A DNA stretch of 53,801 nucleotides from Rhodospirillaceae bacterium (GTDB lineage Bacteria; Pseudomonadota; Alphaproteobacteria; CACIAM-22H2). The DNA is taken from contig JALHMR010000035.1 of NCBI GenBank assembly GCA_022843945.1, positions 1 to 53,801 of the forward strand, in the 5' to 3' direction. Shown one piece after another: positions 1 through 53,801 of this stretch (within the stretch, counting starts at the first letter, position 1; the number at the start of each line of letters is the position of its first letter). Made by a program: the position numbers and the translations under genes. The notes beneath the pieces were generated by a model that made no database searches, was not told the DNA's origin, and saw only the letters and a program-made list of their open reading frames with translations.

Positions 1-87
1 CACCGGCCCGGCCAGCGGCCCGCGCCCGGCCTCGTCGATGCCGGCCACCCGTCCCCCACAGCGCCGCTCATGCGCGAAATCAGCCAT
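1..87 (-). CDS. rnhB: Ribonuclease HII, N-terminal fragment
   Basis: The leftward reading from an ATG at 87 gives 29 codons that run off the window edge. It contains [16 protein letters not shown], the N-terminal active-site signature of RNase HII, with the first catalytic acidic pair (DE) inside it. RNase HII cuts the RNA strand of RNA-DNA hybrids and single ribonucleotides embedded in DNA. Only the start is present, so catalytic residues further on cannot be checked. No good Shine-Dalgarno is seen before the ATG, so a start further upstream is possible, but the conserved block sits at the usual distance from the N-terminus. Confidence 0.85.
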
Positions 88-173
88 GCCGGCGACGCTA
101 CACCGGCTTTTCGAGTCGCGCTAAGCCGCTCTCCGCGGTTTGCGGCCGCGTGGCGTCCGGCTACCGCGCGGTT

Positions 174-587
174 TTATCCGGTCGCGGCGATGGGGCGGGT
201 CGTCGGCTTGGACTGTCCGCCGGGTTTCGCTTCGGTTGTCGGTAGTGGCGGAGTCGCCGGCCTTGATTCCGCAGCCGGTTTCGCCGTGCTCTGCGGCTCG
301 GCGGGCAGCTGGTAGAGCTTGAACCACTGGTCGGTGATCCGCCTTCCCTGCGTGGCGAGCAGTTCGCTCTGGCCTTCGAGCCAATCCGCATAGGCGCGGC
401 TGGCTTCGAACGGGTCGGCGCAGCGCGACAGGCGCGCCGCCAGATCCCACTGCGACTCGGTGACTTCCTGCAGGCCGCCCAGCCAGGCACGATTCAGCCC
501 GTCCATCTGCGCCAGCAGCTTGCGGCTGCTTTCCAAAACGGCGTCGGGCTGCAGCATGTCGCACACGGTCTGTCCTGGATTGACCAT
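174..587 (-). CDS. Phasin-like granule-associated protein
   Basis: A 137-aa product. The start at 587 (MVNPGQ) is chosen over longer in-frame options because a GGAGG lies 8 bases upstream. The first ~100 residues are an amphipathic helical region rich in Leu, Ala, Gln and Trp (LLAQMDGLNRAWLGGL, WDLAARLSRCADPFEA, QSELLATQGRRITDQW) in the style of the phasin_2 family, which coats polyhydroxyalkanoate granules. The last ~35 residues are a low-complexity Pro/Ala/Thr/Lys tail, as seen in other phasins. No PHA synthase or depolymerase is nearby, so the granule role rests on family resemblance only. It could be another helical stress protein. Confidence 0.6.
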   Translation of the reverse strand: MVNPGQTVCDMLQPDAVLESSRKLLAQMDGLNRAWLGGLQEVTESQWDLAARLSRCADPFEASRAYADWLEGQSELLATQGRRITDQWFKLYQLPAEPQSTAKPAAESRPATPPLPTTEAKPGGQSKPTTRPIAATG

Positions 588-841
588 CGCTTTTCCTCCG
601 CGGGTTCGAGGTTGGGGCCCAGCCGATTTTCGGGGTTCGTTGCCCCCAGAAAACTCCTGCGGCTGAACGTTTTCAAGGCACATCGGCGGGACATCGCGAG
701 CGTGGCCGCCGGTTCAGCGAAGCGAGCTGGGGGATTCTGGGGACAAGATTGTGGAAAACTCGATGCAGCGAACGGAATCTTAAGCCGAATCGCTTTAAGC
801 TCGCGCGCAACTAAAGTGTCATCGAGTCGGGGGACGCGCGG

Positions 842-1003
842 ATGTACTACTGGATGCTGCCGGCGATCCCATGGCTGGTCACGCTGCAGTGGTCACGCAT
901 GTGGTGGCACGTGGCGCTGCCGCCGGCACCCGCACCGGCCCCGTTCCACAGCGCAACCATTCTGCCCTTCGCACCGCGCGACAAGCGTCGCGTCTCCAGC
1001 TGA
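842..1003 (+). CDS. Small Trp-rich ORF, unknown function
   Basis: A 53-aa ORF beginning MYYWMLPAIPWLV, with a short hydrophobic, Trp-rich N-terminal half (two WW/W clusters), an Ala-Pro stretch (APAPAPAP) and a basic C-terminus (RDKRRVSS). A purine-rich GGGGGAC lies about 7 bases before the ATG. Third codon positions are mostly G or C, like the neighbouring real genes. It ends four bases before the stop of convergent pmbA. The N-terminus could insert in the inner membrane. No family is recognised, and chance cannot be excluded at this length. Confidence 0.4.
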   Translation: MYYWMLPAIPWLVTLQWSRMWWHVALPPAPAPAPFHSATILPFAPRDKRRVSS

Positions 1004-1007
1004 GCGG

Positions 1008-2351
1008 TCAGCGGCCGGCCACCGTCAGGCCGTCGATCCGCAAGGTCGGTGCATCGGTGCCGTAGCGGAACGTCAGGTCGTTGGCCGCGGTCAGGTTCCT
1101 GAACATCTCGCTGAGGTTGCCGGCCACCGTGATCTCGCTCACGGGATAGGCGAGCTCGCCGTTCTCGATCCAGAACCCGGTGGCGCCGCGGCTGTAGTCG
1201 CCGGTCACCTGGTTGACTCCCATGCCGATCATTTCGGTGATGTAGAGGCCGGTGCCGACCTCGCGGATCATCGCCTCGCGTGAAACCGCGCCCGGCTCGA
1301 GCCAGAGATTGGTGGTCGAAGGCCCTGGCGGCGAGGAAGTGCCGCGCGAGGCATGCCCGGTGCTCTTCAAGCCCAGCTGGCGCGCCGAGCGCAAGTCGAG
1401 GATCCAAGTGGTCAGCACGCCCTTGTCGACGATGGCGCGGCGGGCCGGCAGCAGGCCTTCGCCGTCGACCGGCTTCGAGTTGAGCCCCCGTTTCCGAAAA
1501 GGATCATCGACGATGGTGACGCTGTCCGGAAAGATCTTCTGACCCAGCTTCGACTTGAGGAAGCTCGTCCCCCGCGCGATGGCGGCGCCGTTGATCGCCC
1601 CGGCCAGGTGCCGGACGATGCCGCTCGACACCCGCGTGTCGTAGATCACCGGGCATTTGCAGGTCTCGATCTTGCGCGGGTTGAGGCGCTTGAGCGTGCG
1701 CTCGGCGGCGCGCTTGCCGACGGTCGCCGGGTCTTCCAGGTCGCCGCTATGGATGACGCTCGACCAGTCGTAGTCACGCTCCATGCCGGTCCCTTCGCCG
1801 GCGATCACGGCGACGCTCACCGAGTGGCTGGAGCGGCCATAGGTCGCGGCAAAGCCGTTGGTCGCGGCCAGCGCCACGGTGGTGCGACCCCAGCCGGCCT
1901 CGGCGCCCTCGGAGTTGGTGATGCCCTTGACCGCCATGGCCGCCTCCTCGGCGGCGCGGGCACGCTCGACCAGCAGGTCGGTCGGCGGCTCCACGGGATC
2001 CAGAAGATCGAGATCGGCGATGCTGCGCGCGATCTCGGCCGGGTCGGCGAGACCGCAGAACGGGTCCTCCGGTGCGGCTTTGGCCATGGCCACGGCGCGC
2101 TCGACCAGCGGGTCCAGGGTCTGGCGCGAGCGGTCGGAGGTCGAGACGATCGCCTGCCGCTTGCCGACGAAGACGCGCAGGCCCAGGTCCTGGCCCTCGG
2201 CGCGCTCCAGCTTTTCGAGCTTGCCCAGCCGGCGCGCATGGCTGATGGACCAGCCTTCGACCATCACGGCGTCGGCGGCATCGGCCCCGGCCTTCTTGGC
2301 CCTGGCGAGCAAGTCGTTCAGGAAATCGAGATGGGCGGAAGCGTCGGGCAT
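1008..2351 (-). CDS. pmbA: Metalloprotease subunit PmbA/TldE
   Basis: A 447-aa protein matching PmbA (TldE) over its full length: an N-terminal half with SISHARRLGKLEKLERAEGQDLGLRVFVGK and a C-terminal half with LLPARRAIVDKGVLTTWILD and the terminal block IENGELAYPVSEITVAGNL. TldE is the non-catalytic partner of TldD; together they form a zinc protease that degrades unfolded peptides and matures some ribosomal peptides (microcin B17, CcdA turnover). It lacks the HExxxH motif of TldD, as expected. It is last in a leftward unit after pit and ubiD (28 bases from ubiD). The probable partner tldD lies at 21322-22755. Confidence 0.93.
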   Translation of the reverse strand: MPDASAHLDFLNDLLARAKKAGADAADAVMVEGWSISHARRLGKLEKLERAEGQDLGLRVFVGKRQAIVSTSDRSRQTLDPLVERAVAMAKAAPEDPFCGLADPAEIARSIADLDLLDPVEPPTDLLVERARAAEEAAMAVKGITNSEGAEAGWGRTTVALAATNGFAATYGRSSHSVSVAVIAGEGTGMERDYDWSSVIHSGDLEDPATVGKRAAERTLKRLNPRKIETCKCPVIYDTRVSSGIVRHLAGAINGAAIARGTSFLKSKLGQKIFPDSVTIVDDPFRKRGLNSKPVDGEGLLPARRAIVDKGVLTTWILDLRSARQLGLKSTGHASRGTSSPPGPSTTNLWLEPGAVSREAMIREVGTGLYITEMIGMGVNQVTGDYSRGATGFWIENGELAYPVSEITVAGNLSEMFRNLTAANDLTFRYGTDAPTLRIDGLTVAGR

Positions 2352-2379
2352 AAATACTCCAGATAGGCCGCGCGGGGCC

Positions 2380-3888
2380 CTATTTCCAGATCGGCTTGCC
2401 CGAGCCGGGCAGGCCGAGGCGGGGCCATTTCTCGCTGACCGTGCGGATCACCTCCTCGCTCATGCGGATCTCGCGACCCCATTCGCGGCTGGTTTCCGGC
2501 GGGATCTTGTTGGTGGCGTCGAGACCGATCTTGCCACCGAGACCGGATTGCGGGCTGGCAAAGTCGAGGTAGTCGATGGGCGTGTTCTCGACCAGGGTGA
2601 TATCGCGCACCGGGTCCATGCGGGTCGAGATCGCCCACATCACGTCCTTCCAGTCGCGCGCGTTGATGTCGTCGTCCACGACGATCACCCATTTCGTGTA
2701 CATGAACTGGCGCAGGTAGGACCACACGGCGAACATCACGCGCTTGGCGTGGCCGGCATAGGCCTTGCGGATCGAGACCACGGCAATGCGATAGGAGCAG
2801 CCTTCGGGCGGCAGCCAGAAATCGACGATCTCCGGGAACTGCTGCTGCAGCAGCGGCACGAAGACGTCGTTGAGCGCCTCGCCCAGCACCGAGGGCTCGT
2901 CGGGCGGCCGGCCGGTGAAGGTGGAGAGGTAGATGGGCTCGCGCCGCATGGTGATGGCGCTGACCGTGAAGACGGGAAATTTCTCGACCGAGTTGTAATA
3001 GCCGGTGTGGTCGCCGTAGGGCCCCTCGTCGCCGTAGTCGTCGAGGCTGACATGGCCCTCGATGACGATCTCGGCCTCGGCTGGCACCTTGAGCGGGATG
3101 GTCTTGCAGTCCACCAGCTCGACGCGCTTGCCGCGCAGCAGACCCGCGAACTGGTATTCCGACAGCGTGTCGGGCACCGGCGTCACGGCGGCGAGGATGG
3201 TGCCGGGATCGGCACCGATCACGGCGGCGGCGGGGAAGGGCTCGCGCTTTTCCTTCCCCCAGCGCGCATGGTGCTGGGCCCCGCCGCGATGCTTGAGCCA
3301 GCGCATGAGTGTGCGGTCGCGCCCCAGCACCTGCATGCGGTAGATGCCGAGGTTGTAGCTGTCCTCGCGGCGCGCCGACGGCCCCTTGGTGACGACCAGC
3401 GGCCAGGTGATCAGCGGTGCGGGCTCGCCGGGCCAGCAGGTCTGGACCGGCAGCCGGTTCAGGTCGATGTCGCTCCCGGTGATCACGACCTCCTGACAGG
3501 GCGCCGTCGAGGTGGTCTTGGGCTTCATCGCCATCACGGTCTTGGCCAGCGGCAGCAGCTCCAGCGCCTCGCGCCAGCCTTCCGGCGGCTCGGGCTGGCG
3601 CAGGAAGGCCAGCGTCTCGCCGACCTCGCGTAGCTGGTGCGGCTCGCGGTCCATGCCCCAGGCGACGCGCTCGACCGTGCCGAACAGGTTGACCAGCACG
3701 GGCATGGGCGAGCGCTGGCCGTCGGCGCGAAGCACGTGCTCAAAGAGGACCGCAGGTCCTCTTTCGGCAAGAAGCCGGGTCTGGATCTCGGTCATCTCCA
3801 GCACGGTCGACACCGGCTCGCGCACCCGCACCAGGCGGCCGTCGCGTTCGAGGCGGGCGATGAAATCGCGCAAGGAGGCGTAGGGCAT
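2380..3888 (-). CDS. ubiD: UbiD-family prenylated-FMN decarboxylase
   Basis: A 502-aa protein of UbiD length and pattern. UbiD removes the carboxylate from 3-polyprenyl-4-hydroxybenzoate in ubiquinone synthesis, using prenylated FMN made by UbiX. Seen: the opening [18 protein letters not shown], the central [25 protein letters not shown] that carries the conserved acidic active-site residues of the family, and the C-terminal [20 protein letters not shown]. The ATG at 3888 lies 5 bases after the pit stop, so the two are probably co-transcribed. No ubiX is present here. ubiA (14591-15538) supports a role in ubiquinone synthesis rather than in aromatic-acid catabolism. Confidence 0.93.
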
Positions 3889-3893
3889 GGGGT

Positions 3894-5300
3894 CTACAGG
3901 AGGCCGCGGAGCAGTCGCTCGAGGACGATATAGATTCCAAACGACAGCGCAATCGTTGCCGGCAAAGTGAGGACCCAGGCGAGGACCAGGCTGCGCACGG
4001 TGGCCGGCTGGATGCCCGTGCCCTGGGCCACCATGGTGCCGGCCACGCCTGAGGACAGGACATGCGTGGTGCTCACCGGCAGGCCGCCGAAATCGGCCAG
4101 GCCGATCGTGCCCATGGCCACGACCTCGGCCACGCCGCCCTGGGCGGGCGTCAGGTGCGTCCTGCCGATCCGCTCGCCGATCGTGCGCACGATGCGCTGA
4201 TAGCCGATCATGGTGCCGGCGGCGAGGGCGATGGCGCTGAGCAGCATCACCCAGCCCGGCACGAACTCGACCAGGCGGCGCAGATCGCTCCGCCAGAACG
4301 CGAGGTTCTGCCGGGCCGCCGCCGGCACCGCCGGGTTGCCGGCAAGATCGCCGGCATAGGCGATCAGGTGATAGGCGTCCTTGCGGGCGGCCATGCGCTC
4401 GGCGCCGGACAGGGTCTCCCCCTTTGCCGCGCGGGCCAGCAGGGTTTCGAGCTGCGTGGCTTCGTTGGCCGTGTCGCGGGCTTCGGCGGTTTTGGCTCCG
4501 AAGACCGCGATGGCCTGGCGTGTGCCGTCGGCGGCGCCGGCAATGCGTGCGAAGTCGGCCGGCTCGTGCCGCAGGTTGATCGCGTAGTCGAGGGGCAGCA
4601 GGGTGAGGACCACGATCATCAGGAAGCCAATGGTCTTCTGGCCGTCGTTCGAACCGTGGAAGAAGCTCACGCCGGCGCAGGTGGACATCAGCAGCCCGCG
4701 CAGCCAGTACGGCGGCCGATGATCGGGGCCGGGCGGGCGGTGCAGCTCGGGGCTGCGCAGCAACCGGCGCGAGACCAGCAGCAGGACCAGCGCCAGGCCG
4801 AAGCCGATGGTCGGCGAGATGAGCAGTGCCAGGCCGATCTCGCGCGCCTTGGACCAGCTCACCTGGCTGGTGACGCCGGCATCCGGGGTGAGCGATACCG
4901 CCAGGCCGACGCCGAGGATCGCGCCGATGATGGCGTGCGAGCTCGACGAGGGCAGGCCGAGATACCAGGTGCCGACGTTCCACAGCAGGGCCGCCAGCAG
5001 CACGGCGAAGAGCATGGCCAGCTCGCCGGCGAGGGTGCAGCCGTCGATGACTTCGGGCGGCAGCAGGTTGACGATGGCGAAGGCCACCGCCGTGCCGCTG
5101 AGCATCACTCCGGCGAAATTCCACAGCCCCGACCAGACGACGGCCGGCACGGCGTCGAGCGAGCGGGTGTAGATGACCGTGGCCACGGCGTTGGCCGTGT
5201 CGTGGAAACCGTTCGAGAATTCGAAGAACAGCACGAGGGCAAGGGCGACCAGCAGCAGGCTGAGCGTGATCGCCGGAATCGGCGCAAACAGTTCGAGCAT
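3894..5300 (-). CDS. pit: PiT-family inorganic phosphate transporter
   Basis: A 468-aa polytopic inner-membrane protein. It carries both PiT signatures: [21 protein letters not shown] near residue 27 and the second-half [13 protein letters not shown], with many hydrophobic segments and the [13 protein letters not shown] loop. PiT carriers take up metal-phosphate with protons at low affinity. A hydrophilic loop with two short charged stretches lies between the two halves (about residues 260-330). GGGGGT precedes the ATG. It heads a leftward unit with ubiD and pmbA. No pho box or PhoU-like gene (yjbB or DUF47) is seen beside it. Confidence 0.9.
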
Positions 5301-5412
5301 GGACCCCCGGGCACTTCGGCGTGGTGCATCTTAGCCGCGGCGCTCTCGCCATCTCCAGTTCGAAAACCGGCGCTATTGACCTGTCCGGTGAAAACCGGAA
5401 GAAGTCTGCCCC

Positions 5413-6288
5413 ATGAAGCCGTTCGACATTTCCGCCGTTCTGGGCGTCGCCACGCCCCGCATCCGGGTCGCGGCGGTCGGCGCGATGTTCATCCAGGAGG
5501 GCGACGAGCCGCAGGACGCCCTGATGGCCAAGGGGCTGTGCGAGGTCATCGGCTTCGAGCCCGTGCGCGAGGAATGCGACAAGCTCAACGCCCGCTACGG
5601 CCCGACGCATCGCTACCTGCCCCTGGTGATCGGCGACGGCCGGTCGCGCACGTTCCATCGTACCAACGCGCCGATGACCTCGTCGCTGTATGCGCCCAAC
5701 GACGCCGTCCTGCGCCGCTTCTCGCAACTGCCGGAATACACGCAGGTCGTGGCGCGGAGCACGGTCGAGACCACGCGCCTCGACGACGTGCCGGAGATCG
5801 GCGACGTCGACTTGATCAAGATCGATGTCCAGGGCGCGGAGCTGGATGTCTTCCGGGGTGCCGCCCGCGCCCTGCGCGATGCGGTCGTCGTCCACACGGA
5901 GGTGGCCTTCGTGCCGCTCTACGAGAACCAGCCGCTGTTCGGCGAGGTGGACATTGCCTTGCGCGAGGCCGGGTTTCTGTTTCACCGCTTCGACGGCGAG
6001 CCGCACGGCCGGGCCTTCCGCCCGCTGGTCTCGTCGAAAGGGCCGGTCGCGCCGATCAGCCAGCTCCTGTGGGCCGACGCGATCTACACCCGCGATTTCA
6101 CCCGGCTGGCGGAATTGTCGCCGCGCAAGCGGCTGGCGCTGGCGACCCTGCTGCACGAGTCCTACCAGTCCTATGACCTCAGTGCCTACGCGCTGCACGT
6201 GCAGGACAAGGTGACGGGCAGCGATCTCTGGGCGCCTTACCTCACGCGCCTGACCGGCGCGCCGCCGCCCGAGCGGCTCGAGGACTGA
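5413..6288 (+). CDS. FkbM-family SAM-dependent methyltransferase
   Basis: A 291-aa protein with an FkbM-type fold. [17 protein letters not shown] resembles the SAM-binding strand and acidic loop. [22 protein letters not shown] is the family signature, with the IDVQGAE catalytic-site block near residue 140. FkbM enzymes O-methylate sugars, polyketides or glycolipids; the substrate here cannot be inferred because neighbours are unrelated. It is divergent from pit and convergent with zntB, with only 3 bases between the stops. A purine-rich GGAAGAAG precedes the ATG. The C-terminal ~80 residues are less typical. Confidence 0.85.
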
Positions 6289-6291
6289 GCG

Positions 6292-7296
6292 CTACAGCCA
6301 CTTGAGGCGGCGCAGGACCCAGATCTCGATCGGAAACATCAGGACCACCGCCGCGAGCACGGCGTAGAAGGCCCACGGGTGGTCGTGAAAGGGGATGCCC
6401 TCGACATTGGAGCCGAGCAGGCCGGCGATCAGGCTGGGCGGCAGCAGGATGGCGGTGACCAGGGTCAGGCGATTGGTCGCCCGGGCCTGCTGCTCGGCGA
6501 TCTGGGCGGCGAGGTCTTCGTGGAGGATCGTCGCCCGGTCGCGGATCGAGTCGAGGTTCTCCAGGTAGCGCAGCAGCTTGTCGGTTACCTCGCGCATGCG
6601 GATCTTGTCGCGCTTGGACAGCCAGGTGGCGTCCTCGACCTGCAGGCGGAACAGCGCCTCGCGCTGTGGCGCCAGGTAGCGGCGCAGATGGATGGATTGG
6701 CGCCGCATCTCGCTCAGCGCGTGACGGCATTGATGGCTGTCGCGCTGCAGCAGACTGCCATCCAACTCGTCGGCGTCGTCCTCGAGCTCGGCGATGGTCG
6801 GCTCCAGATAGGCGACGATCTTCTCGGCGATACTGGAGAATAGCTCCCCGGCGTTCTTCGGTCCCTTGCCGGCGACCAGCGCCTCGCGGATATGGCGCAG
6901 CGCCATCAGGAAATGGTCGCGGTCGCGCAGGCTGATCAGCCGGTTGGCGTCGACCCAGAGATGGATGGGCACGAGGTCGAGCTTGCGGTCCTCGTCGCCC
7001 CGGTTGACGCCGCGCAGCACGGCGAGCAGGGAATCGTCGTAGTCGTCGATGCGCGGACGGGTGTCCTCGGCCAGCAGCGCCTCGGCGACGATCGGGTCGA
7101 TGCCGCTCTGCTCGCGGACCCAGCGCTGGGCGTGTTCGTCATCCCGTTCGAGATGGACCCAGAGAACGCCCTGCTCGGAGCGCCAGGAGCCGAGCTGGTC
7201 CCAGCCCAGGTCGTAGCAGCCGCCGCGCCCGTCCAGCACGCAGGCAAAGCGCAGGCCCGGCTGCTCGCCATATTTGAGGCTCGTTTGATCGGGCAT
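6292..7296 (-). CDS. zntB: CorA-family Zn/Mg transporter, ZntB-like
   Basis: A 334-aa protein: a soluble N-terminal alpha/beta domain, a long helical stalk (about residues 150-270) and two C-terminal transmembrane helices. The CorA family GMN motif after the first helix is replaced by GSN in AGLLGSNVEGIP, the GxN form typical of ZntB. ZntB transports zinc across the inner membrane in a proton-coupled manner. IPFHDHPWAFY forms the short periplasmic loop, and the C-terminus is basic (RRLKWL). It could also carry another divalent ion, so the substrate is inference. Confidence 0.85.
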   Translation of the reverse strand: MPDQTSLKYGEQPGLRFACVLDGRGGCYDLGWDQLGSWRSEQGVLWVHLERDDEHAQRWVREQSGIDPIVAEALLAEDTRPRIDDYDDSLLAVLRGVNRGDEDRKLDLVPIHLWVDANRLISLRDRDHFLMALRHIREALVAGKGPKNAGELFSSIAEKIVAYLEPTIAELEDDADELDGSLLQRDSHQCRHALSEMRRQSIHLRRYLAPQREALFRLQVEDATWLSKRDKIRMREVTDKLLRYLENLDSIRDRATILHEDLAAQIAEQQARATNRLTLVTAILLPPSLIAGLLGSNVEGIPFHDHPWAFYAVLAAVVLMFPIEIWVLRRLKWL

Positions 7297-7366
7297 GTGC
7301 CGCTCCCGGGGGAAGCTGGTGCAATTGTAGGCGTCTTGCCGGCGACCGGCCAGTTAAGATGGTGTC

Positions 7367-8107
7367 ATGAGAGGGTTACCAAAGAATTTCGCCGACCTGC
7401 TGACGGCCAAGGGCCGGCGCATCCTCGAGGGTCGCGACCGGACGGTGTCGGGGGCCCTGGCCGATCCGCGCCAGCCCTTTCTGGCGATAGAGGGGGCGCT
7501 CGACCGGGCCAAGGCGGCGGCCGTCTGGCCGCTCCTCGACCGCAGCCTGGGGCCGCACCTCGTGCCGCTCTCCCAGCCGATCCCGCCTGACTCGATCACC
7601 GGCCAGACCCGCAACTACCAGGAGCGCCTGCGCAAGACGGCGCGGGTACGCACGGCCTATCTGGAGCGGCGGCGGAGCAAGGCCTGGCAGGCGGCCGAGC
7701 ACATCGGCCTGATTGCCATGACCGGCAGCGAGGCTTATCGGCGTTTCGTGGAAGTGATCGCCGGCCGCGCCCTGGCCGGGAAATTCGGCCGCCAGGTTCT
7801 ATGCTACGGGCCCGGGGACTATGCCGGCCCGCATACCGACCATCACCCCGAAGACCCGAAGGCGGCGGCCGGCTATGTCGATTTCCACCTGACCTTCGCC
7901 GGGCCGGGCGTGGCGCGGCAGTATCTCGTCTACGCCCGGGACGGGCATTTCAGCGAGGATGTCGATGTCGCGACGGCCGGCGGTATCAGCGCCTATCGCC
8001 TGCCGTTCTGGCACTACACCACGCCGCTCAAGGCCAAACCCGGCAAGGCGGCAACGGCAAGGCGCTGGGTGGTGCTGGGGACGTTCCTCTACGCCGAGGC
8101 GTGCTGA
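7367..8107 (+). CDS. Putative 2OG-Fe(II) oxygenase-like protein
   Basis: A 246-aa protein not firmly recognised. Residues 146-163 read CYGPGDYAGPHTDHHPED, giving an HxD pair (H156, D158) after a GDY turn. VDFHLTFAG then looks like a core strand. FWHYTTPL offers a distal His (H216), with Arg 232/233 about 16 residues later. This is the order of Fe(II) and 2-oxoglutarate ligands in prolyl-hydroxylase-like enzymes, though the H-to-R spacing is longer than usual. The N-terminal third is basic and helical. It is divergent from zntB. A weak hairpin (8123-8138) follows the stop. Confidence 0.5.
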   Translation: MRGLPKNFADLLTAKGRRILEGRDRTVSGALADPRQPFLAIEGALDRAKAAAVWPLLDRSLGPHLVPLSQPIPPDSITGQTRNYQERLRKTARVRTAYLERRRSKAWQAAEHIGLIAMTGSEAYRRFVEVIAGRALAGKFGRQVLCYGPGDYAGPHTDHHPEDPKAAAGYVDFHLTFAGPGVARQYLVYARDGHFSEDVDVATAGGISAYRLPFWHYTTPLKAKPGKAATARRWVVLGTFLYAEAC

Positions 8108-8195
8108 CTTTTCCTCGCCACTGCGCAATTTCTTGCGCTTCGACAAAGTCGGTAATGACGCACAACCACGTCAAGCCGAATTTTGCTTTCGCCTG

Positions 8196-8435
8196 AGGGG
8201 TTTCCGGAGCGCCGCCCGGAAAAGGACGCAGGTGGTATGTGGTTGTGGTATTATCTCGAAATCCGCACGGCCTGAAAGGGTCGTGGTTGCGCACCCATAG
8301 GGCGTGACTGGCCTGAAGGGCTGCGGTTGACCTCATAGGGTCACACACACCCGGCCTGAAAGGGCCGCGGGCAGCCTCAACGGGCTGTGGCCCGCAAGTA
8401 GCATTAGAGGCGTGTTCGGCGCCGACACGCCTCTA
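8196..8435 (+). ncRNA. Candidate structured RNA with hairpin array
   Basis: A non-coding block between the oxygenase gene and the small ORF at 8527. It starts with a 7-bp stem (8201-8207 with 8216-8222). Three degenerate ~42-base repeats follow, starting at 8269, 8310 and 8353. Each has a GGCCTGAA(A)GGG half and a CC-TCA/CATA-GGG half, and each half can close a 3-4 bp stem. Some paired positions differ between copies but still pair (for example GGCC/GGCC against GGCC/GGCT, and AGCC/GGCT against ACC/GGT). It ends with an 11-bp stem (8405-8435, TAGAGGCGTGT arm) without a T-run. Structure is seen; transcription is inferred. Confidence 0.4.
8269..8396. repeat. Three degenerate ~42-bp tandem repeats
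   Basis: Units begin with GGCCTGAAAGGG at 8269, GGCCTGAAGGG at 8310 and GGCCTGAAAGGG at 8353 (spacing 41 and 43). The second half of each unit carries CCCATAGGG, CCTCATAGGG or CCTCAACGGG. The half-unit motifs therefore alternate about every 20 bases. No spacer-like unique segments occur, so this is not a CRISPR. Confidence 0.75.
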
Positions 8436-8526
8436 GATATCGAGAGACCTTAGCTTGCTGTGGTCCTAGTCACCTTCAGCATTGCAGGTCCCGCGCCGGG
8501 GAACTGCATGTTGTGGAGGTTGGCTC

Positions 8527-8706
8527 GTGGACTTTTCGCTCCGCCTGAACGGGCGTTGTTCGTTCACCATCTCAATCAAACCTAGGGCGCTGCTGCTGCT
8601 CGCCGTGCTGCTTGCTGGCGAGACAATCCTTAGTCGTGCAGGGCCGCTATTGTCGGCCCTCTTGCAGGTCACGCCTTCGCATTCTCACGCAGCCTCATTG
8701 GAATAG
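8527..8706 (+). CDS. Small hydrophobic ORF, unknown function
   Basis: A 59-aa ORF starting at a GTG, with a full GGAGG 7 bases upstream; this fixes the start over the TTG at 8482. The product has a basic N-terminus (LRLNGRCSFTISIKPR), one hydrophobic segment (ALLLLAVLLAGETIL) and a Ser/His-rich tail (TPSHSHAASLE). It is the size and shape of a single-pass membrane peptide, or of an exported peptide with a late signal sequence. It sits directly downstream of the hairpin array, which would form its 5' leader if they are co-transcribed. No family is recognised. Confidence 0.45.
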   Translation: MDFSLRLNGRCSFTISIKPRALLLLAVLLAGETILSRAGPLLSALLQVTPSHSHAASLE

Positions 8707-8791
8707 CGACTAATGGAACTCATCGCCACCGAATTGAATCCCGTTGCGATAGGCGGGCGAGGAATCATGCCATGGATGTAGCGACGACTCC

Positions 8792-9295
8792 TCATGAGAG
8801 TGCCGGAAGAAGCGTGCCGATGAATTGAAGCGATGCACCAACGCAGAAGATTGAAAATCCGAGCACACCTGCGGCTCTACGATCAGCAAGCATCTCTAGC
8901 CGCCGAAGGAGACGCGACACACCGAAAGTGATCCCCATCACCATCGCCAAAACAGCGAGAACGATTTGTGAAGCGGTGAACAAATTACGTCCGCCTGCCG
9001 TAAGCCAAGCAAGGCTGTCTTTGAGGACAAGATGATCTTTCTCTAGAACGCCACCGCTCAGGGCAACATTGATCACTAACACCGCAACTGTCAGAAACCC
9101 AAACAACAGCGCGGTCGACATCAAGGCAAGGCCAGCCACCGCTGCCAATAAGCTCGGTTTTTGCCGGGGCACAAGCAACAGCAGCCTTCGCCATCGACGA
9201 ATTTTATCCATTCCGATGGCATCAATGGCCAAAATGAAGCCTGCGATGACCTCAAGCAGGATTCCAACCAATGACAGCTCGGCCGCTATCGTCAT
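8792..9295 (-). CDS. Predicted four-helix membrane protein
   Basis: A 167-aa product. The start at 9295 (MTIAAELSLVG) is chosen because AGGGGG lies 5 bases upstream, better than the longer in-frame start at 9406. Four hydrophobic segments are visible: LVGILLEVIAGFILAI, LAAVAGLALMSTALLFGFLTVAVLVI, ASQIVLAVLAMVMGITFGV and VLGFSIFCVGASLQFIGTLL. A short basic loop (RRWRRLLLLVPRQK) lies between the first two. Base composition is less GC-rich than in flanking genes, which fits recent acquisition. No family or catalytic motif is recognised. Confidence 0.6.
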   Translation of the reverse strand: MTIAAELSLVGILLEVIAGFILAIDAIGMDKIRRWRRLLLLVPRQKPSLLAAVAGLALMSTALLFGFLTVAVLVINVALSGGVLEKDHLVLKDSLAWLTAGGRNLFTASQIVLAVLAMVMGITFGVSRLLRRLEMLADRRAAGVLGFSIFCVGASLQFIGTLLPALS

Positions 9296-10001
9296 TGAGC
9301 CCCCTATAAAATCACCCGCATTGTAATCGAGCCCCTGCACAAACGGGCGCGCGCTGCGATTTCCCCCCACCCCACCCGCGGCGACATACTGGCCGGGAAA
9401 GCTCATCTCGGACCAACTCGGACAACATATCGCAGAGAAGGGGGCGGAAACTTTGGTGTTGTGACGAAGATGGGGGCTGCCGCGGAGGCATTGCAGACTC
9501 TATTGAAGCTGCTTCCGTAACTCGATTTTCTTCGTCACGAAGGAAACCTCTAAACCTCTAATTCGTCGCGAATCGTAGCTCTCGCTTTCTCGCACGGCAC
9601 CCTGTGTAATTCTTGCGCTGGTACGACCCCAAGGATCACAGGCTTGCTATGCCGCGAGGGTCCTGTAGCGCTCGTACGCGGCGTGTATCGACCATAGGAC
9701 CTCAGGAAAATAGCTGCCGAGTTCTGCCACTGAACGTCCGGCACTGCCGGGCGAGGGCAGATTTGTGTGACATTGATTCTGGATTCGGCTCATCCGGCCG
9801 CCGTTGAGGCCGGACCCTCTTCACGAATACCGTCTATTGCCCCCGGGGCGCGGCGACGCTACTCAAACGGTGCGACAACCGAAATAAGATCGGCGCCAGC
9901 ATCCAGAAAGGGCGATATCGCGGCTAGGGGCCAATCCTTAACGACCGTGACCGCCCGATACCAAGCGAGGCACGAGCATCGGGTACGCTAAGACGGAAGC
10001 T
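9296..10001. other. Non-coding stretch with inverted repeats
   Basis: About 700 bases with no supportable gene; short ORFs on both strands lack ribosome sites and recognisable sequence. A 10-base inverted repeat, GTGACGAAGA at 9461-9470 and its complement at 9529-9538, brackets a 58-base centre and could be a relic of a very small mobile element. A short GGCC-rich dyad lies near 9796-9815. Composition is closer to the neighbouring accessory genes than to the housekeeping flanks. Confidence 0.4.
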
Positions 10002-10661
10002 TTAGCCCAGCAGCTCTTGGCAGTGGCGAACAAGTGTTTCCCGAACTTCGTAGGCGATTTGACGCGTTGAGGCGTACTCGGGACCATACGCTGGCGCGAC
10101 CGCCTGTGCGTTTCTAACGATTGACCAGCCGCCCGTGTTTTCGCGCCGCAATCCCGCGAAATACTCGTCGAAAGTGCCACTAACATGTCCGCCGCCTTCG
10201 TTATGGCGCATAAAGGTGATGAGGTTCTTGCGGGTCAATATGCGGTTTTTCTTGTCCTTCAGAATTCCGGCCTCCCACCAAGCTGTAAACTTCAACTCTG
10301 GCTCCGTGACATTGGTGGGTTGGCCGAGCCGCGGAACATAGACCTCCTCGTTGAGCGCCGCCTCGGACGGCGGGGCGGAGCTGAGATTGAGTAGCGTTAA
10401 AGGGGCTTCTGTCAGTTTGTTTCGTGGGTTGATCGGCCGAGCAGTGTTACAGAACGGGATCGATTTGCGGCCGACGTGTGTCAGCAAGGACACGTTATTT
10501 CGACCGTAATCATGAACATATACGTAGATCACGCCTGCTAGGCGCGCAGCTTCTCCCTTGTGACCTTCATCGTATGCCTTTGATGAAAGCTCCAGCGCTT
10601 CGAATGCGTGACGGAAATTTCGCCGCAGTTCGTCCGGTGTTTTAGGGTGATGAATTTTCAC
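10002..10661 (-). CDS. Conserved hypothetical protein, accessory
   Basis: A 219-aa soluble protein. It starts at a GTG with GGAG 5 bases upstream; a TATAAT (10691-10696, minus strand) lies at a good distance for a -10 box, though no clear -35 is seen. Recognisable blocks are RLAGVIYVYVHDYGRN, LTRKNLITFMRHNEGGGHV and STRQIAYEVRETLVRH. From memory these recur in a scattered family of uncharacterised bacterial proteins of similar length. No catalytic motif is established, though the HD in the first block and the EGGGH run are candidate functional residues. Its setting and lower GC suggest horizontal transfer. Confidence 0.7.
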   Translation of the reverse strand: MKIHHPKTPDELRRNFRHAFEALELSSKAYDEGHKGEAARLAGVIYVYVHDYGRNNVSLLTHVGRKSIPFCNTARPINPRNKLTEAPLTLLNLSSAPPSEAALNEEVYVPRLGQPTNVTEPELKFTAWWEAGILKDKKNRILTRKNLITFMRHNEGGGHVSGTFDEYFAGLRRENTGGWSIVRNAQAVAPAYGPEYASTRQIAYEVRETLVRHCQELLG

Positions 10662-10712
10662 GCTGACTCCACCGAATCGCTTTCGCGCGAATTATAGCCG
10701 AGTGTGGAGCGT

Positions 10713-11022
10713 TTACCCTGAGGCGTCTTCCAGCACTTCGTAATGCTCGACCGTTCGGTCGAAGCTGACCAGCGCGGCGGCGGCTTCGGGCTCGACCACC
10801 GCCTTCTCAACCTCCGCGCCTGCGAACTGGCGGATGGCGTCCATGGACTCCCAGCGCGTCATGACCAGGAACTCGATCTCCGGGCCCCGATCGCGGCGCC
10901 AGCGAGGCGCCGCGGAAACCGGTGATGGTGCGCAGCTCCGGCAGCACGCGGCGCCGGAAATGCTCGGGATAGGCCTGGCTCTTCGAAGCCGAGGCGCGTC
11001 CGCGCCAAGTTCTGATGATCAT
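10713..11022 (-). pseudogene. Frameshifted antibiotic-monooxygenase-like (ABM) gene
   Basis: Read leftward from ATG 11022, the first ~42 codons give MIIRTWRGRASASK ... GFRGASLA, the N-terminal half of an ABM-domain protein. The second half appears only in the next frame: RGPEIEFLVMTRWESMDAI, QFAGAEVEKAVVEPEA, then VEHYEVLEDASG and a stop at 10713. Together they make one ~102-aa ABM protein broken by a one-base surplus near 10892-10903, inside a GC-rich, partly palindromic run. Intact relatives are small dimeric heme- or quinone-acting monooxygenases. A true mutation and an assembly error look the same here. Confidence 0.75.
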
Positions 11023-11062
11023 GGGGTACGCACGATCATGGATGGCTCCGCGATTGAGAGCC

Positions 11063-11094
11063 TTGTATTATACAATTCGTCTACCATATGTCAA
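11063..11094 (-). promoter_or_regulatory. Consensus sigma70 promoter with palindrome on -10
   Basis: On the minus strand a perfect TTGACA (11089-11094) is followed, after 16 bases, by a perfect TATAAT (11067-11072). The expected transcript would start near 11060, about 38 bases before the ABM start codon. The -10 box sits in the perfect inverted repeat TTGTAT-T-ATACAA (11063-11075), which looks like a repressor operator placed to block RNA polymerase. No regulator gene is beside it. Confidence 0.8.
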
Positions 11095-11396
11095 GGCTGG
11101 CTCTTTGACATGGTGAAGGCTTGTTGGGGAATGCCGTGGATCGCGGCCGCCGGCCGCACCCTTTTTGCAACCGGCGCCTGCCCGAACTCATGACACTTAG
11201 CACCGGTTTTCGCGGCATTGTGGCAGAAGGATGGCTTTATGTCTTTGCTTGGGCGGCGCTGCTGCGGGTTTCCAGCGCCTTGGATTCACGGACGGATTTG
11301 ATGGACATTCATGTCCACACCTATCCAGAATGTATCGTATCTGTATCGTATGGGCCGCGCCGCCGCGGGCCGCCGCCGCGATTGCCGTAAATCGGC
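11095..11396. other. Intergenic stretch with operator-like repeats
   Basis: About 300 bases without a supportable gene. It contains the perfect inverted repeat TGGACAT-TC-ATGTCCA at 11302-11317 and a direct repeat of TGTATCGTAT at 11331-11340 and 11342-11351 (11-base period, one helical turn). Both are typical shapes for transcription-factor sites, but no obvious start codon or promoter they would serve is seen. The downstream end of the Cys-rich gene is at 11397. Confidence 0.45.
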
Positions 11397-12095
11397 TTAC
11401 TCCGCCGCGGTGGCGACCGGTTCGTCCTTGTAGGGGCCGTGCTGGCCGAACTCCGCCAGGCTCGCCGGCCGGAGGCGGTGGCTGCGCGGCTCGACCGCGT
11501 AGTAGCCGCCGTCGCGGCCGATCACCGGGATGATGCGGTTGCGCTTGGTGAAGACGCCGCGCATATCGGCCGAGAGCTTGTGATGGATATCGAACTCCTC
11601 GGTATCCTCGGCGAAGATCGCCTCGTAGGACTCCAGGCATTCGGTCACGAATTGCGGGGTGACGATGCCGAGATTGCTCAGCACCCAGCAGCGATCCTCG
11701 AAGTACCAGAATCCGGCGAGACCCAGGATGGTCCGCTCCCGGGTGACATAGGGAAAGAAAGGAAACGCGCGGCAGGCCATCGAGCGGTTGTCGCGCTCGC
11801 AATGAGCCGCCCCCTTGCATTCGACGGCGCGGCATTCCGAATGCATGTCGCTGACGATCTGGCGGTCGATGGCGCTCTTCGGCTTGAACAGGCGCCAAAG
11901 ATCGCTGCGCGATTTCAGCAGCTGCCATTCCCATTTGTCGACGATCGGCACGGCGTTGCTGGTGTCGCAGCAGACCGGCTGGCCGCCATTATGGGGAGCG
12001 CAGTGCCTGCCGCAGTCGAAACGCGAGACGGGCGCCTGGAATTTTTCGTAGACGCGACGATAGAGCTCGACGCGAGACTTCTTGGGCAGGGACAT
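11397..12095 (-). CDS. Cys-rich YkgJ-like putative metal-cluster protein
   Basis: A 232-aa protein beginning MSLPKKSRVELYRRVYEKF. It has many cysteines in clusters: FDCGRHC, PVCCDTSN, and SECRAVECKGAAHCERDNRSMACRAFPF, which resemble the CxxxCC-type zinc/iron-binding YkgJ family. The C-terminal part (FWYFEDRCWVLSNLGIV onward) is a conserved-looking globular region. No signal peptide is seen, so it is probably cytoplasmic. It is divergent from the multicopper oxidase with 81 bases between the starts, so shared copper-linked control is possible but unproven. Function is unknown. Confidence 0.7.
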   Translation of the reverse strand: MSLPKKSRVELYRRVYEKFQAPVSRFDCGRHCAPHNGGQPVCCDTSNAVPIVDKWEWQLLKSRSDLWRLFKPKSAIDRQIVSDMHSECRAVECKGAAHCERDNRSMACRAFPFFPYVTRERTILGLAGFWYFEDRCWVLSNLGIVTPQFVTECLESYEAIFAEDTEEFDIHHKLSADMRGVFTKRNRIIPVIGRDGGYYAVEPRSHRLRPASLAEFGQHGPYKDEPVATAAE

Positions 12096-12138
12096 GATGA
12101 AGCGAGTATAACCGCGCTTGCTTGGCTGACAACGGGGC

Positions 12139-12169
12139 TTGACCTTCTCTTTGGGAGAAGCCGTAAGAT
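12139..12169 (+). promoter_or_regulatory. CueR/MerR-type promoter of multicopper oxidase
   Basis: TTGACC (12139-12144) and TAAGAT (12164-12169) are separated by 19 bases. The spacer carries the dyad CTTCTC-TTTGG-GAGAAG (12144-12160). The 19-bp spacer with a central dyad is the hallmark of MerR-family activated promoters, and the box closely resembles the E. coli copA CueR site (TTGACC, 19-base dyad spacer). It points at the multicopper oxidase gene; the predicted start of transcription falls at about its ATG. Confidence 0.75.
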
Positions 12170-12176
12170 TTTCGCC

Positions 12177-13595
12177 ATGACCGTCTCGCGCCGCCAGTTT
12201 CTCGCCGCTTCCGCCGCCTTCGGCGCGCTGGGCCCGGCCGCGCGTGCCCAGCCGGCGGGCAAACAGCTGATTCCGGGGCCGTCCCGCGCGGCGATCGTGC
12301 CCGGTCAGCGCGAAACCGAGGTCTGGGCCTACAACGACTCGGTGCCCGGGCCGACCCTGCGCTTTCGCCAGGGCGAGCGGGCGCGCATCCTGGTCGAGAA
12401 CCGCCTGGGCGAGGAGACCACGGTCCATTGGCACGGGGTGCGCGTGCCCAATGCGATGGATGGGGTGGCTCACCTCACCCAGCCGCCGATCGCGCCGGGG
12501 GCGCGTTTTACTTACGAATTCGACCTGCCCGATGCCGGGACCTTCTGGTATCACCCGCATGCCCGCAGCGCCGAGCAGGTGGAGCGGGGCCTGGCCGGCG
12601 CCTTCATCGTCGACGAGCGCGCGCCGCCGGGTGTCGACCGCGACCTCGTCTGGGTGCTCGATGACTGGCGGCTGACGCCCGAGGCCGCGGTGGCCGGCGA
12701 GTTCGGCAATCTGATGGATGCGAGCCATGCCGGCCGCATCGGCAACACGGTCACCATCAACGGCCGTGTCCCGTCGGCGCCGTTCCCGCTGCAGGCCGGC
12801 GAGCGCCTGCGCCTGCGCCTGATCAACGCCGCCAATGCCCGGGTCTTCGGCCTGGAGTTCGGGACGCTGGCGCCCACCATTGTCGCCCTCGACGGCCACC
12901 CGGTCGAGCCGCACGCGCCACTTGGCGGGCGGGTCGTGCTCGGGCCGGCGATGCGGGCCGACCTGATCGTCGATGTTGCCGCCGCCGGCGGGATGGTCGC
13001 CATCAACGACACGTTCTACCGGCAACGGATCTACAAGCTCGTCGATCTGGCGATCGAAGGCAGGGGCCGTGCACGGGCTCGCACCGCGCTCCGGCTTCCC
13101 GCCAACCCGCTAGCCGTTCCTGACCTGTCGCGCGCCGAGCGCCATGTCATGGAGTTCGGCGGCGGGATGATGGATCCCCGGCTGATGCGCTCGATCCGTG
13201 AACGCGGCGGCCAGCCCGATCCTGACATGATCCGCTCGATGCGCGAGCGCATGCTCGCCGGCCATGTCTGGTCGATCAACGGCCAGTCCGTCCGTCACGG
13301 CGAGCACCATCATGAGCCACTGCTGACCCTCGAACGCGGCCGCTCCTATGTCCTGGCCATGAACAACGACACGGCCTGGCATCACCCGATGCATCTTCAC
13401 GGGATGACCTTCCGCATGCTGTCGCGCAACGGCGTGGCGGTGCCGCATGGCGAATGGCGGGATACGGCCCTGCTCGATCCGGGGGAACGGGTCGAAATCG
13501 CCTTTGTTGCCGACAATCCCGGCGACTGGATGTTCCACTGCCACGTCCTGGAGCATCAGGAAGCCGGCATGATGGGCACCTTCCGCGTTAGCTGA
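12177..13595 (+). CDS. Tat-exported multicopper oxidase, CueO-like
   Basis: A 472-aa laccase-fold enzyme. The N-terminus MTVSRRQFLAASAAFGALG is a twin-arginine signal, so it acts in the periplasm after folding with copper. All four copper motifs are present: HWHG (H84, H86), WYHPHA, HPMHLHG (from H403) and FHCHVLEH (H454-H460, followed by Met as axial-type ligand). A Met-rich segment before the last domain (MEFGGGMMDPRLMRSI, then DMIRSMRERML) resembles the cuprous-ion-binding insert of CueO. It probably oxidises Cu(I) for copper tolerance. The CueR-type promoter supports this. No Shine-Dalgarno precedes the ATG. Confidence 0.92.
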   Translation: MTVSRRQFLAASAAFGALGPAARAQPAGKQLIPGPSRAAIVPGQRETEVWAYNDSVPGPTLRFRQGERARILVENRLGEETTVHWHGVRVPNAMDGVAHLTQPPIAPGARFTYEFDLPDAGTFWYHPHARSAEQVERGLAGAFIVDERAPPGVDRDLVWVLDDWRLTPEAAVAGEFGNLMDASHAGRIGNTVTINGRVPSAPFPLQAGERLRLRLINAANARVFGLEFGTLAPTIVALDGHPVEPHAPLGGRVVLGPAMRADLIVDVAAAGGMVAINDTFYRQRIYKLVDLAIEGRGRARARTALRLPANPLAVPDLSRAERHVMEFGGGMMDPRLMRSIRERGGQPDPDMIRSMRERMLAGHVWSINGQSVRHGEHHHEPLLTLERGRSYVLAMNNDTAWHHPMHLHGMTFRMLSRNGVAVPHGEWRDTALLDPGERVEIAFVADNPGDWMFHCHVLEHQEAGMMGTFRVS

Positions 13596-13701
13596 AGCCA
13601 GAGCCGCTCTATGACGGCACGGCGGGTTAACGCTAAGATAACCATCGCTGTGCTTGTTTCCGCCCTGTGGGCGGGACTCTGACGAAACGAGTTCGTGGAC
13701 A

Positions 13702-13911
13702 ATGGCGCAATACTGGGTTGTCGGCGGCGAATACAAAGGTACCGACTTCAAGGATCTGGCGGACGGGATCGAACTCGAGGAGTACGGCCCGTTCCACACC
13801 TACGAAGCGGCGCGCAAGGAATGGCATGCGCGCAACATGGCGCGGATCGACAACGCCATGGTCCGCTATCGCATCATCGAGTCCGAATCGGCTGGTATTG
13901 ACAGCGAGTAG
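13702..13911 (+). CDS. DUF4170 family protein
   Basis: A 69-aa protein beginning MAQYWVVGGEYKGTDFKDL, the recognisable DUF4170 pattern of short alphaproteobacterial proteins. The body continues with EEYGPFHTYEAARKEWHARNM and the C-terminal YRIIESE. It is soluble, without a signal peptide. Its function is unknown; in relatives it often lies beside suhB or quinone-related genes. A 6-bp hairpin (CCGCCC/GGGCGG, 13660-13674) sits 28 bases before the start. It is convergent with the methyltransferase gene. Confidence 0.85.
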   Translation: MAQYWVVGGEYKGTDFKDLADGIELEEYGPFHTYEAARKEWHARNMARIDNAMVRYRIIESESAGIDSE

Positions 13912-13937
13912 CGGGGCGACGCCCTGCGCTGCCAATT

Positions 13938-14594
13938 CTACGCCGTAAGCGCGTAGACCACGGTCTCGCGGCTATCCCGGTCCTCGAGGTCACGGCTGGT
14001 CGGCACGGTATAGCGGCCGATCTCCGCCAGTCCGGCTTTGGGGACATAAGCCCGGCCCGGATCGGCGATCAACACGCGCACCCCCCGGCGCACCAGCCCG
14101 CGCAGCCACGGCTCGACCCGGTCCGCCATCGGCTTCTCGTAAAAGACATCCCCCGCCAGCACGACATCCCAGCGCGCGGCCGCGTCATCGACCGATCCGG
14201 TCAGGTCGTGGTCGATCAGGGTGACGGCGGTCCCGTTGAGCCGGGCGTTGAGCGCCATCGCCGCCGCGGCGACATGGTCAATCTCGGCGGCGGCAACCGA
14301 AACGGCGCCGGCGCGCGCGGCGGCCAGCGCGCCGATGCCGCAGCCGGCGGCGAAATCGAGCACCCGCCGGCCGCGCACGCATTCGGGATGGTCGAGCACG
14401 TAGCGCGCCAGGGCCTGGCCGCCGGGCCAGGCGAAGGCCCAATAGGGCGGCGGCAGGTTGTCGCGCTCCAGCGTCGCCTCGGTCGCCTGCCAGAGCGGCG
14501 TCACCGCCGTGGCGAGATGCAGGTGGATCTCCGGTACGAGCGGCGCCGTGGTGACCGCCGTCTGCGCAACGATGAAGGCATCGATGTCGCTCAA
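13938..14594 (-). CDS. Class I SAM methyltransferase, ETFB-Lys-MT-like
   Basis: A 218-aa protein with RRVLDFAAGCGIGALAAARAG, the glycine-rich SAM-binding loop, and WDVVLAGDVFYEKPMAD, a motif IV with DVFYE. This is the pattern of METTL20/electron-transfer-flavoprotein-beta lysine methyltransferases and related nicotinamide N-methyltransferase-like proteins. The only sensible start is a TTG at 14594 that overlaps the ubiA stop (TTGA), implying translational coupling with ubiA. ETF feeds electrons to ubiquinone, so a link to ubiA is attractive but is inference. Confidence 0.75.
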   Translation of the reverse strand: MSDIDAFIVAQTAVTTAPLVPEIHLHLATAVTPLWQATEATLERDNLPPPYWAFAWPGGQALARYVLDHPECVRGRRVLDFAAGCGIGALAAARAGAVSVAAAEIDHVAAAAMALNARLNGTAVTLIDHDLTGSVDDAAARWDVVLAGDVFYEKPMADRVEPWLRGLVRRGVRVLIADPGRAYVPKAGLAEIGRYTVPTSRDLEDRDSRETVVYALTA

Positions 14595-15538
14595 ATCATA
14601 CGGCCGAGCACGATGGCCGCGAGCACGATCCAGCCGTACAGACGATTCGATTTGAACATGCGCAGGCAGTCGAACGGGTCGTCGATGACCAGCATCCTGG
14701 CCTGCCAGGCGAGTTGCACCGTGCCCAGCGCCAGGCCGACGAAGAACGGCCAGGACAGGCCAGCCATGGCGCCGGCGACGGCGAACAGCAGCGTCGCCCC
14801 GCCATAGAACAGGAAAAGGGCCGGCCGCGTCTGCGCGCCCAGCCGCCGGGCCGAGGACTTCACGCCGATCAGCGCGTCGTCCTCCTTGTCCTGGTGGGCG
14901 TAGATCGTGTCGTAGCCCAGCGTCCAGCAGATGCCGCCGGCATAGAGGATGAAGGTCCAGGCGGGCAGCGCGTCGAGCACCGCCGCCGGGCCCATCACGG
15001 CGCCCCAGTTGAAGGCAAGGCCGAGAAAGAACTGCGGCCACCAGGTGACACGCTTCATCAAGGGGTAGATGAAGACCAGGACGAGCGAGAGCACGCCGAG
15101 CGCGATGGCCGTCGGCGTCATCTGCAGCAGGACAATGAAGCCGAGCAGCGCCTGGAGGATCAGAAAGGCGATCGCCTGCTTCACGCTCACTGCACCGGAC
15201 GGGATCGGCCGGTCGGCGGTGCGCGCCACGCGGGCGTCGAAGTCGCGGTCGACGATGTCGTTATAGGTGCAGCCCGCACCCCGCATGACCACGGCACCGA
15301 TGCCGAACAGCAGCATCAGCCACAGGCTGGGCAGGCCGCTCGACGCCATGGCGATGCCCCACCAGCAGGGAAACAGCAGCAGCCAGGTGCCGATCGGCCG
15401 GTCGAGCCGAGCGAGACGCAGGTAGGGCCGCGCCGCCGCCGGCATGAAGCGGTCCATCCATTCCCCCTTGGGAATGTCGCTGGCCCCCATCGGCTGAGGC
15501 CGCGGAAGGGGGGCGCTGGTTGGCGAGGCGTCGCGCAT
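14591..15538 (-). CDS. ubiA: 4-hydroxybenzoate polyprenyltransferase
   Basis: A 315-aa integral membrane prenyltransferase. It has both aspartate-rich motifs that bind magnesium-diphosphate: NDIVDRDFDARVARTADRPI (first) and YAHQDKEDD (second), with about eight hydrophobic helices between and around them. UbiA attaches the polyprenyl tail to 4-hydroxybenzoate in ubiquinone synthesis. The first ~30 residues before MDRFMPAAARPYLRLARLDRP are a polar extension, so a later start at residue 28 is possible. It is divergent from rsmE (18 bases between the starts). Confidence 0.95.
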   Translation of the reverse strand: MRDASPTSAPLPRPQPMGASDIPKGEWMDRFMPAAARPYLRLARLDRPIGTWLLLFPCWWGIAMASSGLPSLWLMLLFGIGAVVMRGAGCTYNDIVDRDFDARVARTADRPIPSGAVSVKQAIAFLILQALLGFIVLLQMTPTAIALGVLSLVLVFIYPLMKRVTWWPQFFLGLAFNWGAVMGPAAVLDALPAWTFILYAGGICWTLGYDTIYAHQDKEDDALIGVKSSARRLGAQTRPALFLFYGGATLLFAVAGAMAGLSWPFFVGLALGTVQLAWQARMLVIDDPFDCLRMFKSNRLYGWIVLAAIVLGRMI

Positions 15539-15556
15539 GGGCTAATCCTAACCGGA

Positions 15557-16327
15557 ATGGCTGCCGATCGCATTGAAACCCGGCTCTACGTGCCGACCTC
15601 CCTCGCCGTGCCGACTATCGGCCTCGATGCGCCGCGCGCGCACTACCTGCGCCACGTGCTGCGGCTCCAGAAGGGCGCGCGGATCGCCGTGTTCAACGCC
15701 ACGGACGGCGAGCACGCCGCGCGCATTGACGGCTTCGGCAAGGGCTGGTGCACGCTGGCTGTCGAAGAGAAGCGGCGCGAGCCGGCGCCCGAGCCCGATC
15801 TCTGGCTGGTCTTCGCGCCGATCAAGCGCGCCCGGCTCGACTTCATCGCCGAGAAGGCGACCGAGCTGGGGGTTTCCGGCCTCTGGCCGGTATTCACCCA
15901 GCACACCATCGTCAGCCGGGTGAACCAGGAGCGGCTGGTGACCACGAGCATCGAAGCGGCCGAGCAGTCCGAGCGCCTGTCCATCCCGCAGGTCTTCGAG
16001 CCGGCGAAACTCGACGACGTCCTGGCGCGCTGGCCGCAGGAGCGCCGGCTGATCATCTGCGATGAATCCGGCGGCGGCGCACCGATCGCCGACGTGCTGG
16101 CGAAACAGGACCTGGCGCTGCCTCACGCGATCCTGATCGGACCCGAGGGCGGCTTCGCGCGAGCCGAGCTTGACGCTATCCGCAAACTGCCGTTTGTTAC
16201 GCCGGTCGGTCTGGGCCCTCGCGTGCTGCGCGCCGACACCGCGGCTCTCGCGGCGCTCGCAATCTTCCAGGCCCTGGCCCATGATCGTTTGGGCTCGCCG
16301 CCGCCGCGCTTTATCGCACGGTCCTAA
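15557..16327 (+). CDS. rsmE: 16S rRNA m3U1498 methyltransferase
   Basis: A 256-aa SPOUT-class enzyme that methylates N3 of U1498 in 16S rRNA. Seen: the N-terminal PUA-like part with HYLRHVLRLQKGARIAVFN, then ERATELGV-type helix EKATELGVSGLWP, the SAM-knot motif ILIGPEGGF and the terminal LGPRVLRADTAALAALAIFQ. Length is normal. It is followed by gshA after 33 bases, so co-transcription is likely. The ubiA-rsmE-gshA grouping is common in alphaproteobacteria. Confidence 0.95.
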   Translation: MAADRIETRLYVPTSLAVPTIGLDAPRAHYLRHVLRLQKGARIAVFNATDGEHAARIDGFGKGWCTLAVEEKRREPAPEPDLWLVFAPIKRARLDFIAEKATELGVSGLWPVFTQHTIVSRVNQERLVTTSIEAAEQSERLSIPQVFEPAKLDDVLARWPQERRLIICDESGGGAPIADVLAKQDLALPHAILIGPEGGFARAELDAIRKLPFVTPVGLGPRVLRADTAALAALAIFQALAHDRLGSPPPRFIARS

Positions 16328-16360
16328 CTTACCGGCCGGAAACCACGACGGGATCTGTTC

Positions 16361-17731
16361 ATGTCCGCTCCTCCCGCCGCGCAGGGCGCGCCGATCACCT
16401 CGCGCCGCCAACTGGTCGAGTACCTCGCCGGCGGCGAGAAGCCGCGCGACGCGTGGCGTATCGGCACCGAGCACGAGAAATTCGCCTACCGCCTCGACGA
16501 TCTGCGGCCGCTGCCTTACGAGGGCGAGCGCGCCAGCATCCGCGCGCTGCTCGAAGGGCTGACGCGCTTCGGCTGGACCTCGGTCGAGGAGAACGGCAAG
16601 CCGATCGCGCTCAAGCGCGACGATGCCAGCGTGACGCTCGAGCCGGGCGGGCAGCTCGAGCTGTCGGGCGCGCCGCTCCAGACCATCTTCCAGACCTGCG
16701 ACGAGACGTCGCAGCATCTGGAGGAGGTGAAGCAGCTGGATTCCGAGGTGGGCGCCGGCCTGCTCGGCATGGGCTTCAATCCGAAGTGGCGGCGCGAGGA
16801 CATCCCGTGGATGCCCAAGGGCCGCTACAAGATCATGGGCGAGTACATGCCCAAGAAAGGCAGCCTCGGCCTCGACATGATGCTGCGCACCTGCACCGTG
16901 CAGGTGAACCTCGACTACGAGTCCGAGGCCGACATGGTGCGCAAGTTCCGCGTCAGCCTGGCGCTGCAGCCGATCGCCACGGCGCTGTTCGCCGACTCAC
17001 CCTTCCGCGACGGTAAGCCCTCGGGCCTGCTGTCGACCCGCAGCCATGTCTGGACCGACACCGATCCCGACCGCTGCGGCATGCTGCCCTTCGTCTTCGA
17101 GACGGGCATGGGCTACGAGCGCTACGTCGACTACCTGCTCGACGTGCCGATGTACTTCGCCTATCGCGACGGCAAGTACATCGACCTCTCCGGCCGTTCC
17201 TTCCGTGAGTTCATGGCGGGCAAGTATCACAACCTGGTGGGCGACGAGCCGCGCATCACCGATTTCAACGACCACCTGACCACGGCTTTCCCCGAGGTGC
17301 GGCTCAAGCGCTACCTCGAGATGCGCGGCGCCGATGGCGGCCCGTGGGGCCGGCTCTGCGCGCTGCCGGCGCTGTGGGTCGGCCTGCTCTATGATTCGGT
17401 GGCCCTCGACGCCGCGGCGGAGCTGATCAAGGACTGGACCTTCGCCGAGATGGAAGCGCTGCGCCGCGACGTGCCGCGCCTCGCGCTCAAGACAGCGTTC
17501 CGGCGCGGCACGGTCCAGGACATCGCCAAGCAGGTCGTTGGCATCGCCCGCGACGGGCTCAAGCGCCGCAACCAGCGCGACCGCATGGGTGAGCGCGACG
17601 AGAGCGCTTTTATCGACGAGCTCGCGGCCATCGCCGAAAGCGGCCGCACGCCGGCCGAAGAGAAGCTCGAGAAATTCCACGGACCCTGGAAGGGCTCGGT
17701 GGACCCGCTATTCGCCGAATACGCCTACTAG
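16361..17731 (+). CDS. gshA: Glutamate-cysteine ligase
   Basis: A 456-aa protein of the alphaproteobacterial/plant-type glutamate-cysteine ligase class, which forms gamma-glutamylcysteine, the first step of glutathione synthesis. Recognisable blocks are WRIGTEHEKFAYR (substrate-binding start), VTLEPGGQLELSGAPL, MGEYMPKKGSLGLDMM and TCTVQVNLDYESEADMVRKF. It is likely cytoplasmic and ATP-dependent. gshB is not in the window. The convergent small gene's terminator lies right after its stop. Confidence 0.95.
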   Translation: MSAPPAAQGAPITSRRQLVEYLAGGEKPRDAWRIGTEHEKFAYRLDDLRPLPYEGERASIRALLEGLTRFGWTSVEENGKPIALKRDDASVTLEPGGQLELSGAPLQTIFQTCDETSQHLEEVKQLDSEVGAGLLGMGFNPKWRREDIPWMPKGRYKIMGEYMPKKGSLGLDMMLRTCTVQVNLDYESEADMVRKFRVSLALQPIATALFADSPFRDGKPSGLLSTRSHVWTDTDPDRCGMLPFVFETGMGYERYVDYLLDVPMYFAYRDGKYIDLSGRSFREFMAGKYHNLVGDEPRITDFNDHLTTAFPEVRLKRYLEMRGADGGPWGRLCALPALWVGLLYDSVALDAAAELIKDWTFAEMEALRRDVPRLALKTAFRRGTVQDIAKQVVGIARDGLKRRNQRDRMGERDESAFIDELAAIAESGRTPAEEKLEKFHGPWKGSVDPLFAEYAY

Positions 17732-17738
17732 AAACGAA

Positions 17739-17764
17739 AACGGCGGCCCGGGCGGGCCGCCGTT
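17739..17764 (-). terminator. Rho-independent terminator of small gene A
   Basis: A perfect 11-bp stem (AACGGCGGCCC arm, 4-base loop). On the minus strand it is followed by TTTTCGTTTC, so it ends the leftward transcript from the 17790-17999 gene; the T-run reaches the end of gshA. A near-copy lies at 18160-18185. Confidence 0.85.
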
Positions 17765-17789
17765 CACATCTCATCGAGACGCTTCTGCG

Positions 17790-17999
17790 TCAGGCGGCAT
17801 AGGCCGGAAGCACGGTAGGTTTCTTGCCCGGCTTCTTGGAGCTCTTTTTCTTTTTCTTCTTTTCAGCCGGCTTGGGCATGTCCTGGGCCTGCACGATCAA
17901 GGTCCCGCCGGCGAGGCGCGGGGTGATGGCAGCCGAGGCGGGGGTGACGACGGTGAGGGCGAACGCAGCCACGATCAGGCTGCACAGCGTCTTTTTCAT
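17790..17999 (-). CDS. Small exported Lys-rich protein A
   Basis: A 69-aa protein: signal peptide MKKTLCSLIVAAFALTVVTPASA (predicted cut after ASA), a short conserved block ITPRLAGGTLIVQAQD, then a lysine tail (KPAEKKKKKKSSKKPGKKP) and a short VLPAYAA end. It is a tandem paralogue of the 18208-18438 gene, with the same signal, the same middle block and a matching terminator. AGGAG lies shortly before the ATG. Its promoter is weaker than that of copy B: TTGATC and TATACA only 15 bases apart. Function is unknown; a polycationic tail could bind DNA, LPS or polyanions in the periplasm. Confidence 0.7.
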   Translation of the reverse strand: MKKTLCSLIVAAFALTVVTPASAAITPRLAGGTLIVQAQDMPKPAEKKKKKKSSKKPGKKPTVLPAYAA

Positions 18000-18159
18000 G
18001 GGGTCTCCTGACGTGACTCGCAGGGATGGGCGAAGGCCCTTCTGCTGCCACCACGCGTGACGGACGCCCATGGCTGTATACGTCTCGACCCGGGAGATCA
18101 ATTGGCGCAGATGCGCATAAGTTTTGGCGAAAGCCTGAAAAGCTTGGGCTGAAAACGAA

Positions 18160-18185
18160 AACGGCGGCCCGAGCGAGCCGCCGTT
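18160..18185 (-). terminator. Rho-independent terminator of small gene B
   Basis: A 9-bp stem (AACGGCGGC arm, 8-base loop) followed on the minus strand by TTTTCGTTTTC. It closes the gene at 18208-18438 and is nearly identical to the hairpin at 17739-17764, as expected if the whole cassette was duplicated. Confidence 0.85.
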
Positions 18186-18207
18186 CACGATCGTCCTGAA
18201 GGGCTGG

Positions 18208-18438
18208 TTAGGCGGCCTTCGGCGCGGGCTTCTTGGCCGGCTTCTTGGCAACCTGCTTCTTGGCAGGGGCCTTCTTGCTGGCGGTCTTCTTCTTGGTCGT
18301 CTTGGCGGGCTTCGGCGCGTCCTGGATCTGCACGATCGAGGTCTCGCCGGCGACGCGCGGAGCAATGGCTGCCGAGGCCGGGGCCACGGCGGCGAGGGCA
18401 AACGCGGCCACGACCAGGCCGCACAACGTCTTTTTCAT
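18208..18438 (-). CDS. Small exported Lys/Ala-rich protein B
   Basis: A 76-aa paralogue of the neighbouring small gene. The signal peptide MKKTLCGLVVAAFALAAVAPASA is followed by AIAPRVAGETSIVQIQD and a long lysine/alanine/proline tail (KKKTASKKAPAKKQVAKKPA) like a histone H1 C-terminal domain. Both copies share the middle block (A-I-x-P-R-x-A-G-x-x-x-I-V-Q) while the tails differ, so the block is probably the constrained part. AAGGAG lies 5 bases before the ATG. It is exported, so a DNA-packing role is unlikely. Function is unknown. Confidence 0.7.
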   Translation of the reverse strand: MKKTLCGLVVAAFALAAVAPASAAIAPRVAGETSIVQIQDAPKPAKTTKKKTASKKAPAKKQVAKKPAKKPAPKAA

Positions 18439-18513
18439 GGATCTCCTTGCGGAATTAGGGTGTTAAGCGCTCACAACATCTGGCTACCGCCACGCTTGGC
18501 GGACGCAAGGGGC

Positions 18514-18542
18514 TGTATAGGCCCGGTACTAAAGACGGTCAA
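18514..18542 (-). promoter_or_regulatory. Sigma70-like promoter of small gene B
   Basis: On the minus strand TTGACC (18537-18542) and TATACA (18514-18519) are 17 bases apart. The downstream block with TATACAGCC and a GC-rich CCGCCA-GCGTGGCGG dyad also occurs, diverged, upstream of small gene A (TATACA at 18075-18080). Confidence 0.7.
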
Positions 18543-18575
18543 TTGAAATTGGGATTATCGGCCTAGGGCGGCGGC

Positions 18576-19379
18576 TCAGCGCGAAAAAAGAATCGCCAGC
18601 ATCAAAAATCCCACAGCGATGCGGTACCAGGCGAACGGCGTGAAGCCGCGCCGCGCGACGAAGTCGACCACGACGCGCACGACGAGCATCGCGGCGACGA
18701 AAGCGGCGATGAAACCCACGGCAATGACCAGCATTCCCTCGTCGGTCAGCGTCTCCCGGTTCTTCCACAGGTCATAGGTGGTGGCGGCCAGCATGGTGGG
18801 GATGGCGAGGAAGAACGAGAATTCGGTCGCCGCCCGCCGGTCCACCCGCAGCAGCAGCGCCCCCATGATTGTCGCCCCGGAGCGCGACACGCCGGGGATC
18901 ATGGCCAAGGCCTGGAAGAAGCCGATGGCCACGGCCAGGGTGGCGGGGAAATTCTCGATCACGTGGTGATGGGCGAGCTTGAGGTTGCGCTCGATCACCA
19001 GGATGGCGACGCCCCCGACGATCAGGCTCGCGGCCACCACCCAGGGGCTGAACAGCACGCCCTTGATGAAGCCGTGGGCAAAGAAGCCGATGATCGCGGC
19101 AGGCAGGAAGGCCAGCAGGACGTTGCGGGCAAAGCGGAAATCCTCGCCCCCGGCGAACATGCCGAGGGCCACGCCGATCAGCCGGGCGCGGTAAAGCCAG
19201 CAGACGGCCAGGATGGCGCCGAGCTGGATGGCGATCTCGAACACCCGGCCGGGCGGGCCCTGGAAACCGAGGAGATCGACCAGAAGGATGAGGTGGCCGG
19301 TCGAGGAGACGGGGATGAACTCGGTCAGGCCCTCGACGACGCCCAGCAGCACGGCGCCAGCCAACGTCGCAATGTCCAT
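18576..19379 (-). CDS. uppP: Undecaprenyl-diphosphatase
   Basis: A 267-aa polytopic membrane enzyme that dephosphorylates undecaprenyl pyrophosphate to recycle the lipid carrier for peptidoglycan and other envelope polymers. Both signatures are present: GVVEGLTEFIPVSSTGHLIL at residues 13-32 and IPGVSRSGATIMGAL in the second half. The length is normal. It also gives low-level bacitracin resistance in relatives. It sits alone between the small-protein cassette and DUF488, with its own spacing of ~80 bases upstream. Confidence 0.96.
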   Translation of the reverse strand: MDIATLAGAVLLGVVEGLTEFIPVSSTGHLILLVDLLGFQGPPGRVFEIAIQLGAILAVCWLYRARLIGVALGMFAGGEDFRFARNVLLAFLPAAIIGFFAHGFIKGVLFSPWVVAASLIVGGVAILVIERNLKLAHHHVIENFPATLAVAIGFFQALAMIPGVSRSGATIMGALLLRVDRRAATEFSFFLAIPTMLAATTYDLWKNRETLTDEGMLVIAVGFIAAFVAAMLVVRVVVDFVARRGFTPFAWYRIAVGFLMLAILFSR

Positions 19380-19458
19380 GAAGTCCCGCCTTCAGCCCGA
19401 CCGATTCGCGGGGCGCATCCTGCCCGCAAAGGGATAACACGGCAATGTGGCAGTGGCA

Positions 19459-19878
19459 TTAATCGCGCAGCGTGGCCGCGTCGCCGATCAGGCGCTCCAG
19501 CAGGAAGCGGTGGCATTGCGGGCGGTCGCAGTAGCAGCCGATGGCGATCGGCATGCGTCGGGCCATCGCAGCCACCAGCTCGATCGCCTGGCGGGGTTCC
19601 GGCGCCGCCATCTCGCGGTTATAACGGGCGGCGAAGTCGCGGAAGCGCGCCGCGCTCGGCTCTCCCTGGCGCCACCAGCTCAGCAGCGCGCGGCTCGGGG
19701 CCAGCAGCGGCAGCCAGACGTCGAACAGCTCGGCGTGCTTCTCCTTCTTCACGCCGCGCGGCGGCAGGCGCACCGTGGCGATGCGCAGTGTCTTGCTGTT
19801 CCCGGGCGCGTCGCCGATGCGGAAGGCGGAGAGCCGGAGACGGTCGGCGGAACGCTTCTTACCGGAAGGGCGGGTCAT
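19459..19878 (-). CDS. DUF488 family protein
   Basis: A 139-aa protein starting at an ATG (MTRPSGKKRS) inside the last codons of amn (20-base overlap), so it is translated from the same message. GNSKTLRIATVRLPPRGVKK, ELFDVWLPLLAPS and the C-terminal IGCYCDRPQCHRFLLERLIG with two Cys and a His fit DUF488, a small family of unknown function. The Cys/His cluster may bind a metal. The amn link suggests a nucleotide or stress role, but that is inference. Confidence 0.75.
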   Translation of the reverse strand: MTRPSGKKRSADRLRLSAFRIGDAPGNSKTLRIATVRLPPRGVKKEKHAELFDVWLPLLAPSRALLSWWRQGEPSAARFRDFAARYNREMAAPEPRQAIELVAAMARRMPIAIGCYCDRPQCHRFLLERLIGDAATLRD

Positions 19879-21321
19879 CGAAGCTGCGCAGCTTGCGCGA
19901 ATGGAGCCGGATCTCGCCGCCCTCGCGCAGCAGGCCGATGGCCTCGACGCCGATGGCCAACTGCTGGCTGATGCGCTCGCGATAGAAATTGTTGGCCATG
20001 CCGCGCAGCTTGATCTCGCCATGCAGCGGCTTGTCGGAGACACAGAGCAGCGTGCCGTAGGGCACGCGGAAGCGGAAGCCGTTGCCCGCCACCGTCGCCG
20101 ATTCCATGTCGACGGCGATCGCCCGGCTCTGGTTCAGCTTCTCGTAGAGCTCGCTGTAGCGCAGCTCCCAGTTCCGGTTGTCGGTGGTGAACACCGTGCC
20201 GGTGCGCATGCGGGTCTTGAGATCGATGCCGCGCAGGCCGGTGACCTTCTCGACCGCCTCCTGCAGCGCCACCTGGATCTCGGCGATCGGCGGCAGCGGC
20301 GTGAACAGCGGCAGGTCGCGGTCGAGCACGTGGTCCTCGCGCACGTATGCATGAGCGAGGACGTAGTCGCCGAGGTCCTGGCTACGGCGCAGGCCGGCGC
20401 AGTGGCCCAGCACCAGCCAGCAATGCGGCCGCAGGACCGCGATGTGGTCGGTGATGGTCTTGGCGTTGCTGGGGCCGACGCCGATATTGACGAGCGTGAT
20501 GCCGTTGCCGTCGGCGCGCACCAGGTGATAGGCCGGCATCTGCGGCAGATGCTTGAGCGGCGTGCCGGTCGGCCCCGGTGCCGCGGCGCTGCGCGGGTTG
20601 GCGGTCACCACGTCGCCGGGCTCGACGAAGGCCCGATACTCCGTGCCGTTCTGCACCTGCTCCAGCGCGTAATCGCGGAACTCGTCGACATAGCGCTGGT
20701 AGTTGGAGAACAGCAGGTAGCGCTGGAAGTACTGCACCGAGGTCGCCGTGTAGTGGCTGAGGCGGTGCAGCGAATAGTCGACGCGCTCGGCCGGGAAGAG
20801 GGCCAGCGGCCGCGGCTCACCGGCCGCCAGGCGCTGCGTGCCGTTGGCGACGGCGTCGTCGGTGGTCTCGAGATCGGGCAGGGCGAAGCGGGCATGCAGC
20901 GAGCGCACCTGCGCTTCGCTCACATCCGCGGTGGCGTCCTCGACCACGAAGGGCAGGGGGATCGCCCGCCGGCTAACGCCGACCACGACCGGCACCTGAT
21001 GACGCTTGAGCAGCAGGCCGATCTGCTCCCGGTAGTAGTCGGCGAACAGGTCGGGCCGGGTCAGCGTGGTGCCGTAGGTGCCGGGATCGTGCACCACGCC
21101 GAAGGCGAAGCGGGCGTCGGGGTTGACGTGCTCGCGGTCGACCGTGATGCCGACATAAGGGTAGTGCGCCTCGGCCGGGACGAGCTTGCCGTCGGCGTCG
21201 GCGAAGGCCTTCTGGATCGCGTTGCGGCTCGCCTCGTAGATCTCGGCGACGCGTTTGACCGCGGCGTCGGCATCCGTGAAGGCGAGCAGGTCGCTCGCCG
21301 CCCCGTGATTGCCGACGAAGT

Positions 21322-21325
<4 letters not shown>
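19859..21325 (-). CDS. amn: AMP nucleosidase
   Basis: A 488-aa protein of Amn length. Amn hydrolyses AMP to adenine and ribose 5-phosphate. Seen: the N-terminal AMP-binding regulatory domain (VGITVDREHVNPDARFAFG) and a C-terminal nucleoside-phosphorylase-like domain with NIGVGPSNAKTITDHIAVL, WLVLGHCAGLR and the DMESATVAGNGFR catalytic/ribose-binding block. The start is a GTG that overlaps the tldD stop (GTGA), implying coupling with tldD; DUF488 overlaps its end. The order tldD-amn-DUF488 forms one leftward operon. Confidence 0.95.
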
Positions 21326-22755
<1,430 letters not shown>

Positions 22756-22876
22756 TCGTGTCTCCGGGGCCCGGGATAAGGGCCGGACTTGTGTGGGCCG
22801 TTAATTGTTAAAGATAGTCCCTCCGGGGCGGTTTTGCAGCCCAGGTCTCTTACAGACATGGCGGGCTTGGGTCACA

Positions 22877-24199
22877 ATGCCCTGGATGGCCGACCATCCC
22901 CAGCGCGGGGCGCTGACCCGGGAAGTCCACGCCCGACCCTTCGCCCCGCTGTTCCCCCCGGAACGCGCCACGCACATCGCCACCGTATCGGGCGAAGGCG
23001 GCGCCGCGGCAGACCGGGCGCATCTCATTCGTCTCTGCGAACAGCTGGGCGTGGCGCCGCCGGCCGCTGATTCCACCCACGCCTTTCTCGACTGCGGGGC
23101 GTTCCGTCTGAAGTGGGAGCGCCACGGCGAATTCTGCACCTGGACGTTTTTCGTCCGCGGTCCGTTCTCCGATCCGTTCGAGACGCCGGCGAGCGCGGCG
23201 CTGCCGGCCGAATGGCTTGCGGCCCTGCCGGGCGAGCGCCTGGTGGCCACTCATCTCGCCGTCGAGCCGCGCGAACGGGCGGTCCGCTCGCCGCACGAGT
23301 TGCCGGCCGGTTTTGCGCGCGACGTGCTGGCCGGCAGCCGCCTGGCCGACGGCGTGGCGAATGCCTGGACCGATTTCCGCCTGCACGATGACGGCTTCAG
23401 CCGGATCCTCGTGCAGGATCGCGGTTTCGTCGATGCCTGGCAGGCCGGGCGCATGGTGCAGCGCCTGCTGGAGATCGAGACCTATCGCCTGATGGCCCTC
23501 TTGGCGCTGCCCATCGCCCGCTCGGTCGGTCCGCGGATCACCGTTGTCGACCGCGAGCTCACGGCGATCACCACGCAGATGGGCGATCTGCGCGATTCCG
23601 GCGCCGATCCCGGCGTCGAGCGCCGGCTGCTCGAGCGCCTGATGGCCCTGGCGGTGGAGATCGAGCGGGTCACCGCCGCGGCGGATTACCGGTTCGGTGC
23701 GGCGCGCGCCTATCACGCCCTGGTCGAGGCGCGTATTGCAGAATTACGAGAGGCGCGTGTCGATCCCGGCGTGCCGACGATCGGCGAATTCATGGACCGG
23801 CGCTTCGCGCCGGCCATGCGCAGCGCCCAGGCGACGGCGGCGCGGGTCCAGGTCCTGGCCGAGCGCCTGGCGCGGGCCGGGACGCTGTTGCGAACGCGAG
23901 TCGATATCGCGCTCGAGGCGCAGAACCAGAAATTGCTCGAATCGATGGATCGCCGGGCCAGGCTCCAGCTTCGGCTGCAGCAGACGGTCGAGGGCCTGTC
24001 GGTCGCGGCGATCAGCTATTACGTCGTGGGCCTGATCGGCTATGCGACTCGGGCGGCCGAATCAGCCGGAATCCACGCTTCCCACGACCTGATAACCGGC
24101 CTGTCCATCCCGTTGGTGGTCGCCCTGGTCTGGCTGGGGGTGCGTCGGCTGCGCCGGCATATCGAGGCCGAAGGCGGCCTAAGCGCCCGGGAACCTTAA
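22877..24199 (+). CDS. DUF3422 membrane-anchored protein
   Basis: About 440 aa. The opening DHPQRGALTREVHARPFAPLFPPERATHIA is the DUF3422 N-terminal pattern. A helical mid-part with several Arg/Leu-rich heptad-like stretches follows. Two C-terminal transmembrane helices are VAAISYYVVGLIGYA and GLSIPLVVALVWLGVR, which place the bulk of the protein in the cytoplasm. Function is unknown. The start could be either ATG at 22877 or the one at 22886; no strong Shine-Dalgarno decides. It is divergent from tldD and precedes the oxidase operon in the same direction. Confidence 0.85.
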   Translation: MPWMADHPQRGALTREVHARPFAPLFPPERATHIATVSGEGGAAADRAHLIRLCEQLGVAPPAADSTHAFLDCGAFRLKWERHGEFCTWTFFVRGPFSDPFETPASAALPAEWLAALPGERLVATHLAVEPRERAVRSPHELPAGFARDVLAGSRLADGVANAWTDFRLHDDGFSRILVQDRGFVDAWQAGRMVQRLLEIETYRLMALLALPIARSVGPRITVVDRELTAITTQMGDLRDSGADPGVERRLLERLMALAVEIERVTAAADYRFGAARAYHALVEARIAELREARVDPGVPTIGEFMDRRFAPAMRSAQATAARVQVLAERLARAGTLLRTRVDIALEAQNQKLLESMDRRARLQLRLQQTVEGLSVAAISYYVVGLIGYATRAAESAGIHASHDLITGLSIPLVVALVWLGVRRLRRHIEAEGGLSAREP

Positions 24200-24465
24200 C
24201 CGGGGCGCCGGAAACGGTGGGCCGGTAGGGCAAAACCCAGTCCAGCACCCGGAAATTTATAAGTGTTTTCCTTGTGGACCCGCGCCCGGCTGTACTATTT
24301 TCCGGGCCAGCGGGACTACGGGCCGCCCCACACCGGGGCCGATGCCCGAGGTCGACCGCACGCATTCGCGCTTGGCTGGGACGGAGGGTTCGTCTGGGCC
24401 AGCGCCGGGCGGTTCGGGGTCTTGTGGGGCGCGAGTTCAGAGCGCGGTGTTTTAAGGACATTGGG
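24200..24465. other. Leader/promoter gap before coxB
   Basis: 266 bases between DUF3422 and coxB. No conserved promoter or terminator stem stands out; a GC-rich open reading phase runs through it but lacks a ribosome site. It should hold the promoter of the oxidase operon. The only clear element is AAGGA, 7 bases before the coxB start. Confidence 0.5.
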
Positions 24466-25338
24466 ATGGTCATGGGTTCGCTGAAACGTGCCGCCGGACT
24501 GGCGGTCTTCGGACTTTTCATCTTTACGGCGCTGGTTCTGCTGGCGGGGGGCGCCGAGGCGTCCTTCCCGCTGCCGTGGCAGCTCGGCATGCAGCCGTCG
24601 GCCTCGCCGGTGAAGGAGAACATCGCCTGGCTGCATAACCTGCTGCTGGTGATCATCACCGTGATCACCATCTTCGTGCTGGTCCTGCTGGTCTACGTCA
24701 TGTGGCGCTTCCGGGCCTCGGCCAATCCGAAGCCGACCCGCACCACCCACAACACTATGATCGAGATCATCTGGACCGTGGTGCCGACGCTGATCCTCGT
24801 GGCCATCGCCATCCCCTCGTTCAAGCTCCTCTACTTCATGGACCGCACCTTCGAGGCGGACATGACGCTCAAGGTGACCGGCCACCAGTGGTACTGGTCC
24901 TATGAGTATCCCGACCAGGGCGGCCTCAAGTTCGAGAGCTACATGATTCCGGAAGCCGACCTGAAGCCGGGCCAGAAGCGCCTGCTCGAGGTCGACAACC
25001 GCGTCGTCGTGCCGGTCGGGACCAATGTGCGGGTCCTGGTGGGCGGCACCGACGTCATGCATTCGTGGATGGTGTCGTCGCTGGGCGTGCAGATCTATGC
25101 CGTGCCGGGCCGCGTCAACGAGACCTGGATCCGGGTCAACAAGCCCGGCACCTATTACGGCCAGTGCAACCAGATCTGCGGCATCAACCACGCCTATATG
25201 CCGATCGCCGTCGAGGCGCTGCCCAAGGCCGAGTTCGATCGCTGGGTGGCCGAGGCCAAGCGTAAATTCGCGACCGCGCCGCAGGATGGCGAGGTTCGTA
25301 TCGCGGCGGCGGGCGAGCAGCCCGTCGCGGCGAAGTAA
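24466..25338 (+). CDS. coxB: Cytochrome c oxidase subunit II
   Basis: A 290-aa protein. After a signal/hydrophobic start come two transmembrane helices (NLLLVIITVITIFVLVLLVYVMW and IIWTVVPTLILVAIAI) and a periplasmic cupredoxin domain. The binuclear CuA site is complete: the His in HSWMV, then YGQCNQICGINHAYM with both Cys, His and Met. It receives electrons from cytochrome c and passes them to subunit I. The start ATG at 24466 has AAGGA 7 bases upstream. It heads an operon with coxA 18 bases downstream. Confidence 0.97.
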   Translation: MVMGSLKRAAGLAVFGLFIFTALVLLAGGAEASFPLPWQLGMQPSASPVKENIAWLHNLLLVIITVITIFVLVLLVYVMWRFRASANPKPTRTTHNTMIEIIWTVVPTLILVAIAIPSFKLLYFMDRTFEADMTLKVTGHQWYWSYEYPDQGGLKFESYMIPEADLKPGQKRLLEVDNRVVVPVGTNVRVLVGGTDVMHSWMVSSLGVQIYAVPGRVNETWIRVNKPGTYYGQCNQICGINHAYMPIAVEALPKAEFDRWVAEAKRKFATAPQDGEVRIAAAGEQPVAAK

Positions 25339-26973
<1,635 letters not shown>

Positions 26974-27002
26974 GGCAGACGCGCGCAGCGGAGACGTAAG
27001 AC

Positions 27003-27923
27003 TTGTCCGACCGCCTGATCCAGCCCGGCGCGGCCGAGGCGCTCGCTTTCGCGAGCGAATCGGAGGTGCGCGACTTCGTCGCCCTGCTCAAGCCGCGGGT
27101 GATGAGCCTCGTCGTCTTCACCGGCGCCGTGGGCCTCTACCTGGCGCCGGGTCACCTGCATCCGGTGCTCGCCGCCATCGCCATCCTGTGCATCGCCATC
27201 GGCGCGGGCGCGGCAGGCGCGATCAACATGTGGTACGAGCGCGACCTGGATGCGCTGATGACGCGCACGCGCGAGCGCCCGATCCCGGCCGGCCGCATGG
27301 ACCCCGCCGAGGCGCTGGCCTTCGGCGTGGTGCTGTCGATCGCCTCGGTCGTGGTCATGGCGCTGGCGGTCAATCTCGTCGCCGCGGCGCTGCTGGGGCT
27401 GTCGATCGCCTTCTATGTCTTCATCTACACAATCTGGTTGAAGCGCCGCACGCCGCAGAACATCGTCATCGGCGGCGCCGCCGGCGCTTTCCCGCCGATG
27501 ATCGGCTGGGCGGCGGTGACCGGCGATGTGTCGCTGGCCCCGCTGGCGCTGTTCATGATCATCTTCATGTGGACGCCGCCGCATTTCTGGGCGCTGGCGC
27601 TGTTCCGCTCAGCCGACTATGCGCGCGCCGGTGTGCCGATGCTGCCGGTGACCCACGGTCCCGCGGAGACGCGGCGCCAGATCCTGCTCTACACGGTGCT
27701 GATGCTGCCGGTGACGCTGGCGCCGTGGGCGCTCAATGTCACGGGCGTGGTTTACCTGGCCAGTGCGGGCGTGCTCGGCCTCATCTTCCTGGCCGGCGCT
27801 ATTGCCGTTTACCGGGATAGCGGCGAGCGCGCCGCGCGTGGCCTGTTCGGCTATTCGATCGTCTATCTCTTCCTGCTGTTCGCGCTCATGGTCCTCGACC
27901 GCGTGCCGGGAGGCCTGTCATGA
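27003..27923 (+). CDS. ctaB: Protoheme IX farnesyltransferase
   Basis: A 306-aa polytopic enzyme making heme O from heme B, a step toward heme A of the oxidase. [21 protein letters not shown] is the Asp-rich prenyl-diphosphate motif; [28 protein letters not shown] and [13 protein letters not shown] are further signatures. It starts at a TTG, with GGAG about 8 bases upstream. Its stop overlaps the next start (ATGA). Confidence 0.95.
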
Positions 27924-28072
27924 CCCAGGATCCGCCGATGAATAGCGCTCCCCTGAGCGGCGCCGAGTTCCTGCGCCGCCGCCGGACGAAGAACATCGCC
28001 ATCGGGGCGACGATCGCTTTCCTCTACGTGCTGTTCTACATCATCACGCTTGTCCGCCTGGGAGGCCAGTAG
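27920..28072 (+). CDS. coxF: CoxF-like small oxidase-assembly protein
   Basis: A 50-aa protein that overlaps ctaB by 4 bases. The N-terminal half is polar and ends in a basic run (LRRRRTKN); one transmembrane helix follows ([21 protein letters not shown]). Position between ctaB and ctaG, size and shape match the small CoxF gene of other alphaproteobacterial oxidase clusters. Its exact role is unknown; a factor aiding oxidase assembly is the usual suggestion. Confidence 0.75.
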
Positions 28073-28079
28073 GGTGGCC

Positions 28080-28679
28080 ATGTCCCGGCCCTCCGCGACC
28101 GCCGACCGCGCCAACCGGCGCGTGGCTCTCGCCATGGCCGGCGTGGTCGTCGGCATGGCCGGGCTGGCTTTCGCCTCGGTGCCGCTCTATCGCCTCTTCT
28201 GCCAGGTCACCGGCTATGGCGGCACGACGCAGCGGGCGGCCGCCGCACCGTCCGAGGTCGGCACCCGCACGGTCACCGTGCGCTTCAACGCCAGCGTCGC
28301 CAGCCACGATCTGGGCTGGGACTTCCAGCCCGTGCAGAACGAGCTGCGCACGCTGGTCGGCGAGGAGCATCTCGCCTTCTACCGGGTGCGCAATGACGGC
28401 CGCGTGCCGACCATCGGTGTCGCCGCGTTCAATGTCACGCCGCACAAGGCCGGCCCGTATTTCCAGAAGATCGCCTGCTTCTGCTTCAACGAGCAGGAGC
28501 TCAAGCCCGGCGAGAGCATGGACATGCCGGTCTCGTTCTTCGTCGATCCGGCGATCGAGAAGGATCCGAACCTTCGCGACGTGACGACGATCACGCTGTC
28601 CTACACCTTCTTCCGCGCCAAGGACGAAAAGGCGCGGCTCAGCCAATCCATGCCGCCGGTCTCGGCGGGGGTCAATTAA
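28080..28679 (+). CDS. ctaG: Copper chaperone for CuB insertion (Cox11)
   Basis: A 199-aa protein with one N-terminal transmembrane helix (VALAMAGVVVGMAGLAFASV, then PLYRLFCQVTGYGGT) and a periplasmic beta domain. The copper motif CFCF is seen in KIACFCFNEQELKPGE; the conserved Cys in LFCQVTG is also present. Cox11 delivers copper to the CuB site of subunit I. The ATG at 28080 is used; a GTG at 28074, two codons earlier, is an alternative. Confidence 0.95.
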   Translation: MSRPSATADRANRRVALAMAGVVVGMAGLAFASVPLYRLFCQVTGYGGTTQRAAAAPSEVGTRTVTVRFNASVASHDLGWDFQPVQNELRTLVGEEHLAFYRVRNDGRVPTIGVAAFNVTPHKAGPYFQKIACFCFNEQELKPGESMDMPVSFFVDPAIEKDPNLRDVTTITLSYTFFRAKDEKARLSQSMPPVSAGVN

Positions 28680-28725
28680 TCGGGGGCCAGGGGCCCGAGC
28701 GATCGAGTCAGGGAGTTTGAGCATC

Positions 28726-29598
28726 ATGGCGCAGGCGCAGACAATCACCGGCAGCGGCATCAAGCAGCCCTATCACGTGCCCGATCCGAGCCCGTGGCCG
28801 ATCGTGGGTTCGATCGGCGCCCTGCTCTCGGCCTTCGGCCTGATCACGTACATGCACCCGGACATCCTGGGGCAGGGGCTGGACCCGACCCTGAAGGCGC
28901 TCGGCGTCTGGAAGCTCGTGCCCGGCCTCGCCCTGGTTCTCTACACCATGTACATGTGGTGGTCGGAGGTGGTGAAGGAATCGCGCACGCCGGGCACTCA
29001 TTCGCCGGTCGTGCGCCTCGGCCTGCGCTACGGCATGTTCCTGTTCATCGCCTCGGAGGTGATGTTCTTCCTGGCCTTCTTCTGGGCCTTCTTCCACTTC
29101 TCCCTCTTTCCCGAGCACGCCAACAGCGAGACCTGGCCGCCCAAGGGCGTCATGGTCTTCGATCCCTGGGACCTGCCGTTCCTCAACACGCTGATCCTGC
29201 TGACCTCGGGCACGACCGTGACCTGGGCGCACCACGCGCTGATCGAGGGCAACCGCAAGCATCTGGTCTGGGGCCTCGGCCTCACCATCCTGCTCGGCAT
29301 GGCCTTTACCGGCGTCCAGGCCTACGAGTACGCGCACGCCGCCTTCGGCTTCAAGGACGGCGTCTACTCGTCGACCTTCTTCATGGCGACCGGCTTCCAC
29401 GGCTTCCACGTCCTCGTCGGCACCATCTTCCTCACGGTGTGCTTCTTCCGCGCCCTCAACGGCCACTTCACGCCGGAGCGCCACTTCGGCTTCGAGGCGG
29501 CGGCGTGGTACTGGCACTTCGTCGACGTGGTGTGGCTGTTCCTCTTCGTCGCCATCTACTGGTGGGGCTCGATCGGCGGCACGATCGCGGCGCACTGA
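28726..29598 (+). CDS. coxC: Cytochrome c oxidase subunit III
   Basis: A 290-aa seven-helix subunit. RYGMFLFIASEVMFFLAFFWAFFH and FHGFHVLVGTIFL, followed by WYWHFVDVVWLFLFVAIYWWG, are diagnostic. Subunit III stabilises subunit I and helps proton uptake. ATG 28726 is chosen with GGGAG 10 bases upstream; a TTG at 28717 lies too close to it. A run of aromatic and Glu residues in the mid part is normal for the family. Confidence 0.97.
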   Translation: MAQAQTITGSGIKQPYHVPDPSPWPIVGSIGALLSAFGLITYMHPDILGQGLDPTLKALGVWKLVPGLALVLYTMYMWWSEVVKESRTPGTHSPVVRLGLRYGMFLFIASEVMFFLAFFWAFFHFSLFPEHANSETWPPKGVMVFDPWDLPFLNTLILLTSGTTVTWAHHALIEGNRKHLVWGLGLTILLGMAFTGVQAYEYAHAAFGFKDGVYSSTFFMATGFHGFHVLVGTIFLTVCFFRALNGHFTPERHFGFEAAAWYWHFVDVVWLFLFVAIYWWGSIGGTIAAH

Positions 29599-29678
29599 TT
29601 TTGTTCGACGGACCGGCGGCGGCCCGGTGGCCGCCCGCCGGTCCGCCGCCCACCGCTTCGGGATTGGAGGCGGTCATC

Positions 29679-30044
29679 ATGGCCGATAGTGGCGCGGTCT
29701 CCTGGCTCTCCGTCGGCCTGCGCTGCCGCTGCCCGCGCTGCGGGGAGGCGCCGCTCTACCAGGGCCTGCTGACGGTGCGCGAGCGCTGCGCGGCTTGCGG
29801 CCTTGACCTGCGGGCCCAGGATTCAGGCGACGGGCCGGCGGTGTTCGTGATCCTCATCCTCGGCTTCGTCATCGTCGGCTTGGCGGCGCTGATCGAGGTC
29901 AAGCTCGAACCGCCCTTCTGGGTCCACGTCCTGCTCTGGCCGGGCTTGATCTTCGCCGGCGCGATCTATCTCCTACGTATCCTGAAGGCCATGCTGATCG
30001 CCCTCCAGTTCCGGCACCGCGCGGCGGACTCAGATGCTCTTTGA
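29679..30044 (+). CDS. DUF983 small membrane protein
   Basis: A 121-aa protein. The N-terminus carries two Cys pairs, RCRCPRCGEAPLY and ERCAACGLDL, like a zinc-ribbon. Two transmembrane helices follow (VFVILILGFVIVGLAALI and VHVLLWPGLIFAGAIYLL). This is DUF983, regularly found in alphaproteobacterial oxidase operons and probably an assembly aid; it could bind zinc or copper. GGAGG lies 8 bases before the ATG. Its end overlaps SURF1 by 11 bases. Confidence 0.85.
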   Translation: MADSGAVSWLSVGLRCRCPRCGEAPLYQGLLTVRERCAACGLDLRAQDSGDGPAVFVILILGFVIVGLAALIEVKLEPPFWVHVLLWPGLIFAGAIYLLRILKAMLIALQFRHRAADSDAL

Positions 30045-30753
30045 CCGTCTCGGATTTCGCCCACAATTCTGGCCGACGGTCGTCGCCGTCCCGATGTTCG
30101 CGGCCCTGCTCGGGCTCGGCACCTGGCAGGTCTTCCGCCTGGCTGAGAAGGACGCCATCAACAGTTTCCGGGCCGAGCGCGCCGCGGCGCCGCCGGTGGA
30201 TATGGCGGGCACGCCGGCCGACCTGGCGCCGTTCGAGTTCCGCCGCGTGCGCGTGCGCGGCACCTTCGATCATGCGCACGAGCTCTACGTCTACGCCCGC
30301 TCGCAGCGCGGCAACGACGGCTACCACATCCTCACGCCTCTGCGCCGTGACGCAGCACCCGCCGTGCTGGTCAATCGCGGCTGGGTGCCGCGCGACCGCA
30401 AGGATCCCGCGCGCCGCGCCGAGGGCCAGGTCGCCGGCCCGGCCGAGGTCGTCGGCTACCTGCGCCGCGACCCGCGCCGCGGCTGGCTGATGCCCGACAA
30501 CGACGTGCCGGGCAACCACTGGTTCTGGTTCGACCTGCCGGAGATGGCGCGCTCCGCCGCTATGCCGGAGGGCGCGCCGTTCTATCTCGAGGCCGACACC
30601 ACGCCCAATCCCGGCGGTTTCCCGATCGGCGGGCAGACGCAAGTGCAGCTGCCCAGCAACCACCTGCAATACGCCATCACCTGGTTCGCGCTGGCGCTGG
30701 CTCTCGCGGTCATCTATGTCGTCTGGCACCGCCCTCCGGTGAAACCCCGATGA
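30034..30753 (+). CDS. SURF1 oxidase assembly factor
   Basis: A 239-aa protein with a transmembrane helix near each end (VVAVPMFAALLGLGTWQVFRL and ITWFALALALAVIYVVW) and a periplasmic domain between them. GLGTWQVFRLAEK and VLVNRGWVPRDRKDP are SURF1 signatures, as is NHLQYAITWFALA. SURF1 helps insert heme a into subunit I. It overlaps DUF983 at its start and the next gene at its end (ATGA), so the whole set is one operon. Confidence 0.93.
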   Translation: MLFDRLGFRPQFWPTVVAVPMFAALLGLGTWQVFRLAEKDAINSFRAERAAAPPVDMAGTPADLAPFEFRRVRVRGTFDHAHELYVYARSQRGNDGYHILTPLRRDAAPAVLVNRGWVPRDRKDPARRAEGQVAGPAEVVGYLRRDPRRGWLMPDNDVPGNHWFWFDLPEMARSAAMPEGAPFYLEADTTPNPGGFPIGGQTQVQLPSNHLQYAITWFALALALAVIYVVWHRPPVKPR

Positions 30754-32246
30754 ACGCCGCCTACGCAGAGCTCGAAACCCGCTTCAAGCGCATCAACCTG
30801 CTGCGCCAGTCGGCGGGCATGCTGCAATGGGACCTCGAGACCCTGATGCCGCCCGGCGGCGCCGGGGCGCGTTCGGAGCAGCTCGCGACCCTGTCGGTGC
30901 TGGCCCACGAGCTGCTCACCGAGCCCAGGGTCGGCGAGCTGCTGGAGACGGCGGCACAGCCGAACGGGCTCGATCCCTGGCAGCGCGCGAACGTCAAAGG
31001 CATGCAGCGCGAGTGGCGCCACGCGGCCTGCCTGCCCGCCGAACTGGTCGAGGCGCGCAGCAAGGCGGCGACGGAGTGCGAGCTGGCCTGGCGCGCCGCG
31101 CGCCCGGCCAACGACTTCAAGGGCCTGCTGCCCAGGCTGCAGACCGTGCTCGACCTGGCGCGCGAGGCCGGCCGGATCAAGGGCGAGGCCTTCGGTGCCC
31201 CGCCCTACGACGCGCTGATGGACGAGTACGAGCCGGGCGCCACGCAAGCCGAGATCACGCCCCTATTCGATCGCCTGGCCGGCGTGCTGCCGGAGCTGAT
31301 CCAGTCGGTCCTCGACAAGCAGGCGCGGGGCCCCGCAATCGAGAAGCCGCCCGGCCCGTTTCCGGCCGCGACCCAGATGGCGCTGGCCCGCCGCCTGATG
31401 GAGAATATCGGCTTCGACTTCAAGCACGGCCGGCTCGACACCAGCGCGCACCCGTTCTGTGGCGGCGTGCCCGACGACATCCGCCTGACGACCCGCTGGA
31501 ATGAGGCCGACTTCCTGCCCGGCCTGATGGGCGTGCTGCACGAGACCGGCCACGCGATGTACGAGCGCGGCCTGCCGTCCGACTGGCGCCTGCAGCCGGT
31601 GGGGCAGGCGCTGGGCATGAGCGTGCACGAAAGCCAGTCGCTGATCGTCGAGATGCAGGCCAGCCGCAGTCGTGAATTCATCACCTGGCTCGCCCCCGTC
31701 GCCGCTCAGGCCTTCGGCGGCAGTGGCCCGGCCTGGGGCGCCGACAACCTCGTGCGCATCTACACCCGGGTCGAGCGCGGCCTGATCCGCGTCGACGCCG
31801 ACGAGGTCACTTATCCCGCCCATGTCATCCTGCGCTATCGCCTGGAGCGCGCCCTGATCGCCGGCGACATGAAGCTCGCCGATCTGCCCGGCGCCTGGGC
31901 CGAGGGCATGAAGAACCTGGTCGGCATCGTGCCGCCGGATGACAAGGACGGTTGCCTGCAGGACATCCACTGGCCGGGCGGATCCTGGGGCTACTTCCCC
32001 AGCTACACGCTCGGCGCCATGACCGCGGCCCAGCTCTTCGATGCAGCCAGGCTTGCCCGGCCCGAGATCCCAGCGTTCCTGGGCCGCGGCGATTTCTCGC
32101 CGCTCATGGCCTGGCTGCGCGAGAACGTGCACGGCAAAGGCTCGCTACTGACGGCACGCGAACTGTTGATCGCCGCCACCGGGCGGCCGCTGGATCCCGA
32201 GATCTTCCTGCGTCACCTGCGCACGCGCTACCTGGAGAGCGCCTAA
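30750..32246 (+). CDS. M32-family carboxypeptidase
   Basis: A 498-aa carboxypeptidase Taq-type protein (family M32). The zinc motif HETGH is at residues 264-268 (VLHETGHAMYERGLP), with MSVHESQSLIVEM as the third-ligand Glu region. HPFCGGVPDDIRLTTRW and DIHWPGGSWGYFPSYTLGAM are family blocks. It removes C-terminal residues from peptides in the cytoplasm. It overlaps SURF1 by 4 bases, so it is expressed with the oxidase genes; the meaning of that link is unknown. Confidence 0.95.
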   Translation: MNAAYAELETRFKRINLLRQSAGMLQWDLETLMPPGGAGARSEQLATLSVLAHELLTEPRVGELLETAAQPNGLDPWQRANVKGMQREWRHAACLPAELVEARSKAATECELAWRAARPANDFKGLLPRLQTVLDLAREAGRIKGEAFGAPPYDALMDEYEPGATQAEITPLFDRLAGVLPELIQSVLDKQARGPAIEKPPGPFPAATQMALARRLMENIGFDFKHGRLDTSAHPFCGGVPDDIRLTTRWNEADFLPGLMGVLHETGHAMYERGLPSDWRLQPVGQALGMSVHESQSLIVEMQASRSREFITWLAPVAAQAFGGSGPAWGADNLVRIYTRVERGLIRVDADEVTYPAHVILRYRLERALIAGDMKLADLPGAWAEGMKNLVGIVPPDDKDGCLQDIHWPGGSWGYFPSYTLGAMTAAQLFDAARLARPEIPAFLGRGDFSPLMAWLRENVHGKGSLLTARELLIAATGRPLDPEIFLRHLRTRYLESA

Positions 32247-32342
32247 AGCGCAGTTTTTACAAAGAGTTGCCTGGCAGGCGGGCGCGCTTGCCGCGGCCCG
32301 GGTCAGCGGCTAGTCTCGCGGCCCGCTTCCTTCCGGACCCCC

Positions 32343-33743
32343 ATGCGCTACGTCTCCACCCGGGGCGACGCCCCGATCCTCGGCTTTGACGACGTGTTGC
32401 TCGCCGGTCTGGCGCGCGACGGCGGCCTCTACATGCCCGAATCCTGGCCGCGCTTCACGCCCGCCGACTGGAAAGCCATGGCCGGCCTGTCCTATGCCGA
32501 AACAGCGTTCCGCGTGCTCAAGCCGTTCGTCGGCGGCACCATCGCCGACAGCGACCTGCAGCGCATGATCGAGGACGCCTATCGCGGCTTCGGCCATCCG
32601 GCGGTGGCGCCGCTGAAGCAGATCGGGCCCAACGACTGGCTGCTCGAGCTGTTCCACGGGCCGACCCTGGCCTTCAAGGATTTCGCGCTGCAGCTGGTGG
32701 GCCGCCTGTTCGACCATGTGCTCAAGCAGCGCAACGGCCGCGTCACCATCGTCGGCGCGACCTCGGGCGATACCGGCTCGGCGGCCATCGAGGCCTGCCG
32801 CGACCGCGCCGCCATCGATATCTTCATTCTCCATCCGCACGGCCGCGTGTCGGAGGTCCAGCGCCGGCAGATGACGACCGTGCGCTCGGCCAACGTCCAC
32901 AACATCGCCATCGAGGGCACCTTCGACGACTGCCAGGACCTGGTGAAGGCGATGTTCAACGACACCGCCTTCCGCGATCGCATGCGCCTCTCGGCGGTGA
33001 ACTCGATCAACTGGGTGCGCGTCGCCGCCCAGATCGTCTACTACGTGTTTGCCGCCCTGCGGCTCGGCGCCCCCGCGCGCCCCGTCGCCTTTAGTGTTCC
33101 GACCGGCAATTTCGGCAACGTGCTGGCAGCCTACGCCGCGCATCGCATGGGTCTGCCGATCCCCGGCCTGGTCATCGGCTCCAATCGCAACGACATCCTC
33201 TTCCGCCTGATCCAGACGGGCACGATGAAGATGGAGGAGGTCGCGCCAACCCTCTCGCCGAGCATGGACATCCAGATCTCGAGCAATCTCGAGCGCCTGC
33301 TGTTCGAGCTGGCGGGACGCAACGGCAAGACGGTGCAGGCGATGATGAAGCGCTTCCGCAAGCGCCGCGAGCTGACCCTGTCGCCGCCGCGCTACGGCCG
33401 GCTGACCAAGATGTTCAGCGCGGCGCGGGCCGACGACGCCGAGACGGTGGCGATCATCCGCCGCGTCCATGAGACCACCGGCGAACTGATCGACCCGCAT
33501 ACGGCGGTCGGCTTGGCCGCGGCCGCGGCCAGGCGCGGCGATACGGCCGTGCCTATGGTCACGGTGGCGACCGCCCACCCCGCGAAATTCCCCGATGCCG
33601 TCGAGCAAGCGACCGGCCTGCGGCCGGCCTTGCCGGCCCGCCTGGCCGATCTCCTGCAGCGGCCGGAACGCGTCACCGTGCTGCCCAACGACCTGCGGGC
33701 GGTGCAGGATTTTGTCTCTGGCCGGGTTTCCATCGCCGCATGA
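32343..33743 (+). CDS. thrC: Threonine synthase
   Basis: A 466-aa PLP enzyme converting O-phosphohomoserine to threonine. Lys112 in TLAFKDFALQLVG is the PLP lysine; VGATSGDTGSAAIEA and FSVPTGNFGNVLAAY are cofactor-binding blocks. The start MRYVSTRG and the length fit the class II (long, yeast/E. coli-like) type. thrB lies at 40232-41191 on the other strand. The stop overlaps the M16 peptidase start by 4 bases, a common pair in alphaproteobacteria. Confidence 0.96.
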   Translation: MRYVSTRGDAPILGFDDVLLAGLARDGGLYMPESWPRFTPADWKAMAGLSYAETAFRVLKPFVGGTIADSDLQRMIEDAYRGFGHPAVAPLKQIGPNDWLLELFHGPTLAFKDFALQLVGRLFDHVLKQRNGRVTIVGATSGDTGSAAIEACRDRAAIDIFILHPHGRVSEVQRRQMTTVRSANVHNIAIEGTFDDCQDLVKAMFNDTAFRDRMRLSAVNSINWVRVAAQIVYYVFAALRLGAPARPVAFSVPTGNFGNVLAAYAAHRMGLPIPGLVIGSNRNDILFRLIQTGTMKMEEVAPTLSPSMDIQISSNLERLLFELAGRNGKTVQAMMKRFRKRRELTLSPPRYGRLTKMFSAARADDAETVAIIRRVHETTGELIDPHTAVGLAAAAARRGDTAVPMVTVATAHPAKFPDAVEQATGLRPALPARLADLLQRPERVTVLPNDLRAVQDFVSGRVSIAA

Positions 33744-34993
33744 TCCGCCTGACCACGCTGCCCAACGGCCTGCGCATCGCCACCGATCGCATGGACTCCG
33801 TCGAGACGGTCTCGGTCGGCGTCTGGATCGGCGTCGGTACGCGCCAGGAGGCCGCCGACGTCAACGGTGTCGCCCACATGCTGGAGCATATGGCCTTCAA
33901 GGGCACCGCCAGCCGCTCGGCCCGCGATATTGCCGAGCACATCGAGGCGGTCGGCGGCAGCATGAATGCCCATACCAGCCGCGAGCAGACCGCCTATTTC
34001 ATCAAGGTCCTCAAAGGCGACCTGCCGCTGGCGGTCGATATCCTCGCCGATATCCTGCTGCGCTCGACCTACGATCCCGATGAGCTGCAGCGCGAGCGCA
34101 CGGTCATCCTGCAGGAGCTGGGGCAGGCCGAGGATACGCCCGACGACATCATCTTCGATCATTTCCAGGAAGCGGCTTTTCCCCAGCAGGCGCTCGGCCG
34201 GCCGGTGCTGGGCAAGGCCGAGATCATCGAGCGCATGCCCCGCGACGCGCTGGTCGATTTCCGGCTGCGCCATTACGGCGCCTCGGGCATGGTCTTCGTC
34301 GCCGCCGGCAATGTCGATCACGACGCGCTGGTGGAGCTGGCCAGGCGGCATTTCGCTGACCTCTCGGCGCATGGCGATACGAGCTACGAGACGGCGCGCT
34401 ACAAGGGCGGCGACTACCGCGACGGCCAGGAGCTGGAACAGGTCCACTTCGTGCTGGGTTTCCCGGGTGTGTCGTTCAGCGATCCGGATTATTACGCCTC
34501 GATGGTGCTGTCGACCGTACTCGGCGGCGGTATGTCGTCCCGCCTGTTCCAGGAGATTCGCGAGCAGCGCGGCCTTGCCTACGCGGTGAGCGCCTTCGCC
34601 GCTCCTTATCTCGATGGCGGCGTCTTTGCGATCTACGCCGGCACGGGAGAGAGGGAGACCCGGGAGCTCATCTCCGTGCTCTTCGAGCAGCTGCGCGCCA
34701 TCCGTGCGCCGGCGCCGGAAGACGAGATCCGGCGGGCGCGGACCCAGATGAAGGCGGGGCTGCTGATGTCGCTGGAGAGCACGAGTGCCCGCATGGAGGG
34801 GCTCGGCTCGCAGTTGCTGATCTACGGCCGCCCGATCCCGGTGGACGAAATCGTGCGCAAAATCGACGCCGTCAGCGCTGAGGATGTGGCCGCGGTCGCC
34901 CGGCGGATATTCTCCGGCGCGCCAACGGTCGCGGCCATGGGTCCGCTGGACGGGCTCGAGTCTTACGAGAGATTGGCGGCGCGGCTCGCCTAG
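33740..34993 (+). CDS. M16 zinc protease, processing-peptidase-like
   Basis: A 417-aa pitrilysin-family protein with the inverted zinc motif HMLEH at residues 46-50 (AHMLEHMAFKGT) and the downstream Glu in the ELQRERTVILQELGQAED region. LGGGMSSRLFQEIREQRGLAY is the family R/Y substrate block. It is close to the mitochondrial processing peptidase beta subunit and usually found with thrC here. It probably degrades oligopeptides in the cytoplasm or periplasm; no signal peptide is seen. It is convergent with yqgE (6 bases between stops). Confidence 0.94.
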   Translation: MIRLTTLPNGLRIATDRMDSVETVSVGVWIGVGTRQEAADVNGVAHMLEHMAFKGTASRSARDIAEHIEAVGGSMNAHTSREQTAYFIKVLKGDLPLAVDILADILLRSTYDPDELQRERTVILQELGQAEDTPDDIIFDHFQEAAFPQQALGRPVLGKAEIIERMPRDALVDFRLRHYGASGMVFVAAGNVDHDALVELARRHFADLSAHGDTSYETARYKGGDYRDGQELEQVHFVLGFPGVSFSDPDYYASMVLSTVLGGGMSSRLFQEIREQRGLAYAVSAFAAPYLDGGVFAIYAGTGERETRELISVLFEQLRAIRAPAPEDEIRRARTQMKAGLLMSLESTSARMEGLGSQLLIYGRPIPVDEIVRKIDAVSAEDVAAVARRIFSGAPTVAAMGPLDGLESYERLAARLA

Positions 34994-34999
34994 GCGAGG

Positions 35000-35569
35000 T
35001 CAGGCGCGGCCGACGAAACCCGAGAGGGAGCCGAGCGTCACGCCCATCGCATTCATGGCGTGCTCCCACTTGTCGTCGAGTTCGTTGGCGAAGACCAGCT
35101 CCGGCTTGGCCGGAACGACCAGCCAGCCGTTGGAAGCGATCTCGGATTCGAGCTGCCCCGGGCCCCAGCCCGAGTAGCCCAGCGCCAGCAGGCTGTGATT
35201 GGGGCCTTCGCCCTGGGCGATGGCCTTGAGGATGTCAACGGTGGCGGTCAGGGCGAAGCCCTGGCGGACCTTGAGCGTGCCGTCGCGTACGTAGTCGTCG
35301 GAGTGCAGCACGAAGCCGCGGCCCGATTCGACCGGGCCGCCGAAGTGCACGCGAATCTGCTCGGTCTTCGTGCCGGTCTCGATGCTTAACTGCTCGAGAA
35401 GATCGGGAAAGGTGATGGCATCGAACAGCTTGTTGACCACCAGGCCCATCGCCCCGTCGGCGTTGTGGGCGCACATGTAGACGACCGTCCGTTCGAAGCG
35501 GGGGTCTTCCATCTGCGGCATCGCAACCAGCAGATGCCCGGTATAGAACGATGGAAGTTTGGAAACCAT
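35000..35569 (-). CDS. yqgE: YqgE/AlgH family protein
   Basis: A 189-aa protein of the UPF0301 family: FYTGHLLVAMPQMEDPRFERTVVYMC, HNADGAMGLVVNK and HFGGPVESGRGFVLH are diagnostic, as is GYSGWGPGQLESEI. The ATG at 35569 is used; an in-frame TTG at 35578 is an alternative. Function is unresolved (in pseudomonads it affects alginate regulation). It is divergent from the DsbD-like gene, with a ~150-base AT-richer gap that includes an A-T-rich stretch near 35665. Confidence 0.93.
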   Translation of the reverse strand: MVSKLPSFYTGHLLVAMPQMEDPRFERTVVYMCAHNADGAMGLVVNKLFDAITFPDLLEQLSIETGTKTEQIRVHFGGPVESGRGFVLHSDDYVRDGTLKVRQGFALTATVDILKAIAQGEGPNHSLLALGYSGWGPGQLESEIASNGWLVVPAKPELVFANELDDKWEHAMNAMGVTLGSLSGFVGRA

Positions 35570-35718
35570 GTTCACCAATTAGGTGCCGGAACGTGTTAAA
35601 GCAAGCTTACCACAGCTGACATTTCGATCACGCCTTTGTGCCATTCGGCACACGGGGTGGTAGCGTTATAGTTAAACAGCAGCGGCTTCCCGCCAGTGCC
35701 GCGACACTTTCTAAAGGC

Positions 35719-37881
35719 ATGAAACAAAATAGAAATATTTTTCTCATTGCCGCTGTCCTGACGGCGGTATTGGGGCTTTTTCCGGCGCTAGCAGCCGCTC
35801 AGTCGGGCGCCTCGGCCTGGGTGCGCACCGACCAGACCCAGGTGCGACTCGTTGCCGCGACTTCGGGTACGGGAACGGCCGGCAGTGTGCGCCTGGGCCT
35901 TCATTTTCGGCTCGAGCCGGGCTGGAAAGTCTACTGGCGCTCGCCGGGTGATGCGGGTTTCCCACCCAAGCCGGAATGGGCAGGCTCGCGCAATCTCGCC
36001 TCGGCCGAGTTCCGCTGGCCGGCGCCCGAGCGGTTCGAACTCTTCGGTCTCGACACCTTTGGTTACAGCGACGAAGTCGTCCTGCCGATCACGGCCCGGC
36101 TTGAGCGCAGCGGTGCGCCGCTCGCGCTGAAGCTCGGCCTGGACTACCTGGTCTGCGAGAAGATCTGTATTCCCTATCAGGCGTCCCTGGCGCTCGACCT
36201 GCCTGGCGGTGCGGCAACCCCCACCGAGCACGCCCATCTCATCGACCGCTTCGTTTCCCGGGTTCCGGGTGACGGGTCGGGCAGCGGTCTGACCCTCGAA
36301 CGTGCGGCCTGGCGCGGCGGTGGTTCGCCCATTATCGAGATCACCGCTCGCTCGCTCGCTGCCTTTGAAAAACCGGATGTGATCGTCGAGACACCGCCGG
36401 ATGTCGATGCGAGCTTCGGTCGCCCGGTGATGACCTTGAGCGATCAGGGTCGTACCGCACGCTTGCGGATCCCCATCCGGGTGGAAGACGCGACCAAGGC
36501 GCGCAGCCTCGGCGGCCTGCCGGTGACGCTGACGCTGGTGGACGGCGAGCGCTCCATGGAGCGGACCGTGACGCTCGATACCGGCCTGCCCACGCCGACG
36601 GTGCAGCCCACCGGCTTTTTCGCGGCGCTGCTCGTCGCCCTGCTTGGCGGCCTGATCCTCAACCTGATGCCCTGCGTGCTGCCGGTCCTGTCGCTCAAGC
36701 TGCTGAGCTTCGTCGGGCAGGGCGGCGCCGCCGCGGCGGGGGTGCGGCGCACCTTCCTGGCCACGGCCGCAGGCATCGTGGCGTCGTTCGCCTGTCTGGC
36801 CGCCGTGGTTATTGCGGCCAAGGCGGCCGGTGCGACCGTCGGCTGGGGCGTTCAGTTCCAGCAGCCGCTGTTCCTGATCGCCATGGCGCTGCTGGTTTCG
36901 CTGTTCGCGGCCAATCTCTGGGGATGGTTCGAGATCCGCCTGCCGCAGGCCGTCGGCGAGGTCGCGGCATCCGGCGGTCCGCTTCACCAGGATAGCGCGC
37001 GCGGCGCCTTCTTCACCGGGGTGCTGGCGACGCTACTGGCGACACCGTGCTCCGCGCCCTTTGTCGGCACGGCCGTGGGCTTCGCGCTGGCCCAGGGTCC
37101 GCTGCCGATCCTGGCCATCTTCGTGGTCATGGGGATTGGCCTGGCGCTGCCTTATCTCGTGATCGCCGCTTTCCCCGGAGCCGCTGTCTGGCTGCCCCGC
37201 CCGGGACGCTGGATGATCCATCTGCGGATCCTTCTCGGCATCGCGCTCATGGGTACTGCTCTCTGGCTTCTCAGCATTGTCGCGGCGCAGATCGGGCAGT
37301 CGGGCGCCTTCGTCCTCGCCGCGCTGATCGTGGCGCTGCTGGCCGTCCTGTGGCTGCAGCGCCAGGCGACCGGCGGGCGCCGCACGGGCGGGCGGGTGGC
37401 GCTGGCGGCCATTGTCGTCCTCGCCCTGCTCGTGCCGGGGCGCTTCAAGGTCGTGCCGATGTCCGATGCCACCGTGGTGGCTTCCGATGCGTGGCGGGTT
37501 TTCGATCAGACGGCGATCGAAACGCTGGTGCGCGAGGGACGGGTGGTTTTCGTGGATGTGACGGCCGATTGGTGCATCACCTGCCAGGTCAACAAGGCGG
37601 CCGTCCTGGCGCGTGGCGACGACGCCACCCGGCTGGCGGATGGCAGCGTGGTGCCCATGCGCGCCGACTGGACGCGGCCGAACGAGGAAATCAGCCGCTA
37701 TCTGGCGAGTTTCGGCCGCTACGGCATTCCCTTCAATGTGGTCTACGGCCCGGCCGCGGCGGACGGCATCGCCCTGCCCGAGATCCTGACCCGCGAAGCG
37801 GTCCTCAATGCCTTCGACAAGGCCCGCGCGCCGATGACCAGCGATGCCCACCCGGCCCGGCCCGCCAGGGGTGGGAGCTAA
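35719..37881 (+). CDS. DsbD/ScsB-type thiol-disulfide reductase
   Basis: A 720-aa protein in three parts. After a signal peptide (IFLIAAVLTAVLGLFPALAAA) comes a periplasmic N-terminal domain with the pair VCEKICIPYQ. About eight transmembrane helices follow, with the redox Cys residues in LNLMPCVLPVLSLKLLSF and LATPCSAPFVGTAVG. The C-terminal thioredoxin-like domain has WCITC (Cys619, Cys622) in VTADWCITCQVNK. It carries reducing power from the cytoplasm to periplasmic partners. The large N-terminal domain and order fit ScsB, tied to copper tolerance, rather than standard DsbD. Confidence 0.9.
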   Translation: MKQNRNIFLIAAVLTAVLGLFPALAAAQSGASAWVRTDQTQVRLVAATSGTGTAGSVRLGLHFRLEPGWKVYWRSPGDAGFPPKPEWAGSRNLASAEFRWPAPERFELFGLDTFGYSDEVVLPITARLERSGAPLALKLGLDYLVCEKICIPYQASLALDLPGGAATPTEHAHLIDRFVSRVPGDGSGSGLTLERAAWRGGGSPIIEITARSLAAFEKPDVIVETPPDVDASFGRPVMTLSDQGRTARLRIPIRVEDATKARSLGGLPVTLTLVDGERSMERTVTLDTGLPTPTVQPTGFFAALLVALLGGLILNLMPCVLPVLSLKLLSFVGQGGAAAAGVRRTFLATAAGIVASFACLAAVVIAAKAAGATVGWGVQFQQPLFLIAMALLVSLFAANLWGWFEIRLPQAVGEVAASGGPLHQDSARGAFFTGVLATLLATPCSAPFVGTAVGFALAQGPLPILAIFVVMGIGLALPYLVIAAFPGAAVWLPRPGRWMIHLRILLGIALMGTALWLLSIVAAQIGQSGAFVLAALIVALLAVLWLQRQATGGRRTGGRVALAAIVVLALLVPGRFKVVPMSDATVVASDAWRVFDQTAIETLVREGRVVFVDVTADWCITCQVNKAAVLARGDDATRLADGSVVPMRADWTRPNEEISRYLASFGRYGIPFNVVYGPAAADGIALPEILTREAVLNAFDKARAPMTSDAHPARPARGGS

Positions 37882-37982
37882 GCCCCCACGTCTGAGGGGG
37901 TGAAAACCCCGCGCAGCCGGGCTATAGGTTGGGCCGAAGGGCCGCCAGTGCCCGGAACGTCTAGACCAGGAAAGGGAGCACT

Positions 37983-38462
37983 ATGATCAAGGTTGGCGAC
38001 AAGATCCCGTCGGTGAAGATCAAGCACATGACCAAGGACGGGGTGAAGGACATCACCACCGACGAGCTGTTCAAGGGCAAGAAGGTGGCGCTGTTCGCTC
38101 TGCCGGGCGCCTTCACGCCGACCTGCTCGGCCAAGCACCTGCCGGGCTTCGTGCAGAACGCGGATACGATCAAGGGCAAGGGCGTCAACACGATCGCCTG
38201 TCTCTCGGTCAACGATGCCTTCGTCATGGACGCCTGGGGCAAGAACCAGAACGTCGGCGACAAGGTGATGATGCTGGCCGACGGCAATGCCGAGCTGACC
38301 AAGGCCCTGGGCCTGGAGATGGACGGCACCGGTTACGGCATGGGCACCCGCTCGAAGCGCTATTCGATGGTTGTCGATGACGGCACGGTCAAGCAGCTCA
38401 ATGTCGAGAAGCCCGGCGCCTTCGAAGTGTCGAACGCCGAGACCATCCTCAAGCAGATCTGA
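37983..38462 (+). CDS. Prx5-type peroxiredoxin, copy 1
   Basis: A 159-aa peroxiredoxin that reduces hydrogen peroxide and organic hydroperoxides. The peroxidatic Cys48 is in LPGAFTPTCSAKHLPG, and Cys73 in NTIACLSVND could be a resolving Cys. The Prx5 family end VEKPGAFEVSNAETILKQ is present. A strong GGAAAGGGAG precedes the ATG. Copy 2 follows after a terminator. Both are about two-thirds identical by eye, so this is a tandem duplication. Confidence 0.95.
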   Translation: MIKVGDKIPSVKIKHMTKDGVKDITTDELFKGKKVALFALPGAFTPTCSAKHLPGFVQNADTIKGKGVNTIACLSVNDAFVMDAWGKNQNVGDKVMMLADGNAELTKALGLEMDGTGYGMGTRSKRYSMVVDDGTVKQLNVEKPGAFEVSNAETILKQI

Positions 38463-38480
38463 ACCAAAGCAAACAAAAGA

Positions 38481-38507
38481 GGGCGGGGCCGCAGGTCCCG
38501 CCCTTTT
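38481..38507 (+). terminator. Rho-independent terminator after peroxiredoxin 1
   Basis: A 10-bp GC stem (GGGCGGGGCC arm, 3-base loop GCA) followed by TTTT. It lies between the two peroxiredoxin genes, so copy 2 should have its own promoter or be read only by partial read-through. Confidence 0.9.
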
Positions 38508-38541
38508 CATGTCAGGCCCTTTTGTATCGGGGAGGAAAAAC

Positions 38542-39024
38542 ATGGCGATCAAGGTTGGCGACAGGATCCCGGCGGCCAAGGTCCGGCATATGACCAAGGA
38601 CGGCCCGAAGGAAATCACCACCGACGAGCTGTTCAAGGGCAAGAAGGTGGCCGTCTTCGGCCTGCCGGGCGCCTTCACGCGCACCTGCTCCGGCCAGCAC
38701 CTGCCGGGCTACGTGCAGAATGCCGAGGCGCTCAGGGGCAAGGGCGTGAGCACCATCGCCTGCGTCTCGGTCAACGATGCTTTCGTCATGGATGCCTGGG
38801 GCAAGAGCCAGAACACCGGCGACAAGGTGATGATGCTGGCCGACGGCAATGCCGAGTTCACCAAGGCGCTGGGCCTGGAGATTGACCGCAGCGATGTCGG
38901 CTTCGGCATGCGCTCGCAGCGCTACTCGATGATCGTCGACGACGGCGTGGTCAAGCAGCTCAACCTCGAGAAGCCGGGCGCTTTCGAGATATCCGGCGCC
39001 GAGAGCCTGTTGAAACAGCTCTAG
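38542..39024 (+). CDS. Prx5-type peroxiredoxin, copy 2
   Basis: A 160-aa paralogue of the preceding gene. The peroxidatic Cys49 lies in [16 protein letters not shown] and a second Cys in [10 protein letters not shown]. The sequence is otherwise nearly colinear, with an added D-rich turn ([10 protein letters not shown]). GGAGG lies shortly before the ATG (GGGGAGGAAAAAC). Its stop codon shares the four bases CTAG with the convergent rnhA stop, leaving no room for a terminator. Confidence 0.95.
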
Positions 39025-39506
39025 GCGGTTTTTGGATCTGGCGCGGCGCGCAGGGCGTCGATCGCGCCGCGGGCGAGCGCGTCGGCGCGCTCGTTCTCCA
39101 GGTGGCCGGAATGACCGCGCACCCAGTGCCAGGAGACGGTGTGCCGTGCGGCCGCCGTCTCCAGGCGCTGCCAGAGATCGACATTTTTCACTGGCTTCTT
39201 GTCGGCGGTCTTCCAGCCGCGCTTCTTCCAGGCCGGCAGCCACTTGGTGATGCCGTCCTTCACGTAGGTCGAGTCCGTATGGATGCGGACGATCGTCGGC
39301 CGGGTCAGCGTCTCCAGCGCCATGATCGCCGCCATCATCTCCATGCGGTTGTTGGTGGTCGGGGAGTCGCCGCCGGAGAGCTCCTTCTCCTGGCCGCGCC
39401 AGCGCAGGATCGCGCCCCAGCCGCCGGGGCCCGGATTGCCGCTGCAAGCGCCGTCGGTGAATGCGTCGACGATACTGCCGTCGCTGGCGGGCGCCTCGTC
39501 GTTCAC
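39021..39506 (-). CDS. rnhA: Ribonuclease HI
   Basis: A 161-aa enzyme cutting RNA in RNA-DNA hybrids. The catalytic set is visible: Asp in [20 protein letters not shown], Glu in [14 protein letters not shown], Asp in [17 protein letters not shown] and the final Asp in NERADALA, with the basic handle [13 protein letters not shown]. The start is a GTG at 39506 overlapping the stop of the SIMPL gene (GTGA), so the two are coupled. Together with the rnhB fragment at position 1 both RNase H types occur in this genome. Confidence 0.96.
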
Positions 39507-40222
39507 GGCCGGCCGCGCGGGATCAACACCACTTCGGCGTCGACATTGACCCGTACCGTCGTATCGCCCGGCTCGCCGACCGGTGGAACCCCGCCACCGC
39601 TGGCCGCCTCGGCGCGCATCATCATCGGCCGCGGCGGCATCTGTCCGCCGACCTGGCCGACGCGCAGATCGCGGATGTTGCGCACCGCGAGGTTCATGGT
39701 GGTGGCCACGCGGTCGGTGCGCTCGCGCAGGCGCTTGATCGCCTCGGCCGTCAGCTCGTCTTCGGCGGCACGGGCGGTCTCGGGGGCCAGCTCGAAATTG
39801 AGGCCGGACATGATCAGCCCGCCCTGCTGCAGCTCGCCGGCCAGGGCCAGTGTCGCCGCGGTGTCGAGGCTGGTGAGGATCAGCGTCTGCTGGCCGCGCC
39901 AGCGCGGCGGGGCGTTGGCCGGTCGCTCCTGGCTGACCCAGTAGCCGCGCGTCTCGGCGCGTATGGCGGCTTCGCTGCGCACGCGTTCGAGCGCCGCGGT
40001 CATGCGGCGATTGATCTCCGACTGGACGCGGGTAGCCTCGGTGCCGGTCGCCTCGGCGCGCAAGGTCACCACGATGCGGTCCTGCTTGATGACGCGCTCG
40101 GCGAACTCGCTGAGATGGAGGACGGTGGCGTCCTCCTGGGGCGAAGGCAGGGGCACCGTGGTGGTCTGCGCCAACGCCGGCGTGGCAACAAAGAGAAATG
40201 CGGCCCAGGCGAGAAAGCGCAT
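39503..40222 (-). CDS. SIMPL (DUF541) exported protein
   Basis: A 239-aa protein with a signal peptide ([18 protein letters not shown]) and the DUF541/SIMPL pattern: [27 protein letters not shown]-type strand and [19 protein letters not shown] Pro/Met-rich stretch near the C-terminus precedes [14 protein letters not shown] proteins are periplasmic or outer-membrane linked, sometimes tied to oxidative stress; the role is unknown. It overlaps rnhA and follows thrB in a leftward operon. Confidence 0.88.
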
Positions 40223-40231
40223 GAGGACCTC

Positions 40232-41191
40232 CTAGAGTCCGTAGGCCGAGGCGCTTTTGACCGAGCGATGGAACCGCAGCTTCTTCAGGTATTCGAGCGG
40301 GTCCTTCGGCTGGACGAACGCACCGGCCGGGTGGTGCAGCCAATCGTAAAGCCGGGTGAGCAGGAAACGCAGGGCCGAGCCGCGCGCCAGGATGGGCAGT
40401 GCCTCGATCTCCTCCGCCGTCACCGGCCGTGTCTTGCGATAGCCGCGCACCAGGGCGCGGGCCTTGGTGGCATTGAGCGCGCCGTCCTTCTCGAAGCACC
40501 AGGCGTTGAGGCAGATCCCGAGATCGTAGGCGAGCGCCTCGTTGCAGGCGAAGTAGAAGTCGATGATGCCCGATAGCTTGTCGTTCATGAAGAAGACGTT
40601 GTCGGGGAAGAGATCGGCGTGGATCACGCCCTCGGGCAGATCCCTGGGCCAGCGCGCGGCGAGTTCCTCGAGCTCGCGTCCGAGCTCCTCGGCAAGCCCC
40701 GGCTGAACCTCGTCGGCACGCGCGCGGCAGGATTGATAGAGCTGCTTCCAGCCGGGAAGGGCGAGCGCATTGGCCCGGCGCATCGGAAAATCGGCGGCGG
40801 CAAGGTGCAGCCGGGCGAGCGCTTCGCCGACCTGGGAGCAATGGGTGACCAGCACGCGCTTGGGCCACATGCCGCGCAGGAAGCTGATGATGGCGGCCGG
40901 GCGCTTGTGCAGTTCGCGCAGCGTCTTGCCGTCACGCGCCGCGATCGGCGTGGGGCAAGGCAGGCCCTTGGCGGCGGCATGCTCCATCAGGCCGAGGAAG
41001 AAGGGCACGTCGGCCTTGGCCACGCGCTTCTCGTACAGCGTCAGGATGTAGAGCCCGCGGTCGGTCTGCAGCAGGTAGTTCGAATTCTCGACGCCCTCGG
41101 CGATGCCCTTGAGGGCGACCACCGCCCCGATATCGTAGGCGGCGACGAACTTCTCGACTTCGTCGTCGGAGACCTCGGTATAGACAGCCAT
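40232..41191 (-). CDS. thrB: Homoserine kinase, APH-fold type
   Basis: A 319-aa protein of the alphaproteobacterial ThrB type, which has an aminoglycoside-phosphotransferase fold instead of the GHMP fold. Seen: the opening [39 protein letters not shown], the catalytic loop [15 protein letters not shown] and the Mg-binding [20 protein letters not shown]. It makes O-phosphohomoserine for thrC. It lies between ispH (8 bases) and SIMPL. Confidence 0.95.
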
Positions 41192-41199
41192 GGCGGGAT

Positions 41200-42192
41200 C
41201 TATCCGGCGAGAGCCCGCGGCAGGTTGAAGCGGACGTTCTCCTCCGCCAGGGTCACGTGCTCCACGGAGACGTCGAAGCGCTCGCGGCAGGCCTCGATGA
41301 TGCCCTGCACCAGGTCCTCGGGCGCCGAGGCGCCGGCGGTGATGCCGAGGCGCCGCACGCCGTCGAGGAAGGCCCAGTCGATCTCGCGCGCATGCTGGAC
41401 CAGGGCGGCGCGGCCGCAGCCGGCATGGCGCGCAACCTCGACCAGCCGCATCGAGTTCGAGGAGTTGGGAGCGCCGACCACCAGGATGGCGTCGACCTGC
41501 GCCGCCACCGCCTTGACCGCCGCCTGGCGGTTGGTGGTGGCGTAGCAGATGTCCTCCTTGCGGGGGGCGGCGATGGCCGGAAAGCGGCGCTTGAGCACGG
41601 CGACGATCGCCGCCGTGTCGTCGACCGACAGCGTGGTCTGGGTGATGTAGGCGAGGTGCCTGGCATCGCGCGGCGCAACCGTCTCGGCCTGGGCCGTGTT
41701 CTCGACCAGGAGGACCGAGCCGTCGGGGAGCTGCCCCATGGTGCCGACGACTTCCGGGTGGCCGGCATGGCCGATGAGGATGATCTCCCGGTTCTCGTCG
41801 TGGTGATGCTCGGCCTCGGCGTGGACCTTGCTGACCAGCGGGCAGGTGGCATCGAGGTAGAAGAGCTTGCGCCGCTCGGCCTCGGCCGGCACCGCCTTGG
41901 GCACGCCGTGGGCGGAGAAGATCACCGGCACACCGTCGGGGACCTCGTCGAGCTCGTCGACGAACACCGCACCCTTGGCCTCCAGGCGCTCCACCACGAT
42001 GCGGTTGTGCACGATCTCGTGGCGCACGTAGACCGGCGCGCCGTAGCGCTCGATGGCGCGCTCGACGATCAGGATGGCCCGATCGACCCCGGCGCAGAAG
42101 CCGCGCGGGCCGGCGAGCAGCACGGCCAGCTTCGGGCGGTCCGTGACCGCCACGCCGCCGCGTCCCGCGGGCGCCGAATCTTGTCGAATCAT
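41200..42192 (-). CDS. ispH: 4-hydroxy-3-methylbut-2-enyl diphosphate reductase
   Basis: A 330-aa iron-sulfur enzyme ending the MEP pathway to IPP and DMAPP. The three cluster cysteines are in [24 protein letters not shown] and [12 protein letters not shown], and [11 protein letters not shown] holds the conserved His. [15 protein letters not shown] is the C-terminal block. The first ~15 residues ([15 protein letters not shown]) are likely dispensable; an in-frame GTG is seen at residue 16 or so. It heads a leftward operon with thrB, SIMPL and rnhA. Confidence 0.95.
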
Positions 42193-42313
42193 GGGGCCTT
42201 CTCTAGAGTGCCGATCCTGTCGAATCCGGCGCCCAACCTACTCCCCGAGGGCCGGCGGGGGAAGCCCATAGGGCGTGGCAGCGCGCCCCGGAATCGTCAA
42301 AAAAAGGCCGTAA

Positions 42314-42568
42314 ATGAACGACATGCCCGTTTCACCGGTGGTTGCCCAGAAGGCCCCGTACCCGATCGAGGTCGAGGCGGGGAAGACCTATTTCTGGTGC
42401 GCCTGCGGACGCAGCAAGAAGCAGCCCTTCTGCGACGGCTCGCATAGCGGCACCGGCATCCAGCCGCTGGCCTACAAGGCGGAGGCGGCGAAGAAGCTGT
42501 GGTTCTGCGGCTGCAAGATGACGCAGTCGAAACCCTTCTGCGACGGCTCCCACAAGAACCTGCCGTGA
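42314..42568 (+). CDS. Double CDGSH iron-sulfur protein
   Basis: An 84-aa protein with two CDGSH domains: CACGRSKKQPFCDGSH and CGCKMTQSKPFCDGSH, each a 3-Cys/1-His site for a 2Fe-2S cluster. Bacterial two-domain forms (MiNT-like) are small soluble electron-transfer proteins. It has no signal peptide, so it is probably cytoplasmic. It is divergent from ispH, another Fe-S protein, which may be chance. It is followed 8 bases later by a lipoprotein gene. Confidence 0.92.
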   Translation: MNDMPVSPVVAQKAPYPIEVEAGKTYFWCACGRSKKQPFCDGSHSGTGIQPLAYKAEAAKKLWFCGCKMTQSKPFCDGSHKNLP

Positions 42569-42576
42569 GAATCACC

Positions 42577-43104
42577 ATGCGTCGTCTTGCAAGCGCCCTG
42601 GCCCTGCTGGCGCTGGCCGGGATCGCCGGCGCCTGCAGCTCCAAGGAAAAGCCCCAGGCGGCCTGCCCGGTGGGCCTCATCCCGGCTGATTCGGCGACGG
42701 TCACCAAGTTCCGCGACGGCCCCGGCCGCGACCTCACCGACGTCGTGTCGGAGGCCGAGATCGTCAACATCCTGGTGCAGTGCAAGTACGACCCCAAGGG
42801 CGTCACCGTCGACCTGCAGGTGGCGATTGCCGGCGGCCGCGGCCCGGCCGACCGCGCCCGGGTGGCGGACTTCGACTACTTCGTCGCCATCATCGACCCG
42901 CAGCAGAATGTCGTGCAGAAGCAGCCCTTCCGCGTGCGCTTCGAGTTCACCGACAACCGCACGCGCCTGGGCATGATCGAGGAGCTCGAGCCGCGCGTGC
43001 CCCTCAAGGACGCCTTCGACGGCCCGAAATACCAGCTCCTGGTCGGCTTCCAGCTCAGCCCCGACGAGCTCGCCTGGAACCGCAGCCAGCGCGGCAAGCC
43101 GTAG
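42577..43104 (+). CDS. Predicted lipoprotein, unknown function
   Basis: A 175-aa protein starting MRRLASALALLALAGIAGACSS: a signal peptide with a lipobox-like AGAC, so Cys20 is probably lipid-modified. The mature domain has VGLIPADSATVTKFRDG, a central VTVDLQVAIAGGRG and a C-terminal LLVGFQLSPDELAWNR, suggestive of a beta-rich periplasmic domain. An in-frame GTG at 42565 overlaps the CDGSH stop and is a possible alternative start. No clear family is recognised. Confidence 0.75.
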   Translation: MRRLASALALLALAGIAGACSSKEKPQAACPVGLIPADSATVTKFRDGPGRDLTDVVSEAEIVNILVQCKYDPKGVTVDLQVAIAGGRGPADRARVADFDYFVAIIDPQQNVVQKQPFRVRFEFTDNRTRLGMIEELEPRVPLKDAFDGPKYQLLVGFQLSPDELAWNRSQRGKP

Positions 43105-43163
43105 CGCTTCCAGGTTCCCCCGATTGACAAGCCGGGGCTACCCGGCCCAAGCTTGCGACGACT

Positions 43164-43368
43164 CGCGCGGGAGAGACCGTGCCCCAGCCAAGCTGGGGGG
43201 CGGCGCCGAAGGAGCAACCGCCCCGGAAACTCTCAGGCAGAAGGACCGCGCGCAGTCGTTGAACTCTGGAAAGCGGATCGCCGTCGCTAAAGTGGCGGTC
43301 CCACCGAAGATGTAAGTCAGGCCTTCTAGCAAGCCTGGCGAATCTTTCAGGTCCAAGGACAGAGGGGG
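43164..43368 (+). ncRNA. Tandem glycine riboswitch
   Basis: Two glycine-aptamer copies lie 55 bases before gcvT. Aptamer 1 runs from CGCGCGGGAGAG to the core GAAACTCTCAGGCAGAAGGAC; aptamer 2 from GAACTCTGGAAAGCGG to CGAATCTTTCAGGTCCAAGG and ACAGAG. The GGAGAG/CUCAGG(C/U) pairing and AAGGAC core are characteristic. It should switch on the gcv operon when glycine is abundant. The linker between the aptamers is short, as usual. Confidence 0.93.
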
Positions 43369-43423
43369 CGCAACCGGGATACCCGTGTCGTGCGGGCGTT
43401 CCGCAGCGCCACGGGAGATCCTT

Positions 43424-44542
43424 GTGACCGAGCCCCCCTCTGATACCCCGCTGCAGCGCACGCCGCTCTACGATCTCCATCGCGCTCTCGGCGGCAAGCT
43501 GGTGCCCTTCGCCGGCTACGAGATGCCGGTGCGGTACCCGGCCGGCATCCTGGCCGAGCACCTGCACTGCCGCGAGGGCGCGGCGTTGTTCGATGTCTCG
43601 CATATGGGTCAGGTGACGCTGACCGGCGACGGCGCCGCCGCGGCGCTCGAGACCCTGGTCCCCGGCGACATCGCGGGGCTGGCTGCAGGCCGCACGCGCT
43701 ACACCATGTTCACCGACGAGCAGGCCGGCATCCTCGACGACCTGATGGTCACCAATGCCGGCGACCACCTGTTCCTGGTGGTCAATGCCGGCTGCAAGAA
43801 GGATGATTTTGCGCATCTGCAGAAGCATCTCGGCAGCCGCCTGAAGATCCAGGAGCACGCCGATCGCGCGCTGCTGGCGCTCCAGGGTCCGCAGGCGGCG
43901 GCGGTGGTGGCGAAGCTCGCTCCCGAAACCGCGGCGATGAAGTTCATGAGCTTCGGCCAGGCCACGCTCGGCGGTGTCGCCTGCTGGCTGACCCGCTCCG
44001 GCTATACCGGCGAGGACGGGTTCGAGATCTCCTGCCCGGCCGACCAGGCTGAGAAGCTGGCGAAGCTTCTTCTGGGTCAACCCGGGGTCAAGCCGGCCGG
44101 CCTGGGCGCGCGCGATTCCCTGCGCCTCGAAGCCGGCCTCTGCCTCTACGGCCACGACATCGACCGCTCCACCACCCCGGTCGAAGCCGATCTCACCTGG
44201 GCGATCGGCAAGCGCCGGCGCGAGCAGGGCGGCTATCCCGGCGCCGAGATCATCGCCAGGCAGCTGCGCGAGGGACCGTCGCGCAAGCGCGTCGGCATCC
44301 GGCCCGAAGGCCGCGCCCCGGCCCGTGAGCAGACGCCGATCGTCAGCACCGACGGCGCCTCCTTCGGCATGGTGACCAGCGGCGGCTATGGCCCTTCGGT
44401 CGGCGGCCCCATCGCCATGGGTTACGTCGCCGCCACCTCGGCGAAGCCTGGCACGCCGCTCAATCTTGTGGTTCGCGGCAAGCCGTTGCCGGCCAAGGTC
44501 GCTTCAATGCCTTTCGTCCCCCATCGTTATCATCGCGGTTAG
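43424..44542 (+). CDS. gcvT: Glycine cleavage T protein, aminomethyltransferase
   Basis: A 372-aa THF-dependent aminomethyltransferase. The start GTG at 43424 follows GGGAG at 43413-43417. Seen: VPFAGYEMPVRYPAGILAEHLHCREGAALFDVSHMGQV (N-terminal signature), the SGYTGEDGFEI block and the conserved RDSLRLEAGLCLYGHDID near residue 230. It takes the aminomethyl group from GcvH and gives 5,10-methylene-THF and ammonia. It is first in an operon under the riboswitch. Confidence 0.96.
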   Translation: MTEPPSDTPLQRTPLYDLHRALGGKLVPFAGYEMPVRYPAGILAEHLHCREGAALFDVSHMGQVTLTGDGAAAALETLVPGDIAGLAAGRTRYTMFTDEQAGILDDLMVTNAGDHLFLVVNAGCKKDDFAHLQKHLGSRLKIQEHADRALLALQGPQAAAVVAKLAPETAAMKFMSFGQATLGGVACWLTRSGYTGEDGFEISCPADQAEKLAKLLLGQPGVKPAGLGARDSLRLEAGLCLYGHDIDRSTTPVEADLTWAIGKRRREQGGYPGAEIIARQLREGPSRKRVGIRPEGRAPAREQTPIVSTDGASFGMVTSGGYGPSVGGPIAMGYVAATSAKPGTPLNLVVRGKPLPAKVASMPFVPHRYHRG

Positions 44543-44551
44543 GAGAGCCTC

Positions 44552-44929
44552 ATGGCGGAGACCCGCTACAGCAAGGAACACGAATGGATCCGCCTGGACG
44601 GCGAGGTCGCCACGGTCGGCATTTCCGACTACGCCCAGAGCCAGCTCGGCGACATCGTCTTCGTCGAGGTCCCCGAGAAGGGCAGGAAGCTGACCAAGGG
44701 CGGCGAGGCCGCGGTCGTCGAATCGGTCAAGGCGGCGAGCGAGGTCTACGCGCCCGTCTCCGGCGAGGTGACCGAGGGCAACGCGGCGCTGACCGCCAAC
44801 CCGGCGCTGGTCAACTCGGCGGCCCAGGGCGATGGCTGGTTCTTCAGGATGAAGGTCGCCAACAAGGCGGAGCTCGCCGAGCTGATGGATGAGGCCGCCT
44901 ACCAGGCCTACATCAAGGGCCTCGGCTGA
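44552..44929 (+). CDS. gcvH: Glycine cleavage H protein
   Basis: A 125-aa lipoyl carrier. The lipoylated lysine is Lys60 in [40 protein letters not shown] is the conserved neighbouring face. It shuttles the aminomethyl group between P, T and L proteins. AGGAG sits 6 bases before the ATG, and its stop overlaps the gcvPA start (TGATG). Confidence 0.97.
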
Positions 44930-46272
44930 TGCGCTACCTGCCGCATACCGAGGCGGACCGCCGCGCCATGCTGCAGGCGATCGGTGCGGCCTCGGTCGAC
45001 GAGCTCTATCGCGACGTGCCTGCTTCGGCTCGGCGCAAGGATCCCGTCGATCTGCCGCCGCACCAGGGCGAGCTGGCGGTCGAGCGCGAGCTGATGGCGC
45101 TGGCCAGCCAGAACCGCCCCGCCGGCTCGATGGCCTCGTTCGTCGGAGCGGGCGCCTATCGCCACCATGTTCCGGCCTCGGTCGATCATTTGATCCAGCG
45201 CGGCGAGTTCCTCACCTCCTACACGCCCTACCAGCCCGAAGTGGCCCAGGGCACTTTGCAGATGCTGTTCGAGTTCCAGACCCAGGTGGCGCTGATCTCC
45301 GGCATGGAGGTGGCGAACGCCTCGATGTACGACGGCGCCACTTCCGCGGCTGAAGCGGTCCTGATGGCCAACCGTGTCACCCGCCGCAAGAAGGCGCTGC
45401 TCTCCGGCGGCCTCCATCCGCATTACCGCGAGACGGTCGAGACCTACGGGCGCTGGGGCGGCTTCGATATCAAGTCGGCCGCGCCCGATCCGGCGGGTAC
45501 CGAGGACCTTGCGGCCCTGATCGATGGCGAGACCTCCTGCGTGGTGGTGCAGAATCCTTCGGTCTTCGGCCAGATCCGCGACCTGTCGGCGCTGGCCGCG
45601 GCTGCGCAGAAAGCCGGGGCGCTGCTCGTCGTCGTCGTCACGGAAGTCGTGTCGCTCGGCCTGCTCAAGCCGCCGGGCGCCATGGGCTGCGACATCTTCG
45701 TCGGCGAGGGCCAGTCGATCGGCAACGCCCTCAATTTCGGCGGGCCCTATGTCGGGCTGTTCGCCACGCGCGAGAAATACGTACGCCAGATGCCCGGCCG
45801 CCTGGCCGGCGAGACCGTCGATGTCGACGGCCGCCGCGGCTGGGTGCTGACCCTGTCGACCCGCGAGCAGCACATCCGCCGTGAGAAGGCGACCTCGAAC
45901 ATCTGCACCAATGCCGGCCTCTGCGCCCTGTCGTTCTGCATCCACCTGTCGCTGCTCGGCGAGGATGGCTTCACCCAGCTCGCCCAGCTCAACCATGCCC
46001 GCGCCGCGCAGCTCGCGGAGAAGCTCGGCACGATCAAGGGCGTGACCGTGCTCAACGATTCCTTCTTCAACGAGTTCACCCTGAAGCTGCCCAAGCCCGC
46101 CGGCCCGGTGGTCGACCGGCTGGTCGACAAGGGCGTGCTGGCCGGCGTGCCCGGGTCGCGATTGTGGCCGGATCGTCCGGAGCTTGCCGATCACCTGATC
46201 GTCGCCGCCACCGAGACCAACACGGACGCGGACATGGATCTCTACGCGCGCGCGCTGGCGGAGGTGCTGTGA
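44929..46272 (+). CDS. gcvPA: Glycine decarboxylase subunit 1 (P, N-terminal half)
   Basis: A 447-aa protein; together with gcvPB it forms the split P protein that decarboxylates glycine. [15 protein letters not shown] is the subunit-1 start, [20 protein letters not shown] and [20 protein letters not shown] are diagnostic, as is [14 protein letters not shown]. It has no PLP lysine, as expected. It overlaps both neighbours by one base in TGATG joints, so translation is coupled. Confidence 0.96.
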
Positions 46273-47831
46273 TGGACAAGTCGCAAGGCCGCATCTCCCG
46301 GCCCGATGCCGGCCCGACAGCGGAAATCGTCACGGCTTCCGGCCATCGCGGCTTACAGATCGAGGAGCTGCTGATCTTCGAGCAGGGCGTGCCTGGGCGC
46401 TCGGGCGTCGACCTGCCGGAGCCGCCCAAAGTCAAGGACCGGCTCAACGGCATGCGCCGCCAGGGCGGCATCGGCCTGCCGGGCCTGTCGGAGCCGCAGG
46501 TCATGCGCCATTTCACCCGCCTGTCGCAGAAGAACTACGCCATTGACAGCGGCCTCTATCCGCTCGGCTCGTGCACGATGAAGCACAACCCGCGGCTCAA
46601 CGAGAAGATGGCGCGCCTGCCGGGCCTCGCCGATATCCATCCGCTGCAGCCGGTGAAGACCGTGCAGGGCGCCTTGGCGCTGATGCACCAGCTGGCCCAT
46701 TGGCTGAAGACACTGACCGGCATGCCGGCCGTGGCGCTGACGCCGGGGGCCGGAGCGCACGGCGAGTTCTGCGGCATGATCGCCATCCGCGCCGCGCTCG
46801 ACGCCAGGGGTCAGCAGGCTCGCCGGCGCGTGCTCGTCCCTGAATCGGCACACGGCACCAACCCGGCCACCGCTGCTTCCCTCGGCTTCGAGGTCGATTC
46901 CATTCCCGCTGATGCGCGCGGGCGGGTCGATGTCGCCGCTTTCAAGGCAAAGCTCGGCCCCGACGTCGCGGCGCTGATGCTGACCAACCCCAACACCTGC
47001 GGCCTGTTCGAGCCGGATATCGTGGAAATAGCCCAGGCGCTGCACGACGCCGGCGGCTATTTCTATTGCGACGGCGCCAACTTCAACGCCATCGCCGGCC
47101 GCGTGCGCCCGGCCGATCTCGGCATCGACGCCATGCACATCAACCTGCACAAGACCTTCTCCACGCCGCATGGCGGCGGCGGGCCGGGCTCCGGCCCGGT
47201 GGTCTTTTCGGAAGCCCTCGCTCCTTACGTGCCGCTGCCCTACGTGGTGCACGGCAAGGACGGTTTCCGCCTGGTGGAGACCAGGGAAAGCGGCGCCGAG
47301 CCGTTCGGCCGCCTGAAGACCTTCCACGGCCAGATGGGCATGTTCGTGCGCGCCCTGACCTACATGCTGAGCCATGGCAGCGACGGCATCCGCCAGGCGT
47401 CGGAGGACGCGGTGCTCAACGCCAACTACCTGCTGGCCCGGCTCAAGGACGTGATGACGCCGGCCTTCGAGGGGCCGTGCATGCATGAATGCCTGTTCGA
47501 CGACCGTTTCCTCAAGGATAGCGGCGTCTCGACCCTCGACTTCGCCAAGGCGCTGATCGACGAAGGCTTCCATCCCATGACCATGTACTTCCCGCTGGTC
47601 GTGCACGGGGCGCTGCTCGTCGAGCCGACCGAATCCGAGACCAAGGCCGCGCTCGATGAGTTCGTGGCCTCGCTGCGCTCGCTGGCGGCCAGAGCCAAGG
47701 CGGGAGAGGCCGCCGCCTTCCACGCGGCACCCCGCCTGACCCCGAGACGGCGCCTCGACGAAACCCGCGCCGCCCGTCAGCCGGTGCTGCGCTGGAAGCC
47801 CTCCGGCACGTCCCGCCAGGCGGCGGAATAA
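46272..47831 (+). CDS. gcvPB: Glycine decarboxylase subunit 2 (P, C-terminal half)
   Basis: A 519-aa PLP-bearing half of the split glycine decarboxylase. Lys294 in HINLHKTFSTPHGGGGPGSGP binds PLP. SGLYPLGSCTMKHNPRLNE, TPGAGAHGEFCGMIAI and ESAHGTNPATAASL are further signatures. The C-terminal ~20 residues (Arg/Ala-rich) are less conserved. The split P protein is frequent in alphaproteobacteria and Gram-positives. It is the last gene of the gcv operon; a CBS gene follows after 77 bases. Confidence 0.96.
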   Translation: MDKSQGRISRPDAGPTAEIVTASGHRGLQIEELLIFEQGVPGRSGVDLPEPPKVKDRLNGMRRQGGIGLPGLSEPQVMRHFTRLSQKNYAIDSGLYPLGSCTMKHNPRLNEKMARLPGLADIHPLQPVKTVQGALALMHQLAHWLKTLTGMPAVALTPGAGAHGEFCGMIAIRAALDARGQQARRRVLVPESAHGTNPATAASLGFEVDSIPADARGRVDVAAFKAKLGPDVAALMLTNPNTCGLFEPDIVEIAQALHDAGGYFYCDGANFNAIAGRVRPADLGIDAMHINLHKTFSTPHGGGGPGSGPVVFSEALAPYVPLPYVVHGKDGFRLVETRESGAEPFGRLKTFHGQMGMFVRALTYMLSHGSDGIRQASEDAVLNANYLLARLKDVMTPAFEGPCMHECLFDDRFLKDSGVSTLDFAKALIDEGFHPMTMYFPLVVHGALLVEPTESETKAALDEFVASLRSLAARAKAGEAAAFHAAPRLTPRRRLDETRAARQPVLRWKPSGTSRQAAE

Positions 47832-47908
47832 GCTACCGCCTGCCGCCTTATCGAGCGGAACATTTGCCGCCTGCGGCGGTTGGATTCAGGGCCTGCGGGA
47901 CCTGGATC

Positions 47909-48343
47909 ATGCGTATCGCCGACATCATGCGCCGCAAGCGCGACCGGAACACCGTCGTCACCATCGCGCCCGAGGAGACGCTGGAGCGTGCTGCCAAGCT
48001 GATGGCGGACCGGCTCGTTGGCGCGCTTGTGGTGTGTGACCGGAAGGGCAACCTGTTCGGCGTCATCGCCGAGCGCGATATCGTGCGCGCCCTGGCGTTC
48101 CACGGGCCCGAGGCGCTCGATCTCAAGGTCCAGCACGTCACCCCGGCCGATATGCCGGTGTGCAGTCCCGCCGATGCCATCAACGACGTCGTGGAGCGGG
48201 TGGGTGCGGAAGGGGTGCGTTATCTCGTGGTCAAGCACGAGGGCCGGATGATCGGCATCGTCTCGGTCGGGGATCTGCTCAAGGCCGGGCTGGCTGAAAA
48301 GACCGACGAGGAGCCGCCGCCAGCGACGCCCTGGTACGCCTGA
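47909..48343 (+). CDS. Two-CBS-domain protein
   Basis: A 144-aa protein of two CBS motifs: RIADIMRRKRDRNTVVTIAPEETLERAAKLM with GALVVCDRKGNLFGVIAERDIVRAL, then VTPADMPVCSPADAINDVV with GVRYLVVKHEGRMIGIVSVGDLLKA. Such pairs bind adenine nucleotides (AMP, ATP, SAM or NAD) and act as sensors. It has no other domain, so it should regulate a partner. It follows gcvPB, possibly by read-through; the target is unknown. It ends just before a bidirectional terminator. Confidence 0.9.
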   Translation: MRIADIMRRKRDRNTVVTIAPEETLERAAKLMADRLVGALVVCDRKGNLFGVIAERDIVRALAFHGPEALDLKVQHVTPADMPVCSPADAINDVVERVGAEGVRYLVVKHEGRMIGIVSVGDLLKAGLAEKTDEEPPPATPWYA

Positions 48344-48348
48344 AACAA

Positions 48349-48375
48349 AAAAGGCGCCCGCGAGGGGCGCCTTTT
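48349..48375. terminator. Bidirectional terminator
   Basis: An 11-bp stem (AAAAGGCGCCC arm, 5-base loop) with T-runs on both strands (TTTT after it on the plus strand, TTTTTTGTTTC on the minus strand). It separates the CBS gene from the convergent atpF operon. Confidence 0.92.
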
Positions 48376-48393
48376 CTGTGAAACCGACCAGTG

Positions 48394-48876
48394 TCAGTTG
48401 AGCTTCGCCGGCAGCTCCTTGATGGCGCTGTCGATCAGCGCATCCTGCCGCCCGGCGTCGAGATTCTCGGTCAGGATCTTGCGCGTCGCCTGCATGGCGA
48501 GATCGACTGCCGCGGCGCGCACGTCGGTCAGCGCCTGCGCCTCGGCCTGCGCGATGCGCTGCAGGGCGAGCTGCTCGCGGCGCTTGAGCGAGGTCTCGAG
48601 ATCCGCCGCCGCCTGCTTGGACAGCGCCTCGGCCTCGGCCCTGGCCGCGGCGATGATCGCCTCGGCGTCCTTGAGCGCGTCGCGCTGCTTCTTCTGATAT
48701 TCGGCAAGCAGTGCCTGGGCTTCCTCGCGCAGCTTGGCGGCCTTGTCGAGGTCACTGCGGATCTTCTCCGCCCGCTCGTCGAGCATCTGCGCGATCATCC
48801 GCCCAGCCGGCTTCCACACCAGCGCCACGAAGATGACGAAGGCGACGAGGACCCAGAATGTGGGATCAGACAACAT
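48394..48876 (-). CDS. atpF: ATP synthase F0 subunit b
   Basis: A 160-aa stalk protein: one N-terminal transmembrane helix (DPTFWVLVAFVIFVALVWKP) and a long charged helix (LDERAEKIRSDLDKAAKLREEAQALL onward) that dimerises with b' to hold the F1 head. The start overlaps the b' stop (TGATG). Lack of any F1 gene here agrees with the split atp operons of alphaproteobacteria. Confidence 0.95.
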   Translation of the reverse strand: MLSDPTFWVLVAFVIFVALVWKPAGRMIAQMLDERAEKIRSDLDKAAKLREEAQALLAEYQKKQRDALKDAEAIIAAARAEAEALSKQAAADLETSLKRREQLALQRIAQAEAQALTDVRAAAVDLAMQATRKILTENLDAGRQDALIDSAIKELPAKLN

Positions 48877-49451
48877 CAGCCGCGCTCCTTGGCGGCCGCC
48901 GCGACGGCGGGAGCCGCCTCGGCCGGCGAGATCGTCAGCCCGACGAGGCGCTTGGCCGCGTCGGCGGCGATCTCGGCCGCCACCGCCTGGATCTCGGTCA
49001 TCGCCTTGCCGCGCGCCGTGGCGATGTTGCCCTCGGCCGACTTGATGCGCGCGGCCAGAGCCGCCCCCACTTCCGTCTGCCGGTCGTTGGCTACCTTGGC
49101 CAGCGCCGCCGCCGTGTCGCGGGACACGGAAGCCGCGTTGTTGCGCGCGTCGGCCAGGGCCTTCTCATAGGCGGCGATGATCTTGTCGGTCTCCGCCTTC
49201 AGCGCTGCCGCGCGGTCAAGGTCGCCCTTGATCCGGTCGGCGCGCGCTTCCAGGACCGAGCCGATCTTCGGCAGCACCGCCTTCGCCAGCACCAGGTAAA
49301 GCGCCACGAAGGTGATCAGCAGCCAGACGAGCTGCGGAGCGAAGTCCTTCGGGTTGAGCTGCGGCATGCCGCCGCTGGCGGCGAGCGCCGGCGCCGCCGC
49401 GAGTAGCCCCGCGGCGGCCAAGAGCCCTGCCAGCATCGGCTTGGCGATCAT
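48876..49451 (-). CDS. ATP synthase F0 subunit b'
   Basis: A 191-aa b-type stalk subunit that is distinct from b: the N-terminus MIAKPMLAGLLAAAGLLAAAPALAA is a signal-like extension, then a transmembrane helix in APQLVWLLITFVALYLVLAKAVLPKIG and a long charged helix. Photosynthetic bacteria and alphaproteobacteria pair b with b' as one heterodimeric stalk. The start ATG at 49451 is used. It sits 21 bases after atpE. Confidence 0.93.
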   Translation of the reverse strand: MIAKPMLAGLLAAAGLLAAAPALAASGGMPQLNPKDFAPQLVWLLITFVALYLVLAKAVLPKIGSVLEARADRIKGDLDRAAALKAETDKIIAAYEKALADARNNAASVSRDTAAALAKVANDRQTEVGAALAARIKSAEGNIATARGKAMTEIQAVAAEIAADAAKRLVGLTISPAEAAPAVAAAAKERG

Positions 49452-49471
49452 CGTGTTCGCTGTCCTGAAGC

Positions 49472-49699
49472 TCAGAACACGAACAGGATGAGCATCGCGA
49501 TGACGAGCGCGAAGAGCGCGATGGCTTCGGTGAGCGCGAAGCCGAGCAGCACGTTGCCGAACACCTTCGGCGCGGCGGCCGGGTTGCGCAGGGCGCCGGC
49601 GACGAAGCTGCCGAAGATGTTGCCGATGCCGACACCGACGCCGGCGAGGGCGATGGTGGCGAGGCCGGCACCGATGAGCTTGGCGGCTGCTGGATCCAT
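49472..49699 (-). CDS. atpE: ATP synthase F0 subunit c
   Basis: A 75-aa two-helix proteolipid. The proton-carrying acidic residue is the Glu in [18 protein letters not shown], the loop is ALRNPAA, and helix 1 has the glycine-rich [12 protein letters not shown] packing motif. The Ala/Gly pattern fits a proton-driven ring. AAGGAAC precedes the start. Encoded after atpB in the leftward F0 operon. Confidence 0.97.
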
Positions 49700-49761
49700 G
49701 GTGATGTTCCTTTCGAGTGAACTGGAGAGTTGAGGAGAAACGGGCCTGCGCTGCCGCCGTC

Positions 49762-50499
49762 TCAATGATGCAGATGGACCGCGTCGTTGAGATAGAGGCA
49801 GGTGAGGATGGTGAAGACATACGCCTGGAGAAAGGCGATCAGGATCTCGAGGCCGGTGAGCGCCACGACGAAGGCCAGCGGCGCCCAGCCACCGAGCACG
49901 CCGAGCGCGATGACGAAGCCGGCGAAGACCTTGAGCATGGTGTGACCCGCCAGCATGTTGGCGAAGAGCCGGACCGAGAGGCTGACCGGGCGTATGAGAT
50001 AGGAGATGACCTCGATCACCACGAGCAGCGGCAGCAGCGCCTTGGGCACGCCGGCCGGCACGAAGAAACCGAAGAAATGGAGCCCGTGACGGGCGAAGCC
50101 GATCGCCGTGACGCCGATGAACACCACGAAGGCGAGGGCGAAGGTGACGATGATGTGGCTGGTCGGCGTGAACGAATAGGGGATCATGCCCAGCAGGTTG
50201 GCGCCGAGGATGAACATGAACAGCGTGAAGATGAACGGGAAGTACTTCTTGCCCTCGTCGCCCACGTTCTCGCGGATCATGCCGGCGACGAACTCGTAGG
50301 ACATCTCGGCCATCGACTGCAGCCGGCCGGGAACCAGGGCGCGCTGGCGCATCGCCGCCATCATCAGCAGGCTGACCACCAGGAGGGCGAGGACCATCCA
50401 CAGCGCGGAGTTCGTGAAGGAGGCGTCGATGCCGCCGATCTCGACCGGGATCAGGCGCTTGATCTCGAACTGTTCCAGCGGGCTGTGCTGCTCTGCCAC
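49762..50499 (-). CDS. atpB: ATP synthase F0 subunit a
   Basis: A 245-aa subunit with five or six transmembrane helices that provides the proton half-channels. The essential Arg is in [48 protein letters not shown] and the terminal [20 protein letters not shown] are family blocks. [19 protein letters not shown] is the typical alphaproteobacterial N-terminus. Spacing to atpE is 62 bases, to atpI 32. Confidence 0.97.
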
Positions 50500-50531
50500 G
50501 TCCTGCTTCCTTCAATCGCCCGGCGGCGCTG

Positions 50532-50882
50532 TCAGCCGCCCGGCCTGTCGTTCCGCTCGACGCCTTCCGAATAGGTCCGGATGGCGCGGTAGGCATTGAG
50601 CCCGCCGGCCGCAAACCCCAGAAGGATCAGCGTTACCAGCAGGATCGGCGCCGTTCCCAGCCAGGCATCGAGCCACCAGCCGAGGAACCCACCGACACCC
50701 ACGCCCACGAACATCTCGACCATCACGCGGTAGGCGACGCCCAATTCGCGCTGATTCGATACCCTCGCCGGCGGCTCGGAACCCTTGCGGGCCTCGCGCA
50801 AACGGCCGTCGAGATCGTCGAGCCGTTTCCGGTCGCCGTCCGTAACATCCCGTTGTTTCGAGGGAAAACGGTCGTCGCCCAT
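50532..50882 (-). CDS. atpI: AtpI, ATP synthase assembly protein
   Basis: A 116-aa protein with a polar N-terminus rich in Asp/Arg ([20 protein letters not shown]) and two transmembrane helices, [29 protein letters not shown] and [18 protein letters not shown]. AtpI helps assemble the c-ring and heads the F0 operon. ATG 50882 (MGDDRFPSK) is chosen over an upstream in-frame option at 50930 because it starts a normal alphaproteobacterial AtpI. It has no good Shine-Dalgarno. Confidence 0.88.
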
Positions 50883-50988
50883 GCGCGCGCACCCGGAATC
50901 GTTATGGAAACGAGGCCCCGAGCGCCTCAAGCGGGGCGCAAAGTACGGGCGGTATGCCCCGCTGTCAAGGACGCGAAGCTAAGGGAAA

Positions 50989-51813
50989 TCAGCGCTTTAA
51001 CGCCGACTCGGGGGCTCTTGCGACGGGCGCCGATTCGCATCGCGGCTGGACGAAGCGGCCGATCTCGCCGGCATTGGTGAAGATCACGGTCACCCGGTCG
51101 CCCATGGTGCTCGACGGCATGATCGCCGGGACGCCCGGCCGGGGGCCCTCGGCGCTCGAATCGGTCTTGAAGCGGACGTTCGATTCCCAGAACTGCACGC
51201 GTTTCCCGTCGCCATGGGTGACGACGTAGGTGTCGCGGCACAGGCTGACGCCGGTGACCTGCCGCTCGGGCGGGATGTCCTTGAGCGGCAGATGCTCGTT
51301 GCTGAGCCGCCCGCCCATACCGGGGACCAGATGGCCGGCCGTGTGGGGTGCCGGCGGGTAACCGTAGTCGCCGCGACCCATCGCCGATTCAAGCGGCAGG
51401 AGGCCGGTGTTGGCGCGCTCGAGCCAGCGGATGAGGATGGCGCGGTCCTTGTCATCCTCGATGGCGCCGTTGTTCATCTGGCTGCCGGGAATGTAGCCGT
51501 GCGGATCCTTGAGCCACTTGTCGAGGGTTTGCGCATTCCAAACGACCTTCGAGGCGCGCAGCGCGGGCGAGTAGCGTTCATAGGCTTCGACGGAGCCGGC
51601 CTGCCGGTTCCAGATGCCGATCAGGGTGGGGCCGGTGTTTCCGCGGCCCGCCTCGATCGAGTGGCAGCGCCGGCAGTTCTGCATGAGCTGCGCGCCGCGC
51701 AAATCGAGAGCCTCGGGACTGAGGCGTTTGTGCCAGTAGTAGGCGCCGCCGCCGGCCGACCCGACCAGCAGCAGGCCCAAGATAGTGAGGCCCATAATAT
51801 GGATGCGTCGCAT
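50989..51813 (-). CDS. Membrane-anchored cytochrome c-like protein
   Basis: A 274-aa protein: an uncleaved-looking N-terminal helix (MGLTILGLLLVGSAGGGAYYW), then a class I heme site CRRCH at residues 47-51 (MQNCRRCHSIEAG) with a later GPTLIGIWNRQAG. The next ~60 residues (SQMNNGAIEDDKDRAILIRWL) match the methionine-ligand end of such a domain. The C-terminal ~110 residues are an unrelated, Pro/Gly-rich region with RQVTGVSLCRDTYVV, of unknown role. It may carry electrons in the periplasm near the oxidase, but no partner is adjacent. Its start is divergent from the 52048 gene. Confidence 0.8.
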   Translation of the reverse strand: MRRIHIMGLTILGLLLVGSAGGGAYYWHKRLSPEALDLRGAQLMQNCRRCHSIEAGRGNTGPTLIGIWNRQAGSVEAYERYSPALRASKVVWNAQTLDKWLKDPHGYIPGSQMNNGAIEDDKDRAILIRWLERANTGLLPLESAMGRGDYGYPPAPHTAGHLVPGMGGRLSNEHLPLKDIPPERQVTGVSLCRDTYVVTHGDGKRVQFWESNVRFKTDSSAEGPRPGVPAIMPSSTMGDRVTVIFTNAGEIGRFVQPRCESAPVARAPESALKR

Positions 51814-52047
51814 TGTGACCCGCCTCGCAACGCACTTGATATGGGTGCGGAAGGAGGATGACGCGTGACCGCCTTGTCCGATTTGCCGAAGCCATCCCGT
51901 TTGGCCAAAAGCGGCCCGAAGGGGGTGGAACGCCTACTCCCAGCAGCCAGAATGCGCCTAATTTGCGGAAAAACCGTGAACACGCTGGCGCGCGGGCAGC
52001 GCAAAAAGCTTACTCAACCTTCGCCGTGAACCGGCGTAGGAGTAACG

Positions 52048-52245
52048 ATGGCTGTCGCTCACAGTGAGAGTGAAACAATGTCCAAGGAAATGACCGAGCA
52101 GAAGCTCGAAGCCCGTCGTGCGTTCCTCGCCAAGGCCGGCAAGTTCGCCATCGCGACGCCGCCGACGGTCGCCATCCTGCTCAGCGCGACCAAGAACAAC
52201 TACGTGAACGCCGCCTCGGGCGTCGTGTGCGGCAACACCCACTAA
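52048..52245 (+). CDS. Small RRxFL-motif protein, unknown function
   Basis: A 65-aa protein. The start has AGGAG 5 bases upstream, so the first ATG is right. It reads MAVAHSESETMSKEMTEQKL, then ARRAFLAKAGKFAIATPPT and VAILLSATKNNYVNAASG, ending VVCGNTH. RRAFL resembles a Tat motif before a weakly hydrophobic stretch, though the region is short and the C-terminal part is small. Similar short RRxFLxxxGKFxxxTPP proteins recur in alphaproteobacteria from memory. Only one Cys is present. Function is unknown. Confidence 0.7.
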   Translation: MAVAHSESETMSKEMTEQKLEARRAFLAKAGKFAIATPPTVAILLSATKNNYVNAASGVVCGNTH

Positions 52246-52292
52246 GCCGCGAGAGCTTCCGGCAGCGCGGGCGCCCGCGTAGGCCGAAAGCC

Positions 52293-52328
52293 GACGGGCC
52301 GGTCTTGCGACCGGCCCGTCTTCTTTTT
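52293..52328 (+). terminator. Strong rho-independent terminator
   Basis: A perfect 12-bp stem (GACGGGCCGGTC arm, 4-base loop TTGC) followed by TTCTTTTT. It ends transcription of the small 52048 gene and stands 20 bases from the smc stop on the other strand. Confidence 0.95.
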
Positions 52329-52348
52329 CAGCGGAGAAACAGGCGGCG

Positions 52349-53801
52349 TTACGCCGTGGCCATCGCCTTTATTCGCTCGGCCTGGCGCAGATCCACTGAG
52401 ACGAGCTGCGAGATGCCGCGTTCGGCCATGGTGACGCCGTAGAGACGGTCCATGCGCGCCATGGTCAGGCGGTGGTGGGTGACGACGATGAAGCGCGTGC
52501 CCGTGGTGCCCGAGATGTGGTCGAGCAGCACGCAGAAGCGATCGACGTTGGCGTCGTCGAGGGGCGCGTCCACCTCGTCCAGGACGCAGATCGGCGCCGG
52601 GTTGGTGAGGAACACGGCGAAGATCAGCGACAGCGCGGTCAGCGCCTGCTCGCCGCCCGAGAGCAGCGACAGGTTCTGCAGCTTCTTGCCCGGCGGGCTG
52701 GCATAGACCTCGAGCCCAGCTTCCAGCGGATCGTCGCGGCGATGAGACTGTTCCGGCTCGGGGGCGGTCGCGGCTGCTGCGGCACCCTCCTGGCCTTCCG
52801 GCGTGCCGGGCGGCGGCGGAGGCGGGGGCGGCATGACCAGCGCCAGGTGCGCGCGCCCGCCGCCGAAGAGCTTCACGAACAGCTCCTGGAAATGCTTGTT
52901 CACCGTCTCGAACGCCACCATCAGGCGTTCGCGGCCCTCGCGGTTGAGGCTGCCGATCCCCTGGCGCAGGCGGGCGATGGCCTGGACGAGGTCGTCCTTC
53001 TCGGCCTGCATCCCGGTGATCTGGCCTTCGAGCTCGGCGGCCTCCTGCTCAGCCATCAGGTTGACCGGACCCATCGTGTCGCGCTCGCGGACCAGGCGCT
53101 CCAGGCGGTTGGCGATCTGCTCCTTGCCCGGCAGCTCATCACCGGGTTCCAGCCCGCCGATGGCCAGGGTCTCATCCGGGGCGGCGTCGAGGCGCTCGCG
53201 GATGCGGTTGGTCAGCTCCTGGATGTCGTGCTCGGCCTGCTGCAGCGTGCCTTCGCAGCGCACGCGCTCTTCGCGGGCCGTGCCGTGCTCGGCCTCGACG
53301 GCCTTGAGGGCGCGGTCGGCCTCGGCCACGGAGGTTTCGGCGGCGGCCAGGCGGTCGGCGTCCTGCTGCCGCGCGGCTTCGGCTTCCTGCAGTCTGTCGA
53401 GCAGGGCGGCGCGCTCGGTGGCGATCTCGGCGGGGCGGGCGGCCAGGCGGTCGCGCTCCTCGGTGGTCTCCGCCTCGCGCTGCACCAGCAGCTCGAGCTG
53501 GCGGCGGGCGGCGTCGAGACGGCCGGCCCAGGCCGTGGATTCGCTGGCGATGTCGGCGCGCCGGCGGGTGCGACTCTCGGCCTCGCGGGTCAGGCGGTCT
53601 TGAGTAGCCTCCAGCTCGGCGAGCCGCGTGCGGCGACGGCCCAGCTCGGCGCGGTCCTCGACCAGTCTGTCGCGGGCGGCGGTCGGATCGGGCATCTCGG
53701 CCAGCCGCGTGGTGGCGGCGGCGAGGCGCGTCTGGTGGTCGTTGAGGTCGGTCTGCAGGCGCTCGATCTGCTCGGCGAGGCCGGCCACGCGCGCGGCTTC
53801 G
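52349..53801 (-). CDS. smc: SMC chromosome segregation ATPase, C-terminal part
   Basis: About 483 residues are in the window and no start is reached, so the gene continues past 53801. The N-terminal portion seen is coiled coil (KLDEL-type heptads, Ala/Glu/Arg-rich), then the hinge-distal coil, then the C-terminal ATPase lobe: LSLLSGGEQALTALSLIFAVF is the signature motif and PAPICVLDEVDAPLDDANVDRF the Walker B. The lobe is interrupted by a proline run (PPPPPPPG) and an Ala/Glu/Pro-rich insert of roughly 35 residues between GRAHLALVM and DPLEAGLEV. SMC condenses and segregates the chromosome with ScpAB. Confidence 0.93.
   Translation of the reverse strand, partial: EAARVAGLAEQIERLQTDLNDHQTRLAAATTRLAEMPDPTAARDRLVEDRAELGRRRTRLAELEATQDRLTREAESRTRRRADIASESTAWAGRLDAARRQLELLVQREAETTEERDRLAARPAEIATERAALLDRLQEAEAARQQDADRLAAAETSVAEADRALKAVEAEHGTAREERVRCEGTLQQAEHDIQELTNRIRERLDAAPDETLAIGGLEPGDELPGKEQIANRLERLVRERDTMGPVNLMAEQEAAELEGQITGMQAEKDDLVQAIARLRQGIGSLNREGRERLMVAFETVNKHFQELFVKLFGGGRAHLALVMPPPPPPPPGTPEGQEGAAAAATAPEPEQSHRRDDPLEAGLEVYASPPGKKLQNLSLLSGGEQALTALSLIFAVFLTNPAPICVLDEVDAPLDDANVDRFCVLLDHISGTTGTRFIVVTHHRLTMARMDRLYGVTMAERGISQLVSVDLRQAERIKAMATA

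What the first reader, a model, noticed from the sequence alone, without database searches (positions are those of the whole stretch)
8196..8435. Array of small hairpins in three ~42-bp repeats
Seen: GGCCTGAA(A)GGG starts at 8269, 8310 and 8353, alternating with CC-x-TCA/ATA-GGG half-units. Each half can close a 3-4 bp stem, and several paired positions change together between copies. Stable stems flank the array (8201-8222; 8405-8435). It lies between two genes and ends 90 bases before a small ORF with a perfect ribosome site. This fits a structured leader or a small RNA, perhaps one that binds multiple copies of a protein. I know of no named RNA class with this pattern.
Basis: partly seen in the sequence, partly recalled or inferred. 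Interest (0 to 1): 0.6.

Follow-up and report, generated by a model that had tools for sequence, protein, structure and literature searches.

The report
Orphan array of six RNA hairpins
A short stretch of DNA on what looks like a foreign insert would fold, as RNA, into a row of six look-alike hairpins whose stems change letters in matching pairs; it looks like a real structured RNA, but no relative and no known RNA family was found, so its job is a guess.

Summary
Window 8266-8388 (+ strand) can form six hairpins, alternating GAAA-type and CATA/CAAC-type loops; GGCCTGAA(A)GGG units start at 8269, 8310, 8353. It beats chance: five hairpins counted, 0 of 2000 shuffles reach five; folding z -3.59 on +, -1.12 on -; compensatory changes between copies at three stem positions. 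It lies at the left end of a ~3.3-kb lower-GC segment (8108-11397) missing from the one same-genus genome held. An extended -10 match ends 12 bases before the first stem. Best reading: a small RNA of about 175 nt that shows repeated hairpins to a protein, as a decoy; transcription, ends and partner are inferred. CsrA was not found in the genome, the loops break the ANTAR rule, no type III toxin was recognised. Against: h3 and h5 are predicted to pair with each other, not to fold alone; no U run after the last hairpin; no homologue found in limited searches, so covariation across species, the decisive test, could not be run. An interesting orphan, not an established RNA.

The parts
8108..11397 (.). 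~3.3-kb segment between two convergent genes that lie 15 nt apart in the same-genus genome; carries the array at its left end
   Evidence: GC of 400-nt windows 0.54-0.64 against 0.60-0.73 in the windows outside
8201..8222 (+). upstream hairpin, TTTCCGG...CCGGAAA
8246..8254 (+). TGGTATTAT, extended -10 promoter-like match; a start would be near 8260; no good -35
   Evidence: only TGNTATNAT in the window on either strand; motif chosen after seeing it; one search found no sigma-70 match by its rule
8266..8285 (+). hairpin h1 (type A): 8 pairs, GAAA loop
8286..8308 (+). hairpin h2 (type B): four-base loop at CATA, bulged A
8310..8322 (+). hairpin h3 (type A, loop one base shorter); in the full fold its arms pair with h5 instead
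8328..8343 (+). hairpin h4 (type B): CATA loop
8350..8370 (+). hairpin h5 (type A): GAAA loop; competes with the h3-h5 pairing
8371..8388 (+). hairpin h6 (type B): CAAC loop
8405..8435 (+). strong hairpin (-20.9 kcal/mol) after the array; possible 3' end, but no run of U follows
8527..8706 (+). small ORF, GTG start, 59 aa with one hydrophobic stretch, GGAGG at 8515-8519
8542..8555 (+). look-alike hairpin h7 inside the small ORF; also scored as terminator-like; not significant when left out of the model

Best explanation
The array is the body of a structured RNA read from the + strand, most likely a free-standing small RNA of about 175 nt that starts near 8260 (extended -10 at 8246-8254) and ends around the hairpin at 8405-8435. 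It works as a repeated display of one hairpin type (CCU-SANN-GGG with changing outer pairs, alternating GAAA and CATA/CAAC loops), offers several copies of a binding site to a protein and so titrates it, in the manner of multi-hairpin decoy RNAs. Shown: the repeat, compensatory stem changes between copies, better folding on +, position on a segment missing from relatives. Inferred: that it is transcribed, its ends, that it binds a protein, that titration is the outcome.
For: Five hairpins counted in 8258-8400 against a shuffle mean of 0.3; 0 of 2000 reach it. + strand z -3.59, 0 of 200 shuffles as low; - strand z -1.12, 31 of 200. Of 94 window-strand tests over the segment the four lowest z start at 8248-8388, all on +; they cover the array and the hairpin at 8405-8435. 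Copies differ by C-G/U-A and G-C/A-U swaps while the inner CCU...GGG is kept: shape and inner letters stay, outer letters drift, as expected of a recognised hairpin. Five of six frames of 8261-8436 are broken by stops inside. The only TGNTATNAT of the window ends 12 bases before h1.
Against: No homologue found, so conservation is untested. The minimum-energy fold (-93.9) beats the six-hairpin fold (-78.1 kcal/mol) by pairing h3 with h5, whose own inner pairs get probabilities 0.0004 and 0.006. No sigma-70 match by rule and no terminator-like site at 8405-8435; terminator-like sites are at 8090-8103 and 8542-8555, against 1.1 expected. One of 60 control tests at 20-26 kb has z -4.78, lower than the array; the fifth lowest z in the segment is on -. 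One - frame is open across nearly all of 8261-8436, within a mechanical ORF 8028-8348. No binding protein or target found.
Confidence: 0.35

Rival explanations
1. The array is a long structured 5' leader of the 59-aa ORF (8527-8706): transcription runs through, and folding or a bound factor controls translation or read-through.
For: The ORF starts 91 bases after the last hairpin, with GGAGG 7 nt before GTG; codon-position GC 0.60/0.48/0.67 fits coding weakly; a look-alike hairpin h7 lies near its start and is scored as terminator-like, so read-through control is conceivable.
Against: No family match in Pfam, PHROGs, NCBIfam, PADLOC, none in plasmids, and among 61 genomes only itself and one weak hit at E 0.0095. 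With h7 left out of the model it scores 13.3 bits, rank 13 of 43 in the window.
Confidence: 0.25
2. A relic: a local burst of hairpin duplications, or the remains of a mobile-element end, carried on the segment with no present function.
For: Confined to a segment missing from the same-genus genome; one locus in the genome by DNA; no relative in the searches made.
Against: Neutral drift of duplicated hairpins should break pairs; 97.1% of cells remain paired, with two-sided changes at three positions. Folding is better on + than -.
Confidence: 0.2
3. DNA-level element: inverted repeats bound by a dimeric repressor, or single-strand hairpins of a replication or transfer origin.
For: Inverted repeats; the segment looks foreign; folded as DNA, + strand z -2.54 (4 of 200 shuffles as low) and - strand -1.40 (20 of 200).
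Against: Outer arms vary in compensatory fashion while the centre is kept, opposite to a palindromic operator. Loop centres are 22, 18.5, 19.5, 24 and 20 bases apart (worked out by hand), not evenly phased. Stems use G-U pairs. The three ORFs scanned in the segment match no replication, relaxase or integrase family.
Confidence: 0.1
4. A cluster of hairpins that ends or insulates transcription between the converging genes.
For: Hairpin clusters are reported as intrinsic terminators, U runs not needed (PMC8355165: abstract, outline and passages).
Against: The abstract puts 98% of correctly identified sites within 80 bases of the stop codon; the array starts 158 bases past the stop at 8107, which has a terminator-like site of its own at 8090-8103. 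Matching repeated hairpins are not needed for termination. The same-genus genome lacks it.
Confidence: 0.1

Closest known systems
CsrB/RsmZ-type decoy small RNAs
   Same: one RNA with many repeated short hairpins that bind several copies of one protein (for CsrB: PMC7652899 passages)
   Different: CsrB sites are GGA, mostly in loops (same passages); here GGG lies in the stem and no loop holds GGA; the genome gave no CsrA match
ANTAR dual-hairpin targets, and the decoys EutX and Rli55 (their decoy role is recalled; only a search listing was seen)
   Same: tandem short hairpins that can be read with a six-base loop; the genome has one ANTAR protein
   Different: ANTAR loops need A at 1 and G at 4 (PMC3369931 passages); here the six-base loops are UGAAAG, UCAUAG, UGAAAG, UCAACG
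Type III toxin-antitoxin RNA repeats (ToxI, TenpI, CptI)
   Same: a few tandem short repeats before an ORF; ToxIN-family repeats are 34-36 nt in 2.8-5.5 copies (PMC5086642 passages)
   Different: no toxin recognised; units here are two hairpins with diverged copies
pan and STAXI motifs
   Same: RNA motifs that occur in tandem; pan is thought to suit a dimeric protein (PMC2864571 passages)
   Different: STAXI is a repeated pseudoknot and pan has two bulged A; no Rfam family reached its threshold here

Membership tests
CsrB/RsmZ decoy RNA | repeated GGA in hairpin loops | tested here: not met
   loops of h1-h6 as folded hold no GGA; rule from PMC7652899 passages
CsrB/RsmZ decoy RNA | CsrA/RsmA in the same genome | tested here: not met
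   PF02599: 0 of 1 genome (96.66% complete); 3 of 14 control genomes ring
ANTAR target or decoy | neighbouring hairpins with six-base loops, A at 1 and G at 4 | tested here: not met
   0 of 4 six-base loops fit (h1, h4, h5, h6); h2 and h3 have other loop lengths; rule from PMC3369931 passages
ANTAR target or decoy | ANTAR protein in the genome | tested here: met
   one PF03861 match, 80.2 bits; 0 of 14 control genomes ring, so the control does not show sensitivity. By eye its neighbour resembles a nitrate-type binding protein
Type III toxin-antitoxin | endoribonuclease toxin ORF after the repeats | tested here: not met
   small ORF, 204-aa and 219-aa ORFs: no Pfam, NCBIfam or PADLOC match at E 0.1
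Type III toxin-antitoxin | repeat units fold as pseudoknots | not tested
   pseudoknots were not modelled
REP/BIME-type dispersed palindromes (recalled) | many copies across the genome | tested here: not met
   one locus by DNA, 40 of 52 candidates scored. The single-hairpin model is too weak to settle it: the array's own hairpins score E 0.3-4.6, and 11 of 16 hits lie elsewhere, all 11 in mechanical ORFs of 100 aa or more, which are common by chance
any Rfam 15 family | match above gathering score | tested here: not met
   none at the array; only a glycine riboswitch elsewhere in the window; three sub-threshold matches at E 2.9-6.2 in 8050-8750
structured RNA in general | covariation among homologues from different species | not testable with these tools
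   no homologue found

The most novel reading that the evidence does not exclude
A new class of horizontally acquired small RNA: six CCU-SANN-GGG-type hairpins alternating two loop types that soak up an as yet unknown RNA-binding protein of the host or of a rival mobile element, with switching between separate hairpins and an h3-h5 duplex that joins the GAA and GAAA loops into one internal loop.
Probability: 0.15. Interest if true: 0.65.

Novelty: new variant of a known kind. Interest (0 to 1): 0.38.

Why it matters
To my knowledge (recalled) multi-hairpin decoy RNAs are known for few proteins, and no CsrA was found in this genome. A verified array with a new loop code on a mobile segment would point to an unrecognised RNA-binding protein or to an RNA-based move in conflict between mobile elements. 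If it is a relic, it warns that paired changes can be kept among duplicated hairpins without function.

Tried and rejected
Homologue hunts. DNA of the region against 61 relatives: own, plus one genome with a 25-nt match in the Leu codons of the small ORF; at most 9 candidates per genome were scored. Against 385 class genomes: 12 with a match, namely own and 11 with short ones of 23-37 nt, ten at about 8585-8622 (the Leu codons) and one at 8495-8517; at most 2 candidates per genome were scored, so sensitivity is low. Plasmids and phages: none. Two-hairpin pattern in 116 genomes: 12 with a match, 17 places, two of them in the own genome (one is the array); the reversed control pattern rang in 5 genomes. 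Searches (5 stretches; 1 stretch) used patterns the array fits; the hits read by eye as coding repeats or unrelated. Genome contigs: 20 stretches, read by eye with 110-base flanks; I saw no third hairpin in any. One search looked through all loci held by then for three or more paired hairpins in 150 nt: besides the window and its own loci only L165, L180 and L272, which by eye have the 15-base period of coding repeats.

h7. It is the only CCTSA..GGG hairpin with two or more outer pairs on the + strand of the window outside the array, and was tempting as a target at the small ORF. Left out of the model it scored 13.3 bits, E 1.9 in the window, rank 13 of 43, below seven hits outside the array; so the idea is not supported.

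Others. The alignment of whole units misplaced unit 2 and was not used. Viral relatives of the 219-aa and 169-aa proteins: none. Segment ends: no terminal repeats at the settings used. No tRNA in the window. Literature: seven searches, on hairpin arrays, gave 0 papers; I saw no description of this motif in those listings. Papers seen in passages only: PMC2864571, PMC3369931, PMC5086642, PMC7652899; PMC8355165 in abstract, outline and passages.

Full report
What is there. The three GGCCTGAA(A)GGG units start at 8269, 8310 and 8353, each followed by a B-type half-unit with a CATA or CAAC loop. As RNA from the + strand this can make six hairpins, h1-h6, over 8266-8388; taken alone they fold at -11.4, -9.7, -5.3, -6.9, -13.9 and -10.3 kcal/mol. 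Four of them (h1, h4, h5, h6) share the inner part CCU-SANN-GGG, readable as a four-base loop closed by U-G or as a six-base loop.

Is it more than chance. In 8258-8400 five CC..GG hairpins of five or more pairs are found on +; 0 of 2000 dinucleotide shuffles reach five (mean 0.3, maximum 3). On - there are three, reached by 3 of 2000. In the wider 8196-8435 the counts are five and four, neither reached by 2000 shuffles, so this count alone does not choose a strand. Stepping 143-nt windows by 20 over the whole window, places away from the array reach at most three on + (4321-4341 and 45701-45741) and two on - in the top-12 lists. Folding z for 8258-8400 is -3.59 on + (0 of 200 shuffles as low) and -1.12 on - (31 of 200). 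Of 94 window-strand tests over 8108-11397 the four lowest z start at 8248, 8261, 8318 and 8388, all on +; the last covers mainly the hairpin at 8405-8435; the fifth is on -. One of 60 control tests at 20-26 kb reached -4.78, lower than the array, so z alone is not decisive.

Paired changes. On an alignment of h1, h3, h4, h5, h6 and h7 (h2 left out for its bulged A) 97.1% of 35 cells pair; the covariation score is 0.478 against 0.220 in shuffles (2 of 500 reach it) and at most 0.078 when partners are slid. Three of six pairs change on both sides; 31 of 500 shuffles reach three, so that measure is weaker. The three inner pairs never vary and say nothing for the stem, except that inner letters are kept while outer ones drift. 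These are copies within one locus, not species, and h7 was chosen by eye; without it the three positions still hold a two-sided change, seen directly in the rows.

Fold ambiguity. The arms are nearly self-complementary, so copies can pair with each other. In the fold of 8261-8437 one inner pair each of h1, h2, h4 and h6 has probability 0.97, 0.93, 0.999 and 0.996, but those of h3 and h5 only 0.0004 and 0.006: h3 and h5 pair with each other around h4, leaving a GAA/GAAA internal loop. That fold is -93.9 against -78.1 kcal/mol for six separate hairpins. Folding during transcription could still favour separate hairpins; this is inference.

Surroundings. The left neighbour (7367-8107) and the right neighbour (from about 11398, - strand) lie 15 nt apart in the same-genus genome (L142) and close together in four further relatives (L143, L146, L147, L151): 5 of 15 relative loci. 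The other ten gave no match to the right neighbour in the stretch held. So 8108-11397 is most simply a gained segment. GC of its 400-nt windows is 0.54-0.64, against 0.60-0.73 outside between 6000 and 13000. It holds the array, the small ORF, a membrane-type ORF (8792-9301, -) with no relative in 385 class genomes, and a 219-aa ORF (10002-10661, -) that matches phrog_7805 (E 1.7e-28, function unknown) and an Arthrobacter phage protein at 25.8% identity. No terminal repeats were found, and the three ORFs scanned gave no integrase or transposase family.

Transcription signals. TGGTATTAT at 8246-8254 is an extended -10 match, the only TGNTATNAT in the window on either strand (motif chosen after seeing it), and would put a start near 8260, just before h1. 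The consensus scan found no sigma-70 site by its rule. Its two terminator-like sites are 8090-8103, at the end of the left gene, and 8542-8555, which is h7; 1.1 are expected by chance. The hairpin at 8405-8435 is strong (-20.9) but has no run of U after it, so the 3' end is uncertain and could lie further on. Five of six frames of 8261-8436 are broken by stops inside; one - frame has its only stop at the very edge and is open across the rest, within a mechanical ORF at 8028-8348.

Known kinds. No Rfam family at the array. CsrA decoys are argued against: no GGA loops, and no CsrA match in the genome while 3 of 14 control genomes ring. ANTAR: one ANTAR protein is present, but none of the four six-base loops has A at 1 and G at 4, the rule in passages of PMC3369931. 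Type III antitoxin: no toxin recognised; pseudoknots were not modelled. REP-like: one locus by DNA; the single-hairpin model R1 is too weak to settle this, since the array's own hairpins score E 0.3-4.6; of its 16 hits 11 lie elsewhere, all in mechanical ORFs of 100 aa or more.

Homologues. None found. Absence holds only for what these calls examined.

Judgement. The hairpin array is very likely real as a sequence feature; a transcribed, working RNA is the best reading but rests on evidence from one locus. The decoy mechanism is the reading I commit to, at 0.35; leader, relic, DNA element and terminator cluster are the rivals.

Noticed in passing
43158-43258 (+): Glycine riboswitch aptamer, 60.3 bits, the only Rfam match above threshold in the window.
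   Followed up: no
10002-10661 (-): 219-aa ORF matching phrog_7805 (unknown function) and an Arthrobacter phage BrayBeast protein at 25.8% identity; a phage-linked gene on the gained segment. No relative in 40 other genomes.
   Followed up: partly
8792-9301 (-): Membrane-protein-like ORF without a match in Pfam, PHROGs, NCBIfam, plasmids or 385 class genomes other than its own.
   Followed up: partly
10720-11020 (-): By eye and from memory, a broken gene resembling antibiotic-biosynthesis monooxygenases; the 70-aa piece at 10807-11019 gave no Pfam match.
   Followed up: partly
12174-13592 (+): Multicopper oxidase with a weak TAT signal just right of the segment.
   Followed up: no
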